From assembly GCF_027532945.1 (NCBI RefSeq), contig NZ_JAPZTZ010000016.1, positions 62,001 through 126,000 of the forward strand: a stretch of DNA of 64,000 nucleotides, in the 5' to 3' direction. The notes under the pieces were generated by a model, which made no database searches, was not told the DNA's origin, and saw only the letters and a list, made by a program, of their open reading frames with translations. Position 1 is the first letter of the stretch. Every line of letters begins with the position of its first letter. This DNA is from Phreatobacter sp. (lineage in GTDB: Bacteria > Pseudomonadota > Alphaproteobacteria > Rhizobiales > Phreatobacteraceae). This document shows, piece after piece, positions 1-64,000 of this stretch. The translations under genes and the position numbers were made by a program.

Positions 1-748
1 GCAACTCGGTCGGCACCGGCGCGGACCAGGTCGCTCCGCCGTCGGTCGAGCGCGAGGCGTGGATGAAATCCGCCCAGCGCGATCGATAGAGGGCGAGGAA
101 CTCGCCGTTCCCGGCCTCGACGATGCTCATATGGACACAGCCGAGGCTTCCCGGCACCGCGACGCTTGCCCAGGTCGCGCCTTCGTCGCGGGAGATGCGC
201 ACGGCGCTGACATCGTCGTCGCCGACCCATCGGACGCCCGGCACGGTGCGGCAGAGGAATGTCGGCAGGAGGATCGCGCCATCGGGACGGCGGAGCGGCG
301 GCTGGCGCACGAAGGTGCCGGTATCGCCGATCAGGGTCTCAGGCGCCGACCAGCTCCACCCGTCATCGCGTGACCGGCGGCGGCGGACCACGGCCGTGTC
401 CTGGTTGCCGGAGCGCTGGGAGGTATAGAGCAGCCACAGGTCGCCGGGGCCTGCCTGGAACAGGATCGGGTTCTGCTCCGAGCGCGTCGCATCGTCGGCG
501 AGCTTTACCGCCTCGCTCCAGCGCGCAGCGCCGGGCTCCAGGCGCGCCATGTGGACGGAAATGTCGGCCATGCCTTCCTGGGTCCCGCCGAACCAGACGC
601 AGGCGAGCGAGCCGTCCGCCAGGGTGAGCAGGTTTGCTGCATGGTTCTGGGGGGAGGGCGAAGGGATGAAGGCCTCGGACTGGCCGGCAAGGCCGTCCCG
701 GGGCTTGAGAATACCGTCGAGGACGAGGGTCGCTGTGTCGCTGGTCAT
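1..748 (-). CDS. Sialidase-like (BNR/Asp-box) protein, 3' end outside window
   Basis: The reading frame runs leftward from an ATG at 748 and is still open at base 1, so only about the first 249 residues are visible. Asp-box motifs of the S-x-D-x-G-x-T-W type are seen as SRDEGATW and STDGGATW, with a looser SRDDGWSW earlier, and the N-terminal part has the NHAANLL and VWFGGTQEG segments common in bacterial BNR_2 sialidase-family proteins. No signal peptide is seen, so it is probably cytoplasmic. It starts about 10 bases after the iron alcohol dehydrogenase stop and is the last visible gene of the sugar-acid operon. True sialidase activity is uncertain: many such beta-propellers in sugar operons have unknown substrates, and the catalytic residues of the C-terminal part are not in view. 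Confidence 0.75.
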   Translation of the reverse strand, partial: MTSDTATLVLDGILKPRDGLAGQSEAFIPSPSPQNHAANLLTLADGSLACVWFGGTQEGMADISVHMARLEPGAARWSEAVKLADDATRSEQNPILFQAGPGDLWLLYTSQRSGNQDTAVVRRRRSRDDGWSWSAPETLIGDTGTFVRQPPLRRPDGAILLPTFLCRTVPGVRWVGDDDVSAVRISRDEGATWASVAVPGSLGCVHMSIVEAGNGEFLALYRSRWADFIHASRSTDGGATWSAPVPTEL

Positions 749-758
749 TGGCGGCTAC

Positions 759-1886
759 TCAGAAGGCTGCGCGGTACATGGCGAGGATGGCCTCGCTGGA
801 GAGCGGCCGCGGGTTGTTGTCGATCAGCCGCTTGATGGCGAAGGCCTCATCGGCCATGGCCGGCAGGTCGTCCTGCGGCACGCCGCGCGGTCCCATGCGC
901 ATCTCGATGCCGAGGCGGGCGCAGAAGCCGTTCGTGCGCTCCAGCACGGTTGCCGGGTCGTCGGAAGCCGGCAGGCCGAGCGCCTCCAGCACCAGCGCCG
1001 TCTTCGCCGGCACGGCAGGTGCGTTGTAGGCGAGCACATGCGGGAAGATCACCGCATTGGCCGCGCCGTGGGCAATGTGGTGCCGCGTGCCGAGCGGATA
1101 GGCGATGGCATGGCCGCCGGCTGTGTTCACAGGGCCAAGGCAGATGCCGCCATAAAGCGAGGCCAGCGCCATCCCACCGCGCGCTTCGAGGTCGCCGCCA
1201 TCGGCGACGGCGCGGGCGAGATAGCGGCCGACGAGCCGCGTACCCTCGATGGCATAGGCGTCGATGATCGGATGGGCCTTGATGTTGGTGAAAGCCTCGA
1301 CGCAATGCGCCATGGCGTCGATGCCGGTCTCGGCGGTCACCTGCGGCGGTACGGTCACCATCAGCGCCGGGTCGACAATGGCGATGTCGGCGAGGAGGTG
1401 GCGGCTCTGCACCGCCCATTTGTTGCGAGACACCGGATCGGTGACGAGGGCGCGGGTGCCAACTTCGCTGCCCGTGCCGGCAGTGGTCGCGACCTGCGCG
1501 AGGCCGACGCGGCGGCCCGTCACCTTGTCCGGGCCGACCACGTCGGCAAGCGCCTGCCCGCCATCGAGAAGCGCGGCGACCAGCTTCGCCACGTCCATGA
1601 CGCTGCCGCCGCCGAAGCCGATGACGAGATCGGGCTTGTAACGGGTCGCGGAGGCCAGCGCCGCCTCGAAGTTCGGCACGTCGGGCTCCGCCACCACGTC
1701 GGTGAAAGCGGCGACATCGCCGAGGCCGAGCAGGTCGAGCCGACGAGCATGGAAGGAGGAGGCGAGAACGAAGGGCCGCGCATAGCCCTGCTCGCGCGCC
1801 CATTGGGCGAGGCGGGCGACGGTGCCGGTGCCAAAGGCGATCAGCGCCGGGCGAACGAGGTCGATGGGGGTGGCGAAGGTGTTCAT
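759..1886 (-). CDS. Iron-containing alcohol dehydrogenase
   Basis: Group III metal-dependent alcohol dehydrogenase, 375 residues from the chosen start. The NAD(P)-binding GGGSVMD motif is at about 92-98, TAGTGSE at 135-141, and the presumed iron ligands are D190, H194, H259 and H273 (GIDAMAH, GGHA, HHIAHG). The ATG at 1886 is chosen because it lies 8 bases after the pdxA2 stop and has GAG upstream; an in-frame ATG at 1919 would overlap pdxA2. Relatives oxidise or reduce small alcohols, aldehydes, lactaldehyde or maleylacetate. In this operon it may handle the aldehyde released by the aldolase; the substrate is not visible from sequence. Confidence 0.88.
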   Translation of the reverse strand: MNTFATPIDLVRPALIAFGTGTVARLAQWAREQGYARPFVLASSFHARRLDLLGLGDVAAFTDVVAEPDVPNFEAALASATRYKPDLVIGFGGGSVMDVAKLVAALLDGGQALADVVGPDKVTGRRVGLAQVATTAGTGSEVGTRALVTDPVSRNKWAVQSRHLLADIAIVDPALMVTVPPQVTAETGIDAMAHCVEAFTNIKAHPIIDAYAIEGTRLVGRYLARAVADGGDLEARGGMALASLYGGICLGPVNTAGGHAIAYPLGTRHHIAHGAANAVIFPHVLAYNAPAVPAKTALVLEALGLPASDDPATVLERTNGFCARLGIEMRMGPRGVPQDDLPAMADEAFAIKRLIDNNPRPLSSEAILAMYRAAF

Positions 1887-1893
1887 CGGGATC

Positions 1894-2904
1894 TCACGCG
1901 GCTGCGAGCCGTTCGGCATATTCGATGGCCTCGATCAGGCTCGTCTCCGAGGCGACGCCCTTGCCGGCGATGTCGAAGGCGGTCCCATGGTCGACTGAGG
2001 TGCGGATGATCGGCAGGCCGAGGGTGATGTTGACGCCCGACAGACCTTCCCATGTGCCGGTTTCGGGATTGACCTTGAAGCCCAGCAGCTTGACGGGGAT
2101 ATGGCCCTGGTCGTGATACATGGCGACCACGGCGTCGTACTGGCCGGCGCGCAGCTTGACGAAGACCGTGTCGCCGGGGACCGGGCCGACAACGTCGAGC
2201 CCATCGGCGACAGCCGCAGCGATGGTCGGCATCGAGATGTCGATGTCCTGCCGGCCGAAGAGGCCGCCTTCGCCGGCATGGGGGTTCAGCGCCGCCACTG
2301 CAATCTTCGGGCGCGCCTCGCCGAGGCGCATCATCGCGTCATTCGTGAGATCGATGACGCGGCGGATGCGCTCGGGCGTGATGCGCTTCGGCACGTCCTC
2401 CAGCGCCACATGGGTGGTGACGTGGCTGACGTTCATCGTGCCATGGGCGAGCATCATCACCGACCCGCGCACGCCCGTCAGCTCGGCGAGCAATTCGGTG
2501 TGGCCGGCATAATGATAGCCGGCAAGGTTCAGCGCCTCCTTGTTGAGCGGCGCGGTGACGAGACCCTGGATGCGCCCTGCCATGGCGAGCGCGACCGCCT
2601 TCTCGATGGCGAGATAGGCCATGCGGCCACCGGGGGCGCCCACCTCGCCGGTGACGATGGGCCCGCCGGGATCGCCCGCCTGGAGGATGGCGGCCGCCGG
2701 CCAAGTGTCGCCCTCGCGCACTTCGGGAATGGCTGCGGCGCCGAACAGTGCCTCCGCCTTGCGCAAGGCCGGCACGTCGCCGGTGACGAGAAGCTTCAGT
2801 TCGCCGGCCGCGAGGCGGGGGCTGAGCCGCTGCACGGCGCGCACGATGATCTCCGGACCGATACCGGCGGGGTCGCCCATGGTGATGGCGAGATGGGGTG
2901 TCAT
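1894..2904 (-). CDS. pdxA2: PdxA2-type 4-phospho-sugar-acid dehydrogenase
   Basis: PdxA-superfamily NAD-dependent dehydrogenase of 336 residues, the normal family length. MGDPAGIGPE is at 9-18, TAPLNKEAL at 117-125, LNPHAGEGG at 206-214 and YHDQGHIPVK at 263-272, which supply metal-binding histidines. Its ATG overlaps the stop of the DUF1537 kinase (ATGA), so the two are translationally coupled. PdxA2 paired with a DUF1537 kinase is the established arrangement for D-threonate and D-erythronate breakdown: the 4-phosphate is oxidised and decarboxylated to dihydroxyacetone phosphate. The pairing argues against a role in vitamin B6 synthesis. Confidence 0.9.
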   Translation of the reverse strand: MTPHLAITMGDPAGIGPEIIVRAVQRLSPRLAAGELKLLVTGDVPALRKAEALFGAAAIPEVREGDTWPAAAILQAGDPGGPIVTGEVGAPGGRMAYLAIEKAVALAMAGRIQGLVTAPLNKEALNLAGYHYAGHTELLAELTGVRGSVMMLAHGTMNVSHVTTHVALEDVPKRITPERIRRVIDLTNDAMMRLGEARPKIAVAALNPHAGEGGLFGRQDIDISMPTIAAAVADGLDVVGPVPGDTVFVKLRAGQYDAVVAMYHDQGHIPVKLLGFKVNPETGTWEGLSGVNITLGLPIIRTSVDHGTAFDIAGKGVASETSLIEAIEYAERLAAA

Positions 2905-4049
2905 GACGAGGACTTTCCGGCAGATGTCGGAGCGGGTGAGGCGCGCGCGGCGAGATCGGCGAAGAGGCCGGGCTCGCCAAAGGCGCCGGATTTGGAGATG
3001 ACCGCGGTGCCGCGCCAGCGCCCTTCGGTGAGGCGCGAGAGGGCGATGCCCGGCTGCAGCTCGCCGAGGACGTCGAGGCCCGTGACGCCAAGGGCGGGAA
3101 GGAGCGCGCGGAGCGTCTCGCCGCCGCTGACCAGCAGCGTGCCGGGGCGGGGCAGGGCGGCGACAAGGCTAGAGAACCGGTCGGCGATGGTGGTGCGGGC
3201 GGCCGTGCGGTCGGTGCCATTGGGCAGGTCGCAGGTGACGAAGGCGGCGCCTGAGTGTTCCATCAGTTCTTCGATTCCGCTGACATTGGCGGCGGTCCGC
3301 CACAGGTGCGCCACGGCGTCGAGCTGGGCGCTCGTGATGGCATGGTCGGTGCCGATGAGGCCAAGGAGCGGCCCCTGCCAGGCAAGGGCAGCGGGCGGCG
3401 GCGGCCGCAGCGCCCGGGCGAGCGCACGGGCAAGGCCCGCCGAGCCGACCCAGAGAACGGAGCCGGAATGAGCGAAGCCGTTTGCAACGATCCGGTCGAG
3501 ATCCTCCGGCGTCTCCGCGTCGAAGAGGCTGATGCCGTCGGTGGGCAGGTCCTCGGGGCCAAGGCGGGCCACCCGATGACCGGCGGCGGTGAGGCCGGCG
3601 CCCATGTCCTCGCCGGTCGGCGTCCAGGCCCCGCCCTGTATCCAGACCTGGCGCGCGGAGCGGGTGCGGCGGCCCTGTTCGGGGAGGGCCGGGGCGATGA
3701 TGACGTTGTCGAAACGGATTGCGGCGAGGATGGCGGCGAGTTCGGCGCAGGCATGTCCGCGCAGCAGGCTGTCGACTTTGAAGAATGACAGGCGGCCGGG
3801 AATCGGCGCCAACAGGGGGGCAGCGGCGCGCGCCGCGGCACACGCCTCGGCGGCCGAGCGCTCGCGGGTTCCGATATCGAGGACAAGCGAGCCGCTATCC
3901 TGCGCCGCGATGCCGACGCGCAGCGGCGCCACGGGGCTGGCGAAGGCGGCGGCCGTGTCGAGCGCGCCCGTCATGTCGTCGGCGATCATCCGGATCGCCT
4001 CGAAGGCGAGGCCTTGTGCGCGCCTCGGCTCGCGGGCCAGCGCCGTCAC
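2901..4049 (-). CDS. Four-carbon acid sugar kinase (DUF1537 family)
   Basis: ATP-dependent kinase, 382 residues from a GTG start. The N-terminal substrate-binding signature IADDMTGALDTA and KVDSLLRG are present, and the C-terminal nucleotide-binding half contains LLVSGGETLRALL and the ending KSGAFGE. The GTG at 4049 overlaps the SDR stop as GTGA, indicating coupling; a start at the ATG of MIADDMTG would remove residues that usually precede this motif. It is somewhat shorter than typical DtnK/OtnK proteins (about 420). The family phosphorylates D-threonate, D-erythronate, L-threonate or related acids at C4. The exact sugar acid here is unknown. Confidence 0.87.
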   Translation of the reverse strand: MTALAREPRRAQGLAFEAIRMIADDMTGALDTAAAFASPVAPLRVGIAAQDSGSLVLDIGTRERSAAEACAAARAAAPLLAPIPGRLSFFKVDSLLRGHACAELAAILAAIRFDNVIIAPALPEQGRRTRSARQVWIQGGAWTPTGEDMGAGLTAAGHRVARLGPEDLPTDGISLFDAETPEDLDRIVANGFAHSGSVLWVGSAGLARALARALRPPPPAALAWQGPLLGLIGTDHAITSAQLDAVAHLWRTAANVSGIEELMEHSGAAFVTCDLPNGTDRTAARTTIADRFSSLVAALPRPGTLLVSGGETLRALLPALGVTGLDVLGELQPGIALSRLTEGRWRGTAVISKSGAFGEPGLFADLAARASPAPTSAGKSSS

Positions 4050-4729
4050 AGCGAGGCTCCGCCGCAGATGGTGAGGACCTGGCCGGTGATGGCGTCGGCC
4101 TCCCGCGACATGAGGAAGGTCACCGCGGCGGCGACCTCGTCCGGGCGGATCAGGCGGCCCATCGGCGGCACGCGTGGCGGCACGCCGCTGCGGCCGGGAT
4201 CGCCGAGCATGGGCGTCTCGGTCGCGGCGGGTGCGACGACGTTCACGGTGATGCCGCGCGCGACCAGTTCGGCGGCCCAGGATCGCGCCATGGCGACGAG
4301 GGCTGCCTTTGTCGCGGCATACTGGCTGCGCTGCGGCGAGCCGGTCCACGTGCGGCTGCCGATTAGGACGATGCGTCCGCCGGCAGTCATGCCGGGAGCG
4401 AGGGCGCCGGCAATCTCTTCCGCCGCGGCGACGTGGAGGTCCCACATGGCGCGGCCGCGCCCGGGATCGAGCGCCTCGAGCCCGCCGGTTGCGAGGATGC
4501 CGGCGGCATGGACGAAGGCGGTGGCGGCCGGGAGTTTGGCGATGAGGTCGCGCCGGGCCACGGCATCCGAGAGGTCGCAGGTGACATGCGCATAATGCGG
4601 CGAGGGCATGGTGACGGGGCGTCGGGCGACACCCGTCACGGTCCAGCCATCAGCGAGCAGGCGCGCCGCGACCGCCGCGCCGATGCCGGAGCTGGTGCCG
4701 GTGACGAGGGCGTGGCGCGAGCCGGGCAT
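4046..4729 (-). CDS. SDR family oxidoreductase
   Basis: Classical short-chain dehydrogenase, about 227 residues from the ATG at 4729, which falls just after the aldolase stop; an upstream in-frame start at 4774 would overlap that gene. Seen are the cofactor motif TGTSSGIG, a catalytic YAATK (Tyr-x-x-x-Lys) and a C-terminal ITGQVLTICGG typical of the family. No membrane segment or signal is present. It sits between the DapA-type aldolase and the sugar-acid kinase and so probably oxidises or reduces a hydroxyl of the pathway intermediate. The substrate cannot be read from sequence. Confidence 0.85.
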   Translation of the reverse strand: MPGSRHALVTGTSSGIGAAVAARLLADGWTVTGVARRPVTMPSPHYAHVTCDLSDAVARRDLIAKLPAATAFVHAAGILATGGLEALDPGRGRAMWDLHVAAAEEIAGALAPGMTAGGRIVLIGSRTWTGSPQRSQYAATKAALVAMARSWAAELVARGITVNVVAPAATETPMLGDPGRSGVPPRVPPMGRLIRPDEVAAAVTFLMSREADAITGQVLTICGGASL

Positions 4730-4733
4730 GGGA

Positions 4734-5633
4734 TCAGGCCGTGGCTTCGGCGAAGGAGCGGGCGATCTCGGCAACCTTGGCCTCGACCTCGGCCGTCACG
4801 AGTGCCGGGCCACGGCTCGGGCCGACATCCGGCATGACGGCGCGGAGGGCACACTTGACCATGGTCGGCGGGAAGCCGTGCGCATAGAGCGTGGCGCGGA
4901 GGTCACTGAAGCGCTCCTGGTGGGCGGCGGCGGCGGCATGATCGCCCTTGGTGAAAGCCGTCCAGATGCCGTTGAGAGTCTCCGGCGCGACATTGCCGAG
5001 GCCGGAAATGCTCCCCGCCGCGCCGTTCTGAAGGCCGTGGAGCACGAGGGAATCCGGCCCGACCAGCACATCGAAATCGTCACGGCCAGCGGCGACGGCG
5101 AGGAAACCGTCGAGGCTCGCCTTCGAGCCCTCGCTATCCTTGATGCCGACGATGTTCGGATGGTCGGCGAGGCGGGCCGCCGTCTCCGGGGCGATCGTGT
5201 TCCCGGTGCGCGCGGGGATGTTGTAGAGGTAGACCGGCACGTCGAGGGCATCCGCGACGCGGCGGTAATGGCCCTCGAGCTCGCCTTGCGAGCAGGCGAT
5301 GAAGGAGGGCGTGATGGCCGAGACGGCCCTGACGCCGAGGCCCTGGATCGCCTTGCCGAGCGCGATGGTCTGGTGCGTCGAGATCTCGCCGATATGGGCG
5401 AGCACCCCGGTCATGCTCGCGGCCGCCTCGACGCAGATCTCGGCGACGCGCACCTTCTCGGCGAGGGAGAGGGTGTAGAACTCGCCATTGGTGCCGCCGC
5501 AGAAAACACCATTGCCGGCTTTTGCCTGGCGGGCCACCTGCCGGCGCAGCGCGGATTCCGCCACGGCTTCTTGCGCGTCGAAGGGCGTCACGATGGCGAC
5601 GAAGGGGCCGGTGGTCCGGGGCCGGGCGGTCAT
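4734..5633 (-). CDS. DapA/NanA-family class I aldolase (dihydrodipicolinate synthase family)
   Basis: TIM-barrel Schiff-base aldolase of 299 residues. GGTNGEF is at 46-52 (the GTTGE motif), YNIPARTG with the proton-relay tyrosine Y137, and GIKDS with the Schiff-base lysine K165. It is the first gene of the leftward operon, transcribed away from the GntR regulator. The family includes dihydrodipicolinate synthase, N-acetylneuraminate lyase and 2-keto-3-deoxy sugar-acid aldolases. Location with a sugar-acid kinase and a sialidase-like gene favours a catabolic aldolase releasing pyruvate rather than lysine biosynthesis. Confidence 0.88.
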   Translation of the reverse strand: MTARPRTTGPFVAIVTPFDAQEAVAESALRRQVARQAKAGNGVFCGGTNGEFYTLSLAEKVRVAEICVEAAASMTGVLAHIGEISTHQTIALGKAIQGLGVRAVSAITPSFIACSQGELEGHYRRVADALDVPVYLYNIPARTGNTIAPETAARLADHPNIVGIKDSEGSKASLDGFLAVAAGRDDFDVLVGPDSLVLHGLQNGAAGSISGLGNVAPETLNGIWTAFTKGDHAAAAAHQERFSDLRATLYAHGFPPTMVKCALRAVMPDVGPSRGPALVTAEVEAKVAEIARSFAEATA

Positions 5634-5830
5634 GGCATGCGCCTCCTATGCGGCGGAGCAGCAATGCCCGGACCCTTGGGGCCGGCGTCACGCGGACTGG
5701 GCGCTGCTCCCTGGCGCGGCCTTGCGCGGCCGGCCTCTGCTTGTAAGGCCCGTAGAAGTCATACTTGTTTCAATGTGTCAACTTATCGCCGCGGCTGGCA
5801 TGGCGATCGTTCGGTTTGACCAACATTAAA

Positions 5831-5859
5831 ATCCAATGATATCAATGTATTCGTGTCAA
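5831..5859 (-). promoter_or_regulatory. Candidate promoter of the leftward sugar-acid operon
   Basis: On the minus strand TTGACA (5859-5854) is followed after 17 bases by TTGGAT (5836-5831). The spacer contains the palindrome TGATATCA. The perfect -35 hexamer is convincing; the -10 match is only three of six. A second minus-strand TTGACA occurs at 5782-5777 without a clear -10. Confidence 0.4.
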
Positions 5860-5878
5860 TTTCTCGTTTGTGAGAAAT
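5859..5878. promoter_or_regulatory. Candidate operator: 7-base inverted repeat
   Basis: ATTTCTC and GAGAAAT form perfect 7-base arms around a 6-base spacer, immediately upstream of the leftward -35 hexamer. Dimeric FCD-GntR regulators bind short inverted repeats between divergent genes, so this is a reasonable binding site for the product of the gene at 5949. Inference from position and symmetry only. Confidence 0.4.
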
Positions 5879-5948
5879 CCTGGCTCGTTGACAGCTTTAC
5901 AACTTTACAGCTTTGCGATAGGGTCGAGCCTGTTCAGGTGGGGGCTGT

Positions 5949-6692
5949 ATGACCGACATTCATGTCTCGCCGGAGATCGCTGCTCCCACCCCGCTGGTCG
6001 AGCGCGTTTTCTCCGGGCTTCAGGCGCGGATTACCGGCGGCGAATTCCCCGCGGGAGGTCGCCTGCCGAGTGAGAACGACCTCGCGGCGGCCTATGTCGT
6101 GTCGCGCCCGATCGTGCGGGAGGCGCTGCGCCTGCTGCGCGAGGCGGGCCTCGTCGCTTCGCGCCGCGGTTCCGGAACCTTCGTGACCTCCCAGGCGACG
6201 CCAGCGAGCCATCCCGGTGCGAATCTCGCCTTTTCTCCGGTCTCGACCATCGCCGACGTCCAGCGCTGCTATGAGTTTCGCCTCGCTCTGGAGCCGGAAC
6301 ACACCTACTGGGCGGCTTTGCGCTGGAATGCGGCAGCCCTCGGCCGCATCGCCGAGGCGCTGGAGGCAATGAAATCCGCGACGCGGGCGCAGCATCACCG
6401 CGAGGATGCCGATTTCGCCTTCCACCTCGCCATCGCCGAGGCGAGCAACAACCACTACCACGTGTCCTCCCTGCTGGCGCTGAAGGACCACATCAGCGTC
6501 GGCATGAAGATGCATGGCACGACGCTGTTCCGGCCGAAGGGGTCGCTGGAAGGCGTCTATGCCGAGCACGCGGCGATCCACGACGCCATTCGCTCCCGTG
6601 ACGCGGAGCGCGCCAGGATGCTCATGGCGCTGCACCTGAAGGGTTCGCGCGACCGCATTTTCGACGGCCACGCCCTGGATCTCGCGCTCTAG
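5949..6692 (+). CDS. GntR family regulator, FCD (FadR) subfamily
   Basis: 247 residues. The N-terminal winged helix has the GntR signature (LPSENDLAAAY, SRPIVREALRLL, GSGTFV). The C-terminal half is the all-helical FCD effector domain, including a DADFAFHLAIAEAS segment with conserved D and H, and H residues later that form the metal/ligand site (EHAAIHDAI, LHLKGS). AGGTGGGG precedes the ATG. It is divergent from the sugar-acid operon and most likely represses it, with a sugar acid or organic acid as inducer. Its stop overlaps the soxA stop tail to tail. Confidence 0.9.
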   Translation: MTDIHVSPEIAAPTPLVERVFSGLQARITGGEFPAGGRLPSENDLAAAYVVSRPIVREALRLLREAGLVASRRGSGTFVTSQATPASHPGANLAFSPVSTIADVQRCYEFRLALEPEHTYWAALRWNAAALGRIAEALEAMKSATRAQHHREDADFAFHLAIAEASNNHYHVSSLLALKDHISVGMKMHGTTLFRPKGSLEGVYAEHAAIHDAIRSRDAERARMLMALHLKGSRDRIFDGHALDLAL

Positions 6693-7441
6693 CGGCGGAT
6701 CCCGGGGCTCTCGACGGGCAGGCCCCGGGCACGGGCGGCGAGATAGAGCTCCAGCGCCACATAATCATAGGCGCCATAGGGGAGCTGCGTTGCGCGGACG
6801 CCGAGGGAACAGGCCCTGAGCCGGCGGTGCAGCGAGCCCAGCGTGTTCCATTCGAGGCGATAGGCGGGAAAGCCGGTGCCGACGCCACTGGAGATCACGT
6901 CGCCGCGCAGCCTCCGGCCGACATTCTCATCATGGCACTGGCCGCAGGAGAGGTTCAGCTGGCCCTGCCGCGTCTCGTAGAAGCGCTTGCCGGCAGCAAG
7001 GTGCTGCGCCGCCGCGCCCTCGGTCTCCACGGCCACGGGCAGCCCACGCGAGCGCAGGGCGATGGCGGCGGTGAGCGACAGCAAGGCCTCGCTCTCGTAG
7101 CCGAAGGCCGGCGCCTGCTGGTTGTCGGTTCGGCAACGCTCGATGCGAGCCTCGAGGTTCAGGAGCGCGCCGTCGGAGGCGACAGCGGGATAGCGGGCGG
7201 CGACGCCGCGCATCCCGTCGATGGGGCCGTGGCAGCCCTCGCAGGAGGGCCGTCCCGAGCGCGGCGCCTCCCGCCAGAGCGCCTCGCCGCCATCGACCCA
7301 GAGCCAGCCGGGATGGCGCGAGGGGTCGTCCTGGAGCGCGCGCAGGTCGGGCGAGAGGAAGCTTGCCGGAGCGCGGACCTCGCCGGCCGAGGCGGTTGCC
7401 CCCAGCATCAGGGTCGCTGCGAGGACGACGAGGTGCCTCAT
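6689..7441 (-). CDS. soxA: Sulfur oxidation c-type cytochrome SoxA (diheme)
   Basis: 250 residues with a Sec signal peptide (cleavage near ASAG, about 20), so periplasmic. Two heme motifs are seen, CEGCH at 67-71 and CGQCH at 166-170, plus C211 in RACSLGVRA, the position of the cysteine persulfide heme ligand of SoxA. This is the diheme form. SoxA with SoxX forms the c-type cytochrome that joins a sulfur substrate to the SoxY carrier cysteine. It is the last gene of the operon, its start overlapping the end of soxZ. The partner soxX lies upstream in the same operon; soxB is absent from the window. Confidence 0.9.
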   Translation of the reverse strand: MRHLVVLAATLMLGATASAGEVRAPASFLSPDLRALQDDPSRHPGWLWVDGGEALWREAPRSGRPSCEGCHGPIDGMRGVAARYPAVASDGALLNLEARIERCRTDNQQAPAFGYESEALLSLTAAIALRSRGLPVAVETEGAAAQHLAAGKRFYETRQGQLNLSCGQCHDENVGRRLRGDVISSGVGTGFPAYRLEWNTLGSLHRRLRACSLGVRATQLPYGAYDYVALELYLAARARGLPVESPGIRR

Positions 7442-7767
7442 GTCACCGTCAGCATTTGCCGGCGTTCATAGACCGCGCCGCCGTCCTCGAGCCATTCGAA
7501 GACCAGTTCGCCTGTGGTCGTGGCGACGGTGGTGAAGGCCACATAGGGATTGGCGGCGATGCCGGGCGACAGATCCATGTGGAGGATCTCGGCGCCGTCA
7601 TAGGTGACGCGCAGCGTGTGGATGATCTTGCGCGGCACGGGGGTGAGGCCGGGCGCGTCGATGGCACGGTCCATGGCGTGGCGCGCGAGGACACGGATTT
7701 CGATGATCTCGCCGCGGCGGGCCTCGGCGGGCATGGTGATGCGGGCGGGAATGGAGGCACTGGCCAT
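7438..7767 (-). CDS. soxZ: Thiosulfate carrier subunit SoxZ
   Basis: 109 residues, the normal length. It shows the immunoglobulin-like SoxZ fold features: ARITMPAEARRGEIIEIRVLARHAM at the start, RKIIHTLRV in the middle and a C-terminal GELVFEWLEDGG. No signal peptide is present, as expected, because SoxZ is exported bound to Tat-exported SoxY. It starts 3 bases after soxY and overlaps soxA by 4 bases. Partner of the adjacent SoxY. Confidence 0.92.
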   Translation of the reverse strand: MASASIPARITMPAEARRGEIIEIRVLARHAMDRAIDAPGLTPVPRKIIHTLRVTYDGAEILHMDLSPGIAANPYVAFTTVATTTGELVFEWLEDGGAVYERRQMLTVT

Positions 7768-7770
7768 GAG

Positions 7771-8247
7771 TCAGCCTCCGTCCACGCAGGCGCCGAGGAT
7801 GACGATGACCTCGCGGGCGCCGCGATGCACCGTGCCGCGGCTGGTTTCGGCGAGCACGACGATGGTCTGCGTCTCGGCGAGGCGGATGCGCGTGCCGACC
7901 TCAGCGCGTCCGGCCCTCGGCCCGATGCGGAAGGTCGCAACCCGCGGAAACGGGTTCTTGTCGGCAAGAACATGGATGGCGGTGACATGGTCCTCGCCGC
8001 TCATCGGACTGTCGATCCGGATCATCAGGTCGACCGAATTGCCGTTTTCCGACAGCGTCGGCATGTCCAGCGTGACGCCGGAGGCGAGCGGCGTCCGGCC
8101 GGCGAGGACGCTTCGCTCGACGGCGGCCATGGTCTCGCGATGCGCAGGCTGGGCGTCGGCCACGGTTGCGGCCGGCAGCAGGGCCGCGGCACCCGCGGCG
8201 AGGGCGGTGCGGCGTGTCAGCCCGATGCGTGGCGCGGGCAAGGTCAT
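7771..8247 (-). CDS. soxY: Sulfur carrier protein SoxY with an altered C-terminal arm
   Basis: 158 residues. A twin-arginine signal (LTRRTALAAGAA) predicts Tat export. The central domain matches SoxY (SENGNSVDLMIRIDSPM, ADKNPFPRVATF). Classical SoxY ends in GGCGG, whose cysteine carries the sulfur intermediate on a swinging arm. Here the protein ends GACVDGG: the cysteine (C154) is kept but is followed by four residues instead of two, with Ala and Val-Asp replacing glycines. That could alter partner access. It starts 4 bases after soxX and precedes soxZ. Confidence 0.88.
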   Translation of the reverse strand: MTLPAPRIGLTRRTALAAGAAALLPAATVADAQPAHRETMAAVERSVLAGRTPLASGVTLDMPTLSENGNSVDLMIRIDSPMSGEDHVTAIHVLADKNPFPRVATFRIGPRAGRAEVGTRIRLAETQTIVVLAETSRGTVHRGAREVIVILGACVDGG

Positions 8248-8251
8248 GGCG

Positions 8252-8689
8252 TCACTCCCTGAGCGTCGCGAGATAGGCCACGACGTCCTCGATCTCCTGC
8301 GCGGTCAGGACCGGCCGGCCCTGCCAGCGTGGATCGACACGCAGGAGGTCGGCGATGCGGTGATAGGCGGGCATGACCGCCTCGCGGTTGATGCGTGTCG
8401 GGTCGATGAGCCTCAGGCGCATCTGGCCCGGCGTCAGCCGCAGCGCCACGCCCGCAAGAGGCGGCCCGACCTCGCCCATGAAGGTCTCGCGCGGGTCCGG
8501 GATCGTGTGGCAGATCAGGCAATTGGCCGTCTCCCGGTTGCGGACGATGCGGGCACCGCGCCCGGCATCGCCGGCAAGGCCGTCCAGCGGCGCCGAGACG
8601 GCGTCGCCGGTAACCACGAAGGGCGCGACCTGCGCCGCCGCGGGTGCGGCGGCCAGGGCGAGCAGCAGGGCGGCGAGGGCCTGCCTCAC
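8252..8689 (-). CDS. soxX: Sulfur oxidation c-type cytochrome SoxX
   Basis: 145 residues from a GTG that overlaps the stop of the molybdenum subunit (GTGA), so translation is coupled to that gene. A Sec signal (ALLLALAAAPAAAQ) is followed by a single heme motif CLICH at 57-61; M106 in VMPAYH is the likely distal ligand. The C-terminus PVLTAQEIEDVVAYLATL is typical of SoxX. It forms the SoxXA complex with the product at 6689-7441. The tight coupling of soxX to a molybdenum hydroxylase gene is unusual. Confidence 0.88.
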   Translation of the reverse strand: MRQALAALLLALAAAPAAAQVAPFVVTGDAVSAPLDGLAGDAGRGARIVRNRETANCLICHTIPDPRETFMGEVGPPLAGVALRLTPGQMRLRLIDPTRINREAVMPAYHRIADLLRVDPRWQGRPVLTAQEIEDVVAYLATLRE

Positions 8690-10860
8690 GCGCGCCGGAG
8701 GTCCTGGTCCTTCAGCGGCACGGAGCGGATGCGCTTGCCGGTGGCGGCGAAGATGCCGTTCAGCACGGCGGGTGCTGCTACCATGATGGTCGGCTCGCCG
8801 ACACCGCCCCAGAAGCCGCCGGAGGGCATGACGATGGTCTCGACCGGCGGCATCTCGTCCATGCGCAACACGTTGTAGCTGTCGAAATTGGTCTCGACGA
8901 TCTGGCCGTCCTTCACCGTGCAGGCGCCGTAGAGCAGCGCCGACAGGCCATAGACGAAGGAGCCCTCGACCTGCATCTCGATCTGCCGCGGATTGACGGC
9001 GACGCCGCAATCAGTGGCCGCGACGATACGGTGGACCTTGAGCTTGCCCTGGGCATCGACCGAGACCTCGGCGGCGGCGGCGACATAGCTGCCGAAACCC
9101 ATCTGCTGGGCGATGCCGCGATGGACACCGGCCGGCGGCGGCTTGTCCCAGCCGATCTTCTCGGCCACCGCGTTCAGCACCGCGAGATGGCGGGGATGGT
9201 TGCCCATCAGCTTGCGGCGGAAGGCGAGGGGATCCTGGCCCGCCGCGTGGGCGAGCTCGTCGAGGAAGCACTCGAGATAGATGGCGTTCTGGTTGTGGTT
9301 CACGCCGCGCCAGAAGTGCGGAGGAACGTGGGTGTTCCGCATGGCGTGGTCGATGAGCAGATTCGGGAACGAGTAGCCGATCTGGCTGTCGTTGCCGCCG
9401 GCGTTGAGCCCCTGGAACTGCACGGGATCGCGGCCGTTCTGCAGCGCGGTGGGGAAGACATAGGACAGGATCGACTGTCCGGAGATGCGCATGTGCAGGC
9501 CGACGAGATTGCCCTGCGCGTCCAAGCCGCCCGTCATCTTGGCCATGGTGACGGGGTGATAGCGCCCCTGGACCATGTCCTCTTCGCGGGTCCACTGCGT
9601 CTTCACCGGCACGCCGGGGATCTGCTTGGCGATGTTCACCGCCTGGATGAGCCAGTCATGGGTGGTGCGCCGGCCGAAGCCGCCGCCGAGGTCGACGCGA
9701 TGCACGTCGCAAGCCGTCTGCGGCAGGCCGGCGGCCTGTGCGGTTGCGGCCAGCGCCGCCTCGCCGTTCTGGGTGGGGCACCAGACGTCGCAGCGCGTGG
9801 GGGTCCACAGCACCGTGGCGTTCATCGGCTCCATCGGCGCGTGGTTCTGGAAGGGATAGGCGTAAACCGCCTCGACCTTGCGGGCCGCACCGGCAATGGC
9901 CGCGCGGGCATCGCCATTGGTGTTGCCGACGAAGGCCTCCGTAGCATCCAGCCCCTCGCGCAGCTGCGCCTCGATGGTCTGGGAGGAGACCGCGCGGTTC
10001 GGGCCGTAATCCCAGGTGACGGGGAGGGCGTCGAGGGCTGTCTTGGCCTGCCAGAACGTGTCGGCCACCACCGCGACCGCCGTGTCGGCGACCTTCAGCA
10101 CGTGGCGCACGCCCGGCATGGACGAGACCTTCGCCGCATCGAAGGAGGCGACCTTGCCGCCGAAGACCGGGCATTCCTTCGGCACGGCGACCAGCATGCC
10201 CGGCATCTTCAGGTCGGAGCCATAGACGAGGGCTCCGGTGGTCTTGGAGGCCGTGTCGAGGCGCTTCACCGACTTGCCGATGACGGTCCAGTCCTTCGGA
10301 TCCTTCAGCGTCACGTTGGCGGGCGGCGTCAGGCGCGCGGCGGCCGCAGCCACCTGGCCATAGCGGACCGTGCGGCCCGAGGCGGCATGGGTGATGACGC
10401 TGTCCTTGGCGGTGCAGTCGGCGGCCGGGACGCCCCAGGCCTCGGCCGCGGCCTGGATCAGCATGATCCGGGCGGCAGCACCGCCGCGGCGCACATAGTC
10501 ATGGCTCTGGCGGATGCCCTGGCTGCCGGCGGTGAGGAAGGCGCCCCAGGCGCGGTTGCGGGCGAGGGACTGGCCCGGCGTCACATATTCGGTGACGATC
10601 TTCGACCAGTCGCAGTGGAGTTCCTCGGCGATCATCTGGCAGAGGCCGGTGCGCGTGCCCTGGCCCATTTCGGAGCGGGCCATGCGCAGCACCACCGTGT
10701 CATCAGGCCTGATAACGACCCAGGCATTGATCTCGGGAGTGGCGGCCGGCGCCGGCTGCTGGGCGAAAGCGCTGGTCGGCAGGTAGAAGCCGACGGTGAG
10801 GCCGGCAGCGGCCTTGAGGACGGCGCGGCGGGAGGTCGTGGTGGTCTCGATGAGCGTCAT
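8686..10860 (-). CDS. Tat-exported molybdenum hydroxylase, large subunit (IorB/aldehyde dehydrogenase type)
   Basis: 724 residues. A twin-arginine signal (SRRAVLKAAAG, about 10-20) predicts export folded with its cofactor. The xanthine-oxidase-superfamily Mo-domain features are present: MGQGTRTG at about 65, GGGFGRR at 392-398, and GVGEP with the catalytic glutamate E689 near the C-terminus. This two-part layout is the isoquinoline 1-oxidoreductase/membrane-linked aldehyde dehydrogenase branch, using molybdopterin cytosine dinucleotide. The ATG at 10860 follows the 2Fe-2S gene by 11 bases. Such enzymes usually have a separate multi-heme cytochrome c acceptor; here soxX and soxA follow instead. 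Substrate (aldehyde or N-heterocycle) is unknown. Confidence 0.9.
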   Translation of the reverse strand: MTLIETTTTSRRAVLKAAAGLTVGFYLPTSAFAQQPAPAATPEINAWVVIRPDDTVVLRMARSEMGQGTRTGLCQMIAEELHCDWSKIVTEYVTPGQSLARNRAWGAFLTAGSQGIRQSHDYVRRGGAAARIMLIQAAAEAWGVPAADCTAKDSVITHAASGRTVRYGQVAAAAARLTPPANVTLKDPKDWTVIGKSVKRLDTASKTTGALVYGSDLKMPGMLVAVPKECPVFGGKVASFDAAKVSSMPGVRHVLKVADTAVAVVADTFWQAKTALDALPVTWDYGPNRAVSSQTIEAQLREGLDATEAFVGNTNGDARAAIAGAARKVEAVYAYPFQNHAPMEPMNATVLWTPTRCDVWCPTQNGEAALAATAQAAGLPQTACDVHRVDLGGGFGRRTTHDWLIQAVNIAKQIPGVPVKTQWTREEDMVQGRYHPVTMAKMTGGLDAQGNLVGLHMRISGQSILSYVFPTALQNGRDPVQFQGLNAGGNDSQIGYSFPNLLIDHAMRNTHVPPHFWRGVNHNQNAIYLECFLDELAHAAGQDPLAFRRKLMGNHPRHLAVLNAVAEKIGWDKPPPAGVHRGIAQQMGFGSYVAAAAEVSVDAQGKLKVHRIVAATDCGVAVNPRQIEMQVEGSFVYGLSALLYGACTVKDGQIVETNFDSYNVLRMDEMPPVETIVMPSGGFWGGVGEPTIMVAAPAVLNGIFAATGKRIRSVPLKDQDLRRA

Positions 10861-10871
10861 GACGTCCTCCC

Positions 10872-11330
10872 TCAGCCCTGGCGGTTCGCGGCGGCCTGCT
10901 TGATGCCGGCGCGCACACGGTTGTAGGTGCCGCACCGGCAGATGTTGGTCATCGCATTGTCGATGTCCTCGTCCGTCGGGTTGGGCTTTTCCGCGAGGAG
11001 GGCGGCGGCGGCCATGATCATGCCGGACTGGCAATAGCCGCACTGGGGGACGTCGAGGTCGCGCCAGGCGACCTGGATCGGGTGCATGCCGTTGGGCGAC
11101 AGGCCCTCGATGGTGACGATCTTCTGGTCAGCTGAGACCGCGCTCAGCGGCATCGAGCAGGCGCGCACCGCCTGGCCGTCGATATGGACGGTGCAGGCGC
11201 CGCAGGCGGCGATGCCGCAGCCATATTTGGTGCCGGTGAGCCCGATATGGTCCCGGATCGCCCAGAGCAGCGGCGTGTCGTCCGCCGCCGTGACCTCGAC
11301 CACCTGGCCGTTGATGTTGAGTTTCGCCAC
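10872..11330 (-). CDS. Molybdenum hydroxylase 2Fe-2S subunit (IorA type)
   Basis: 152 residues from a GTG preceded by AAGGGAG. The plant-type cluster ligands are C38, C43, C46 and C58 (CGIAACGAC ... ACSM); the second cluster uses C97, C100, C131 and C133 (QCGYCQSG ... CRCGTY). It lacks a signal peptide, so it presumably crosses the membrane bound to the Tat-exported large subunit encoded next. It passes electrons from the molybdenum site to an external acceptor. First gene of the sox-containing operon. Confidence 0.92.
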
Positions 11331-11392
11331 CGCCGTCTCCCTTGTTTGCGTCGGGCCGTGACGGCCTCTTCGTTGGAAGGATTCCACAGTGG

Positions 11393-11419
11393 GTAGCGCT
11401 ACGAAACAACCCGTAGCGG
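11393..11419. promoter_or_regulatory. Palindrome and inverted repeat upstream of the Mo-hydroxylase/sox operon
   Basis: GTAGCGCTAC (11393-11402) is a perfect 10-base palindrome. Its right part, CGCTACG (11397-11403), also pairs with CGTAGCG (11412-11418) across 8 bases, giving three related half-sites about 70 bases upstream of the GTG at 11330. There is no U-run, so a terminator for the upstream amidohydrolase is less likely than a regulator binding site. The rest of 11331-11553 shows no gene. Confidence 0.4.
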
Positions 11420-11553
11420 AGAGTTGCCGTTTCACTTTGTCGAGAGGTGGGAGACGAAAATTCTCCAGGTCTGGCCAGTGAAACTCTTCGGCCAAGCCTC
11501 GGAAGGTCCAGGCTTTCGCAAATGACCGGGTTCGCGCAGAGAAGTCGTGCCGC

Positions 11554-13095
11554 TCAGACGCGCGAACTGCCGCGATAGAAGGGCTCGTGCCGGGCCGGGT
11601 CGATATAGTCGGCATAGAAGCGCCGGACATGCGGGAGCAGCACCTTGGCGAGGTGCCGCCGCTCCATCTCGTCATGCGCCAGCGCTTTCGACAGATCGTC
11701 GTGCAGCGCCTTCAGGGCCGCGTCGCGATCGACGCGGGTGAAGCGGCCATCGGCATAGAGGACCTCGCCGTCGCACATGACCGCCTTCACGCCCGAGGGC
11801 TTTGCCCGCTGCACCAGCGCGTCGACGGCCGAGGTTTCCGTGTCGAGATAGGGCCAGGCGATGGCGTCATGGTCGTGGAGGACGAGGTCGGCGGCCCGTC
11901 CGACCTCCAGCCGGCCGATCGTGTCGCCGTAGGGCGTCGTCGCCGCGCCGCCCACGGTCGCCATCCGCAGGACCTGCGGGATGGTCGGCACATCCGCCTC
12001 GTTCATGCCGGGCACCCGATGGGCGCGCAGCACCATGCGCAGTTCCTGCAGCATGTCGCGGTCATCGTTGATGCCGGCTTCGTCGATGCCGATGGCGGTG
12101 GTGAGGCCGCGGGCCTCGAAGGCGTTGAGCGGGGCGAGCCCCGAGCGCAGGCGGAAATTGGACGAGCAGTTGTGGCAGATGCAGGAGCCGGCCTCGGCTA
12201 GGCGGTCGATGTCGCGCTCGGTGAGCCAGACACCGTGGCCGATGGTGAGGCGGTCGTTCACCAGTCCGAAGCGGTCGAGATAGTCCACGGCGGTCCCGCC
12301 GCCGCGGCGATGCGCATACTCCTTCTGGTAGGCGGTCTCGACGAGATGCATGTGCATCGGGGCTTGGAAGCGCCCCGAGGTCTCGGCGAGCCGCCCGAGC
12401 GCGGCGTCGGAGCACCAGTGGAGGTTGGCCGGTGCCAGCTGGATCTTCACCCGGCGCTTCGCCTGATGGCGGGCGTGGAGGCTCTCGAACAGGCCCATCG
12501 TGTCGTCGAGGCTCATGCGGAAGCGGTCGAAATAGCGCTTCATCGGGTCCTGGAGCTCGGCCGGCAGGCTGGCGACGAAATCGGCATCGGCCTGATAGAC
12601 CAGTCGGTTCTGGTCGCGCACGCCGTAGCAATAGGAGACCCGCATCCCGATGGCCTCGTAGGCGCGGATGACCTCGCCGACCTTGGCCTCGACCTCCGGT
12701 CCCGTGCCCGGCAGCAGGCTCTGGATGTGTTGGACGGTGGTGACGCCGGAGCCGACCATCTCGAAGGCCGAGTAGAGCGTGTCGAGATAGAGGTCGAGGT
12801 TGCGGATCACCAAGCGGGTGATGAACCAGAGCTCCAGCGGCATGTCAGGCGAGCCGAGCTGCACCGGTGTCAGGCCGACATGGTGATGGGCATTGACGAA
12901 GCCGGGAAGGACCACCTCGCTGCCGGTGCCGATCACCGGCACGGTGGGATGGCGGGCGTGGAGCTCGTCGAAGGAGCCGATGGCGGTGATGACGCCGTCC
13001 TCCTGCAGGACGGCACCACCCGCGATGGTCTCGCAGGCGAAGCGGTCGGTGACGCCGGTCATGAGCGTGTGGCTGCGGACGAGCGAGGCGGGCAT
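11554..13095 (-). CDS. Metal-dependent amidohydrolase (cytosine deaminase/TrzA-like superfamily)
   Basis: 513 residues from the ATG at 13095. It shows the amidohydrolase superfamily plan: an N-terminal beta domain with DGVITAIG, then [11 protein letters not shown] with the metal-binding His-x-His (H70, H72), the barrel histidine segments MHMHLVET and IGHGVWL, and the aspartate in GIDEAG. The C-terminal [15 protein letters not shown] is typical. Superfamily members deaminate or dechlorinate purines, pyrimidines and triazines. It lies upstream of the Mo-hydroxylase operon on the same strand, separated by 223 bases, so co-transcription is possible but unproven. Substrate unknown. Confidence 0.85.
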
Positions 13096-13311
13096 GGAGG
13101 ATCCGGGGCAGGAGGGACGTGACGATGATGAGTGCTCAGCGGCGGCTGGCAAGCGCCGCGTTCACCCGATGCAAGAGCGGGGCCCGGCGGGACGCCTTCG
13201 CCCCCGCCGTTCGGGGGAGGGGCCCTGCGGCGGTCGCAGCTTCCGGGGCGCGGCGCGATGCGCCATCTTGGGCTGGCGGCCCGCCTGGGACGCCCCTGCC
13301 GTCTCTTCGGG

Positions 13312-13932
13312 ATGTTTGCCGTGAAGCTGTTCTTCTCCCCCGCCTCGCCCTTCGTCCGCAAGGTCATGGTCTGCGCCATCGAGCGCGGCATCGACGGGCA
13401 GATCGAAAGGCTGCCGGCCGCCGCCCATCCGATCAACCAGGACGCCGCGATCAAGGCGCATAACCCGACCGGCAAGGTGCCGACGCTGATCGGTGATGAC
13501 GGCGCGGCGATCTATGACAGCCGCGTCATCTGCGAGTATCTCGATGCCATCGGATCTGCCCCGGCGCTGTTCCCGGCAGGCGCTGCCCGCTGGCCGGCCC
13601 TCGTGCTGCAATCGGCGGCGGACGAGATGCTCGATGCGGCGCTCCTCGCCCGCTACGAGAGCGTCGCGCGCCCTGAGGCGCTGCGCTGGGCCGACTGGCA
13701 TGCCGGGCAGATCACCAAGATCCGCACCACGGTCGCCAATTTCTCGTCGTCCTGGATGCCGCATCTTGAGGCGAAGGTCGACATCGGCACGATCGCGGTC
13801 GCCGTTTCGCTCGGCTATCTCGACTTCCGCTTCCCCGACATCGCCTGGCGCGACGGCAATGCTGCGCTCGCCGACTGGTATGCCCGGTTCTCCGAGCGTC
13901 CGTCGATGAGGGCGACTGTCCCGGTCGGGTAA
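13312..13932 (+). CDS. Glutathione S-transferase family protein
   Basis: 206 residues. The thioredoxin-like N-terminal domain has SPASPFVRKVMV (the active-site serine region), the cis-proline segment GKVPTL and the glutathione-binding DSRVICEYL. The all-helical C-terminal domain follows, ending FSERPSMRATVP. Cytoplasmic. It is divergent from the amidohydrolase (216-base gap without another gene) and convergent with the LysR gene, whose stop lies 10 bases away. It may conjugate or reduce an electrophilic intermediate of the neighbouring catabolic genes; its substrate is not visible. Confidence 0.88.
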   Translation: MFAVKLFFSPASPFVRKVMVCAIERGIDGQIERLPAAAHPINQDAAIKAHNPTGKVPTLIGDDGAAIYDSRVICEYLDAIGSAPALFPAGAARWPALVLQSAADEMLDAALLARYESVARPEALRWADWHAGQITKIRTTVANFSSSWMPHLEAKVDIGTIAVAVSLGYLDFRFPDIAWRDGNAALADWYARFSERPSMRATVPVG

Positions 13933-13942
13933 GGGCCCGCCT

Positions 13943-14851
13943 TCAGACGGTCGCGGCGCCCTCCAGCCGCTGCACCAGCCGTTGGGCGAATTTGGCCGCA
14001 GCGACGGTAAGTGGCCGGCCGCGCAGCTGACCGATGGCAAGGCGGCCCGGCGGCACGTCGCGCGTATCGATCGGGCGCGAGACCAGCCCGTCGGCATCGC
14101 CCTCGGCCGGCGGCGCGCCGACCGCGATCTGGAAGGTGACGGCGTTCTCACGCAGCACGACATTGCGCAGGAATTCGAAGGAGTTCGACTCGATCGCCGG
14201 TTCGACCGGCAGTGACCGGCGGGCCGCGGCTTCGGCCAGCATCTGACGGCCGCCATAATTGCCGTCGGGCAGGGCGAGGGGATGGGCGAGGCAGTCGCGC
14301 AGCCTCAGGGTCGCCCGTGCCGCGAGCGGGTGGTCTCGCCGCATGATCGCCACCAGCGGCTGGTCAGCTGCGGCGATCACCGAAAAATCCGGCGACGGGG
14401 AGGGGCGGAAGACCACCGCTAGGTCGACGTCGAACTCGGTCAGCGCGTCCAGTGCCTGGCCATGGCCGAGGATGCGCACGTCGAAGCGCACCTGGGGGAA
14501 ATCGGCGCGGTAGGCGGCGATCTCCTCGGGCAGCAGCCGGTAGGCGAGGGCGTGGCTGCAGGCGAGCGCGATCTTGCCGCGCCGGAAGCCCGACAGGTCC
14601 TCGATCTGCGAGCGGACGCGGCTGGTGTCGGCGATCTGGTCGCGGATGTGGCGGATGAGGAGCTCGCCGGCGGCGTTGAGGCGCACGCCGCGCGGCAACC
14701 GGTCGAAGAGCGGCGTGCCGAGTTCCGTCTCCACGTCCTGAAGGCGGCGGTTGAGGGCGGAGGCGGTGACGTTGAGCCGTTCGGCTGCCTGCCGGATGGA
14801 GCCGGTGCGGGCGACCTCGTCGATGTAGCGCCAGACCTTGAGATGCCGCAT
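13943..14851 (-). CDS. LysR family transcriptional regulator
   Basis: 302 residues. The N-terminal winged helix has GSIRQAAERLNVTASALNRRLQDVE, followed by the linker and a two-lobed periplasmic-binding-protein-like effector domain (RRGKIALACSHA, DVDLAVVF). It is divergent from the binding-protein gene at 14972 with 120 bases between the two, the usual arrangement for LysR control of the adjacent transcript. It probably activates 14972-18275 in response to the imported compound. No clear T-N11-A box could be singled out. Confidence 0.9.
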   Translation of the reverse strand: MRHLKVWRYIDEVARTGSIRQAAERLNVTASALNRRLQDVETELGTPLFDRLPRGVRLNAAGELLIRHIRDQIADTSRVRSQIEDLSGFRRGKIALACSHALAYRLLPEEIAAYRADFPQVRFDVRILGHGQALDALTEFDVDLAVVFRPSPSPDFSVIAAADQPLVAIMRRDHPLAARATLRLRDCLAHPLALPDGNYGGRQMLAEAAARRSLPVEPAIESNSFEFLRNVVLRENAVTFQIAVGAPPAEGDADGLVSRPIDTRDVPPGRLAIGQLRGRPLTVAAAKFAQRLVQRLEGAATV

Positions 14852-14971
14852 GTCGCCCGCCCTGACGATGACCGATGCCGTTTCGGCAGCGGAGTGTAGA
14901 AAACTCGGCACAAGACGGCAACGCTCGGTCGCTCTAGCCTGCGTCATCCCTATCCAAGCCCGGAGACATCG

Positions 14972-16033
14972 ATGTCGCATGGTCCCAGCCGCAGGTTTGT
15001 CGTCGGTGGCGCCTTGGCCGCCTCCGTCCTGCCCTTCGTGCCGGCCGCGCCGGCCATCGCCCAGACCGCCCCGGTGCGGCTCAAGATGGTGCTGAACTGG
15101 CGCTATCAGGGACCGCAGAGCTGGTTCTTCCTCGCCCAGGACAATGGCTACCTGCGCCAGGCCGGCATCGAGATCGACATCGACCAAGGCAACGGCTCGG
15201 GCGCGGCAGTCGGCGCGGTCGGCTCCGGCACCTACGACATGGGCTTTGGCGACATCAACGCGCTGATCGCGCTCGCCGGCCGCAAGGCGGGCCCCGATCC
15301 GACCACGCCCATCGGCATCTACATGATGTTCAACCGCCCGCCCTTCACCATCGCGGTGAAGGCCGACGGGCCGATCCGTCAGCCGAAGGATCTTGAGGGC
15401 AAGAATCTCGGCGGTCCGGCCAATGACGGTGCGCTGCAGCTCTTCCCGGCCTTCGCCCGGTTGACCGGCATCGATGCCTCGAAGGTCACCATCACCAACA
15501 TGGCGCCGAACCTGCGCGAGCAGATGTTGCAGCGCGGCCAGGTGGACGGCGCCTTCGGCTTCGTCAACACGATCCGCTTTTCCGCCAAGACCGCCGGCAT
15601 CGATCCCGACAAGCAGTTCCGCTTCATCAATTACGGTGACCACGGCATGGACCTCTATTCCAACTGCCTGATCGTCTCCCGCAAGTTGGTGAACGAGCGT
15701 CCCGAGGCGCTGCGCGCCATCGTCGCTGCCTTCGATCGCGGTGTCGTCGACACGCTGAAGGATTACGACGCGGCGGTGGCCTCCGTCGCCAAGCGCGAGC
15801 CGCTGATCAACCGCGCCGTCGAGAAGGAGCGGCTCATCGCCACGCTGCAGGACGAGATGGGCCACCCCGAGATTGCCCGCTTCGGCTATGGCGCGCCGGA
15901 TCCCGAGCGGCTCGCCCGCTCCATCGGCATCGTGCGCGAGGCCAATGCCCTGCCGCGCCAGCCCGGCCTGGAGGAGATCTTCACCGACGCCTTCCTGCCC
16001 GCGCCCGCTGCCCGGCTGCGCAAGATCCTCTGA
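14972..16033 (+). CDS. ABC transporter substrate-binding protein, NMT1/THI5 (SsuA/TauA/ThiY) family
   Basis: 353 residues. A twin-arginine-like signal (SRRFVVGGALAASVLPF) precedes the mature domain starting VRLKMVLNWRYQGPQ. The central hinge segment QPKDLEGKNLGGPANDG and the WRYQGPQSWFFLAQDNGYL motif match the NMT1/THI5-like binding proteins that capture pyrimidine precursors, riboflavin, nitrate, taurine and sulfonates. No ABC permease or ATPase gene accompanies it, so it must use components encoded elsewhere. First gene of a run with an SDR and a cyclic amidohydrolase. Confidence 0.88.
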   Translation: MSHGPSRRFVVGGALAASVLPFVPAAPAIAQTAPVRLKMVLNWRYQGPQSWFFLAQDNGYLRQAGIEIDIDQGNGSGAAVGAVGSGTYDMGFGDINALIALAGRKAGPDPTTPIGIYMMFNRPPFTIAVKADGPIRQPKDLEGKNLGGPANDGALQLFPAFARLTGIDASKVTITNMAPNLREQMLQRGQVDGAFGFVNTIRFSAKTAGIDPDKQFRFINYGDHGMDLYSNCLIVSRKLVNERPEALRAIVAAFDRGVVDTLKDYDAAVASVAKREPLINRAVEKERLIATLQDEMGHPEIARFGYGAPDPERLARSIGIVREANALPRQPGLEEIFTDAFLPAPAARLRKIL

Positions 16034-16044
16034 AAGCGCCTTCC

Positions 16045-16839
16045 ATGGACATGAATTTGACGGGCCGCGTTGCGGTCATCACTGGCCCGGCCAAGGGCAT
16101 GGGCGCGGCCGTGACGCGGCTCTTCGCCGCCGAGGGCTGCCGCCTTGCCCTGCTCGGCCGCGACACCGCCGCCATCGAGCCGGTTGCCGCCGAGGTCAGG
16201 GCGAGGGGCGCCGAGGCGCTCATCATCCCCTGCGACATCACCAAGGGGTCCGATTGCGACGCCGCGATCGCGAAGACTCAAGGAGCCTATGGCGGGCGCA
16301 TCGACATTCTCGTCAATGTCGCGGGTGGCTCGGGACCGGTCGGCAAGACCGGCTGGGAGACGACGGAAGAGGAGTTCGACGAGATCGTCGACCTCAACAT
16401 GCGCGGCTGCTTCAACACGATGAAGGCCGTCACCCCCATCATGATCGCCCAGCGCTACGGCAAGATCGTCAATGTCGGCGGCACGTTCGGCATGCGCGGG
16501 CGGGCCGGGCGCATGGCCTATTCGGCGTCGAAATGGGGCCTGCGCGGCATCACCAAGAGCTTCGCGCTGGAGGTCGGGCCCCACGGCATCAACGTCAACT
16601 GTGTCGCGCCCGGCATGATCGAGGGCGACCGCTTCCGCACCAAGGTCATCCCCGAGATGGCGAAGCGGCTCGGCATCAGCCACGAGGAGGCGGTGGCCCA
16701 TCACGCCGCCGACTATGCTTTGCGGCGCATCTCGACCGATGTCGACGTTGCCAATGCCTGCCTGTTCCTCGCCTCGGACGCGGCGCGCCAGATCACCGGC
16801 GTCGACCTGCCGGTCGATGGCGGCTGGGCCATGCTGTGA
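16045..16839 (+). CDS. SDR family oxidoreductase
   Basis: 264 residues. The cofactor motif is slightly unusual, TGPAKGMG in place of TGxxxGIG. The NVAG-like segment is VNVAGGSG, the catalytic pair is YSASK (Tyr-x-x-x-Lys), and the C-terminus ITGVDLPVDGGWAML is typical of 3-oxoacyl-ACP-reductase-like SDRs. It starts 11 bases after the binding protein and its stop overlaps an in-frame GTG of the next gene, so the three genes form one operon. Likely acts on the same imported compound as its neighbours. Confidence 0.87.
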   Translation: MDMNLTGRVAVITGPAKGMGAAVTRLFAAEGCRLALLGRDTAAIEPVAAEVRARGAEALIIPCDITKGSDCDAAIAKTQGAYGGRIDILVNVAGGSGPVGKTGWETTEEEFDEIVDLNMRGCFNTMKAVTPIMIAQRYGKIVNVGGTFGMRGRAGRMAYSASKWGLRGITKSFALEVGPHGINVNCVAPGMIEGDRFRTKVIPEMAKRLGISHEEAVAHHAADYALRRISTDVDVANACLFLASDAARQITGVDLPVDGGWAML

Positions 16840-16850
16840 CGGAGCGGACC

Positions 16851-18275
16851 ATGAGCGCCACCCCCGATCTTCTTATCCACGGCGGCACGGTTGTCTCGGG
16901 CGACGCCACGGTGAAGGCCGATGTCGCTGTGAAGGACGGCCTCGTCATGGCCGTCGGTGCGCCGGGCACCTTGCCGGCGGGCCGCGAGAGCCTGGATGCG
17001 ACCGGGCTCCACGTGCTGCCGGGCGCCATCGACGTCCACGTCCATTTCCGTGAGCCGGGCTACACGCACAAGGAGGACTGGGAGACCGGCACGGCGGCCG
17101 CCGCCATGGGCGGCACGACGACGGTCTTCGAGATGCCGAACACCCATCCGCCGACCCGGTCCATCACCGAGCTGCGGCAGAAGCAGGAGGCGGCCAAGAA
17201 GGCCTATGTCGACTACGGCATCTACGGGCTGCTTGCCGAGGACAATATCGCCGAACTTCCGGGGCTGATCGAGGGCGGGGTCAACGCCTTCAAGTGCTTC
17301 ATGGGCAACACGTTCGGCAACCTGCCCTCGCCCTCGACGGGGGCCATGCTCGAGGGCTTCGAGATCATCGCGCCCTCCGGCCTGCGCATCTCGCTCCATG
17401 CCGAAACGGCGTCCATCATGGCCTGGCGGCAGAAGCGCCTGATGGAGGCCGGCCGCAACGATCCGCTCGCCCATGTGGCGGCGCGGCCCGCCGTGGTCGC
17501 GGCGGAGGCGGTCGCCCGCGCCGCGATCCTCGCGGAATGGACGGGCGCGCGGCTGCACGTGCTCCACATTTCGTCAGGCCTCGAACTCGGGCCGCTGCGC
17601 GATGCGAAAGCCCGCGGCGTCGACATCACCGGCGGCACCTGCCCCTGCTACCTGCTGCTCGACACCCGCGACTATGGCCGTCTCGGATCGGTGATCCGGG
17701 TCAATCCGCCGGTGCGCGAGGCGAGCGATTCCGAGGCCATCTGGGCGGCGCTGAAGGACGGCACGGTGGATCTCGTCGAGACCGACCACGCCCCCCATAC
17801 GCCGGAGGAGAAGACCAAGGCGGTGATCTGGGAAGCCGATTGCGGCTTTCCGGGCGTCGAGACGCAGATGCCGCTGATGCTCAATGAGGTGGCCAAGGGC
17901 CGCATGAGCGTCGAGGACTATGTCCGCTGGTCCGCCGAGAACCCGGCGAAGCGCTTCGGCCTCTGGCCGGTGAAGGGGCGCATTGCCGCCGGCGCCCATG
18001 CCGATATCGCGGTGGTGGACCTCACGCGCACCGAGACGATCCGCGCCGAGGCGCTGCATTCGCGGGCGAAGGTCACTCCCTTCGAGGGCAAGGCAGTGAC
18101 GGGCGTTCCCGTGCACACGCTGGTGCGCGGGCGCTTCGTGCAGAAGGACCGCAGGCTGGTGACCGAGGCTCGCGGTCACGGACGGCAGGTCACCGATGTG
18201 CAGCGCATGCCGGCGCCGACAGTGGCCAATGCCGACAAGACCCTCGCGGCAGAAATCGCCCGCGCGAGGGCCTGA
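16851..18275 (+). CDS. Dihydroorotase-family cyclic amidohydrolase
   Basis: 474 residues from the ATG at 16851 with GGAG upstream. The binuclear zinc site is complete: DVHVHFREPG with H63 and H65, the carbamylated lysine K148 (NAFKCFMGN), H183 (SLHAETAS), H239 (LHVLHISS) and D312 (VETDHAPHT). The family includes dihydroorotase, allantoinase and hydantoinase. The FREPGYTHKEDW sequence is dihydroorotase-like, but the location next to an SDR and a binding protein, away from other pyr genes, favours a catabolic ring-opening amidase. Confidence 0.88.
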   Translation: MSATPDLLIHGGTVVSGDATVKADVAVKDGLVMAVGAPGTLPAGRESLDATGLHVLPGAIDVHVHFREPGYTHKEDWETGTAAAAMGGTTTVFEMPNTHPPTRSITELRQKQEAAKKAYVDYGIYGLLAEDNIAELPGLIEGGVNAFKCFMGNTFGNLPSPSTGAMLEGFEIIAPSGLRISLHAETASIMAWRQKRLMEAGRNDPLAHVAARPAVVAAEAVARAAILAEWTGARLHVLHISSGLELGPLRDAKARGVDITGGTCPCYLLLDTRDYGRLGSVIRVNPPVREASDSEAIWAALKDGTVDLVETDHAPHTPEEKTKAVIWEADCGFPGVETQMPLMLNEVAKGRMSVEDYVRWSAENPAKRFGLWPVKGRIAAGAHADIAVVDLTRTETIRAEALHSRAKVTPFEGKAVTGVPVHTLVRGRFVQKDRRLVTEARGHGRQVTDVQRMPAPTVANADKTLAAEIARARA

Positions 18276-18316
18276 TCGCGTCAGCGGACGGCCCGGGTTG
18301 TCATGGGAAGACCGAT

Positions 18317-18346
18317 GATGGCGGCGGTCCTCAGACCGCCGCCATC
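18317..18346. terminator. Stem-loop between convergent genes
   Basis: A perfect 13-base stem (GATGGCGGCGGTC with its complement) closes a 4-base loop CTCA between two convergent stops. There is no U-run on either strand, so it is a terminator-like hairpin rather than a canonical intrinsic terminator, but its stability and position suit shared 3'-end formation. Confidence 0.6.
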
Positions 18347-18352
18347 CGAGGA

Positions 18353-18769
18353 TCACTGGGTCCGCTTGCCGTCCGCGGCGAACTGGCGGAGATAGGCGGT
18401 GAGGTCGGCGATCTGGTTGTCGCTGCGGATGCCGGCGAAGACCATGCGGGTGCCGGGCGTCACCTCGCGCGGATTGCGGATGTAGACCGCGAAATTCTCC
18501 GGCGACCAGACCTTCTCGGCGACTGCAGGGGTCTTGAAGGCGGGCGAATAGTTGAAGCCCTCGACCGTGCCGGCCTTGCGGCCGAACAGGCCGTTGAGAT
18601 TGGGGCCGACGCCGTTGCGGGCGGTCTCGCCGACCTGGTGGCAGGCGCGGCACTGGGCGAAGACACGCTCGCCGGCGGCCGGATCGCCGGCGGACTGGGC
18701 GAGAAGCGGGGACGCCGCGACGGCGGCGAGGAGGGACACGGACAGGGCCGTGGCGGCGACGATGCGCAT
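18353..18769 (-). CDS. Class I cytochrome c
   Basis: 138 residues with a Sec signal (MRIVAATALSVSLLAAVAASPLLAQ). The mature protein has one heme motif CRACH, the segment NGVGPNLNGLFGRKAG typical of the cytochrome c2/c550 group, and a distal methionine in TRMVFAG. It is periplasmic and probably shuttles electrons between the bc1 complex and oxidase or other partners. The ATG at 18769 is chosen because the signal peptide begins there. The gene stands alone, with a terminator between it and the upstream aminopeptidase gene. Confidence 0.92.
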   Translation of the reverse strand: MRIVAATALSVSLLAAVAASPLLAQSAGDPAAGERVFAQCRACHQVGETARNGVGPNLNGLFGRKAGTVEGFNYSPAFKTPAVAEKVWSPENFAVYIRNPREVTPGTRMVFAGIRSDNQIADLTAYLRQFAADGKRTQ

Positions 18770-18795
18770 GGTGCAGATCCTGACGATGGTGGCTG

Positions 18796-18829
18796 AAAAG
18801 GCCGATGGCGATGGTCTCGCCATCGGCCT
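18796..18829 (-). terminator. Intrinsic terminator of the M29 aminopeptidase gene
   Basis: On the minus strand a perfect 13-base stem (arms 18829-18817 and 18811-18799) closes a 5-base loop and is followed by a short U-run (TTTT). It lies downstream of the aminopeptidase stop at 18945 and upstream of the cytochrome c start. Confidence 0.7.
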
Positions 18830-18944
18830 CGTCCGGGGGTGCCCCCGATGTAGCGACAAATAGGATTCGTCGCCACCACGACAATGTCCTGCGACGACAC
18901 CGGTCGAGCCATCGCCATCCTGGAAGAGTCTGGCCGTGGGACCG

Positions 18945-20195
18945 TCAAGCCCACTCGCCGCGGCGGAAGACCGGCACCCGCTGGCCGTCGGCGGTTACGC
19001 CGTCGATATCGACTTCGCCCGAGCCGATCATCCAGTCGATATGGATGAGCGAGCGGTTGCCGCCGCGCGCGGCGATCTCGTCGGGCGTCAGGCTGGCGCC
19101 ATTGACGAAGCACTTGGCGTAGCACTGGCCGAGCGCGATATGGCAGGAGGCGTTCTCGTCGAAGAGCGTGTTGTAGAAAAGGATGCCGCTCTTGGAGATG
19201 GGCGAGGAATGCGGCACGAGCGCCACCTCGCCGAGCCGGCGAGCGCCCTCATCGGTGTCGAGCACCTTGCCCAGAACCTGTTCGCCGCGGCTCGCATGAG
19301 CCTCGACGATCCGCCCCGCTTCGAAGCGCACGCGGATGCCGTCGATCAGCGTGCCCTGGTAGGACAGCGGCTTGGTGCTGGAGACATGGCCGGTCACTTT
19401 CAGCGCATGGGGCGTGGTGAAGACCTCTTCGGTCGGGATGTTGGGGTTGCAGGTGATGCCGTTCTTCGCCGTGGAGGCGCCGCCCTCCCAGAGGTGATCG
19501 TCGGCGAGGCCGACGGTGAGATCGGTGCCGGGCCCCGTGAACTGGAGGGCGGCGAAGCGCTGCTCGTTGAGCGAGGCGGTGCGGCGGGCAAGCGCGGCGT
19601 TATGCGCTTCCCAGGCCGCAACGGGATCGTCCTGGTTGACGCGCGAGGCAGCGAAGATGGCATCGGCCAGGCGCGTCACGGCCGCCGCCTCGTCGAGGTC
19701 GGGGAAGACCAGCTTGGCCCAGGCCGTGCCGGGATAGGCGACGATGTTCCAGTTGATGTCGAAGCCGGCGATCTTCTCCAGCGCGGGCTGGTAGGCCCGC
19801 GAGGTCGCGCGGTTGGCGCGCGAGACCTTGTCGGGGTCCTCGTTGGCCAGCAGCATCGGATTGTCACCGACGACAGCGAGGCGGGCGGTGTTGTCGCCGA
19901 AGGCCTCGGCCATGCCGCGATAGAGCCAGTCCGGCGCCTTGTCGAAGCTCTCGGTATGGGCGTGGCGGAAGCGGGTGAGGGTGAGTTCCTCGTCCGAGAG
20001 GATGGGCGTCACCAGATTGGCGCCGGCCTGATAGGCATGGCGGGCGATGCGCCGCACCAGAGGCAGCGAGCCGGCCGAGCCGGTGAGCAGGAGATCCTGG
20101 CCCTTGCGCAAGCGGAGCCCGACCTTGACGGCGACTTCCGCGAGCTTGTCGAGGCGGGCTTCGTCAATCCGGGAGGAGGGATGTGCTGCGTCCAT
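18945..20195 (-). CDS. M29 family aminopeptidase
   Basis: 416 residues from the ATG at 20195, preceded by AGGAC. It matches thermophilic-type leucyl aminopeptidases of family M29: GANLVTPILSDEE near the N-terminus, the metal-binding EEVFTTP segment (N-I-P-T-E-E-V-F-T), and the C-terminal YNTLFDENASCHIALGQCY and HIDWMIGSGEVDIDG with the E, H and D ligands. Cytoplasmic metallo-exopeptidase acting on short peptides. Upstream in-frame codons would add 23 residues not typical of the family. Confidence 0.9.
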   Translation of the reverse strand: MDAAHPSSRIDEARLDKLAEVAVKVGLRLRKGQDLLLTGSAGSLPLVRRIARHAYQAGANLVTPILSDEELTLTRFRHAHTESFDKAPDWLYRGMAEAFGDNTARLAVVGDNPMLLANEDPDKVSRANRATSRAYQPALEKIAGFDINWNIVAYPGTAWAKLVFPDLDEAAAVTRLADAIFAASRVNQDDPVAAWEAHNAALARRTASLNEQRFAALQFTGPGTDLTVGLADDHLWEGGASTAKNGITCNPNIPTEEVFTTPHALKVTGHVSSTKPLSYQGTLIDGIRVRFEAGRIVEAHASRGEQVLGKVLDTDEGARRLGEVALVPHSSPISKSGILFYNTLFDENASCHIALGQCYAKCFVNGASLTPDEIAARGGNRSLIHIDWMIGSGEVDIDGVTADGQRVPVFRRGEWA

Positions 20196-20302
20196 GGTCG
20201 GGTCCTGGTGGCGTGCCGGCGAAAGGTGACCCTGCGTCACGAGCCTGGCAACCCATCCGAGCAAGCAGCGGGCATGCGCGCCGCGGGACGCGCGCCCTGC
20301 CG

Positions 20303-21085
20303 TCAGAAGATGCTGTAGCCACCATCAATGACGAGGGTCTGGCCCGTCATGTAGGACGATGACCGGCTCATCAGGAAGACTGCCATCCCTCCGAAATCGG
20401 CCGGCGTGCCGAAACGCCGCACCGGAATGCGCGGCGAGACCGCCTTGACGAACTTCTCGTCGGCGAGGGCGCGGGCGGTCATATCCGTCTCGATCCAGCC
20501 CGGCAGGATGGTGTTCGCGGTGACGCCATGGCGGGCGAGCTCGACGGCGATGGCCCGGACGAACGCATTGAGCGCGCCTTTCGAGGCGCCGTAATGCTCG
20601 TTCCAGGCGGCGCCCTCGATGGAAGCGACGGACGAGGTGGCCACCAGCCGGCCGAAGGGATCGCCCGCCTTGGCACGGACCACCATGTGGCGGGCGGCGA
20701 GCTGGAAGCCGCGGGCGACGCCCTCGACATTGGCGGTCATCAGCCGGCGCCATTCATCCCAGTCGCGCTCGATGAAGGGGCCCTTGCTCTCGCCGGTGAT
20801 GCCGGCATTGGCGAAGAACCCGTCGACGCGGCCGAGGGCGGACAGGGTTGCGGCGAAGGCTGCCTCGATGGAGGCGGGGTCCGTGACGTCGCAAGTCCGG
20901 CCCTCGACCTGCCCGCCGGTCGCCTTGAGACCCGACACCGCAGCCTCCGTCTTGTCGCGGTTGCGGCCCCAGATGGAGACGGCGCAACCCGCTCCGACCA
21001 GCGCCTCGGCCATGCCGAGGCCAATGCCGCCATTGCCGCCGGTGACGATGGCCACGCGGCCCGAAAGGTCGAAGATCTGGGTCAT
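20303..21085 (-). CDS. SDR family oxidoreductase (gluconate 5-dehydrogenase-like)
   Basis: 260 residues. TGGNGGIG is the cofactor motif, FFANAGITG the NAG segment, YGASKGALN the catalytic Tyr-x-x-x-Lys, and the C-terminus YMTGQTLVIDGGYSIF is typical. The overall pattern resembles gluconate 5-dehydrogenase and 3-oxoacyl-ACP reductases. It is 107 bases upstream of the aminopeptidase gene on the same strand, without an obvious functional link. The substrate cannot be assigned. Confidence 0.87.
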   Translation of the reverse strand: MTQIFDLSGRVAIVTGGNGGIGLGMAEALVGAGCAVSIWGRNRDKTEAAVSGLKATGGQVEGRTCDVTDPASIEAAFAATLSALGRVDGFFANAGITGESKGPFIERDWDEWRRLMTANVEGVARGFQLAARHMVVRAKAGDPFGRLVATSSVASIEGAAWNEHYGASKGALNAFVRAIAVELARHGVTANTILPGWIETDMTARALADEKFVKAVSPRIPVRRFGTPADFGGMAVFLMSRSSSYMTGQTLVIDGGYSIF

Positions 21086-21175
21086 GGCTGTCCTCCGTCG
21101 CGCACTGCCGGCGCCTGTTCGTCATGGGACGGGCGGGGCGGCCCGGCCGTCAACCGGGCCGACGGAGGGAGGGGG

Positions 21176-21712
21176 TCAGCTGGCGGCGGCGGTGGAGGTT
21201 TCGCGACGGCGGAGAATCCAGAGCACCAGTGTCGCCAGCGCCACCATCCACATCTTGCCGAGGACGAGGCCGGGAAGAAGCTGGACCGAGCCGAAGGCGA
21301 GCCAGAGGAACAGCGTGGAATCGATCACCGTGCCGACGAGGCTCGAGGCCCAGACGGCGGCGATGAGGCGCTTGCGGGCAAGGGGGGTATAGACCGCCGT
21401 ATCGGCAAGTTCCGAGAACAGGAAAGCGCAGGCGGAGGCGAGGGCGAGGGCAGGGGCTGCGACGGTCCAGGACAGGGCGGCGCCGACGACGATGCCGGCG
21501 AGCGACCAGACGAGGCCGAGGCGGCGCTGGACGAGATCGCGCAGCACCAGGGCAAGGCCGATCATCAGCACGCCGCTCGGCGCCATCAGGCCGAAGCCGA
21601 CGGGAATGAGGCAGGGGCCATTGGGCACGCAGGTCGTGCCGAGATTGCCGATCAGCCAGTTGGCGGCGGGAATGGTGGCGACGAAGCCGGCGAGGGCGAG
21701 ATATCCGAGCAT
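21176..21712 (-). CDS. VUT family membrane protein (queuosine-precursor transporter type)
   Basis: 178 residues with about five to six hydrophobic segments. AANWLIGNLG, VGFGLMAPSGVLMIGLALVLRD and the acidic FSELADTAVYTPLARK segment are typical of the VUT/DUF165 family, whose best known member is YhhQ, an importer of 7-cyano-7-deazaguanine. The family also contains short members of unknown substrate, and this protein is shorter than YhhQ, so the transport substrate is left open. Divergent from the PAP2 gene. Confidence 0.78.
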   Translation of the reverse strand: MLGYLALAGFVATIPAANWLIGNLGTTCVPNGPCLIPVGFGLMAPSGVLMIGLALVLRDLVQRRLGLVWSLAGIVVGAALSWTVAAPALALASACAFLFSELADTAVYTPLARKRLIAAVWASSLVGTVIDSTLFLWLAFGSVQLLPGLVLGKMWMVALATLVLWILRRRETSTAAAS

Positions 21713-21847
21713 GTCTGGCCGTGGGGTGGTGGCGGAAAGGCGCCTCCATACAGCGACAGGCCGCCAAGGTCACGCGATGTGTGCAGTGCGGTCGTGCCCC
21801 GCCGCGGCCCGGGTGACCCGCCGGCCGATTTGGCCTAGAGGAGGGGA

Positions 21848-22714
21848 ATGACCACGTCGTTCGACCCGAGCAGCGCAGAAACACCGCGGACGTCCGCGCA
21901 GCGCTTCGCCGATTTCGGCCTGGCTTTCCGTGCCGGAATCGAGCGCCTGTTCCGCCCGGTCCGGCCGCTCGCCTCGCCGGCCTTCCGCGTCTTCCCCGGC
22001 TGGCCCGAGCGTTTTGCGGCCGCGGCCATCGCGCTGGCGCTCATCCTCGCCGGCATGGTCTATGTCGATCCCGTGGTGATCGGCGTACGCGCCTGGACGC
22101 GCGGCGGATGGGCCTTCGTCTGGGAGCTCATCACCGATGTCGGCAAATCCGCCTGGGTGCTGATCCCCAGCGGCGTCATACTGCTGGTGATCCTGTCGGT
22201 CGTCACGCCGGCGCGGCGCTTTGCCGACAGGGTGATGCTGGCGCTTGCCGCCCGGCTCGCCTTCGTCTTCATCGCGGTGGGCGGATCTGGACTGATCGTC
22301 ACCATCGTCAAGCGCATCATCGCCCGCGGGCGGCCGCGCTATTTCGACGAGTTCGGCGCCTTGCACTTCCAGTTCCCGAGCTGGCAGGCGTCCTATGCGA
22401 GCTTCCCCTCGGGGCATTCGCAGACGGCCTTTGCCATCGCGCTGTCCTTCGCCGCGCTGTTCCCGCGCTGGCGTAACACCTTCATCGTCCTGGCGGTGAT
22501 CGTCGCCTTCAGCCGCGTGGCCGTGGACGCCCACTATTTCACCGACATCGTCGCCGGTTCGCTGTGGGGCGCCTGGTTCACCGTGATGACGCGCGAATGG
22601 TTCGCGCGTCGCGGTCTCGTCTTCTCGCCGATGGCGCACCGGGAGCCGGTGCCGATGCCCCGGCACAGGCTGAAACAGGCACTGGCGCAGGTCTGGCGCC
22701 GCTTGCGCGGCTGA
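21848..22714 (+). CDS. PAP2 family phosphatase
   Basis: 288 residues with several membrane segments. The three-part phosphatase signature is complete: KRIIARGRPR at 155-164, PSGH at 187-190 and SRVAVDAHYFTD at 222-233, with the catalytic histidines on the outer side. Likely dephosphorylates a lipid such as lipid A, phosphatidylglycerophosphate or undecaprenyl pyrophosphate. Its TGA is directly followed by the reverse stop of metC, so the two convergent genes abut with no intergenic DNA. Confidence 0.9.
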   Translation: MTTSFDPSSAETPRTSAQRFADFGLAFRAGIERLFRPVRPLASPAFRVFPGWPERFAAAAIALALILAGMVYVDPVVIGVRAWTRGGWAFVWELITDVGKSAWVLIPSGVILLVILSVVTPARRFADRVMLALAARLAFVFIAVGGSGLIVTIVKRIIARGRPRYFDEFGALHFQFPSWQASYASFPSGHSQTAFAIALSFAALFPRWRNTFIVLAVIVAFSRVAVDAHYFTDIVAGSLWGAWFTVMTREWFARRGLVFSPMAHREPVPMPRHRLKQALAQVWRRLRG

Positions 22715-23896
22715 TCAGGCCGCGGCCTTCAACCGCTCGAAGCCGGCGGCGAGGTCGGCCTGCAGGTCCTTCACGTCCTCGAGGCCGATCTGGAAGCGCA
22801 GGGCCGGGCCGCCCGGATTCCATGTCGTCGCGCTGCGATAGGGCGCGCAGTCGAACGGCACCACGAGGCTCTCGTAGCCACCCCAGGAATAGCCCATGCC
22901 GAAGAGCTCGAGCCCGTCGAGGAAGGCGGCAAGCTGGCGCTCGCTTGCGGGATGCAGGATCACCGAGAACAGGCCCGAGGCGCCCTTGAAGTCGCGCTTC
23001 CAGATGGCATGGCCGGGATGGGACGGGAAGGCCGGGTGAAGAACGGTCTTCACTTCGAGCCGGGCGGCGAGCCATTCGGCCATGGCCATGCCCTGACGGT
23101 TGGCCTCGTCGAGGCGCAGCTTCATGGTGCGCAGGCCGCGCAGCGCCAGGAAGCAGTCCTCGGGGCCGGCGCCGATGGCGGTGAGGTCGAAAGTCTCGCG
23201 CAGGGCCGGATAGGCCCGCTCGTTGGCAGTGACGAGACCCATGAGCAGGTCGGAATGGCCGCCGAGATATTTGGTGCCGGCCTCGATGGCGATGTCGACG
23301 CCGCGTTCGTGCGGCGGGAAATAGAGCGGCGTCGCCCAGGTGTTGTCCATGACGACGAGGGCGCCCTTGGCATGGGCGGCAGCCGCGATGGCCGGAATGT
23401 CCTGCATTTCGAAGGACTGCGACCCCGGGGCCTCGGTGAAGACCACGGTGGTGTTCGGGCGCATCAGGTCGGCAATGCCGGCACCGATCAGCGGGTCGTA
23501 ATAGGTGGTCTCGACCCCGAAGCGCTTGAGGACCCCGTCGGCATACTGGCGGGTGGGACGATAGACCGAATCCGTTACCAGCATGTGGTCACCCGCCTTC
23601 AGGCAGGACTGCAGCGCGATGGCGATCGCGGCAAGGCCCGACGGCACGATCACCGTGCCGGCGGCCCCGGAAATGTCGGTCCAGGCCTCTTCCAGCGCCT
23701 TGGTCGTCGGCGTGCCCTTGGTGCCGTAGATGTATTTCTGGCGGCGGGCCTTCAGCTCCTCATAGGTCGGGTACAGCACCGTCGAGCCGCGATAGATCGG
23801 CGTGTTGACGAAGCCATACTGATCGGCGGGGTGGCGGCCTCCGAGCACCAGGCGAGTGCGCTCGGACAGGGACTTGGTATCGGACGGGCCAGCCAT
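22715..23896 (-). CDS. metC: Cystathionine beta-lyase
   Basis: 393 residues, full length for the Cys/Met-metabolism PLP family. Seen are YIYGTKGTPTTKALE, the cofactor-ring contact VTDSVYRPTRQ, the aspartate in VVMDNTWATPLYF, and the PLP lysine K209 in EAGTKYLGGHSD. The combination fits cystathionine beta-lyase, which cleaves cystathionine to homocysteine, pyruvate and ammonia. Divergent from the aap operon across 235 bases. No SAM-II riboswitch was recognised in its leader. Confidence 0.9.
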   Translation of the reverse strand: MAGPSDTKSLSERTRLVLGGRHPADQYGFVNTPIYRGSTVLYPTYEELKARRQKYIYGTKGTPTTKALEEAWTDISGAAGTVIVPSGLAAIAIALQSCLKAGDHMLVTDSVYRPTRQYADGVLKRFGVETTYYDPLIGAGIADLMRPNTTVVFTEAPGSQSFEMQDIPAIAAAAHAKGALVVMDNTWATPLYFPPHERGVDIAIEAGTKYLGGHSDLLMGLVTANERAYPALRETFDLTAIGAGPEDCFLALRGLRTMKLRLDEANRQGMAMAEWLAARLEVKTVLHPAFPSHPGHAIWKRDFKGASGLFSVILHPASERQLAAFLDGLELFGMGYSWGGYESLVVPFDCAPYRSATTWNPGGPALRFQIGLEDVKDLQADLAAGFERLKAAA

Positions 23897-23986
23897 GCCT
23901 GCCTCTGACGTTAGGAAAGGAGAGGGGCGTGACGGTCGGCCGCCGCGCGGTGGGACTCGGGCTTGTCGGCGGTCCGGCGTTCGCTC

Positions 23987-24000
23987 GTCAAGGCCTTGAC
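23987..24000. promoter_or_regulatory. 14-base perfect palindrome overlapping the aapJ -35 hexamer
   Basis: GTCAAGGCCTTGAC reads the same on both strands and contains the first five bases of the proposed TTGACC hexamer of the aap promoter. Its placement would let a bound dimer block polymerase, or act on both the aap and metC directions. The binding protein is not known. Confidence 0.45.
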
Positions 24001-24024
24001 CCCCGTTTCAAGATGGCCTGTGAT
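23996..24024 (+). promoter_or_regulatory. Candidate promoter of aapJQMP
   Basis: TTGACC (23996-24001) and TGTGAT (24019-24024) are separated by 17 bases, about 110 bases upstream of the aapJ start. Good -35 match and four of six in the -10. Sequence prediction only. Confidence 0.5.
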
Positions 24025-24131
24025 GCAGTTATGCGGGGTCTTGCGGACGACAGGTCCGGGAGGCAGCGCCCCAGGGGCGGCCCGCGGCGGACAAGAACCA
24101 AGCCACAACCAGAATGGGAAAGGCTGTCACC

Positions 24132-25160
24132 ATGAAGCGAATCGTATCGACTCTCGCGCTCGGAGCCGCGCTGGGCCTCGGGGCCACGGCTGCGCTGGCC
24201 CAGGCGCCGTCGACGACCCTCCGCAACATCCAGAACAAGGGCTTCGTCCAGTGCGGCGTGAGCCAGGGTCTCGCCGGCTTCTCGCAGCCGGACAGCGCCG
24301 GCAACTGGACCGGCCTCGACGTCGATTTCTGCCGCGCGCTTGCGGCGGCGATCTTCAATGACCCCTCGAAGGTGCGCTTCTCGCCGCTTTCGGCGAAGGA
24401 CCGCTTCACCGCCCTGCAGTCCGGCGAGGTCGACGTGCTCTCGCGGAACTCCACCTGGACCATCCAGCGCGACACGTCACTCGGCCTGAACTTCGCAGGC
24501 ATCAACTACTATGACGGCCAGGGCTTCCTGGTCCGCAAGTCGCTCAACGTGAAGAGCGCCCGCGAGCTGTCGGGTGCTTCGGTCTGCGTGCAGACCGGCA
24601 CCACCACCGAGCTGAACGTCGCCGACTTCTTCCGGACCAACAACCTGAAGTTTGAGCCGGTCGTGTTCGCCACGGCCGACGAGACGATCAAGGCCTATGA
24701 TGCCGGCCGCTGCGACGTGTTCACCACCGACGCTTCGGGCCTCTATGCCGAGCGCGTGAAGCTCGCCAAGCCCGACGACCACATGGTGCTGCCGGAGATC
24801 ATCTCGAAGGAGCCGCTCGGCCCGGTCGTGCGCCATGGCGATGACCAGTGGTTCGACATCGTGAAGTGGACCCATTTCGCGATGATCACCGCCGAGGAGC
24901 TCAACATCTCCAAGGCGAACCTCGACCAGATGCTGCAGTCGACCAATCCCGAGATCCGCCGCACGCTCGGCGCCGAGGGCAATTTCGGCGAGGCGCTCGG
25001 CCTCAGCCGCGACTGGGTCGTCCGCATCGTCCGCCATGTCGGCAATTATGCCGAGGTTTTCGACCGCAATGTCGGCCCCTCGACCCGCCTCGGCATCTCC
25101 CGTGGCCTCAATGCGCTGTGGAACAAGGGCGGTCTGCAGTACGCACCGCCCATCCGTTGA
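24132..25160 (+). CDS. aapJ: General L-amino-acid ABC transporter, substrate-binding protein
   Basis: 342 residues with a Sec signal (MKRIVSTLALGAALGLGATAALAQA). The mature part has VQCGVSQGLAGFSQPD, GLDVDFCRALAAAIF and RCDVFTTDASGLYAER, matching AapJ/BztA, the periplasmic receptor of the broad-specificity L-amino-acid importer. The ATG of MKRI is chosen because the signal peptide begins there; an in-frame ATG six codons upstream is less likely. First gene of the aapJQMP operon, separated from aapQ by 125 bases holding a strong hairpin. Confidence 0.95.
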   Translation: MKRIVSTLALGAALGLGATAALAQAPSTTLRNIQNKGFVQCGVSQGLAGFSQPDSAGNWTGLDVDFCRALAAAIFNDPSKVRFSPLSAKDRFTALQSGEVDVLSRNSTWTIQRDTSLGLNFAGINYYDGQGFLVRKSLNVKSARELSGASVCVQTGTTTELNVADFFRTNNLKFEPVVFATADETIKAYDAGRCDVFTTDASGLYAERVKLAKPDDHMVLPEIISKEPLGPVVRHGDDQWFDIVKWTHFAMITAEELNISKANLDQMLQSTNPEIRRTLGAEGNFGEALGLSRDWVVRIVRHVGNYAEVFDRNVGPSTRLGISRGLNALWNKGGLQYAPPIR

Positions 25161-25199
25161 GCGCGCCTAATTAATCAGCGATAAGCGCTGGACAGCATC

Positions 25200-25228
25200 G
25201 CCGTTCCGGGTCCACGATCCGGAACGGC
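25200..25228 (+). repeat. Intercistronic hairpin between aapJ and aapQ
   Basis: GCCGTTCCGG pairs perfectly with CCGGAACGGC across a 9-base loop. No U-run follows. Hairpins at this position in binding-protein transporter operons commonly stabilise the upstream mRNA and partly reduce read-through, raising binding protein over permease. Function here is inferred. Confidence 0.65.
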
Positions 25229-25285
25229 AATCGGTGCAGACAACCGCCCTCCATCGAGGGGGCACGCACCGGACCAGAGCAGGGG

Positions 25286-26488
25286 ATGGCGATCATGACG
25301 GACGGCACGGTGCCGGCTCGTGGGACCAGTGCGACCAAGGTGGCGTTCTTCAACGACCCAAAGGTCAGAAGCCTCATCTTCCAGGGGCTCGCCCTCGCAC
25401 TGCTGGTCTTCGTCATTTACTCGGCGGTCTCGAACGCCGTCACCAACCTCTCCAACCAGCGGATCGCCGCCGGTTTCGGGTTCCTCGACCAGACCGCCGG
25501 CTTCGGAATCTCGCAGACGCCGATCGCCTGGTCCGAGTCGATGTCCTATGGCCGGGCCTTCGTCATCGGCCTGTTGAACACGCTGCTGGTGGCGGTGGTC
25601 GGCATCTTCTTCGCCACCATTCTCGGCTTCATCGTCGGCGTGTCCCGGCTGTCGCCGAACTGGGTGATCTCCAAGATCGCCTATTGGTATGTCGAGATCA
25701 TCCGCAACCTGCCGCTGCTCTTCCAGATCCTGTTCTGGTATCTGGCGGTGCTCGCGGCCATGCCGACGCCACGCAATTCCTACTCGCTTTTCGGCCTGTT
25801 CTTCGCCAACCAGCGCGGCATCACCGTACCCAAGCCGATCTTCGAGGCCGGGTCAGGCGCCATCGGCATCGCTCTGATCGTCGGCATCATTGCCGCCTTC
25901 GCGGTGCGCAGCTGGGCGCGCAAGCGTCAGGCCGCCACCGGCCAGCAGTTCCCGGTCGTGTCGACCATGATCGGGCTGATCTTCGGCCTGCCGATCCTCG
26001 CCTATCTCGCCTCGGGCATGCCGGTTTCCTTCGACTATGCGCAGCAGGGCCGCTTCAACCTCGCCGGCGGCATGACGCTGATCCCGGAATTCGTCGCCCT
26101 GACCCTCGCCCTCGTCGCCTATACCGCGGCCTTCATCGGCGAGATCGTGCGCGCCGGCATCCAGGCGGTGAGCCACGGCCAGACCGAGGCGGGCCGTTCG
26201 CTCGGCCTCGCCGAGGGCCGCATCCTCAACCTCATCGTCATCCCGCAGGCGTTGCGGGTGATCATCCCGCCGCTGACCAGCCAGTACCTGAACCTCGCCA
26301 AGAACTCCTCGCTCGCGGTCGGCATCGGCTATCCCGACATGGTCTCGGTCGGCGGCACGATCCTCAACCAGACCGGCCAGGCCATCGAGATCATCGCGAT
26401 GTGGATGGGCTGTTACCTTACCATCTCCATCGTCACGTCGATCTTCATGAACTGGTACAACGCGCGCATCGCGCTGGTGGAACGCTGA
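25286..26488 (+). CDS. aapQ: General L-amino-acid ABC transporter, permease
   Basis: 400 residues with about eight membrane segments. The permease EAA loop is EIVRAGIQAVSHGQTEAGRSLGLAEGRIL, and YVEIIRNLPLLFQILFWY is typical of polar amino-acid permeases. The long insertion between early and late membrane segments is characteristic of AapQ/BztB. It pairs with AapM in the inner membrane. 11 bases separate it from aapM. Confidence 0.95.
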   Translation: MAIMTDGTVPARGTSATKVAFFNDPKVRSLIFQGLALALLVFVIYSAVSNAVTNLSNQRIAAGFGFLDQTAGFGISQTPIAWSESMSYGRAFVIGLLNTLLVAVVGIFFATILGFIVGVSRLSPNWVISKIAYWYVEIIRNLPLLFQILFWYLAVLAAMPTPRNSYSLFGLFFANQRGITVPKPIFEAGSGAIGIALIVGIIAAFAVRSWARKRQAATGQQFPVVSTMIGLIFGLPILAYLASGMPVSFDYAQQGRFNLAGGMTLIPEFVALTLALVAYTAAFIGEIVRAGIQAVSHGQTEAGRSLGLAEGRILNLIVIPQALRVIIPPLTSQYLNLAKNSSLAVGIGYPDMVSVGGTILNQTGQAIEIIAMWMGCYLTISIVTSIFMNWYNARIALVER

Positions 26489-26499
26489 AGGTTCGCGCG

Positions 26500-27837
26500 A
26501 TGACCATGCCCAACGCCCCCACCGCTCCCGTCTCCTTCACCCGCGGTGAGATCCTCCAGGCAGCGCCGCCGCCGGCGAGCCTCGTCGGTCCCATCGGCTG
26601 GATGAGGGCCAACCTGTTCTCCAGCCCGCTCCAGGCGCTGCTGACGGTCGTTGGCGCCTATATCGCCTACAAGCTCGTCTGGACCTTCGTCGATTTCACG
26701 ATCATCCGCGCGGTCTGGACAGGCGCGGACCGCGACGCCTGCCTCGACGAGAAGGTCGGCCGGTCGGTCGGCGCCTGCTGGCCCTTCGTCTGGGCGAAGT
26801 TCGGCCAGTTCATGTACGGCTTCTATCCGCTGGACTCGCGCTGGCGCGTCGACCTGACCGGGATCGTCGCCATCGTCCTTTTGGTGCCGCTGCTGATCCC
26901 CTCGGTGCCCCATAAGGCGCTGAATGCGGTGCTGTTCTTCGGCGCCTTTCCGATCCTCGCCTTCAACCTTCTCTATGGCGGTTCGATCATCAATCCGTGG
27001 CTGGTCGTGCTCGGGTGGATCGCGATTGTCGCGGGCATTGGTCTGCTCGTGGCTTATCTGATGGGGCGTGCCGACGGCAGCGCCAGTGACGCCATTCTGA
27101 AATATGGCGCCGGCGCACTCGCGGTCGGCGTCGCGGCCATGGTCCTCGTGCGCTCCGGCATGTTCGCCGCACCCGCCCTCCCGGTGGTCGAGACGCGGCA
27201 GTGGGGCGGCCTGCTGGTGACGCTGGTGGTGGCCACGGTCGGCATTGTCGCGGCCCTTCCCATCGGCGTGGCCCTGGCCCTCGGCCGACGCTCGAAAATG
27301 CCGATCATCCGTTTCCTGTCGGTGGCGATCATCGAGCTGGTGCGCGGCGTGCCGCTCATCACCGTGCTGTTCTTCGCCACCTACATGCTGCCGCTGTTCC
27401 TGGAGCGTTCGCCCGACGCCATGGTGCGCGTTCTGGTCGGCGTGTCGGTCTTCTCCGGCGCCTACATGGCCGAGACGATCCGCGGCGGCCTCCAGGCGAT
27501 CCCCAAGGGCCAGTTCGAGGGCGCCATGGCGCTCGGCCTCAACTATCCGCGGATGATGGGCCTCATCGTCATGCCGCAGGCGCTGAAGCTGGTCATTCCC
27601 GGCATCGTCAACGCCTTCATCGGCCTGTTCAAGGACACGACGCTGGTCTCGATCGTCGCGATCTTCGACCTGCTCGGAGGCATGCGCGCCGGCTTCACCG
27701 ATCCGCAATGGGCGAGCCCGGTGACGCTCTACACGGGCTTCGCCTTCGCCGGCATCATCTACTTCGCCTTCTGCTACTTCATGTCACGCTATTCGATCTT
27801 CGTCGAAAATCGTCTCAATACCGGCCGCCGGCGCTGA
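26500..27837 (+). CDS. aapM: General L-amino-acid ABC transporter, permease
   Basis: 445 residues from the ATG at 26500, with AAGG upstream. The conserved C-terminal permease domain has [23 protein letters not shown] and the EAA loop [29 protein letters not shown]. The N-terminal part carries extra hydrophobic segments, making it somewhat longer than common AapM proteins (about 385). Forms the membrane channel with AapQ. Confidence 0.94.
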
Positions 27838-27872
27838 CAGCGCGCGTCCCGTCGTTCCAACAGGAGTCCCGC

Positions 27873-28646
27873 ATGAGCAGCCAGGCCGCGGCCCGTATGC
27901 CGACCACCACCAACGAAGTCGCCGTGTCCATCACCGGCATGCACAAGTGGTACGGCGAGTTCCACGTGCTGAAGGACATCAACCTGACGGTCCATCGCGG
28001 CGAGCGCATCGTCATCTGCGGACCCTCGGGGTCCGGCAAATCGACCATGATCCGCTGCATCAACCGGCTGGAGGAGCACCAGCAGGGCAAGATCGTCGTC
28101 GACGGGATCGAGCTGACCAACGACCTCAAGAAGATCGACGAGATCCGTCGCGAGGTCGGCATGGTGTTCCAGCACTTCAACCTCTTCCCGCACCTCACCA
28201 TCCTCGAGAACTGCACTCTCGCCCCGATCTGGGTGAAGAAGATGCCGAAGAAGGAGGCCGAGGAGGTGGCGATGCACTACCTCAAGCGCGTGCGCATCCC
28301 CGAGCAGGCCAACAAATATCCCGGCCAGCTTTCGGGCGGCCAGCAGCAGCGTGTCGCCATCGCCCGGGCGCTGTGCATGAGCCCGAAGATCATGCTGTTC
28401 GACGAGCCGACCTCGGCCCTCGACCCGGAAATGGTCAAGGAGGTGCTCGACACCATGGTGGGCCTCGCCGAGGAGGGCATGACCATGCTCTGCGTCACCC
28501 ACGAGATGGGCTTCGCCCGCCAGGTGGCCAACCGCGTCATCTTCATGGACTACGGCCAGATCATCGAGATGAACGAGCCGAACGCCTTCTTCTCGAACCC
28601 GCAGCACGAGCGTACCAAGCTCTTCCTCAGCCAGATCCTGCACTGA
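27873..28646 (+). CDS. aapP: General L-amino-acid ABC transporter, ATP-binding protein
   Basis: 257 residues. Walker [10 protein letters not shown] at 50-58, the Q-loop in [14 protein letters not shown], signature LSGGQQQR at 153-160, Walker [11 protein letters not shown] and the switch histidine in CVTHEMGFA are all intact. AGGAG precedes the ATG. Energises AapQM. Last gene of the operon, followed by an intrinsic terminator. Confidence 0.96.
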
Positions 28647-28668
28647 GGGCGCGCGCCGTCCGGCTGCG

Positions 28669-28695
28669 AAAAGGGCGCCCCGCGGCGCCCTTTTT
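28669..28695 (+). terminator. Bidirectional intrinsic terminator between aapP and sseA
   Basis: An A-run and GGGCGCC are followed by a CCGC loop, the complement GGCGCCC and TTTTT. The A-run on the left gives a U-run for minus-strand transcripts too, so it can serve both aapP and sseA, which converge here. Confidence 0.9.
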
Positions 28696-28715
28696 GTTGC
28701 GATGGATGGGGTCGG

Positions 28716-29573
28716 TCAGGCCGGGCCGGTGACGACCGGGCAGTCCTCGCGGCCGCCCCATTCGCTCCAGGAGCCGTCATAGAGGCCGGCCGGCTGCTTG
28801 CCGAGGGCGTCCAGGCCGAGCCAGAGGATGCCGGCGGAGACGCCGGAGCCGCAGCTGGTGATGACCGGGCGGTCGAGATCGACGCCGGCCGAGGTGAAGG
28901 CCTCGCGGATGCGCTCCTGCGAGACGAGCCGGCCGTTCTCGACGAGGGCGGAGGAGGGCACGTTGAGGGCGCCGGGCATATGGCCGCCGCGCAGGCCCGC
29001 GCGGGGTTCGGGCGCCTCGCCGCGGAAGCGGTCGGCGGGACGGGCATCGACCACCTGCACCTTGCCGCCGGAGAGCGCCTTCTTGACGTCGCCGAGGTCG
29101 GCGACCGCACCATGGTTGCGACGGGGGGTGAAGTGGCGCGCCTCGCGCGCGCGAGCCGGGCCGCTCTCCACCGGCCGCCCTTCCGCGATCCATTTGGGCA
29201 GGCCGCCATCGAGGATGAAGACGCGCTCGGCGCCGTAGCTCCGGAACATCCACCAGACCCGCGGGGCGGAGAACAGGCCGAGCGCGTCGTAGATGATGAC
29301 CGACTTGCCGTCGCCGATGCCGAGCTTGCGGCAGGCTGCGGAGAAGACGGTGGCCGGCGGCATCATGTGCGGCAGGTCCGAGTCGGGGTCCTTGACCACA
29401 TCGATGTCGAAGCGCTGGGCGCCGGGAATATGCGCCTCGAGGAATTCGGCATCGGCGTCACGCTTCTGGGTGGGCAGGAAATAGCTGCCGTCGAGGATGA
29501 CGAGATCGGGATAGTCGAGATGCTCGGCCAGCCAGTCGGTGGAGCGCAGCCAGGGCGAGGGCAGGGTGGTCAC
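28716..29573 (-). CDS. sseA: 3-mercaptopyruvate sulfurtransferase
   Basis: 285 residues, two rhodanese domains. The inactive N-terminal domain ends with YGAERVFILDGGLPKW; the C-terminal domain carries the catalytic cysteine C241 in CGSGVSA, the form found in mercaptopyruvate sulfurtransferases (rhodaneses have CRxGxT). It transfers sulfur from 3-mercaptopyruvate to thiol acceptors. It follows alaX by 12 bases in an operon headed by cysteine synthase, which fits cysteine-derived sulfur handling. Confidence 0.9.
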   Translation of the reverse strand: MTTLPSPWLRSTDWLAEHLDYPDLVILDGSYFLPTQKRDADAEFLEAHIPGAQRFDIDVVKDPDSDLPHMMPPATVFSAACRKLGIGDGKSVIIYDALGLFSAPRVWWMFRSYGAERVFILDGGLPKWIAEGRPVESGPARAREARHFTPRRNHGAVADLGDVKKALSGGKVQVVDARPADRFRGEAPEPRAGLRGGHMPGALNVPSSALVENGRLVSQERIREAFTSAGVDLDRPVITSCGSGVSAGILWLGLDALGKQPAGLYDGSWSEWGGREDCPVVTGPA

Positions 29574-29585
29574 GGGCAGTCCTCC

Positions 29586-30305
29586 TCAGGCGAACACGAC
29601 GCGCACGCGCCGGTTCTGCTTGCCTTTTTTCTCAATCGCCGAGACGGTCATGGGGCCGATCTCGCCGGTGCGGCGTACATGGGTGCCGCCGCAAGGCTGC
29701 AGGTCGAGGCCGGCGATCTCCACCAGCCGCACCTGGCCGGAGCCCATGGGCGGCTTGACGCTCATGGTTTTGACGAGGCCCGGATTGGCCTCGAGCTCGG
29801 CATCGGTGATCCAGCGCTCGGTCACGGCGGCGTCGGTGGCGATGAGCTCGTTGAGCTTCGCCGTGATCGCGTCCTTGTCTAGCCCGGCCTCGGGAATGTC
29901 GAAGTCGAGCCGGCTCTCGTCCGTGCCGATGGAGCCGCCCGTCACGGGGTAGGGCAGGGCGACGGACAGGAGGTGCAGGCCGGTATGCATCCGCATCCGC
30001 TTGTGACGGGTCGGCCAGTCGATCCGGGCCAGCACGGTCGCTCCGACAGCCGGTGGCGTCGCGCCCGGCGCCAGGACGTGGAGGATGTCACTCTTCGTCG
30101 CGCCATAGACCGCGGTCGCGACGGGGATCTCCACATCGCCGGCACGGAGCAGGCCGGCATCGCCGGGCTGGCCGCCGCCGGTCGGATAGAAGACGGTGCG
30201 GTCGAGGCCCACGGCGACATTGCCGTCCTTCTCGGTGACCTCGATGACGGTCGCCTCGCATTCGACGAGATAGGCGTCGTCGCGGAACAGGAAGAGGGTC
30301 GGCAT
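29586..30305 (-). CDS. alaX: Alanyl-tRNA editing protein (AlaX type)
   Basis: 239 residues. The stand-alone editing domain is complete: RTVFYPTGGGQPGD, the zinc ligands H107 and H111 in HTGLH, and C205 with H209 in CGGTH. It hydrolyses wrongly charged Ser- or Gly-tRNA-Ala in trans. The ATG overlaps the cysK stop by one base (TGATG), so the two are translationally coupled. Placement between cysteine synthase and mercaptopyruvate sulfurtransferase is notable: serine is cysteine's precursor and the misacylating amino acid that AlaX clears. Confidence 0.9.
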   Translation of the reverse strand: MPTLFLFRDDAYLVECEATVIEVTEKDGNVAVGLDRTVFYPTGGGQPGDAGLLRAGDVEIPVATAVYGATKSDILHVLAPGATPPAVGATVLARIDWPTRHKRMRMHTGLHLLSVALPYPVTGGSIGTDESRLDFDIPEAGLDKDAITAKLNELIATDAAVTERWITDAELEANPGLVKTMSVKPPMGSGQVRLVEIAGLDLQPCGGTHVRRTGEIGPMTVSAIEKKGKQNRRVRVVFA

Positions 30306-31345
30306 CAGGTCACCGGAACGAGGTCGACGAGCGGCTGGGGCGCACGCTCCAGCCAATGGGGGACCGGCAGGCCGCGACTGCGCAGGAAGGCCGGATCGTA
30401 GATTTTCGACGCGTAACGGAAGCCGTAGTCGCAGAGGATCGTCACGATCGTGTGCCCAGGCCCCAGATGGCGGGCGAGACGGATGGCCCCCGCGACGTTG
30501 ATGCCGCTCGACGGGCCAACGCAGAGACCCTCGTGTTCGAGCAGGTCGAACATGACCGGGATCGCCTCCTCATCCGGGATCTGGAAGGCGATGTCGACGG
30601 GCGCGCCCTCGATGTTCTTCGTCACCCGGCCCTGACCGATGCCCTCGGTGATCGAGGAGCCGCTGGCCTCCAGCTTGCCGTGAGTGAACCAGGAATACAT
30701 TGCCGCGCCCATCGGGTCGGCAAGGCCGATGGTGACGGAGGGCGATTTCTCCTTCAGCGCCATGGCGATGCCAGCGAGCGTTCCGCCCGAACCGATGGCG
30801 CAGATGAAGCCGTCGATCTTGCCTCCCGTGTCGCGCCAGATCTCCGGTCCCGTCGTCTCGATATGGGCCTGGCGATTGGCGACATTGTCGAACTGGTTGG
30901 CCCAGAAGGCGCCGTTCGGGTTCTCGCGGGCAAGGCGCGCCGCGGTGCGCTCGGAAACGCGGACAAAATTGTTCGGGTTGGAATAGGGCGCCGCGGGAAC
31001 CTCGATGAGGCTCGCACCGAGCTGGCGCAGCGTGTCCTTCTTCTCCTTCGACTGGGTCTCGGGAATGACGATGACGCATTCGAGGCCGAGCGCCCGGCCG
31101 ACCATGGCAAGGCCGATGCCGGTATTGCCCGCCGTGCCCTCGACAATGGTGCCGCCGGAGCGGACGAGGCCCTTGGCCATGGCGTCGCGCACGAGATAGA
31201 GCGCCGCGCGATCCTTCACGGACTGGCCGGGATTCATGAACTCGGCCTTGCCGAGGATGGTGCAGCCCGTCGCCTCGCTGGCGCGTTCCAGCCTGATGAG
31301 CGGCGTGTTGCCGATGGCCGCGACGACGTTTGGATGAATGGTCAT
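30305..31345 (-). CDS. cysK: Cysteine synthase (O-acetylserine sulfhydrylase)
   Basis: 346 residues, the longer form common in alphaproteobacteria. The PLP lysine is K44 in NPGQSVKDR, the phosphate and substrate loop is TAGNTG at 71-76, and GSGGTLAG lies in the C-terminal half. It condenses O-acetylserine with sulfide to cysteine. The ATG at 31345 is chosen because family homology begins at TIHPNVVAAIGNTPL. Operon cysK-alaX-sseA. Confidence 0.88.
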   Translation of the reverse strand: MTIHPNVVAAIGNTPLIRLERASEATGCTILGKAEFMNPGQSVKDRAALYLVRDAMAKGLVRSGGTIVEGTAGNTGIGLAMVGRALGLECVIVIPETQSKEKKDTLRQLGASLIEVPAAPYSNPNNFVRVSERTAARLARENPNGAFWANQFDNVANRQAHIETTGPEIWRDTGGKIDGFICAIGSGGTLAGIAMALKEKSPSVTIGLADPMGAAMYSWFTHGKLEASGSSITEGIGQGRVTKNIEGAPVDIAFQIPDEEAIPVMFDLLEHEGLCVGPSSGINVAGAIRLARHLGPGHTIVTILCDYGFRYASKIYDPAFLRSRGLPVPHWLERAPQPLVDLVPVT

Positions 31346-31432
31346 GCTCGCGACGGGGTGCGCGTGGATGGGACCGCGGACGCTATCCGAGGCCCGATCC
31401 GCGCTCAACCCCGCCAAGTGTCGTGCGGGAGG

Positions 31433-32686
31433 TCAGGCGCGGCGATAGACCATCTGCCGCACATCGATGCCGCCGGTGTTGAAGCCCGCCTCGCAATAGA
31501 AGAGGTAATAGAGCCACATGCGCTGGAATCGCTCGTCGAAACCGAGCGGTGCGAGGGACGACCAGGAGGCGGTGAACCGGTCGGCCCAGTCGTGGAGCGT
31601 GCGGGCATAGTCGCGACCGAATCCGAGGTCGGTGTCGAGTGTGAGCCCGCTGGCGCGCGGCAGGTCGCGCATGTGGGTCGGCGTCGGCAGCATCCCACCG
31701 GGGAAGATATAGGCCCGGATGAAGTCGATCTCGCGCTCGTAGCCTTCCCAATAGGCCTCGTCGATGGTGATGACCTGCAGGCCGGCGCGGCCGCCGGGAG
31801 CAAGGCAGGCAGCGATACGATCGAAATAGGTCGGCCAGAATTCCTTGCCGACCGCCTCGAACATCTCGATGGACGCCACCGCGTCGTAGCGGCCGGTCTC
31901 GTCGCGATAATCCTGCAGCTTGATGGTGACGCGGTCGGAGAGGCCCGCGCGGGCCATCCGCTCGGTAGCGTAGTCGAACTGCTCCTGCGACAGGGTCAGG
32001 CCGGTCACCCTCGCGCCGAACTCCCTGGCGGCGACCTCGGCGAAGCCACCCCAGCCGCAACCGATCTCCAGCACGTGGTCGCCGGGCTTCAGGGCGAGTT
32101 CGCCGGCGAGGCGGCGATATTTGGCAAGCTGGGCCTCCTCGAGCGTCTCGGTCCCGGTTGCGAACAGCGCCGAGGAATAGGTCATGCTCGGGTCGAGCCA
32201 GGCGCGATAGAAGGCGTTGCCGAGGTCGTAATGGGCGGCGATGTTGCGCCGGGCCTGGGTGCGGGTGTTGCGATTGCGCCAGTGGCGCAACTGGTGCAGC
32301 AGACGCGCCAGCGGGTTGTAGCGCGTCAGGTTGCGCACCGCGTGCATGTTGACCGCGAAGAAGTTTAGGAAGCCCGAGAGATCAGGCGTGTCCCATTCAC
32401 GGCGTATGAACGCCTCGGCAAAGCCGAGGTCACCGTCGAGGATCAGGCGCCGGGCGAAGCCGAAATCGTTGACGATCATCTCCGCCTGCGGACCGGGCTC
32501 GGTGCCGCGGAAGAGCAGGCGCCGCCTGTCGGGCAGTTGCATGGTGAGCTGGCCGTAGCGGATGGCGAGGGGATAGCCGAGCGCAAGGCGCAGGAGCGAT
32601 GGCAGGCCGGCGGTCGCACGGCGCAGCGTGTCGCGCGTCACCTCAATCGTGTCGGCGAAGGAATGGCGTTGGTCTGTAATGCTCAT
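31433..32686 (-). CDS. cfa: Cyclopropane-fatty-acyl-phospholipid synthase
   Basis: 417 residues from the ATG at 32686, preceded by GGAGG; an in-frame GTG at 32719 is the alternative. The SAM-binding motif VLEIGCGWGG is at 205-214, AAHYDLGNAFYRAWLD precedes it, and SIEMFEAVG and EAGFNTGGIDV are typical of the family. It methylenates unsaturated acyl chains of membrane phospholipids, usually in stationary phase or acid stress. It sits 87 bases upstream of cysK on the same strand. Confidence 0.9.
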   Translation of the reverse strand: MSITDQRHSFADTIEVTRDTLRRATAGLPSLLRLALGYPLAIRYGQLTMQLPDRRRLLFRGTEPGPQAEMIVNDFGFARRLILDGDLGFAEAFIRREWDTPDLSGFLNFFAVNMHAVRNLTRYNPLARLLHQLRHWRNRNTRTQARRNIAAHYDLGNAFYRAWLDPSMTYSSALFATGTETLEEAQLAKYRRLAGELALKPGDHVLEIGCGWGGFAEVAAREFGARVTGLTLSQEQFDYATERMARAGLSDRVTIKLQDYRDETGRYDAVASIEMFEAVGKEFWPTYFDRIAACLAPGGRAGLQVITIDEAYWEGYEREIDFIRAYIFPGGMLPTPTHMRDLPRASGLTLDTDLGFGRDYARTLHDWADRFTASWSSLAPLGFDERFQRMWLYYLFYCEAGFNTGGIDVRQMVYRRA

Positions 32687-32878
32687 CGAGACGGCGCCTC
32701 CGGATGTGACGGACCCCACGGCGCGCTCAGGGTCGCCGCGACCGAGCGGTCCGTCTTCCCGGTTTCGGGTCGCGCCGGGTGACGCTTCGCAGCCGAGGTC
32801 GCCCTCCGGCGCATGGGGCAGTCTAGGCCAGTTGAAAAATCCATCAATGCCTCAGGTGGTTCCCGGTCGGGGTGCAGG

Positions 32879-34327
32879 TCAGGCGGCGGAAGGCTCGCGG
32901 ATCGTCGCGAAGGCGGCGAGCGCCCGTGTCCGAGCCGCATCGTGGTCGACGATCGGCTTCGGATAGGTTTCCCCCAGCCTGATTCCAGCCTGGAGCAGCA
33001 CCGCGGGCGGCGCCTCCCAGGGCGTGTGGATCACCTTGGCCGGAAGGCCGGCGAGCTCAGGCACCCAGCGCCGGACATAGTCGCCCTTGGGATCGAATTT
33101 CTCGCCCTGGAGCATGGGATTGAAGATGCGGAAGTAGGGGGCGGCGTCCGCACCGGAGCCGGCTACCCACTGCCAGCTCGCGGGATTGTTGGCGACGTCA
33201 GCGTCGACAAGCGTATCCCAGAACCACGCCTCGCCCGCGCGCCAGTCGATCAGCAGGTGCTTTACCAGGAACGAGGCGACGATCATGCGGACCCGGTTGT
33301 GCATCCATCCGGTCTGCCAGAGTTCGCGCAGGCCGGCATCGACGATGGGATAACCGGTCAAACCCTTCTGCCAGGCCTTGAGGGCCGTTGCATCGGCGCG
33401 CCAGGGGAAGGCGTCGAAACGGTGTTGGTAATTGGCCTCGGGCAGGTCCGGAAAGTGATACAGCAGATGGTAGGCGAACTCCCGCCAACCGACCTCGGCG
33501 AGGAATTTGGCGACGTCGCGGCCCGGCTCCGTGCCGGCCACGCTGCGGGTGCGGTGCCAGATCTGCACCGGGGAGATCTCGCCGAATCGCAGATGGGGGG
33601 ACAGGCGCGAGGTCGAGGCGCGGTCCGGTCGGTCGCGCCCGTCGGCATAGCCGTCGAGGCCACCTGCGAGGAAGGCCTCAAGCCGTGCCTGCGCGCCTGC
33701 CTCGCCGGGTGTCCAGTGGTCGGTGAAGCCCTTCGCCCAATTTGGCCCGGTGGGTTCGAGCCCCCAGTCCTGCAGGCTCTCGCTCGCGAGGTGGCTTCCC
33801 CATACGGCGAGGGCCGTCGGCGCCCGCAGTGGCGCGCGGATGTCGCCGAGGCGCTGATGGGCCCGCCAGAAGGGTGTGAAGACCTTCATCGGCTCGCCGA
33901 CGGCGGACTTCACCTCCCAGGGCTCGCGCAGGAGATGGGCGCCGAAGCTTTCGACCATGATGCCGCGCGCCGCCAGGTCGGCCTTGATCGCCTTGTCGAT
34001 GGCGATGCCGCCTGCGTCATAGCGGCGATTCCAGACGACGCTGCCGGCTCCCGTCTCGGCGATCACCGCATCGAGCACATCGGCCGCCTTGCCGCTGCGC
34101 AGGACCAGGCTCTGGCCGAGCGTTTCGAGGCTGCTTGCGAGGGCCCGGAGGCTCTGCGCAAGCCACCAGTCGGCCGCTGCCCCCATGGCGCGCCGGCCGA
34201 TTCCTGGCTCTTCGCGAATGTAGAGACAGATGACGGGAGCACCGCTCGCGCCGGCCCGCGCGAGCGCGGGATTGTCGGAGAGGCGGAGGTCGTCGCGGAA
34301 CCAGACTATGACGGGCACTTGCGGCAT
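32879..34327 (-). CDS. phrB: Deoxyribodipyrimidine photo-lyase
   Basis: 482 residues. The antenna domain starts IVWFRDDLRLSDNPAL; the FAD domain has STSRLSPHLRFGEISP, then TGYPIVDAGLRELWQTGWMHNRVRMIVASFLVKHLLIDWR and the C-terminal NNPASWQWVAGSGADAAPYFRIFNP, all typical of class I CPD photolyases. It uses light to split pyrimidine dimers. The ATG at 34327 is chosen because the fold begins there; an upstream extension would run through the tRNA-Asn terminator. Confidence 0.92.
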   Translation of the reverse strand: MPQVPVIVWFRDDLRLSDNPALARAGASGAPVICLYIREEPGIGRRAMGAAADWWLAQSLRALASSLETLGQSLVLRSGKAADVLDAVIAETGAGSVVWNRRYDAGGIAIDKAIKADLAARGIMVESFGAHLLREPWEVKSAVGEPMKVFTPFWRAHQRLGDIRAPLRAPTALAVWGSHLASESLQDWGLEPTGPNWAKGFTDHWTPGEAGAQARLEAFLAGGLDGYADGRDRPDRASTSRLSPHLRFGEISPVQIWHRTRSVAGTEPGRDVAKFLAEVGWREFAYHLLYHFPDLPEANYQHRFDAFPWRADATALKAWQKGLTGYPIVDAGLRELWQTGWMHNRVRMIVASFLVKHLLIDWRAGEAWFWDTLVDADVANNPASWQWVAGSGADAAPYFRIFNPMLQGEKFDPKGDYVRRWVPELAGLPAKVIHTPWEAPPAVLLQAGIRLGETYPKPIVDHDAARTRALAAFATIREPSAA

Positions 34328-34412
34328 TGCGAGGTTACGGGCCGGGCAGGGGGCCGGTTCACCGAAGTGCAGCAGATTCTTGCCGTCCGCACGCTCGTAA
34401 TGCGCCAGGGCC

Positions 34413-34456
34413 AAAAAAAGCAAAACCCCCGAAACGCGGCTTGCGTTTCGGGGGTT
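34413..34456 (-). terminator. Intrinsic terminator after tRNA-Asn
   Basis: On the minus strand a 12-base perfect stem (CCCCCGAAACGC and its complement) closes a 5-base loop and is followed by TTTTGCTTTTTTT. It starts 8 bases after the tRNA 3' end, separating the tRNA from the photolyase gene. Confidence 0.93.
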
Positions 34457-34463
34457 CGCGAAT

Positions 34464-34538
34464 TGGCTCCCCGGGCCGGATTCGAACCAGCGACCAACCG
34501 GTTAACAGCCGGTTGCTCTACCACTGAGCTACCGAGGA
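34464..34538 (-). tRNA. tRNA-Asn (GTT)
   Basis: 75 bases including an encoded CCA. The acceptor stem TCCTCGG pairs with CCGGGGA (one G-T pair), the D arm is GCTC/GAGC, the anticodon loop CTGTTAA gives anticodon GTT, and the T arm GCTGG-TTCGAAT-CCGGC is intact. Discriminator base G. Followed by a strong terminator. Confidence 0.97.
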
Positions 34539-34562
34539 TCACGCTCGTCGTGAGAGCGGCGC

Positions 34563-34591
34563 GAATAGCACAGGTGTTTCGCACCTGCCAA
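34563..34591 (-). promoter_or_regulatory. Candidate tRNA-Asn promoter with an internal inverted repeat
   Basis: Minus-strand TTGGCA (34591-34586) is followed after 17 bases by CTATTC (34568-34563), placing a start about 20 bases before the mature tRNA. CAGGTG and CACCTG (34571-34587) form an inverted repeat with a 5-base spacer, lying mostly between the two hexamers. Prediction only. Confidence 0.45.
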
Positions 34592-34667
34592 GGGCCAATC
34601 GTCGCGCAACGCATTTTTCGACCGCCGGCCTGTTGAAAGACGGGCGGTTGACCTCCATCACAGGGCG

Positions 34668-34964
34668 ATGACCGCCACGACTTCTCCTGAGACCTCACCG
34701 AAAGCCCCGTATCGCACGACGATCTTCGGGCGCTCCTACCGTTTGCCCCGTACGCGGCTACGCCGGCAGGTGCTTGGCTGGGCTTTCGTGGCCGGTGGCG
34801 TGTTCAGCGTCCTGCCGGTCCTTGGCATCTGGATGCTGCCGGTCGGATTCGTGATCCTGTCAGTCGACAGCCCGCGCGTGCGTCGGTCGCGCCGTCGGAT
34901 GTCGGTGACCGTCGCACGCCGCTGGCCGAAGCTCAACGCGATGATGACGCCGAAACGTGCCTAA
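34668..34964 (+). CDS. Small membrane protein of unknown function
   Basis: 98 residues, not recognised as a named family. A basic N-terminus (RTTIFGRSYRLPRTRLRRQVLGW) leads into one hydrophobic stretch (AFVAGGVFSVLPVLGIWMLPVGFVILSVD), perhaps two short helices with a Pro turn, then a strongly basic tail (RVRRSRRRMSVTVARRW). This predicts a single-pass or hairpin inner-membrane protein with cytoplasmic basic ends. It lies between two minus-strand tRNA genes. Codon use looks native. Confidence 0.65.
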   Translation: MTATTSPETSPKAPYRTTIFGRSYRLPRTRLRRQVLGWAFVAGGVFSVLPVLGIWMLPVGFVILSVDSPRVRRSRRRMSVTVARRWPKLNAMMTPKRA

Positions 34965-34977
34965 GGAGGAGAGAAGG

Positions 34978-35051
34978 TGGAGGCCTCGCCCGGAATCGAA
35001 CCGGGGTGCAAGGATTTGCAGTCCTCTGCGTAACCACTCCGCCACGAGGCC
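34978..35051 (-). tRNA. tRNA-Cys (GCA)
   Basis: 74 bases with an encoded CCA. The acceptor stem GGCCTCG pairs with CGAGGCC, the anticodon stem-loop AGGACTGCAAATCCT gives anticodon GCA, and the T arm CCCGG-TTCGATT-CCGGG is intact. Discriminator base T(U), as expected for tRNA-Cys. No terminator hairpin was seen directly downstream. Confidence 0.97.
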
Positions 35052-35278
35052 ATCCGGGGGGTCGCCGGACGAGCCGGCGCGGAGTGCGGAGGCTCTAGCA
35101 TGGAGCCACCGACCCCGCAACCGCGCCGAGCGCAACCGGGGCACGGCTGCCGATCGCCGTCGCGGCTGCGCGTCGGCCCGTGGGACAGCTTGCCTTTTTC
35201 GCGCCGCAACCGGTAAAGACGGAGCCAGAACGGGCGCGGCGTGCCTCGCCGTGCCGATCGCGATCCGAGGATGATCCC

Positions 35279-35932
35279 ATGATGGACTTCGCCCGCGCGC
35301 GCCGCACCATGGTCGATACCCAGATCCGCGTGAACGACGTGACCGACGCGCGCATCGTCAATGCATTGATGGCGGTGCCGCGGGAGGAATTCGTCCCCGA
35401 TTCGCTCAAGGCGCTCGCCTATCTCGACGATGACATCGCGCTGGGCAGCGAACCCCCGCGCTACCTCATCGAGACCATGGTGCTCGCCCGCATGATCCAG
35501 ACCGGGGCGGTCGGGGAGGGCGACCGCGTCCTCGATGTCGGCGCCGCCACCGGCTATTCGAGCGCGGTTCTTGGTCTGATCGCCGCCGAGGTGGTGGCGC
35601 TTGAGCAGGACGGCGCTCTTGTCGGGGCGGCCCGCGGCGCTCTCGGCGGCACTGCCAACATCACCGTGGTGGAGGGGCCCCTCACGGCCGGTGCCGCCTC
35701 CAAAGGTCCCTTCGACGTGATCCTCCTGGAGGGAGCCGTCGAGCAGTTGCCGCAGGCGCTCCTCGACCAGCTCGCCGAGGGTGGCCGGCTTGTCGCGGTG
35801 GTCGGACGGGGGCGCGCGGCGAAGTGCCTCGTCCACACCCGGATCGGTGCCGAGATCAGCATCCGGCAGGCCTTCGACGCCGCCATTCCCGCACTTCCCG
35901 GCTTCGACGCACCGCGCGGTTTCGTGTTCTGA
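35279..35932 (+). CDS. pcm: Protein-L-isoaspartate O-methyltransferase
   Basis: 217 residues. FARARRTMVDTQIRVNDVTD is the N-terminal signature of the alphaproteobacterial form; the SAM site VLDVGAATGYSS is at 84-95 and GRLVAVVGRG follows. It methylates isoaspartyl residues for protein repair; some short alphaproteobacterial members have unproven activity. GAGG lies before two consecutive ATG codons, and the first is used. The order pcm-tolC-popZ is typical of Rhizobiales. Confidence 0.85.
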   Translation: MMDFARARRTMVDTQIRVNDVTDARIVNALMAVPREEFVPDSLKALAYLDDDIALGSEPPRYLIETMVLARMIQTGAVGEGDRVLDVGAATGYSSAVLGLIAAEVVALEQDGALVGAARGALGGTANITVVEGPLTAGAASKGPFDVILLEGAVEQLPQALLDQLAEGGRLVAVVGRGRAAKCLVHTRIGAEISIRQAFDAAIPALPGFDAPRGFVF

Positions 35933-36090
35933 CCTGTCCGGGTGTGGCCTTCATGCTGCACCATGGTGGGTAACGTCGGTCTAGGCCGCCTCGGGGGTTT
36001 CCTCGCGCGTCCAATCCCTTTAACCAACGTTACCAATTGCCCTGGAGTCGTGGCGGACGCTTCGGGGGGCGCCAAAATGCAGGTGTGTCC

Positions 36091-37527
36091 ATGACCGGAG
36101 CCACGAGGTCTCGTGCCGGCTCCGCGGCGGCAGTCTCCGTCGCGATCCTCGCCATATCCCTGACCGTTCCCCCCGCCCGGGCACAGTCGATCGAGCAGAC
36201 GCTCGTCCAGACCTATCGCAACAATCCCGATCTCAATGCCGCCCGTGCCGGCGTGCGTGTCGCCAACGAGGGCGTGCCGGCCGCGCTCTCGGGCTATCGC
36301 CCGTCGGTGAACGCGACGGTCACCGCTGCCGGCCAGTATTCCGAATCCAGCGTCGGCACGCGCGGCACGAATGTCGGTGGCGTGCCGGTGACCATTGCGG
36401 GATCTCGCAGCGCGGCCCGTTTGGAGCCGCGCGCGGCCACTCTGTCCGTGACGCAGACTCTGTACGACGGCAACCGGACCACCAATACGGTCCGCCAGGC
36501 CGATCAGAACGTGCTCGTGGCGCGCGAGACGTTGCGCAATACCGAACAGACGGTGCTGCTTTCGGCCGCCACCGCGCACATGAACGTGCTGCGCGAACAG
36601 GCAGTGCTGGAACTGCGGCGTCGCAACGTCGAGGTGCTGCGCGAGCAGCTGCGTGCTACCCGCGACCGCTTCAATGTCGGCGAGGTGACCCGAACCGATG
36701 TGGCGCTCGCCGAGTCGTCGCTGCAGGCCGCCATTGCCACGGCAACCGTCGCGGAATCGGACCTCGCCAACGCCCGCGCTGTCTACCAGCAGCAGGTCGG
36801 CGTCCTTCCCAGCCGCCTCGTCCCCGCTCGTACCGTCGAACGGCTTCTGCCGCGCAATCTCGATTCCGCCGTTGTCGCCGGACAGACGGAACACCCGTCG
36901 ATCATCGGTGCCCGTCACGGTGCCGACGCCCAGATGCTCCAGGTCCGCATCGCCGAATCGGCTCTCTACCCGACGCTCGGGCTGAGCGGCACTGTGACGC
37001 GCGCTGCCGAACAGGCGGTGACCAGCGGCCAATCGCTCACCGCTTCCCTCGGCGTGACCCTGACCATCCCGATCTTCGCCAATGGCGGCCGCGACTACGC
37101 GACCATCCGCCAGGCCAAGGAGCAGTATGGCCAGCGGCGTATCCAGATCGAGACCGCCGCAGCCAGCGTGCGGCAGGCCGTCATGCAGTCCTGGGCCGCG
37201 CTTGAGGCGGCGCGGGCGCAGATTCAGGCTGCCGAGGTCCAGGTCCGCTCGCAGGAGATCGCGGTCAACGGTATCCGTGAGGAGTACAAGGTCGGCCAGC
37301 GCACCATCATCGACGTGCTGAACGCCCAGCAAACCCTTACCGAGGCGCGCGTCGCCCTCGTCCGCGCCCAGCGCGACCGGGTCGTCCTGTCGTACTCGGT
37401 GCTGTCGGCCATGGGCCGTCTCAACGCCCCGCGCCTGGCCCTGCGGACGGAGATCTTCGATCCGACCCAGCACTACAACCAGGTCCGCGATCAGTGGATC
37501 GGCGTGCGCACGCCGGATGGGCGGTAA
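36091..37527 (+). CDS. tolC: TolC family outer membrane channel protein
   Basis: 478 residues with a Sec signal (cleavage near ARAQS). SIEQTLVQTYRNNPDLNAARAGVR opens the first repeat, and the second repeat begins near EHPSIIGARHGADAQMLQVRIAESALYPTLGLSG, giving the two coiled-coil halves of TolC. GQRTIIDVLNAQQTL near the C-terminus is highly typical. It provides the outer membrane exit for RND exporters and type I secretion. The ATG at 36091 is chosen because the signal peptide starts there. Confidence 0.93.
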   Translation: MTGATRSRAGSAAAVSVAILAISLTVPPARAQSIEQTLVQTYRNNPDLNAARAGVRVANEGVPAALSGYRPSVNATVTAAGQYSESSVGTRGTNVGGVPVTIAGSRSAARLEPRAATLSVTQTLYDGNRTTNTVRQADQNVLVARETLRNTEQTVLLSAATAHMNVLREQAVLELRRRNVEVLREQLRATRDRFNVGEVTRTDVALAESSLQAAIATATVAESDLANARAVYQQQVGVLPSRLVPARTVERLLPRNLDSAVVAGQTEHPSIIGARHGADAQMLQVRIAESALYPTLGLSGTVTRAAEQAVTSGQSLTASLGVTLTIPIFANGGRDYATIRQAKEQYGQRRIQIETAAASVRQAVMQSWAALEAARAQIQAAEVQVRSQEIAVNGIREEYKVGQRTIIDVLNAQQTLTEARVALVRAQRDRVVLSYSVLSAMGRLNAPRLALRTEIFDPTQHYNQVRDQWIGVRTPDGR

Positions 37528-37680
37528 AGCGACGCTGTTTGCCTGTGGATCGCCAGCCTCTCGGTTGGCCACACACGGCGCGAGGGTGCATAGTCGTCAC
37601 AGTTGATTCGGAAGCGATTCGGCCAATGGCCGGATCCGATCCCTTCGCTTCCGAGCGTGCGACGTCAGGGTAGGGCGGGG

Positions 37681-38328
37681 ATGTCACAGACGGCCAAGGC
37701 GAACGAACCGTCGATGGAGGAAATCCTCGCTTCGATTCGCCGCATCATCGCCGATGACGAGCCGGCCAAGGCTGCGCCGGCCAAGGCGGCAGCCCCGCCG
37801 CCCCCTCCACCGCCGCCCGCACCGGCCGCCGAGGAAGCGCCGAAGTCTCAGGACGACATCGACGCGCTGCTGGCCGGTTTCGACGCCATGGAGGATGAGC
37901 CGCCTCCGCCTCCGCCGCCTCCTCCGCCGCCGAAACAGGCTGCGCCGCCCCCGCCGCCAGAGCCCGAGATCCTCGAGCTCAGCAAGGCCGACGCGGTGCC
38001 GGATCGCATGGGCATGATCAAGCCGATCGCCCAGCGTGCCGATCTGGATTTCATCGATGCGGCCCCTCCGCCGCCGCTGCCGAGCTATGCCCCGCCGGTT
38101 GGCGCGGCTCCCGCTCTGCTGTCGGCCGAGGCCCATGCCGCCGTCGGCGCCGCGTTCGGCTCGCTCGCGAGTTCGATGATGGTCGGCTCGAACCGTACCC
38201 TTGAGGACCTGCTCAAGGATATGCTCAGGCCGATGCTGAAAACCTGGCTCGACGACAACCTGCCGCAGCTGGTGGAACGGCTCGTGCGGGCCGAGATCGA
38301 GCGCGTCTCGCGCGGCCCCGGCCGCTGA
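37681..38328 (+). CDS. popZ: Polar organizing protein PopZ (DUF2497)
   Basis: 215 residues. The N-terminal binding helix SMEEILASIRRIIADDE (11-27) and the C-terminal self-assembly region TLEDLLKDMLRPMLKTWLDDNLPQLVERLVRAEIERV are the two conserved parts of PopZ. The middle is disordered and rich in proline, with runs of eight and eleven prolines, and acidic residues. PopZ forms polar condensates that anchor chromosome origins and cell-cycle regulators. Two GATTC sites lie upstream. Confidence 0.92.
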   Translation: MSQTAKANEPSMEEILASIRRIIADDEPAKAAPAKAAAPPPPPPPPAPAAEEAPKSQDDIDALLAGFDAMEDEPPPPPPPPPPPKQAAPPPPPEPEILELSKADAVPDRMGMIKPIAQRADLDFIDAAPPPPLPSYAPPVGAAPALLSAEAHAAVGAAFGSLASSMMVGSNRTLEDLLKDMLRPMLKTWLDDNLPQLVERLVRAEIERVSRGPGR

Positions 38329-38334
38329 CGCCGC

Positions 38335-39576
38335 TCAGGCGGCTCTCACCGCGGCGAGCCGTCCGCGGAACCACACGATCAGCAGCGGCATGAGGATCGC
38401 GGATGCCGCGAAGAGCGGCACCGCGCCCCAATGGTCATAGACGAAGCTCGAGACGAAGACGCCGGCCGTCTGTCCCGCGAAGAAGCAGAAGGCGAAGGTG
38501 GCGATGGAGGCCCCGCGCGCCTCGGGGTTCATCTGCGTGGCGAGATTCTGGAGGGCGTTGTGGAAGAGGGCGAAACTCGCCCCGCCGATGACGATGGCGA
38601 GCGCCACGAGGGCAAGGACGGGCGCCACCGCGAGCAGCAGGAAACTCGCAGAGAAGGCAAGGGCGGCGCCGAGAAACAAGGTCGCTTGGCTGTAGCGGGT
38701 GAGCAGGGACGGCGCCGCGGAGGAATAGAGGACCGCTCCCAGCGCGCTCAGCGCCGTCAATGCACCGATGGCGGTGTAGCTGATGGCGAATTCGGCGCGC
38801 AGATAGGCGCCGAGGAAGGTGAAGGCGCCGATATAGAACGACGCCTCCATGAAGACGGTCACGAGGACGAGGCGTCCGAGCGGCGTCCGGCCGCTGGTGG
38901 CGATCTGCCGGAACGAGCCAGCGAGGCCGCCTTGCGGAGTTGCCGCCCGCTTCGACAGGACCGGATTGGTCCGCAATTGCAGCGTCAGCACGGTGCCCGC
39001 CACCACGAGGAAGGCGCCGACCATCAGGAAGACCGCATGCCATCCGAAGGCGTCGGCAATGATGCCGCCGATGGCCTGGCCGCTCACCGCGCCGGCACTC
39101 ATGAAGATCATGTAGCGGGCAAGAACCGCCTGGCGCTGCGAGGCAGGGATCGTATCGCCGATGAAGGCGAGACAGTTGGGGATAATGGCCGCGCCCGTGA
39201 GCCCAGCGAGCAGGCGAAGCACCGCGATCTGGTCGAGCGTGACCGCGAAGGCGCATGCGATCGTGAACAGGCCGCAGAGGATCGCGCCCAGCGAGACGAG
39301 CCGCACCTTACCGTAGCGGTCGCCGAGCGGACCGGTGACAAGCTGGAAGCCGCCATAGGCGACCGAATAGGTGGTGACGACGATGGCCGCCGCGCCGGGG
39401 GTCGTGGAGAAGGCGTTGGCGAGCTTCGGGAGAAGAGGGTCGCAGAAGCGCAGCGCGGCCGAGGAGGCGAAGCTCGCCGAGCCGAGGATCATCAGGGACC
39501 GCCAGGGAATGGCATCCTCGGGCGGGGGCGTTGCGGTATCCTGCGTCATTGATGTCTTTGTGGCCGGATTTTGCAT
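38335..39576 (-). CDS. MFS transporter
   Basis: 413 residues with 12 predicted membrane segments. The motif A-like loop GPLGDRYGKVRLV follows segment 2, and a long loop with a basic stretch separates the two six-helix halves. It resembles drug and metabolite exporters of the DHA1 type. The start at 39576 is the first ATG; an ATG at 39549 is an equally good alternative as neither has a clear ribosome site. Convergent with popZ, divergent from the hydrolase gene. Confidence 0.88.
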   Translation of the reverse strand: MQNPATKTSMTQDTATPPPEDAIPWRSLMILGSASFASSAALRFCDPLLPKLANAFSTTPGAAAIVVTTYSVAYGGFQLVTGPLGDRYGKVRLVSLGAILCGLFTIACAFAVTLDQIAVLRLLAGLTGAAIIPNCLAFIGDTIPASQRQAVLARYMIFMSAGAVSGQAIGGIIADAFGWHAVFLMVGAFLVVAGTVLTLQLRTNPVLSKRAATPQGGLAGSFRQIATSGRTPLGRLVLVTVFMEASFYIGAFTFLGAYLRAEFAISYTAIGALTALSALGAVLYSSAAPSLLTRYSQATLFLGAALAFSASFLLLAVAPVLALVALAIVIGGASFALFHNALQNLATQMNPEARGASIATFAFCFFAGQTAGVFVSSFVYDHWGAVPLFAASAILMPLLIVWFRGRLAAVRAA

Positions 39577-39774
39577 TGCGGCAAGCCACGGCTTCGCATG
39601 GCAGAAATGTTAGCGCACCCCACCAGTATTCGCCCGGTGAGCGCAGCCATGTGTCGCGTCTCCCTCACGATCATTGGCGGGCCCTCCCGCAACAATCACC
39701 GTTCAGAATTAAATCGGCGACAAGGGACAAGAACCTGTTAGGGTCCATTTCAATTCATCCGCGGAGCACGAACG

Positions 39775-40773
39775 TTGCGCCATGTGTTGCGCGGAATATT
39801 TGGTCTGATCGCCCTCGGGATCATTGGTCTCGTCACCGCGCTAGTTTTGATTGCGCGACCATTTCCCCCAATGCCGCCAGAGACCGACGTGTTCGGCTTT
39901 TCGGCCGAGCGGGACGAGCGCCCTGCACAGATGCCGCCTTTGCGGCAGCACCGCGCGCGTGACGGTGAAGCGCTCGCCTACAGGCTCTATGAGGCGACCA
40001 GCGACCGCATCCTGATCTTCGTTCACGGCTCTTCCTACCATGGCGGCGGCTATCACGACCTGGCGACCTCGATCAGCGCGGCAGGAACCGCGAAGGTCGT
40101 TTTGCCGAACCTGCGGGGTCACTATTTCTCGGGGCGCCGCCGCGGCGACGTCGAATATATCGGTCAGTACGAGGACGACGTCGTCGACCTCATCCGGGAA
40201 CTACGCCGTCAGGGCCATGCGGGGCCCATCATCCTCGGCGGGCATTCCAGCGGCGGCGGCTTCGTCCTGCGCTTTGCGGGCGGGGATGGTCCGAGGCAGG
40301 AGGCGATTGCCAGCTTCGTTGCCCTCTCTCCGATCATTCCGCGCACGGCGGCTGTCCGTGGCGGCAATGCGGGCGGTTGGAACGTCGTCCATGTGCCCCG
40401 CATCGTGGGCCTCGTGGCGCTGAACATCGTCGGAGTGCATGGCTTCGACGGGCTTCCCATCATCGCCTTCAACAAGCCAGCGGCCGCATGGAACGGGACA
40501 GAGACGCTCGCCTATTCCTGGCGTCTCAACCTGTCCTATCATCCGCGCAACGATCATGCGGCGGATGTGGCGGCGATGCCGTCGCGATCGCTGATCCTCG
40601 TCGGCGACAAGGATGAGGCTGTCGACGGCAGCGCACTTCTCGATCTGCTGAAGGCCGCAGGCTACCGAGGCAATGCGGAGGTCATTGGGCAGACCACGCA
40701 TTTCGGCATTTTTCACAATGATGAAACGCTGAAGCGGATGACCGATTTCATCGCGGGCGTTCCCAAGCGTTGA
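39775..40773 (+). CDS. Membrane-anchored alpha/beta hydrolase
   Basis: 332 residues from a TTG start with GGAG upstream. The first 30 residues form one membrane segment (GIFGLIALGIIGLVTALVLIA), an anchor rather than a clear cleavable signal. The hydrolase fold has an oxyanion segment FVHGSSYHGGG, the nucleophile S158 in GHSSGG, an acidic residue in VGDKDEAVD and the histidine in QTTHFGIF. Likely a lysophospholipase- or esterase-like enzyme facing the periplasm. Substrate unknown. Confidence 0.82.
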   Translation: MRHVLRGIFGLIALGIIGLVTALVLIARPFPPMPPETDVFGFSAERDERPAQMPPLRQHRARDGEALAYRLYEATSDRILIFVHGSSYHGGGYHDLATSISAAGTAKVVLPNLRGHYFSGRRRGDVEYIGQYEDDVVDLIRELRRQGHAGPIILGGHSSGGGFVLRFAGGDGPRQEAIASFVALSPIIPRTAAVRGGNAGGWNVVHVPRIVGLVALNIVGVHGFDGLPIIAFNKPAAAWNGTETLAYSWRLNLSYHPRNDHAADVAAMPSRSLILVGDKDEAVDGSALLDLLKAAGYRGNAEVIGQTTHFGIFHNDETLKRMTDFIAGVPKR

Positions 40774-41094
40774 AGCAGCCGAATGCATCGATGGCTTTGC
40801 CCGGCCTTGGGTCATCGCTGTCGATAGCCCTGCATCGCAAAGGGCGTCCTGTTGCGCTTCAGCCGCGGAATAAGCGACACGGCCGCTGGGCAGACGGTGG
40901 TTCGTTGCGGTGTTCGTCGCTGCGGCGCTCGGATCGTGGGCCATCCATCGCTGTCCGGCCTCTGCCTCGGCACAGAGCCACTCATGGGGCGGCCCCCGAT
41001 CCGAGGCAAGCTGCTGCCTTTTGGCGCTCAATTCTTGACTTCCGCGCCGTGGCGCGGCTTTGGTGCCCGCCCTAGCCACGGATCGCCTGACGCC
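40774..41094. other. Intergenic stretch upstream of valS with no recognisable gene
   Basis: This 321-base region has open frames on both strands, but their composition (Arg, Pro, Ser rich) is that of GC-driven chance frames and none has a ribosome site. It presumably carries the valS promoter and leader. A TTGACT at about 41035 has no convincing -10 partner. Nothing else was seen. Confidence 0.5.
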
Positions 41095-43761
<2,667 letters not shown>

Positions 43762-43790
43762 TCCGCCGGTCCTATTGCCTGTCGCATGAG

Positions 43791-43824
43791 CACACCGGCG
43801 CGGCCATGGCCCGCCGGTGTTTTC
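43791..43824 (+). terminator. Terminator-like hairpin after valS
   Basis: A 9-base perfect stem (ACACCGGCG with its complement) closes an 11-base loop that itself contains the palindrome GGCCATGGCC, and is followed by TTT. The U-run is short, so termination may be partial. Confidence 0.6.
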
Positions 43825-43877
43825 GTGTCATTTCCGCAACAGGCTGGAACGGCTCGAAGCGGAACGGTTCCTTCACC

Positions 43878-44054
43878 ATGTTTCGCCGCAATCCCGCCAC
43901 AGGCCGGAGCGCAGAAATTTCGGGACAAACGTCTGTTTTCCATCGTCGATGGAGAACGTTTTTCTGGGCTGCCGCATTGATGGTCTTCGGGTCGTTCGTT
44001 CCGAATGTCTCCGCGTCCCTCCACCGGTCGGTCCTCAAGGTGGCGGCGCGGTGA
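43878..44054 (+). CDS. Possible small leader ORF upstream of ilvD
   Basis: A 58-codon frame from ATG at 43878 ends with a TGA that overlaps an in-frame GTG (44051) of ilvD. The product would have a basic start, one hydrophobic stretch ([17 protein letters not shown]) and a Leu/Val-containing end ([12 protein letters not shown]). It could be a translationally coupled leader peptide or a chance frame. No clear ribosome site precedes it and no antiterminator hairpin was identified. Confidence 0.25.
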
Positions 44055-44059
44055 GTGGT

Positions 44060-45778
44060 ATGACGTTCGACAAGTCCAAATTGCCCAGCCGGCACGTCAC
44101 CGAGGGCCCGTCTCGGGCGCCGCACCGGTCCTATCTCTATGCGATGGGCCTGACGACCAAGCAGATCCACCAGCCCTTCGTCGGCGTGGCCACCTGCTGG
44201 AATGAGGCGGCACCCTGCAACATCGCGCTGATGCGACAGGCACAGGCGGTGAAGAAGGGCGTCGAGGCGGCCCAGGGCACGCCGCGCGAGTTCTGCACCA
44301 TCACCGTGACCGACGGCATCGCCATGGGCCATGCCGGCATGAAGTCCTCGCTGCCCTCCCGCGAGATCATCGCCGACTCGGTCGAGCTGTCCATGCGCGG
44401 CCACGCCTATGACGCGCTGGTCGGCCTTGCCGGCTGCGACAAGTCGCTGCCCGGCATGATGATGGCGATGATCCGCCTCAACGTTCCGTCGATCTTCATC
44501 TATGGCGGGTCGATCCTGCCCGGCACCTTCCGTGGCAAGCAGGTGACCGTCCAGGATCTGTTCGAGGCAGTCGGCCAGCATTCGGTCGGCGCCATGAGCG
44601 ACGAGGACCTCGACGAACTGGAGCGTGTCGGCGCGCCGTCCGCAGGCGCCTGCGGCGCGCAGTTCACCGCCAACACCATGGCGACGGTGTCCGAGGCCAT
44701 CGGTCTCGCGCTGCCTTACTCCGCTGGCGCGCCCGCTCCCTATGACATCCGCGATTCCTTCTGCTACGCGGCCGGTGAGAAGGTGATGGAGCTGATCGCC
44801 CGCGGCATCCGCCCCCGCGACATCGTCACCCGCAAGTCGCTGGAGAACGCCGCGACCGTGGTCGCCGCCTCGGGCGGCTCGACCAATGCCGCGCTGCACC
44901 TGCCGGCCATGGCGCATGAATGCGGCATCAAGTTCGATCTGTTCGACGTCGCCGAGATCTTCAAGCGCACGCCCTACATCGCCGACCTGAAGCCGGGCGG
45001 AAAGTACGTCGCCAAGGACATGTTCGAGGCCGGCGGCATCCCGCTTCTGATGAAGGCGCTGCTCGACGGCGGCTTCCTCCATGGCGACTGCATGACTGTC
45101 ACCGGCCGCACCATGGCGGAGAACCTTGCCAAGGTGCGCTGGAACCCTGACCAGGACGTGGTCTATCCGACCTCCAAGCCCATCACCAAGACCGGCGGCG
45201 TCGTCGGCCTGAAGGGCAATCTGGCGCCGGATGGGGCGATCGTGAAGGTCGCCGGCATGAAGAAGCTGAAGTTCAAGGGGCCGGCGCGCTGCTTCGACCG
45301 CGAGGAAGAGTGCTTCAAGGCGGTCACCGAGCGCACGATCAAGGCGGGTGAGGTCATCGTCATCCGCTACGAGGGCCCCAAGGGCGGCCCCGGCATGCGC
45401 GAGATGTTGGCGACGACGGCAGCCCTCTATGGCCAGGGCATGGGCGACAAGGTTGCGCTCATCACCGACGGTCGCTTCTCCGGCGCCACCCGCGGATTCT
45501 GCATCGGCCATGTCGGTCCGGAGGCGCAGGTCGGCGGTCCCATCGCGCTGCTGCGTGACGGCGATATGATCGAGATCGACGCCGTCAAGGGAACGCTCAA
45601 GGTTCGCCTTACGGCCGCCGAATTGCGGGCGCGTAAGAAGGAATGGACTGGCCCGAAGCCGACCGAGTACGGCGCGGGCGCCATTTGGAAATATGCCCAG
45701 CAGGTCGGACCTGCGGTTGACGGTGCCGTGACCCATCCGGGCGGTGCCGGGGAAAAGCACGTCTATGCGGATATCTGA
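44060..45778 (+). CDS. ilvD: Dihydroxy-acid dehydratase
   Basis: 572 residues, normal length. Presumed iron-sulfur ligands are C53 (WNEAAPCN), C126 ([10 protein letters not shown]) and C198 ([14 protein letters not shown]). [20 protein letters not shown]-like and [20 protein letters not shown] segments are typical. It converts dihydroxy-isovalerate and its homologue to the keto acids of valine and isoleucine synthesis. The ATG at 44060 is used; GTG at 44051 is an alternative. Confidence 0.95.
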
Positions 45779-46580
45779 GCTTTCCAGCCTGATGCGCGTC
45801 GCCTGTGCGGCGACGCTGCTCACCGGGAGCCTCCCGGTGACCCAGGCTTTGGCCTTTGACGGTCAGCCGGCCGGCGACGCGCGCTCGGCGCTCGACGCCT
45901 TCCGCGCCTATGGCCGGGCCCTGCGCGACGGCCGCACGGACGATGCCGTCTCGGCGCTTCAGTATGCCGCGAGCGGCGGCCATGCCGCCTCTGCCTGGCG
46001 CCTGGGGCGTATGTACATGGAGGGCGAAGGTGTCGCCCGCTCCGACCTCAAGGCCTTCGAGACCTTCCGCCAGATCACCATCACCCGCCGCGATGAGGGC
46101 CCGACCTCGCCGGACGCGCGCTTTATCTCCTCGGCCTTCGTTGCCATGGGCAACTATTTCGTCGAGGGCATTCCGAACACCTATGTGCGGCCCGACCCGG
46201 CCAAGGCGGTCGAGCTTTATTTCTACGCCGCCTCGACCTTCGGCGACGCTGATGGCCAGTTCCGACTCGGCCGCATGATGCTGGAAGGCAAGGGCACCCA
46301 GCGCGATCCGCGTCAGGCCGCCCGCTGGCTGCAGCTCGCCGCGCAGAAGAGCCATCACCAGGCGCAGGCCGTTCTCGGCCACATGCTGTTCACCGGCCGC
46401 GACGTGCCGCGCGCCGCGCCGCGGGGCCTGATGTTCCTGACGCTGGCCAAGGAATCGGCGAACGAGAACGAGACCTGGATCGCCGACATGTACGAGGAGG
46501 CGATGCGCCAGGCCTCGGACGACGAGCGCGGCGTGGCTCTGCGCATGGTCGAGGCCTGGATCAAGACCGTCCGCCGATGA
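45765..46580 (+). CDS. exoR: ExoR-like periplasmic Sel1-repeat regulator
   Basis: 271 residues with a Sec signal ending near ALAFDG. Sel1-like repeats include [61 protein letters not shown] and [13 protein letters not shown]. Length, signal and repeat order match ExoR of rhizobia, the periplasmic inhibitor of the ExoS-ChvI two-component system that controls exopolysaccharide and motility. The ATG overlaps the ilvD end by 14 bases. A generic Sel1 protein remains possible. Confidence 0.78.
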
Positions 46581-46593
46581 CCGGCGAGGGCAC

Positions 46594-47967
46594 ATGACGG
46601 CGGCGGACGGAGCGCTCTTCACGCCTCAGGCCCTGACCCATCCCGTGCAGCCATTGGGGCTTTTGCCCTTCCTGCGCCGCCTCATCGACAATCCGCTCGC
46701 CACCTGGCCACAGGCCGTCTTCGAGGAGAAAGCCCTCGAGGTTCCGTTCGGCAAGCGTGGCCTGCTCTTCGTGATGGACCCGCCGCTGGTCGATGAGGTG
46801 CTGGTGGGCAAGGCGTCGTCCTTTCCCAAGGCGCCCATCATCCGCCGGACGATCGGGCCGGCGGTCGGCGACGAGTCGATCTTCACGGCCGAGGGCGCCG
46901 CCTGGCGCTGGCAGCGCCGCGCCGCCTCGCCGCCGTTCCGGCACGGGACGATCCTGTCCTTCATGCCGGCCTTCTCCACCTCCGCTGCCGCCACGGTGGA
47001 GCGTCTCGGAGCCTCCTCCGGCGCGACCATCGACATGGCCGAGGCGATGATGGAGACGACCTTCGACGTCATCGTCGAGACGATGCTGTCGGGCCGCACG
47101 CGTTTCGACACGAAGCGTTTCGGCGAGGAGATTTCGCGCTATTTCGACACCGTTGGCTGGATCGCCGCCTATACGACCCTGCGCCTGCCGGAATGGCTGC
47201 CTTACCCCGGGCGGCGGCGCGCCATGGCCGGCAACCGCTTCCTCAGGGCCGAGATGGCGCGGGTCATTGCCGAGCGGCGGGCTGAGCCCCTGGCGGAACC
47301 GGATCTGCTCGATGCGCTGATCGCCGCGACCGACCCGGAAGACGGCCGGGCCATGACCGATGCGGAACTGGCCGACAACCTGCTCACCTTCGTTGTCGCA
47401 GGCCACGAGACGACGGCGCTGGCGCTGACCTGGGCGCTCTGGCTGGTCGGCAACGCGCCTGCGGTCGAGGCGCGGCTGGTCGAGGAGGTGGCCCAGGTGG
47501 TCGGCGAGGGGCCCGTTGAGGCGCGCCACATCGAGGGCCTCGTCTATGCGAAACAGGTCATCCAGGAGGCGATGCGTCTCTATCCGCCGGCGCCGATCAT
47601 TCCGCGCATCGCGGCGGAGGAGGTGACGCTCGGCGACAAAGTCCTGGCCAAGGGCACGCCGGTCTACATCCCCGTCTATGCGGTCCACCGCCACACACTG
47701 ATCTGGGACAACCCCGCAGCCTTCGATCCGGACCGCTTTGCGCCCGACAAGGCCCGCCAGCTCCATCGCGGCGCCTATCTGCCCTTCGGCGCCGGCCCAC
47801 GCATCTGCATCGGCGCAGCCTTCGCGCAGATCGAGGCGGTGGCGATCCTCGCGACCCTCATCCGGTCCCTGCGCTTCGTGCCGCTCGCCGGCCACAAGCC
47901 CATGCCGACGACGCGGCTGACGCTGCGCCCCGAGGGCGGCATGCCGATGCGGGTGGAGCGGCGTTAG
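46594..47967 (+). CDS. Cytochrome P450
   Basis: 457 residues, soluble bacterial type. The oxygen-activation motif AGHETT is at 269-274, the ExxR pair is E325/R328 in EAMRLYPP, and the heme loop FGAGPRICIG (398-407) has the thiolate C405. The pattern is closest to CYP4/CYP102-like fatty-acid or terpene hydroxylases, but the substrate cannot be assigned and no ferredoxin gene is adjacent. It starts 13 bases after exoR. Its TAG overlaps the reverse TAA of xthA. Confidence 0.93.
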   Translation: MTAADGALFTPQALTHPVQPLGLLPFLRRLIDNPLATWPQAVFEEKALEVPFGKRGLLFVMDPPLVDEVLVGKASSFPKAPIIRRTIGPAVGDESIFTAEGAAWRWQRRAASPPFRHGTILSFMPAFSTSAAATVERLGASSGATIDMAEAMMETTFDVIVETMLSGRTRFDTKRFGEEISRYFDTVGWIAAYTTLRLPEWLPYPGRRRAMAGNRFLRAEMARVIAERRAEPLAEPDLLDALIAATDPEDGRAMTDAELADNLLTFVVAGHETTALALTWALWLVGNAPAVEARLVEEVAQVVGEGPVEARHIEGLVYAKQVIQEAMRLYPPAPIIPRIAAEEVTLGDKVLAKGTPVYIPVYAVHRHTLIWDNPAAFDPDRFAPDKARQLHRGAYLPFGAGPRICIGAAFAQIEAVAILATLIRSLRFVPLAGHKPMPTTRLTLRPEGGMPMRVERR

Positions 47968-48746
47968 ACGCTGATTTCACACCAGACCGGCACGTGGTCG
48001 CTCGGCTTCTCCCAGCCGCGGACATCTCGGTCGATGCCGGCAGTGACAAGGCGGTCGGTTGCCTGCGGCGACAGCATCAGGTGGTCGATGCGGATGCCGT
48101 TGTTCCGCTGCCAGGCGCCGGCCTGATAGTCCCAGAAGGAGTAGAGGCCGGGGGTATCGTCGCAGGCGCGCAGCGCGTCGGTGAAGCCGAGGGCCGTGAG
48201 CTCCCGCAGCTTTCCCCGCGATTCCGGCTGGAACAGCGCGTCGTTCACCCAGTCCTTGGGGTTCTTCGCGTCCTCCGGCATGGGGATGACGTTGTAGTCG
48301 CCGCAGAGCAGGAACGGCTCCTCCAGCGCCAGCCGCGCGCGGGCATGGCGGATGAGTCGGTCCATCCAGGCGAGCTTGTAGGTGAACTTTTCGGTGCCGA
48401 GCGGATTGCCGTTGGGCAGGTAGAGGCTGGCGACGCGCACCGCGCCGCTCCCGGTCGAGACGACCGCCTCGAGATAGCGGGCCTGTTCGTCCGAATCGTC
48501 ACCGGGCAGCCGCGGCGTCACGTCCTCGAGCGGCAGCTTCGAGAGGATGGCGACGCCGTTATAGGTCTTCTGCCCGTGGGTCGCGACATTGTAGCCGGCG
48601 CTCTCGAAGGACTCGCGCGGGAAGGCCTCGTCGACGCATTTCAGCTCCTGCAGGCAGACGATGTCGGGATCGCGCTCCTTCAGCCAGGCGAGCGTGTTCT
48701 CCACCCGGATCTTGACCGAATTGACGTTCCAGGTGGCGACGATCAT
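47964..48746 (-). CDS. xthA: Exodeoxyribonuclease III
   Basis: 260 residues. The AP-endonuclease fold residues are visible: ATWNVNSVKIR at the start, E34 in CLQELK, GDYNVIP, NGIRIDHLM and the C-terminal SDHVPV with D250/H251. It cleaves DNA at abasic sites and trims 3' ends. The ATG at 48746 matches the family start MIVATWNVNS. Confidence 0.95.
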   Translation of the reverse strand: MIVATWNVNSVKIRVENTLAWLKERDPDIVCLQELKCVDEAFPRESFESAGYNVATHGQKTYNGVAILSKLPLEDVTPRLPGDDSDEQARYLEAVVSTGSGAVRVASLYLPNGNPLGTEKFTYKLAWMDRLIRHARARLALEEPFLLCGDYNVIPMPEDAKNPKDWVNDALFQPESRGKLRELTALGFTDALRACDDTPGLYSFWDYQAGAWQRNNGIRIDHLMLSPQATDRLVTAGIDRDVRGWEKPSDHVPVWCEISV

Positions 48747-48838
48747 GACGGGTCCTGCGATTCTGCGGCCGGCGCACTCTAGCGCCACTGTTGGCCGCGG
48801 TCGCCCCCGGCGACGGCAGCAGCGAGACGGAGAGGGCC

Positions 48839-49444
48839 ATGTGGATCGACGACGAGGCGGCGCTGAAGGTCCTCTACGGTTCGGTCGGAGAGGCCTCGAT
48901 CGCCAAGGAGGTTCGTCACCTGACGCCTGCCTATCGGGCGCTGGTCGAAGCCTCGCCCTTCTGTGTGCTGTCCACCGCCGGCCCCGAGGGGCTCGATGCC
49001 ACGCCGCGCGGCGACCCGCCGGGCTTCATCCGTGTCCTCGACGAGCGAACACTGCTGATCCCGGACCGGCGCGGCAACAACCGCATCGACAGCCTGCTGA
49101 ACATCGTCCGCGATCCGCGCCTCGCTTTGCTGGTGATGGTCCCGGGCGTCGCCGAGACGCTGCGGATCAATGGCCGCGGCCGCATCACCACCGATCCGGC
49201 GCTGCTCGCGCCCTCCGCCATCGATGGCAAGGTGCCCGTTACCGGCCTGGTGATCGAGGTTGAGGCTGTCTATTTCCAGTGTTCGCGCGCGCTCATCCGC
49301 TCGCGCCTGTGGGACCCGGCGGCGCAGCAGCCCCGTGGCGCCTTGCCGAGCGCCGGCCAGATGCTGAAAAGCGCCAAGGAGAGCTTCGACGCGGAGGCCT
49401 ACGACCAGGCGCTGCCCGGCCGGGTCGCGACGACACTCTACTGA
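48839..49444 (+). CDS. Pyridoxamine 5'-phosphate oxidase-like FMN-binding protein
   Basis: 201 residues from the ATG at 48839, preceded by GGAGAGG. FCVLSTAGPEGLDATPRGDPPGF and PDRRGNNRIDSLLNIVRDPRLALL are the flavin-binding split-barrel core, and the C-terminal SRALIRSRLWDP is typical of the MSMEG_1061-like subfamily. Probably reduces or oxidises a small molecule with FMN or F420-like cofactor; the reaction is unknown. Divergent from xthA and convergent with erpA. Confidence 0.85.
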   Translation: MWIDDEAALKVLYGSVGEASIAKEVRHLTPAYRALVEASPFCVLSTAGPEGLDATPRGDPPGFIRVLDERTLLIPDRRGNNRIDSLLNIVRDPRLALLVMVPGVAETLRINGRGRITTDPALLAPSAIDGKVPVTGLVIEVEAVYFQCSRALIRSRLWDPAAQQPRGALPSAGQMLKSAKESFDAEAYDQALPGRVATTLY

Positions 49445-49448
49445 CGTC

Positions 49449-49793
49449 TCAGAGCGAGAAGCTGGTGCCGCAGCCGCAATTGGCGACGGCATTGGGGTTC
49501 CTGAGCTTGAAGGCCGAGCCGATGAGGTCGTCGACCCAGTCGAGCTCGGTGCCGGCCATGTAGGGCAGGGACACCTCGTCCACGAGAACCGTCGCGCCCG
49601 CCTTCTCGATGGCGAGGTCGTCGGCATTGCGCTCGGTGGTGAAGTCGAAGCGGTACTGGAAGCCGGAGCAGCCGCCACCCTCCACGGAGATCCGCAGCAT
49701 GGTGCCCGGAGGCTCCGTTGCCATAATCTTCGTAATCCGCGCCGCGGCGCGGTCAGTGACGGTGACGGACGTGTCGAGAGTCTCGGTGGTCAT
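49449..49793 (-). CDS. erpA: Iron-sulfur cluster insertion protein ErpA/IscA family
   Basis: 114 residues. The three cluster cysteines are C42 in GGGCSGFQY and C106, C108 in NCGCGTSFSL at the C-terminus. It delivers iron-sulfur clusters to apo-proteins and is an A-type carrier; ErpA is the usual name for the form located next to dgt and argS in Rhizobiales. Its stop lies 4 bases from that of the convergent FMN protein gene. Confidence 0.93.
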   Translation of the reverse strand: MTTETLDTSVTVTDRAAARITKIMATEPPGTMLRISVEGGGCSGFQYRFDFTTERNADDLAIEKAGATVLVDEVSLPYMAGTELDWVDDLIGSAFKLRNPNAVANCGCGTSFSL

Positions 49794-49947
49794 GGCGATG
49801 TCTCCCCGGTTCAAGGCCGGAAACACATGAAAGGGCGGCTCAGCCTTGCGGCCGGCCGTTCCCATAGGTATGTGCGCCCCTGGTGCCGGTCAATCACCCG
49901 CCGCTGACGGGCGGAACCAAAGGGCCGGGCAGGGGACCTGAACCCGC

Positions 49948-51165
49948 ATGGCCGTCGCGAGCTACTTCTATCCGCCGCTGGCCCCTTACGCCTCCGATTC
50001 CCGGCGCAGCCGCGGCCGGCTGGTGGCTGAGCCGTCCTCGCCGACGCGCACCGAATTCCACCGCGACCGCGACCGCATCGTCCATGCCACGGCCTTCCGG
50101 CGGCTGAAGCACAAGACGCAGGTTTTCGTCGCGCCCGAGGGCGACCACTACCGGACCCGCCTGACGCACACGATCGAGGTGGCGCAGATCGCCCGCTCCC
50201 TCGCCCGTGCGCTCGGCCTCGACGAGGATCTCGCGGAGACGCTGGCGCTCGCCCACGACCTTGGTCACACGCCCTTCGGCCATACCGGCGAGGATGCCCT
50301 CGACGAGGTGATGCGCCCCTATGGCGGCTTCGACCACAATGCCCAGTCGCTGCGCATCGTCACGCGGCTCGAGCGCCGCTATGCCGGCTTCGACGGGCTC
50401 AACCTCAGCTGGGAAACGCTGGAGGGGCTGGTGAAGCACAACGGGCCCCTGCTGGCCCCGGACGGCACGCCGACCGAGCGCTATGCGAAACGCGGCATTC
50501 CCGTCGCGATCCTCGAATATGACGCATTGCAGCCCCTCGACCTTGCCACCCATGCCAGCGCTGAGGCGCAGGCGGCCGCCATTGCGGACGACATCGCCTA
50601 TGACGCGGCCGATATCGACGATGGCTTGAGGGCAGGGCTCTTCACCCTCGACGATCTTGCCGCCGAGGTGCCGCTGGCCGCCGAGTTTCTGGTCGAGATC
50701 CGCGGCCGCTATCCGACGCTGGAGAAGAGCCGCGAGATCAACGAGCTGACGCGGCGCGTCATCACCCGGCTGGTCGAGGATGTGATCGGCGAGGCGGGCC
50801 GCGCCATCGCAGCGCTTGCGCCATCCTCCGTCGAGGACATTCGTGCAGCAGGCCGCACCCTCGTGCAGTTCTCGCCGGTGATCCGCGACTACGATGACGG
50901 GATCAAGCGGTTCCTCTTCGCCAATGTCTATCGCCACCCCCGGGTCGTGCCGATCCGGCGGGACGCGGCCGGGGTGGTGCGCGACCTCTTCGCCGCCTTC
51001 TTCGAGCACCCCACGGCCATGCCGCCGCAATGGTCGTCTGGCGTCGAACTGCTCGACGAGGCCCGCCGCGCCCGCCGCGCCGCCGACTATATTGCCGGCA
51101 TGACGGACCGTTACGCCCTCGACGAACATCGCCGCCTGTTTGCCCAGACCCCCGATCTGCGCTAG
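49948..51165 (+). CDS. dgt: dGTP triphosphohydrolase-like HD protein
   Basis: 405 residues. The HD-domain metal residues are H74 ([13 protein letters not shown]) and H103-D104 ([15 protein letters not shown]). [20 protein letters not shown] is typical of the dGTPase-like group. It removes triphosphate from deoxynucleotides; specificity in alphaproteobacterial members is not always dGTP. It heads the dgt-argS-SPOR-nagZ-scpA-scpB run. Confidence 0.93.
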
Positions 51166-51194
51166 AGGCGACCGCCTCCCATCAGGTCATCGGC

Positions 51195-52949
51195 ATGAAC
51201 ATCTTCGCTCTCTTCACCCAGCACGTGCGTGCAGCGGTCTCCGCGCTCGCCGCCGACGGCATCGTCCTGCCGGAGGCCGCGCTCGACCGCGTCGTGGTGG
51301 AAGCGCCCCGAGACCCGACCCACGGTGACCTCGCCACCAACGCCGCCATGGTCCTGTCGAAGGATGCCGGCATGAAGCCGCGCGACCTCGCCGAGAAGAT
51401 CGCCGCGCGCCTCGCCGCCGTGCCCGACGTCGCAAAGGTGGACATCGCCGGTCCCGGCTTCATCAACCTCACCGTGAAGGCGGAGGTCTGGCCGCGCATC
51501 CTCGCTGCGGCGGTCGCCGAGGGCGACGCTTTCGGCCGCGTCGGCATCGGCGGCGGCGCCAAGGTCAATGTCGAATATGTCTCGGCCAATCCGACCGGGC
51601 CGATGCATGTCGGCCATTGCCGGGGGGCGGTGTTCGGCGATGCGCTCGCCAATCTCCTCGACCGCGCCGGCTACGACGTCACCCGCGAGTACTACATCAA
51701 CGATGCCGGCGCGCAGGTGCAGGTGCTCGGCCGCTCCGCCTATCTGCGCTACCGCGAGGCCAATGGCGAGACGATCGCCATCCCCGAGGGTCTCTATCCC
51801 GGCGACTATCTGAAGCCGGTCGGCGCGGCGCTGAAGGCGGCTTATGGCGATCGCCTCATGAGCGCGCCGGAGGCCGAGTGGCTGCCGCTCTGCCGCGATG
51901 CGGCCATCGACGCGATGATGTCGGAGATCCGCGGCGACCTCGCCGCCCTCAATGTCTCACACGCCGTCTTCTTCTCGGAGCGCTCGCTGCAGGCGCCACT
52001 GGACAAGGTGCGCGCCGCCATCGAGGCGCTGCGCGCCCAGGGTAACATTTATGAGGGCGTGCTGGAGCGGCCGAAGGGCGCCGACGATGCCGACTGGGAG
52101 GAGCGCGAGCAGACGCTGTTCCGCTCGACCGCCTTTGGCGACGATGTCGACCGCCCGCTGATGAAGTCGGACGGCACCTACACCTATTTCGCCTCCGACA
52201 TCGCCTACCACAAGGACAAGGCGGACCGCGGCTTCCTCAACCAGATCGACGTTTGGGGTGCCGACCATGGCGGCTATGTGAAACGGATGCAGGCGGCGCT
52301 GAAGGCGATCTCCGGCGGCAAGGCGGCGCTCGACGTGAAGCTCGTCCAGCTGGTGCGCCTGTTCCGCGACGGCGAGCCGGTTCGCATGTCGAAGCGCTCG
52401 GGCGATTTCGTCACGCTTCGCGAAGTGGTCGACGAGGTCGGCCGCGACGCGGTGCGCTTCATGATGCTCTACCGCAAGAACGACGCGACGCTCGACTTTG
52501 ATCTCGCCAAGGTCGTCGAGCAGTCGAAGGACAATCCGGTCTTCTATGTCCAGTACGCGCATGCGCGATGCCGCTCGATCCTGAGGAACGCCGCGGCTGC
52601 GGTGCCCGACATGGATCTCGAGCCCGCCGCGCTGTCGGCTGCGGCGCTGGACCGCCTCGACGACGCCGGGGAAGTCGCCATCATCCAGCGGATCGCCCAG
52701 TATCCGCGGCTCATCGAGGCCGCGGCCCAGGCGCATGAGCCACATCGTGTGGCCTTCTACCTGTACGAGCTTGCGTCCGACTTCCATTCGCAGTGGAATC
52801 GCGGGAAGGATTCGTCGCATTTACGCTTCATTATGGAAAATGATCGACAAATGACGGCGGCGCGCCTTGCGCTGGTCCAGGGTATCGTGACCGTTCTCAG
52901 ATCGGGTCTTGCGATCCTCGGTGTCGAGGCCGTCGAAGAAATGCGTTGA
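51195..52949 (+). CDS. argS: Arginyl-tRNA synthetase
   Basis: 584 residues. The class I motif is HVGH at 138-141 in [20 protein letters not shown]; the second signature is [12 protein letters not shown]. The N-terminal additional domain and the C-terminal anticodon-binding domain ([19 protein letters not shown]) are complete. It starts 29 bases after dgt. Confidence 0.96.
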
Positions 52950-52991
52950 TCGCGCCGCGCGTTCCAGCGGCGCCCACCGACGGCGGGGCCC

Positions 52992-54740
52992 ATGGCCAAC
53001 GAGACCAGTTTGCGTAGCTATCGCGATTACGACGCCTATGACCGCGATGCCCGCGATCGTGAGCCTGCTGCTGCGGGTCGCCAGGGCGGTGATCCGCTTG
53101 CCGACCTCGCCCGCATCATGGGGCAGGACGACACCTATGCGGACCTCTTGAAATCCATCGCCCGCACCCGCACCGAGCCGGGCTTCGAGGCGCCCGCCGC
53201 GGAGGCCGCGGTCGAGGACGAGGCCGCTGACGAGGTCGAGGACGAGACCTACGACCTGCCGGCCATGCCGCTGCGCGGCGCTTCCTCCGATGACGGCATC
53301 GACTGGGAAGATCTTGAGGCCGAGCTCGCCAAGCACCGCGAGGCCGCTGCCGACGACGAGGTCGCCGAGGAGCCCATCGACGAGTTGCGCGGGTCGCACG
53401 AGCTGTGGCACGGCGAATCCGCCGCCCATGACGAACTGGACCGTCGCCTGCATGAGGAATTCGGGCGGTCTTTCTCTGCTGCGGACGAGTCGGGTCGCAT
53501 CCCCGCCGGGGCCTATGTGGCAGCCGGTGCTGCCGCCGCTGTTGCCGTCGGGGCTGGCGCCTATGCGCTTCGCCAGAACCAGCAGGCGGGCCGGCAGGAG
53601 GCTTACGCCCCCGCTCCCTCCTATGCCGCGCCCGCTGAAGCTGCGCCCGCCGCGTCCGATGGGCGCTACGCCTATGCCGACGAGGCCGATGAGGCGCCGC
53701 CGCGGCGTCGCCGGGCCGGTGTCACCGCGATCGTGGCCATCATGGGCCTCGCCGTCCTCGGCGGCGGCGGCGTCTATGGCTACCGCGCCATGACGGGGGG
53801 CGGTGGCGTCGGCGGTGAGCCGCGCGTCATCCGCGCCGACCAGTCGCCGGTGCGCGTGGCCGCCCAGCAGGCCCAGGATCCCAAGCCCGTCACCGATCGC
53901 GTCGCCCAGGGCGAGCGCGTGGTGGCGCGCGAGGAGCGTCCGGTGAGCGCCCGCGAGCAGGCCGCCCAGGTGCAGGAGCCGCCGGTTCCGGCCCGTATCA
54001 TTCCGCTTGTGCCGTCGCCCGATGCGTCTGCTCGTGCGGCTGCCGTTGCCGCGCCGGCTCCCGTCGCCGCGCCCATGCCGGCTCCGGTTCCGGCGGCGCG
54101 CGCCGAAGAGCCGCGCCGCGTCCGCACCGTCCAGGTCGGGCCCGACGGCAGCATCATGGCGCCCGCAGCGGCCCTGGCACCCCGTCCTTCCGAAACCTCG
54201 CTGTCGGTCGTGCCGGTGTCGACTGCGCCGGCTGCGCCGTCGCGCCTCGCCGCCGCGGACAGCCGCCCAGCCGCCGCGCCGGTGTCGGCCGGCACGCCCA
54301 TGCCGCCGCCGCGTCCGGTGCAGACCATCCGTGTCGCCCGGGCTGAACCCGCCGCCAGCCCGACCTCCGTCGAGCCGGTCCGCGCAGCGGCCCCGGCACC
54401 GACCGCCCAGGCCCGCCCCATGGATCTCGGCCCGCAGCAGACGGCGTCCGTCCGCGCCGCCGCTACGGCCCCGTCGCCGGCTCCTGCCGCCATCGCCGGA
54501 TCGGGCGGCACCTTCGTGCAGATCTCGTCGCACCAGTCCGAGGCCGAGGCCCGGTCGGCTTTTGCCACCGCCCAGCGACGCTTCCCGCTGCTTCAGGGCC
54601 AAAGCCTCAGCATCCGTTCGGCGGAACTCCCGGGTCGCGGCACCTGGCATCGCGTCCGGGTTGGTCCCTTCTCGCGGGCCGAGGCGCAGAGCTTCTGCGA
54701 GCAGCTGCGTGGCTCGGGCGGTTCCTGCGTCCTGAACTGA
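52992..54740 (+). CDS. SPOR domain protein, cell-envelope associated
   Basis: 582 residues. About 240 acidic, likely disordered cytoplasmic residues precede a membrane helix at 242-263 (GVTAIVAIMGLAVLGGGGVYGY, after basic RRRR). A long Pro/Ala-rich periplasmic linker leads to a C-terminal SPOR domain from about 507 (GGTFVQISSHQSEAEARSAF ... WHRVRVGPFSRAEAQSFCEQL), which binds denuded peptidoglycan at division sites. A second hydrophobic stretch at 171-192 is unexplained. The next gene, nagZ, also acts in murein metabolism. Confidence 0.88.
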   Translation: MANETSLRSYRDYDAYDRDARDREPAAAGRQGGDPLADLARIMGQDDTYADLLKSIARTRTEPGFEAPAAEAAVEDEAADEVEDETYDLPAMPLRGASSDDGIDWEDLEAELAKHREAAADDEVAEEPIDELRGSHELWHGESAAHDELDRRLHEEFGRSFSAADESGRIPAGAYVAAGAAAAVAVGAGAYALRQNQQAGRQEAYAPAPSYAAPAEAAPAASDGRYAYADEADEAPPRRRRAGVTAIVAIMGLAVLGGGGVYGYRAMTGGGGVGGEPRVIRADQSPVRVAAQQAQDPKPVTDRVAQGERVVAREERPVSAREQAAQVQEPPVPARIIPLVPSPDASARAAAVAAPAPVAAPMPAPVPAARAEEPRRVRTVQVGPDGSIMAPAAALAPRPSETSLSVVPVSTAPAAPSRLAAADSRPAAAPVSAGTPMPPPRPVQTIRVARAEPAASPTSVEPVRAAAPAPTAQARPMDLGPQQTASVRAAATAPSPAPAAIAGSGGTFVQISSHQSEAEARSAFATAQRRFPLLQGQSLSIRSAELPGRGTWHRVRVGPFSRAEAQSFCEQLRGSGGSCVLN

Positions 54741-54747
54741 GGCTCGC

Positions 54748-55812
54748 ATGGCCCCCGCGGCCCTCATTCTCGGCTGCGCCGGGACGGAGCTCACCGGTGA
54801 CGAGGTCGCCTTCTTTCGCGACCTCGACCCCTGGGGGTTGATCCTTTTCCGGCGCAATTGCGACAATCCCGATCAGATCCGCCGCCTGACCTCCGACTTC
54901 CGCGCCGCCGTCGGCCGTGCCGATGCGCCGGTGCTGGTCGACCAGGAGGGGGGACGGGTCCAGCGGCTCACCACACCGCACTGGCCGAAATATCCGGCGG
55001 CCCGGGCCTTTTCCCGCATTGCCGCCAATGATCCGCTCGTGGGGCGTGAAATGGCCCGCCTCGGGGGGCGGTTGCTGGCCCATGACCTCCTCGCTGTCGG
55101 CATCACTGTCGACTGCGCGCCCGTGCTGGATGTCCCGGTTGCCGGCGCCCATGACGTCATCGGCGACCGCGCTTTCGCGACTGATGCGGCCGCTGTGGCG
55201 CAGTTCGGCCGCGCCATGGCCGAGGGACTTCTCGCCGGCGGGGTCCTGCCGGTGGTCAAGCACATTCCCGGTCATGGCCGGGCAGGGGCCGACAGTCATT
55301 TCGACCTGCCGGTGGTCACGGCCTCGCGCGAGGAGCTCGAAGCGTCCGACTTCCTGCCCTTTGCCACCCTGACGGACATGCCACTCGCGATGACCGCCCA
55401 TGTCGTCTACACGGCGATCGATGCGAAACGCCCGGCGACGACGTCGCGGCGGGTCATGCGCCAGATCGTGCGGGGGGCCATCGGCTATGACGGTCTCGTC
55501 ATGACCGACGACCTGTCGATGAAGGCGCTGGCGGGGAGCCTCGCCGAACGGGCGCGGGCGTCCTACCGCGCCGGCTGCGACGTCGTCCTCCACTGCAACG
55601 GCAAGCTCGACGAGATGCGCGAGATTGCCGGGGAGGCGAGGGCGCTTTCTGGAGCCGCCTGGCGGCGGGCGCAGGCCGCGCTCGCGCGCATTCGCCACAT
55701 GCCTGAGCCGCTGGACCGCGACGAGGCCCTCGGGCGCTTCACCGAGGTGCTGGCACGGGCGACCACCGGCTCATCCACAGCCTTTGCCGCGGACCATGCG
55801 CTGAGCGTGTGA
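54748..55812 (+). CDS. nagZ: Beta-N-acetylhexosaminidase (NagZ)
   Basis: 354 residues, glycoside hydrolase family 3. VDQEGGRVQRL is at 64-74, the catalytic KHIPGHG loop at 171-177 with H184 nearby, and the nucleophile aspartate lies in GLVMTDDLSMKAL. It removes N-acetylglucosamine from anhydromuropeptides in murein recycling and so influences beta-lactamase induction. Cytoplasmic. 7 bases separate it from the SPOR gene. Confidence 0.94.
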   Translation: MAPAALILGCAGTELTGDEVAFFRDLDPWGLILFRRNCDNPDQIRRLTSDFRAAVGRADAPVLVDQEGGRVQRLTTPHWPKYPAARAFSRIAANDPLVGREMARLGGRLLAHDLLAVGITVDCAPVLDVPVAGAHDVIGDRAFATDAAAVAQFGRAMAEGLLAGGVLPVVKHIPGHGRAGADSHFDLPVVTASREELEASDFLPFATLTDMPLAMTAHVVYTAIDAKRPATTSRRVMRQIVRGAIGYDGLVMTDDLSMKALAGSLAERARASYRAGCDVVLHCNGKLDEMREIAGEARALSGAAWRRAQAALARIRHMPEPLDRDEALGRFTEVLARATTGSSTAFAADHALSV

Positions 55813-55861
55813 CCTGGGCTAGGATGGCTCCCGCCGGCGACGGGCCGGCTCGGAACAGGCG

Positions 55862-56689
55862 ATGGCGCGACCTCCTCAGACCTATGGCGACAATGTCCTG
55901 CCCTTCGAGGGGGCGGTGGAGCGCAGCGCGTCCGAGCCCGCTTTCGTCGTCGATGTCGACGGTTTCGAGGGGCCGCTCGACATGCTGCTGGCGCTCGCCC
56001 GCAGCCAGAAGGTGGATCTCTCGCGCATCTCCATCCTTGCCCTCGCCGACCAGTATCTCGGCTTCATCGAGGAGGCGCGGAAGATGCGCCTCGAGCTTGC
56101 CGCCGACTATCTCGTCATGGCGGCCTGGCTCGCCTACCTGAAATCGCGCCTTCTTATCCCCGAGACAGGCAAGGGCGACGAGCCTACCGGCACGGAGCTC
56201 GCGGAGGTGCTGGCTTTTCGCCTGCAGCGCCTGCAGGCGATGCGCGACGCCGCCGCCAAGCTGATGACGCGCCACCGGCTCGGCCGCGACGTCTTCGGGC
56301 GCGGCGATCCGGAGCCGATCGTGGCGCTGGCGGCGAAGCGCTGGGACGCGACGCTCTATGATCTCCTCACGGCCTATGCGCAGCAGCGCCAGAAATCGGC
56401 GCTGTCCCATGTCCGGATGGAGCATCGGAAGGTCTGGTCGCTCTCCGAGGCCCGCGAGATCCTCGAACGCCTCGTTGGCGCCACCCTCGACTGGACACCG
56501 CTCGACACGTTCCTGGTCGACTACCTTGTCGCCCCCGACAAGCGCGCGACGGTGCTCGCCTCGAGTTTCGCCTCCAGCCTGGAGCTCGTCCGGGAGGGTG
56601 TGCTGGAGGTCCACCAGGATCGGCCGATGGGACCGCTGATGATGCGCAAGCGCCGCGGCGAGCCGCCTTCCAACCCGCCGGGGACGTGA
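55862..56689 (+). CDS. scpA: Segregation and condensation protein A
   Basis: 275 residues. The N-terminal SMC-binding region contains FEGPLDMLLALARSQKVDLSRISI, and the C-terminal winged helix (MMRKR...) follows a central scaffold. ScpA is the kleisin that with ScpB and SMC compacts and segregates the chromosome. scpB starts 12 bases downstream. Confidence 0.94.
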   Translation: MARPPQTYGDNVLPFEGAVERSASEPAFVVDVDGFEGPLDMLLALARSQKVDLSRISILALADQYLGFIEEARKMRLELAADYLVMAAWLAYLKSRLLIPETGKGDEPTGTELAEVLAFRLQRLQAMRDAAAKLMTRHRLGRDVFGRGDPEPIVALAAKRWDATLYDLLTAYAQQRQKSALSHVRMEHRKVWSLSEAREILERLVGATLDWTPLDTFLVDYLVAPDKRATVLASSFASSLELVREGVLEVHQDRPMGPLMMRKRRGEPPSNPPGT

Positions 56690-56701
56690 TAGAAGCGGCC
56701 C

Positions 56702-57418
56702 ATGGGCGAGGAGCGTGACAGTCCTGAACCGTCCCAGCTGAAACTGGGGGCCCCCGTCGGCATTGTCGACGGGCCGGTCGAACAGTTGCGCATCGTCGAG
56801 GCGCTGCTGTTCGCCGCAGCCGAGCCGCTGGACGAAACGGCGCTGGCCGAGAGGCTGCCGCGCGGCGCCGACCTGAAGTCCATCCTCATGACCCTCCAGG
56901 CCTTCTACGCCTCGCGCGGCGTCAATCTGGTGCGCGTCGCAGGGAAATGGGCCTTCCGCACCGCCGATGACCTGTCCTTCCTCCTCCACCGCGAGACGAC
57001 CGAGGAGCGCAAGCTCTCCCGCGCCGCGCTGGAGACGCTCGCCATCGTCGCCTATCACCAGCCTGTGACGCGCGCGGAGATCGAGGAGATCCGCGGTGTC
57101 ACAGTGGCCAAGGGCACGATCGACCTGCTGCTGGAGACCGGCTGGTTGCGGATCCGCGGCCGCCGCAAGGTGCCGGGCCGTCCCGTGACCTTTGGCACCA
57201 CGCCGGCTTTCCTCGACCATTTCGGCCTCGATGCCATCGCCGACCTGCCGGGTCTGGACGACCTCAAGGCCGCCGGCATGCTGGACGGCCGCCTGCCGCC
57301 GAACTTCCGGGTGCCGGTGCCCAGCGACGATGTCGGCCTGCGCGACGACGAGGAACCGGATGACGGGCCGGAACTCGATTTCGGCCTGCCGCCGGTTCCC
57401 GACCAGGAGAGCCGATGA
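56702..57418 (+). CDS. scpB: Segregation and condensation protein B
   Basis: 238 residues. Two winged helices are visible: LRIVEALLFAAAEPLDETALAERL and then LSRAALETLAIVAYHQPVTRAEIEEIRGV ... GRPVTFGTTPAFLDHFGL, the hallmark of ScpB. The C-terminal 50 residues are acidic and probably disordered. Its stop overlaps the start of the following ABC ATPase as ATGA. Confidence 0.95.
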   Translation: MGEERDSPEPSQLKLGAPVGIVDGPVEQLRIVEALLFAAAEPLDETALAERLPRGADLKSILMTLQAFYASRGVNLVRVAGKWAFRTADDLSFLLHRETTEERKLSRAALETLAIVAYHQPVTRAEIEEIRGVTVAKGTIDLLLETGWLRIRGRRKVPGRPVTFGTTPAFLDHFGLDAIADLPGLDDLKAAGMLDGRLPPNFRVPVPSDDVGLRDDEEPDDGPELDFGLPPVPDQESR

Positions 57419-58524
57419 GCCAGTCCTTCATGGAGACCGTGTCGCGGTGGGGACGCCGCGGCACTGCCGGCACGTCGATCGCCGCCTCGCTCGCCTTCGA
57501 GGACGTGGTCCACGGCTATGGGCGCGTGAGGGCGCTCGACGGCATTTCCCTGGCGGTCGCGCCGGGTGAGGTAGTCTGCCTGCTCGGGCCCTCCGGTTGC
57601 GGCAAGACGACGCTGCTGCGCATCGCCTCTGGCATCGAGCGGCCGCTTTCCGGGCGCGTCACCATCGACGGCCGCGAAGTGGCAGGTCCCGACGCCTTCA
57701 TTCCGCCGGAACGGCGCGGCGTCGGCCTGGTCTTCCAGGACTTCGCGCTCTTCCCGCACCTCACCAATCTCGCCAATGTCATGTTCGGCCTGAAGGCGCT
57801 GCCGCGCGCCGAGGCCGAGAAGGCGGCGCGCCTGGCCCTCAGCCGCGTCGGGCTCGACAGGCATGCCGAGGACTATCCGCACACGCTGTCAGGCGGCGAG
57901 CAGCAGCGCGTGGCGCTTGCCCGCGCCATCGCGCCGCGGCCCGGTATCCTGTTGATGGACGAGCCCTTTTCCGGCCTCGACAGCCGGTTGCGCGATGCCA
58001 TCCGCGACGAAACGCTGGCGGTGATGCGGGAGACGCGCGCCACCTGCATCGTCGTCACCCATGACCCGGAAGAGGCCATGCGCATGGCCGATAGGATCGT
58101 CCTGTTGCGCAGTGGCCGCATCGCGCAGATCGGCACGCCCTCCGATCTCTACCGCGCGCCGGCCGATCTCGACACGGCGCGGTTCTTCTCCGACGTCAAC
58201 GAGGTGCCGGGTGTCGTCCGCGCCGGACGGATCGTCACGCCGGTGGGATATTTCGCCGCGCCCGGACTTGCCGAGGGCGCTCCGGCGGTCGCCGCGATCC
58301 GGCCGCAATCGATCACGCCGAAGCCCGCCGGCATGTGCGTTCCGGGCCGTCTCGTCTCGCGCCGCTTCCTCGGCGAGGTGGAACTGCTCGAAATTGCCGT
58401 CCAGGGGCTCGAGACGCCGCTCAAGGCGCGTGTCCGCTCCGGTGAGGGGCTGGCCCCCGGCCGCGACGTTGGCGTCGATGTTACCGCGGCCGAGGTCCTT
58501 GTTTTTGCCGCACCCGGCGCATAG
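57415..58524 (+). CDS. ABC transporter ATP-binding protein (FbpC/PotA-like), without local permease
   Basis: 369 residues. Walker [10 protein letters not shown] at 58-66, LSGGEQQR at 158-165, Walker [12 protein letters not shown] and the switch [12 protein letters not shown] are intact; a C-terminal TOBE-like regulatory domain follows ([23 protein letters not shown]). This matches FbpC-type iron or polyamine/sulfate importer ATPases. No permease or binding protein lies nearby, and the gene is translationally coupled to scpB, inserted before tatA. The partner must be encoded elsewhere. Confidence 0.9.
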
Positions 58525-58621
58525 TTTCGCAGCCAACGGACGGTTCTGGGCCGCACGGAACGCTGAGTGCCACGGAACCCCATGGGGAAACGTCGGCGCC
58601 ACAGGGCTTAAGGAGTTGATG

Positions 58622-58936
58622 ATGGGTACGTTTAGCGCATGGCACTGGATTCTGGTCGCCATCGTGGTGCTGCTGCTGTTCGGCCGCGGCAAGATCTCCG
58701 AGTTCATGGGCGACGCCGCCAAGGGCATCAAGGCCTTCAAGAAGGGCCTCGCCGAGGACGACAAGCCGGAGACCCCGCCGGTCGCTACCCCGGCCACTGC
58801 GCCCGCCTCGACCATCGATCACCATCCGGCTCCGGCAGCCGCGCCGCAGCCCGCTCCGGCCACCGTCGCTCCGCAGCCGGCACCGACCGCCGCCACCCCG
58901 GAGCACAATCCGGCTCCGGCCCCGAAGGTCGGCTGA
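58622..58936 (+). CDS. tatA: Sec-independent translocase protein TatA
   Basis: 104 residues. The N-terminal helix ([15 protein letters not shown]), the hinge [24 protein letters not shown] and a long Ala/Pro-rich tail define TatA. AAGGAG lies 6 bases before the second of two adjacent ATG codons, which is therefore chosen. It forms the variable pore of the twin-arginine export system, needed for SoxY, the Mo hydroxylase and other Tat substrates in this window. Confidence 0.95.
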
Positions 58937-59006
58937 CGCATACAAAGCGTCCGCGGCGCCGGGTGACCGGTTCCGGTAACCCGCGTCGCGCGCACGGTGA
59001 ATGGCC

Positions 59007-59618
59007 ATGTTCGATCTGAGCTGGGGCGAAATCGCATTGATCGGCGTGGTGGCGCTGGTCGTCATCGGCCCGAAGGAGCTGCCCGGCGTCCTTCGTGGCC
59101 TCGGGCAGGCGCTCGCCAAGCTGCGGCGCATGGCCTCTGACTTCCAGTACCAGTTCAACCAGGCGCTGCAGGAGGCTGAGGTCGACAAGGTCAAGTCGTC
59201 GATCAACAGCGTCACCGAGGCGGTGAACACGACGCCGACCTCGACCTTCAATCCGATCGACTATGCCCGCGAGCAGATCAAGTCGACCGTCGACGAGATC
59301 AAGGGCCAGCCGGCGCCCGGCACGATCGGGCCGACCCTGCCCGATCCGCTGGCGCAGGCCGTCCCCGCGCCGCCGAGCTACACCGCCGACCCCGCCGCCA
59401 TCCAGGCGGCGTTCAAGCCGGCCGAGCCGCCGGCTGCCTTCGCATCGCCTGCCCCGGCTCCTGCGACGCCGACCGCTGCTCCGGTGGTTGGGACCGCGCC
59501 GGTGGACCCGCCCGCTGGCTTGATGGCCCAGGCGGCGCCCGCCGCGCCGGCTGAAGCCGTTGCACCTCCCCCCGCGCCGCCGGCCAGCGAGCCCGGCGCC
59601 AGGAAGACCGACGCATGA
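59007..59618 (+). CDS. tatB: Sec-independent translocase protein TatB
   Basis: 203 residues. [41 protein letters not shown] is the canonical TatB start (the E-P-type GPKELP follows the helix), then an amphipathic helix and a Pro/Ala-rich tail. The ATG at 59007 is preferred over 59001 because GGTGA is at a suitable distance and family members start MFD. It receives Tat signal peptides with TatC. Overlaps tatC by 4 bases (ATGA). Confidence 0.94.
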
Positions 59619-60469
59619 CCGCGACGTCTGACGACAGGATCAAGGCGGACGAGGCGGCCATCGAGGCCTCCAAGGCGCCGCTGATCGAGCACCTGATCGA
59701 GCTGCGCTCGCGGCTCATCAAGGCGATGCTCGGCTTCATCGCCTGCTTCATCCTGTCCTTCATCTTCTCGAAGCAGATCTTCCAGATCCTGGTTCTGCCC
59801 TACGAGTGGGCCGCGGACTATCTGAAGATCCCGCGCACCGACGTGAAGCTCATCTATACCGCGCCGCTGGAATACTTCTTCACCCAGCTGAAGATCGGCA
59901 TGTTCGGTGGCGCCTTCCTGGCGTTCCCGCTCATTGCCGTGCAGTTCTACAAGTTCGTGGCGCCCGGCCTCTACAGCCACGAGAAGGACGCCTTCCGGCC
60001 CTATCTCATCTGGACGCCGATCTGCTTCTTCACCGGCGGCATCTTCGTGCTGGTCTTCGTCATGCGGGCGCTGATGCTGTTCTCGCTCGGCATGCAGCAG
60101 GCGCCGAGCGATACGGCCACGGCCATCCAGTATCTCGGCCGCGTCGAGGACTATCTCAGCCTCATCATGACGCTGATCTTCGCCTTCGGCATTTCGTTCC
60201 AGCTGCCGGTGATCATCGCGCTGCTCGGCCAGATCGGCGTGGTGGACACGACCTTCCTGCGCGAAAAGCGCCGCTATTTCATCGTCATCGCCTTCGTCGT
60301 CGCGGCCGTCCTGACGCCGCCGGACGTGATCAGCCAATTGTCGCTGGCCATTCCGCTCATCGGGCTCTACGAGATCGGCATCCTGATCGTCGCTCGCATG
60401 GAGAAGAAGCGGGCCGCCGAGAATCCGGCCTCGGAGGATGACGGCAGCTCCTCCGCGCCGGCCGCCTGA
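59615..60469 (+). CDS. tatC: Sec-independent translocase protein TatC
   Basis: 284 residues with six membrane segments. [20 protein letters not shown] opens the first helix (the conserved E-L-R-x-R), and [16 protein letters not shown] and [11 protein letters not shown] are conserved. TatC recognises the twin-arginine motif. Its ATG overlaps the tatB stop. A 9-base hairpin follows in the gap before psd. Confidence 0.96.
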
Positions 60470-60487
60470 CGCGCTATCCGTTTCTTT

Positions 60488-60517
60488 TGCCGCCGCCGGG
60501 GACGCCCTGCGGCGGCA
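60488..60517 (+). terminator. Hairpin between tatC and psd
   Basis: TGCCGCCGC pairs perfectly with GCGGCGGCA across a 12-base loop. There is no U-run, so it is terminator-like at best; read-through into psd is possible. Confidence 0.4.
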
Positions 60518-60538
60518 CCGCCATTCCGGGGAGACCCC

Positions 60539-61240
60539 ATGTCCATCATCGACAGCGTCCGCACCACGGTCCTCGTCCCCGTGCACCGGGAGGGTTATCC
60601 CTTCATCGCGATCGCGGCTGTGGCGACGCTCGTCCTCGCCTGGTGGGGCGCCTGGCTCACCTGGCCGATGCTCGCCCTGGCCGTCTGGGTCGTCTATTTC
60701 TTCCGCGATCCCGTGCGTGTCACCCCCGCGCGCGACGGCCTCGTCATCTCGCCGGCCGATGGCCGCGTGTCGATGATCTCGCGCGTCGTCCCGCCGGTTG
60801 AGCTCGGCCTCGGGCCGGCGCCGATGCTGCGTGTGTCGATCTTCATGTCGGTCTTCGATTGCCATGTGAACCGCGCGCCGATCGGCGGCACCATCGAGAA
60901 GCTCGCCTATCGTCCCGGCAAGTTCCTCAACGCCGATCTCGACAAGGCCTCCGAGGACAATGAGCGGAACGGCGTGGTCATCCGCACCGCCTACGGGACG
61001 TTCGGCGTGGTGCAGATCGCTGGCCTCCTGGCGCGGCGCATCGTCTGGTGGGTTGGCGAGGGCCAGCCGCTCGCCACCGGCGAGCGCTTCGGCATGATCC
61101 GTTTCGGCTCGCGCGTCGACGTCTATTTTCCGGAAGGGGCGCAGCCGCTGGTGGCCGAAGGCCAGCGCGCCATCGCCGGTGAGACCGTGCTGGCCGACAT
61201 GACCTCCAGCGAACCGCAGCGCATCGTCCGTATTGGCTGA
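60539..61240 (+). CDS. psd: Phosphatidylserine decarboxylase proenzyme
   Basis: 233 residues, the short form with two N-terminal membrane segments. Self-cleavage is expected at G190-S191 in [10 protein letters not shown], giving the pyruvoyl group; [14 protein letters not shown] with the conserved histidine and [17 protein letters not shown] are also present. It makes phosphatidylethanolamine from phosphatidylserine, the product of the next gene pssA, in the inner membrane. Confidence 0.95.
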
Positions 61241-61272
61241 CGCGTCGCTCCATTTCCACTAGGCTTGCCGCC

Positions 61273-62118
61273 ATGGCGTCGCTTTTCCAGCCCTTCACCC
61301 CGGACAACAACGAGCCGCCCCGGCGGCGTTTCCGTCCGGTGCCGCTCAGGCTGCTGATCCCGAACCTGATCACGCTGCTGGCGCTCTGCGCCGGCCTCAG
61401 CGCCATGCGCATGGCGCTGGAGGGTAAGTTCGATATCGCCGTCTACCTGGTGTTGCTGGCGGCGATCCTCGATTCCATGGACGGTCGGATCGCGCGGCTG
61501 ATGAAGGGCACCTCAAAATTTGGCGCCGAACTCGACAGCCTCGCCGATTTCGTCAGTTTCGGCGCCGGGCCGGCGCTGATCCTCTATCTCTGGGGCATGC
61601 ACCATGCCGGTCCGATCGGCTGGATCGCGGTGCTGGTCTTCTCGATCTGCGGCGCCCTGCGTCTCGCCCGGTTCAACGTGCAGATCGAGGATCCGAATGC
61701 GCCCGCCTGGATGGCGAATTACTTCACGGGCGTGCCGATCCCGGCGGGGGCCATTCTTCTGCTGCTGCCGATCTATCTGGACCGCAGCGGCCTGCCGAAC
61801 CTGCTCAGCCCGCCGATCGTGGCGACGGCCTACACGGTGCTCATCGCCCTGTTGATGGTGTCGCGCGTCCCGGTCTTCTCCGGCAAGAAGTTCGGCGCCC
61901 AGATCCCGCGCGAACGCGTGCTGCCGCTGTTCGTCATCGCCATCGCCCTCGTGGCGCTGCTGTTCAGCTATCCTTGGGAGGTGCTGGCGGTCGGCTCCAT
62001 CGCCTACCTCGCCTCGCTGGCGCCGGTGGCGATGCAGGCCCGTCGTCTCGCGCGCGAGGAGGAACAGGCCAAGCGTGCCTCCGCCGCGGAGGCCTCGTCG
62101 GCCCCTCCGCCGGCCTGA
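61273..62118 (+). CDS. pssA: CDP-diacylglycerol-serine O-phosphatidyltransferase
   Basis: 281 residues with several membrane helices. The CDP-alcohol phosphatidyltransferase signature is complete: D70-G71, A74-R75, G84, D88 and D92 in DSMDGRIARLMKGTSKFGAELDSLADF. It makes phosphatidylserine from CDP-diacylglycerol and serine. It is 32 bases downstream of psd, forming the usual psd-pssA pair. Confidence 0.95.
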   Translation: MASLFQPFTPDNNEPPRRRFRPVPLRLLIPNLITLLALCAGLSAMRMALEGKFDIAVYLVLLAAILDSMDGRIARLMKGTSKFGAELDSLADFVSFGAGPALILYLWGMHHAGPIGWIAVLVFSICGALRLARFNVQIEDPNAPAWMANYFTGVPIPAGAILLLLPIYLDRSGLPNLLSPPIVATAYTVLIALLMVSRVPVFSGKKFGAQIPRERVLPLFVIAIALVALLFSYPWEVLAVGSIAYLASLAPVAMQARRLAREEEQAKRASAAEASSAPPPA

Positions 62119-62121
62119 CGC

Positions 62122-62316
62122 TCAGCCGCGGCGCCAGCGGCCGACCGCGGCGACCCGCTCGCACAGCGCGACATGGGGATAGCGACGGCGCAGCAGGGCC
62201 AGCGCCTCGGAATCGGTGATGCTGCGATCGGCTCCGAGAACCGCCAGCATCGGATCAGCGGCGTCCGCTCGCCTGCGGGCGAGGTCGAGATCGGCGAGCG
62301 CGGGCTGTGGCATCAT
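62122..62316 (-). CDS. Small hypothetical protein
   Basis: 64 residues, not recognised. An AGGAG sits 6 bases before the ATG at 62316, and the product (LDLARRRADAADPMLAVLG, then DSEALALLRRRYPHVALCERV) reads as a compact helical protein with a basic tail. It ends 3 bases from the convergent pssA stop. The ribosome site and position argue it is translated; function unknown. Confidence 0.55.
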   Translation of the reverse strand: MMPQPALADLDLARRRADAADPMLAVLGADRSITDSEALALLRRRYPHVALCERVAAVGRWRRG

Positions 62317-62590
62317 CGTCGTCTCCTGGCTTCCGCCGCGGCGAGGGTCTGGCCCATGCCGTCGGTACGGAAACGATTCCCGGGGGATGCGATGCACGTG
62401 ACGCCACGATCGTCCCTGGGTGAGGTTAATACGCGGTAACCACCCGTTCGTTCCTGTCGAAATCATGCGGTTTTCAGATGATTCTGGCTGGCCTCACTTT
62501 TGGACAGGCTCGCGCGCGATCTGCCCATTTTCTGTGCTTGCGAGGGCCCGGACCGCTCTTCAAGATCGGCAGTCCAAGGGGGATCCGTCG

Positions 62591-63463
62591 ATGCTGGCCG
62601 ACCATGCCCCCGCGGTCGCGGGGGATGCGTTCGCCTGGCGGTCCGCGGGCGCGACGATGCAGCGGGCGCATGGCGTCGGTCGCCTCGGCTTCGCCCTGCG
62701 CGATGGCCGTACGGCGGTCATGACCTGCTACCAGGAGGCGGGCCTGCGCATCCGCATGCCGCGGGTCGAGCCCGGCGCTGCGCTTGAAGCGGTGGTCATC
62801 AACACGGCGGGCGGCATCACCGGTGGCGACCGGTTCAGTCTCGCGATCGATGCGGGTGAGGGTACCCGCGCCGTGGTCACCAGCCAGGCCGCCGAGAAGG
62901 TCTATCGCTCCTCCGGCGCTGTCGGCACCTTTTCGACCGCGATCCGCGTGGGGCAGGGGGCCTCGCTCGCCTGGCTGCCGCAGGAGGCCATCCTTTTCGA
63001 CGGCTCAGCCCTCGACCGCAGCCTCGACATCGACATGGCCGAGGATGCGACCGTCCTTGCGGTTGAGAGCGTGGTGTTCGGGCGTCTTGCCCGCGGCGAG
63101 AGCGTCGCACACGGGCGCCTGTTCGACCGCTGGCGGATCCGCCGCGGCGGCCGGCTTGTCTATGCGGAGGGGCTGCGATTCGACGGCGCCGTGGCGGCAA
63201 GGCTCGATGCCAAGGCCTGTGCCGCCGGCGCCATCGCTGCGGCGAGCGTCGTTCTCGTCGCCCCCGATGCCGAGGCGCGGGTGGAGGCCTTGCGCGAGCG
63301 CACCGATGCGCTGTGCGAGCGGGGCGTCGAGGCAGGCGTCAGCGGCTTCGACGGGATGGTGTCGCTGCGGCTGCTCGCCCGCGACCCCTTTGCCCTGCGC
63401 ACCGGACTTGTGGACATACTGGAGCACCTGCACGGCCCCCTGCCGCGCGTGTGGTCCTGCTGA
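62591..63463 (+). CDS. ureD: Urease accessory protein UreD
   Basis: 290 residues. AVVINTAGGITGGDRFSLAI is the hallmark segment; SQAAEKVYRS, WLPQEAILFDGS and LYARDPFALR-like SLRLLARDPFALR follow. UreD, with UreF and UreG, scaffolds insertion of nickel into urease. The ATG at 62591 begins at the family start; the region 62317-62590 upstream holds no gene and should carry the operon promoter. Confidence 0.94.
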   Translation: MLADHAPAVAGDAFAWRSAGATMQRAHGVGRLGFALRDGRTAVMTCYQEAGLRIRMPRVEPGAALEAVVINTAGGITGGDRFSLAIDAGEGTRAVVTSQAAEKVYRSSGAVGTFSTAIRVGQGASLAWLPQEAILFDGSALDRSLDIDMAEDATVLAVESVVFGRLARGESVAHGRLFDRWRIRRGGRLVYAEGLRFDGAVAARLDAKACAAGAIAAASVVLVAPDAEARVEALRERTDALCERGVEAGVSGFDGMVSLRLLARDPFALRTGLVDILEHLHGPLPRVWSC

Positions 63464-63472
63464 GGAAGGCCG

Positions 63473-63775
63473 ATGAATCTCTCTCCGCGTGAAAAGGACA
63501 AGCTGCTGGTCGCGATGGCCGCCATGGTGGCGCGCCGCCGGCTCGAGCGGGGCGTCAAGCTGAACTACCCCGAGGCCATTGCGCTCATCACCGATTTCGT
63601 CGTCGAGGGCGCCCGCGACGGCCGCTCCGTCGCGGATCTGATGGAGGCCGGCGCGCATGTCGTCCGCCGTGACCAGGTCATGGCGGGGATCGCCGAGATG
63701 ATCCACGACATCCAGGTCGAGGCGACCTTCCCGGACGGGACGAAGCTCGTCACCGTCCACGATCCCATTCGTTGA
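63473..63775 (+). CDS. ureA: Urease subunit gamma
   Basis: 100 residues, exactly the family size. [39 protein letters not shown] and the C-terminal [20 protein letters not shown] are diagnostic. It forms the urease core with UreB and UreC, whose genes lie beyond the window. 9 bases separate it from ureD. Confidence 0.97.
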
Positions 63776-63812
63776 TGCCTATCCGCTGATGCCTGTTTCC
63801 ACGAGGTCTGCC

Positions 63813-64000
63813 ATGCGCCGCGCCATCGCTCTTGCCCTTCCCGCCGTCCTCGCCTTCGCAGGCGTCGCGGAGGCCCATCCGGGCCTGCCGCACAGCCACG
63901 CCTTCGCCTCCGGCTTCCTGCATCCGCTGGGCGGGTTCGATCACCTGCTGGCCATGGTCGCTATCGGCCTCTGGGCCGGCCTTGCCGGCGGACGCGCCAT
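63813..64000 (+). CDS. ureJ: HupE/UreJ family membrane protein, 3' end outside window
   Basis: About 62 residues are visible from the ATG at 63813 (GAGG upstream; an in-frame ATG at 63789 is the alternative). A signal-like hydrophobic start (AIALALPAVLAFAGVAEAHPG) is followed by the family signature HPLGGFDHLLAMVAIGLWAG with metal-binding histidines. HupE/UreJ proteins are nickel (or cobalt) permeases linked to hydrogenase or urease operons, consistent with ureDA upstream. Confidence 0.85.
   Translation, partial: MRRAIALALPAVLAFAGVAEAHPGLPHSHAFASGFLHPLGGFDHLLAMVAIGLWAGLAGGRA

Follow-up and report, generated by a model that had tools for sequence, protein, structure and literature searches.

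The window analysed here, a stretch of 64,000 nucleotides from a Phreatobacter sp. contig (NZ_JAPZTZ010000016.1), carries genes for an exported molybdenum hydroxylase directly followed by soxX, soxY, soxZ and soxA. In classical Sox systems, SoxCD is the molybdenum enzyme next to the Sox carrier, and SoxB is the enzyme which normally unloads it. What, then, does a SoxYZ carrier do in an operon with a molybdenum enzyme of another family and without soxB?

Operon layout and gene calls

The six genes iorA, iorB, soxX, soxY, soxZ and soxA form one tightly packed operon on the minus strand (6689-11330), with the following features:

10872..11330, minus strand: iorA-like small subunit with two [2Fe-2S] sites, 152 aa, GTG start (Fer2 + Fer2_2)
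8686..10860, minus strand: iorB-like molybdopterin subunit of the xanthine oxidase family with Tat-type signal, 724 aa (MoCoBD_1/MoCoBD_2)
8252..8689, minus strand: soxX, monoheme cytochrome c, GTG start (TIGR04485, 71.8 bits, cut-off 61)
7771..8247, minus strand: soxY-like carrier with Tat-type signal and altered arm ...ILGACVDGG (PF13501, 106 bits)
7774..7797, minus strand: C-terminal arm of SoxY, LGACVDGG, with the carrier Cys154 at 7786-7788
7438..7767, minus strand: soxZ-like carrier subunit, 109 aa (PF08770, 65 bits)
6689..7441, minus strand: soxA, 250 aa, two CxxCH motifs and a cysteine aligning with the SoxA heme ligand (TIGR04484, 193.7 bits, cut-off 110)

The iorB ATG lies 11 nt behind the iorA stop, the soxX GTG start overlaps the iorB TGA (GTGA, 8689-8686), soxX and soxY are separated by 4 nt and soxY and soxZ by 3 nt, and the soxA ATG overlaps the soxZ TGA (ATGA, 7441-7438). 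ORFs, order and strand all agree with the sequence-only reading, which had described six tightly spaced minus-strand genes, and the overlap it noted between the stop of the Mo subunit and the start of soxX was borne out. Neither soxB nor soxC is among the six genes, and the operon encodes no cytochrome besides SoxX and SoxA.

A chance arrangement or annotation artefact was rejected, since the same gene order is found in distant genomes of different families and classes. Decay from a former, now lost Sox cluster was likewise rejected due to dN/dS values of 0.03-0.20 between the window and the nearest sister genome (G132), both without SoxB, and to the conserved catalytic residues.

Conserved residues of the encoded proteins

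Residue conservation was counted in the aligned loci excluding only L052, a second SoxY of the window's own genome. The window IorAB has the marks of the IorAB-type xanthine oxidase family, i.e., MoCoBD domains, the catalytic glutamate, two [2Fe-2S] clusters and a Tat-type signal on the Mo subunit. Each of eight cysteines of IorA is kept in at least 100 of 101 rows, the glutamate of the IorB motif GVGEP in 105/105 and the Tat-type RR motif of IorB in 103/105. A 14-row IorB profile (A1) finds its best PDB match, with 351 bits, in chain C of 8gy3, which is the large subunit of an aldehyde dehydrogenase. Within the IorB alignment, no residue marking the Sox-linked enzymes passed the filter.

SoxA and SoxX of the window possess the heme and cysteine-ligand motifs of the Sox thiosulfate-oxidation system. 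The CxxCH motif and a downstream methionine of SoxX are present in 96/96 rows (PDB match 1h31_B, 70 bits); for SoxA, the two CxxCH motifs are found in 92/93 and 93/93 rows and the ligand-type cysteine in 93/93 (1h31_A, 160 bits). The carrier cysteine of SoxY is present in 95/95 rows.

Linkage across genomes

The 80 best-scoring of 572 IorB relatives, ranked by likeness to the IorB of the window, were examined as loci; 31 of them are Bradyrhizobium by title. Downstream sequence of at least 2.5 kb was available for 73 of these loci, and in all but two of them iorB is followed by soxX-Y-Z-A in the same orientation (71/73). For 297 genomes of the order, some of which also contribute to the 80 loci, the top three candidates per genome were scored with an IorB profile built from Sox-linked rows, and all 26 matches above 1300 bits adjoin a SoxY of the altered-arm type (the G274 locus is at a contig end). 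Missing conservation of the order IorA-IorB-soxX-soxY-soxZ-soxA would have spoken against the sequence-only reading; the linkage recurs instead. Operon genomes include Bradyrhizobium and Roseomonas. Among the matches listed, the literature on the operon or the carrier gave no description of the operon.

At one locus, L130, SoxYZ is encoded beside iorAB without SoxXA. This arrangement, seen on a single MAG contig which could be misassembled, speaks for a part played by the carrier rather than for SoxXA as mere acceptor.

The altered SoxY arm

The linked SoxYs end in [LMIV][AGSP]AC[ILVT][ED] in 94/94 rows (90 distinct sequences; L052 and the SoxYZ fusion L070 not counted), as opposed to VTIGGCGG in 12/12 SoxYs adjoining SoxB. 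The GGCGG arm of the Sox thiosulfate-oxidation system is absent from the window SoxY (...GACVDGG), which fits what we term the AACIE-type form: a cysteine, then Ile, Leu, Val or Thr, then an acidic residue (here CVD).

The carrier is already named by NCBI as "SoxY-related AACIE arm protein" (TIGR04487), a name for the protein, not for a pathway. In the 297 genomes, 16 of 16 SoxYs above the TIGR04487 cut-off adjoin the IorB family of the window. TIGR04487 is also the best NCBIfam model for the window SoxY, which stays below its cut-off (137 bits, cut-off 172) and ends in GACVDGG; the window SoxZ reaches 58 bits with TIGR04490 (cut-off 76). The altered arm, the existing NCBI name and the FccB-like genes described below are three points missing from the sequence-only reading.

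A SoxYZ-type carrier tied to a periplasmic oxidoreductase instead of thiosulfate oxidation is also known from TIGR04557, the quinoprotein dehydrogenase-associated carrier (SoxYZ-S2/S4 in PMC11237559). There, a SoxY-SoxZ fusion occurs with SoxH and PQQ enzymes, whereas here SoxY and SoxZ are separate proteins accompanied by SoxXA and a molybdenum enzyme, scoring only 59 and 26 bits with TIGR04557 (cut-off 140).

For B. diazoefficiens, a need in thiosulfate oxidation is reported only for soxY1 of locus I (PMC5748708). The other stand-alone SoxY in a B. diazoefficiens genome is Mo-linked; soxY2, on record as lacking a thiosulfate phenotype, is probably the Mo-linked soxY.

SoxB and SoxC in operon genomes

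No SoxB above the cut-off of 550 bits was found in the genome of the window, which is 97% complete (about 3% may be missing), or in its sister G132. The single SoxB match of 97 bits in the window's genome is of a kind also seen in 10 of 14 control genomes, and the SoxB search did not support a split or overlooked SoxB in this 97% complete genome. For SoxC, no match exceeded the curated cut-off of 420 in the window's genome (best 182 bits) or the nearest sister.

Among the 27 operon genomes of the order, 21 encode SoxB above cut-off elsewhere and 18 SoxC; six, of four genera by genome labels and including that of the window, are without SoxB. SoxB is enriched in operon genomes (21/27 versus 76/270 others), the significance being overstated as the genomes are related. 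The absence of SoxB holds for the operon and, above cut-off, for the window's genome. A full Sox set elsewhere would have spoken against the earlier interpretation; none was found in this genome (no SoxB or SoxC above cut-off), but SoxB or SoxC is encoded in many other operon genomes. Overall, that interpretation is partly supported: the operon is real, conserved and without SoxB, but the SoxB genes elsewhere in 21/27 genomes count against a purely SoxB-free account.

Flanking genes and relatives without Sox genes

Two query sequences at E 1e-4, matched to any position in the locus, detected a sulfide-dehydrogenase-like gene (FccB) in 41/73 loci (those of the best 80 of 572 relatives with 2.5 kb or more downstream). 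Two cysteines are kept in 52/52 rows of the FccB-like proteins, and FccB of L042 matches sulfide dehydrogenase 5n1t with 418 bits. With this flavoprotein gene preceding soxX, Y, Z and A, the larger form of the operon resembles soxJXYZA of green sulfur bacteria; there, soxK-soxB-soxW follow, while here iorAB precede and soxB is absent.

From 53 loci, 199 flanking proteins were collected. Recurrent families, each named from one member, are MFS (10/53 loci) and isocitrate/isopropylmalate-dehydrogenase-like proteins (9/53), i.e., genes of transport and organic metabolism. A Pfam scan covered 121 of the proteins plus L062:9273-10946, added on account of its Iso_dh-like family; 14 whole loci are outside the scan (11 named Bradyrhizobium, L053, L130 and L133). 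The 122 scanned proteins gave 169 Pfam families, none in more than three proteins. Iso_dh occurs in 3/122, or in at most 2/121 if the added protein is among the three, and TauE (3/122) is the only sulfur-related one of the 25 families listed; rarer sulfur genes may be among the others.

The same Mo enzyme occurs without nearby Sox genes in several lineages. A c-type cytochrome gene adjoins Sox-free iorAB in Sinorhizobium C101 and Methylosinus OB3b (an 8-CxxCH protein), which fits the earlier statement that SoxXA stand where that cytochrome normally is. Around the Sox-free relatives L169, L170 and L171, no ORF of at least 80 aa with CxxCH was found in about 18 kb. In a quick tree with several sister forks open, IorBs lacking Sox genes in their vicinity have the longer branch in 5/6 cases (one-sided sign test, 0.11), or in 5/5 (0.03) once L133, an additional tandem copy within a Sox cluster, is left out.

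Comparison with known systems and possible functions

The homologous SoxXA and SoxYZ with their motifs link the operon to classical Sox (SoxXA, SoxYZ, SoxB, SoxCD). It differs in the GACVDGG arm instead of GGCGG, in a genome without SoxB or SoxC above cut-off, and in the Mo enzyme, which is of the xanthine oxidase family, whereas SoxC belongs to the sulfite oxidase family. With IorAB-type hydroxylases, such as isoquinoline 1-oxidoreductase or the aldehyde dehydrogenase 8gy3, it shares the Mo subunit, the subunit with two [2Fe-2S] clusters and Tat export. The IorAB-type enzyme of acetic acid bacteria has a cytochrome subunit; here, the position behind iorB is taken by Sox carrier genes instead of a further cytochrome subunit.

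By sequence, the locus is a conserved, co-inherited gene set with intact catalytic residues, a SoxY arm which keeps its cysteine but is not GGCGG, and an operon without soxB or soxC. The recurring set and the altered arm point to an undescribed use of the carrier. As a tentative explanation, which we hold at somewhat below even chances, the operon may encode a dedicated periplasmic oxidation module that pairs the exported molybdenum hydroxylase of IorAB type with a specialised Sox carrier. In such a module, the Mo enzyme would serve SoxYZ, probably by oxidising a group bound to the carrier, and SoxXA would be the exit for the electrons. SoxXA would join a sulfur-bearing group (organic thiol, sulfide or thiosulfate) to the arm cysteine of SoxY, and the Mo enzyme, filling the place of SoxCD in the classical cycle, would oxidise the tethered group. 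From both steps, electrons could reach the respiratory chain by way of the [2Fe-2S] subunit and the hemes of SoxXA, as well as a small cytochrome in loci which encode one. FccAB-like proteins, where encoded, might re-oxidise sulfide or persulfide which stays on the carrier or comes off it. Should sulfate cleavage by SoxB not be needed, the reactions may end in an oxidised organic compound instead of sulfate.

This module is favoured because of the linkage (71/73 loci among the best 80 of 572; IorB to SoxY, 26/26; TIGR04487 to IorB, 16/16) and because the altered arm (94/94 versus GGCGG in 12/12) goes with (nearly) invariant carrier and SoxA cysteines, heme motifs and Mo-site glutamate. The FccB-like genes with their cysteines and the 5n1t match, the low dN/dS between two SoxB-free genomes, the longer Sox-free IorB branches (5/6, 0.11), the SoxYZ of L130 without SoxXA and soxY1 as the only soxY reported essential for thiosulfate oxidation in B. 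diazoefficiens (PMC5748708), where the other stand-alone SoxY is Mo-linked, add to it. Against it, the enrichment of SoxB makes its use in trans possible in those genomes, and the Sox-free lineages indicate that the Mo enzyme is not generally dependent on the carrier. Free aldehydes and N-heterocycles are the substrates of known IorB-type enzymes. This substrate range, the organic-metabolism flanks with TauE as the one sulfur family listed, and a possible misassembly of L130 also count against the module.

An ordinary periplasmic Mo hydroxylase acting on a free aldehyde or N-heterocycle could simply use SoxXA as electron acceptor, SoxYZ being an inherited passenger or an assembly help. The cytochromes beside iorAB in Sinorhizobium and Methylosinus, the lack of another cytochrome in the window's operon, the transport and organic-metabolism flanks and the aldehyde dehydrogenase as best solved match of IorB agree with this; nevertheless, it is unlikely, as SoxYZ is kept as strictly as SoxXA (all four genes in 71/73, best 80 of 572 relatives), the SoxY cysteine is invariant in an arm with a conserved new form, L130 retains SoxYZ only, and L169, L170 and L171 show no such cytochrome ORF. 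Appreciably less probable is a protective function, with the Sox genes removing sulfide, thiosulfate or similar compounds which would harm the Mo enzyme or would build up as its substrate is used. Frequent FccB-like genes (41/73, same set) would suit it, and PMC11237559 proposes a protective role for a SoxYZ carrier next to methanol dehydrogenase, but close relatives of the Mo enzyme manage without Sox genes and the operon has no SoxB to finish the removal, SoxB being encoded elsewhere in 21/27 operon genomes.

Slightly more doubtful still is an accessory branch of ordinary thiosulfate oxidation using SoxB and SoxCD encoded elsewhere. The SoxB enrichment in these related genomes and SoxC in 18/27 agree with it, but not the six SoxB-free operon genomes of four genera, the arm other than GGCGG in 94/94 rows, or the finding that soxY2, presumed to be the Mo-linked gene, is dispensable for thiosulfate oxidation in B. 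diazoefficiens (PMC5748708). We regard as the most improbable of the alternatives a periplasmic sulfur relay, in which SoxYZ delivers sulfur to the Mo enzyme, e.g., to regenerate the cofactor's catalytic sulfido ligand once the enzyme has been exported. Xanthine oxidase-type enzymes of this kind receive the ligand while still in the cytoplasm, ahead of Tat export, and the enzyme family persists without nearby Sox genes. Cysteines kept in SoxA, SoxY and FccB fit a relay, and SoxYZ-like carriers beside PQQ enzymes (PMC12997753) make maintenance of periplasmic oxidoreductases conceivable.

The dedicated module, in its boldest form, to which we give slightly less credence than to the module as such, would be a third Sox carrier cycle: a SoxB-free, SoxXA-loaded cycle in which the substrate hangs on the swinging-arm cysteine while a xanthine-oxidase-family Mo enzyme attacks it. 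Organosulfur compounds, or organic ones captured by a thiol, would thus be oxidised on the carrier, and the genes would have moved by horizontal transfer among Alpha- and Betaproteobacteria. If soxXYZA are taken as thiosulfate oxidation wherever found, such calls can be wrong: the same genes occur here with another enzyme in a SoxB-free operon, e.g., in Bradyrhizobium and Roseomonas. If the carrier indeed presents a substrate to a molybdenum hydroxylase, this would be new chemistry for the Sox system.

Operon anatomy

The genes under study lie on the minus strand of the window:

6689-11330, minus strand, six-gene operon: [2Fe-2S] subunit (IorA), molybdopterin subunit with Tat-type signal (IorB), SoxX, SoxY, SoxZ and SoxA

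The tight spacing described in the sequence-only reading was borne out, with intergenic distances of 11, 4 and 3 nt and overlapping junctions at iorB/soxX (GTGA, the iorB stop overlapping the soxX GTG start) and soxZ/soxA (ATGA). This anatomy is firm. SoxX and SoxA exceed the curated NCBIfam cut-offs, and SoxZ is below its own (58 bits vs 76). SoxY was matched best by TIGR04487, ‘SoxY-related AACIE arm protein’ (137 bits, below the cut-off of 172), and scored lower with the true SoxY model (96 bits, cut-off 125).

PdxA-like, acid-sugar-kinase-like (SBD_N/NBD_C), SDR and DHDPS-like genes and a GntR-FCD regulator were found at 1894-5633 (minus strand) and 5949-6692 (plus strand), the regulator being convergent with soxA with a 4 nt end overlap. 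Together they look like a sugar-acid catabolic set, and L041 is the one compared locus that shares it at high identity. An amidohydrolase (11554-13152, minus strand) lies directly upstream of the operon and, in the same comparison of loci, is present in L041 only. Its nearest NCBIfam models are of the 8-oxoguanine deaminase/TRZ-ATZ kind, all below cut-off among the matches listed. Near the operons of L046, L047, L074 and L090, a histidine kinase is paired with a response regulator (Pfam from one member per family).

Conservation of the linkage

TIGR04487 was searched in 297 genomes of the order (E 0.001) and matched in 172, canonical SoxYs counted in, with 16 over cut-off. Twenty stretches were fetched, 19 selected by a SoxY over cut-off or reaching profile position 146, plus L052, a locus of the window's own genome. 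In 19/19 SoxY-selected stretches iorB is present with soxX, soxY, soxZ and soxA in this sequence; L036 and L049 lie on contigs that stop in the upstream part. All 16 SoxYs over cut-off, including that of genome G274, adjoin an IorB of the operon family. An operon-type SoxY is found no more than 5 kb from each of the 26 IorB matches above 1300 bits, and neither five matches of 1090-1280 bits nor 15 lower-scoring ones have Sox genes in the fetched stretches; this border is partly made by the analysis, because the IorB profile was built on Sox-linked rows.

The gene order was also surveyed elsewhere, as the sequence-only reading had proposed. An IorB alignment scanned over GTDB genomes gave at least 572 relatives, of which the best 80 were kept; seven of these loci end less than 2.5 kb from iorB, and the other 73 form the base for linkage counts. 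The linkage is conserved, with all four of soxX, soxY, soxZ and soxA found within 8 kb and on one strand with iorB in 71 of the 73. The best 80 comprise Phreatobacter, Roseomonas, Bradyrhizobium (31/80), Microvirga, Mesorhizobium, Enterovirga, several Burkholderiales and others. The IorBs of L036 and L039, from two genomes labeled with the genus of the window's genome, are identical to those of the Phreatobacter MAGs L054 and L055, respectively, which makes the window's genome probably a Phreatobacter.

The two exceptions are L130 and L133. L130 (3477-7051) reads iorA-iorB-soxY-soxZ without soxX or soxA; its MAG name, Chitinophaga pinensis, is doubtful because its IorB groups among mostly proteobacterial rows. 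In L133 (48-9917), iorB occurs three times in tandem, with copy three sharing about 50% identity with the iorB of the window; then come a small cytochrome, FccB and, where the contig ends, soxX. This is a local amplification of the molybdenum enzyme. In a Rokubacteria MAG with an iorAB pair (L070, contig stopping 778 nt past iorB), a 277 aa ORF at 1834-2667 with GGGGC inside adjoins oxidase-like ORFs and looks like a SoxY-SoxZ fusion.

Carrier arm and catalytic motifs

The C-terminal arm of the linked SoxYs, which bears the carrier cysteine, matches [LMIV][AGSP]AC[ILVT][ED] in 94/94 sequences (90 distinct, stop codon reached; L052 and L070 set aside), whereas SoxYs within about 3 kb of SoxB in the same order end in VTIGGCGG (12/12). 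GGCGG is the form taken by SoxB and SoxCD. The following were kept: the SoxY arm cysteine (95/95 rows), the SoxA CxxCH motifs (92/93 and 93/93), the cysteine that, in an alignment to 1h31 and 2c1d, corresponds to the SoxA heme ligand (93/93), SoxX CxxCH plus Met (96/96), the IorB GVGEP Glu (105/105) and the RR motif of IorB (103/105) and SoxY (94/95). These motifs therefore suggest a retained cysteine chemistry on an arm unlike GGCGG.

An FccB-like gene (flavin subunit of flavocytochrome c sulfide dehydrogenase) is also present in 41/73 loci from the best 80 of at least 572 IorB relatives. It often follows a small cytochrome c gene in the interval from iorB to soxX, and sometimes it lies past soxA. 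FccB of L042 scored 418 bits against 5n1t, the flavin subunit of a sulfide dehydrogenase, and two cysteines are kept in 52/52 FccB-like rows. The search of whole genomes for an FccB-like protein covered the 27 with the operon, and all of them encode one somewhere, some only near SoxB. Plasmid pNMS14P1 of Methylobacterium sp. NMS14P has, in its database record, the eight genes of this FccB-containing form in succession, with the carrier labeled ‘SoxY-related AACIE arm protein’.

Selection, co-inheritance and possible transfer

Between the window and its sister genome G132, both without SoxB, dN/dS was 0.03 for IorA and IorB, 0.06-0.10 for SoxZ, SoxA and SoxX, and 0.20 for SoxY. Over the non-redundant loci (62 of 89), the distances computed for each operon protein are correlated with those of the other five (r 0.63-0.91, IorB-SoxY 0.84, IorB-SoxA 0.87), as expected for joint movement. 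IorB of Roseomonas L062 is 81% identical to the window's and 65% to that of L094, a bin labeled Roseomonas, and its four Sox proteins are also nearer the window; IorA does not discriminate (68% and 67%). Horizontal transfer of the operon as a unit is therefore suggested.

Possible function

No description of a molybdenum hydroxylase with SoxXYZA was found among the search matches listed from open-licence papers. PMC11237559, PMC12997753 and PMC11582611 (the last for Hyphomicrobium) mention SoxYZ fusions beside PQQ-dependent enzymes, the first treating them as carbon-metabolism genes. In B. diazoefficiens, only soxY1 (locus I) of two soxY homologues is essential for thiosulfate oxidation, according to PMC5748708. 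Another strain's genome (G143) has three SoxY-family genes, one with a GGCGG tail on the SoxB contig, one Mo-linked (tail AACTEEMN) and one resembling a SoxYZ fusion; across this strain difference, we infer that soxY2 is the Mo-linked gene.

As opposed to its anatomy, the chemistry of the operon is a matter of inference. Most economically, SoxYZ would serve the molybdenum enzyme, and SoxXA would load the carrier and/or take up electrons. That the enzyme acts on a carrier-bound substrate is a tentative proposal, with less than an even chance. It is rather unlikely that SoxXA is a plain electron acceptor. In the IorB tree, the 109-row subfamily comprises 96 Sox-linked rows, eight without Sox genes and five cut off. 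In two plasmid-borne relatives without Sox genes, from Sinorhizobium C101 and S. meliloti M270, iorA has a monoheme cytochrome c ORF in front of it; in Methylosinus OB3b the preceding ORF carries eight CxxCH motifs, and L169, L170 and L171 have no CxxCH ORF within about 18 kb. Thus, the molybdenum enzyme can probably use other acceptors. The IorB branch is longer than those of Sox-linked sisters in 5/6 Sox-free cases, weak evidence that the Sox partners constrain the enzyme. Upstream of the Sox-free iorAB of Sinorhizobium C101 (L135) also lies a response regulator gene, together with one for an ATP-binding protein.

Smaller shares fall to protection by the Sox genes, to sulfur delivery to the cofactor and to a side branch of thiosulfate oxidation. 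On the last, the genome search proposed in the sequence-only reading, run with SoxB and SoxC profiles, gave neither over cut-off in the window's genome (4.13 Mb, 35 contigs, 97% complete), nor in G132. The window's genome has another partial Sox set, a second SoxY-SoxZ pair (contig C35 around 174353; L052, 9020-11100; SoxY tail GGCLT) on a contig other than the operon's. Beside it a small cytochrome c and a flavoprotein resembling FccB are encoded, with no SoxX or SoxA match within the 19 kb stretch.

Across the order, SoxB is over cut-off in 97/297 genomes, namely 21/27 with the operon vs 76/270 without (Fisher p 6e-7, overstated because the genomes are related). SoxC is over cut-off in 18/27 operon genomes, all also SoxB-positive. 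Six of the 27, from four genera by assigned labels, have no SoxB over cut-off. Operon-bearing organisms are therefore likely often sulfur oxidizers with separate Sox genes; the operon itself does not require SoxB and may profit from it.
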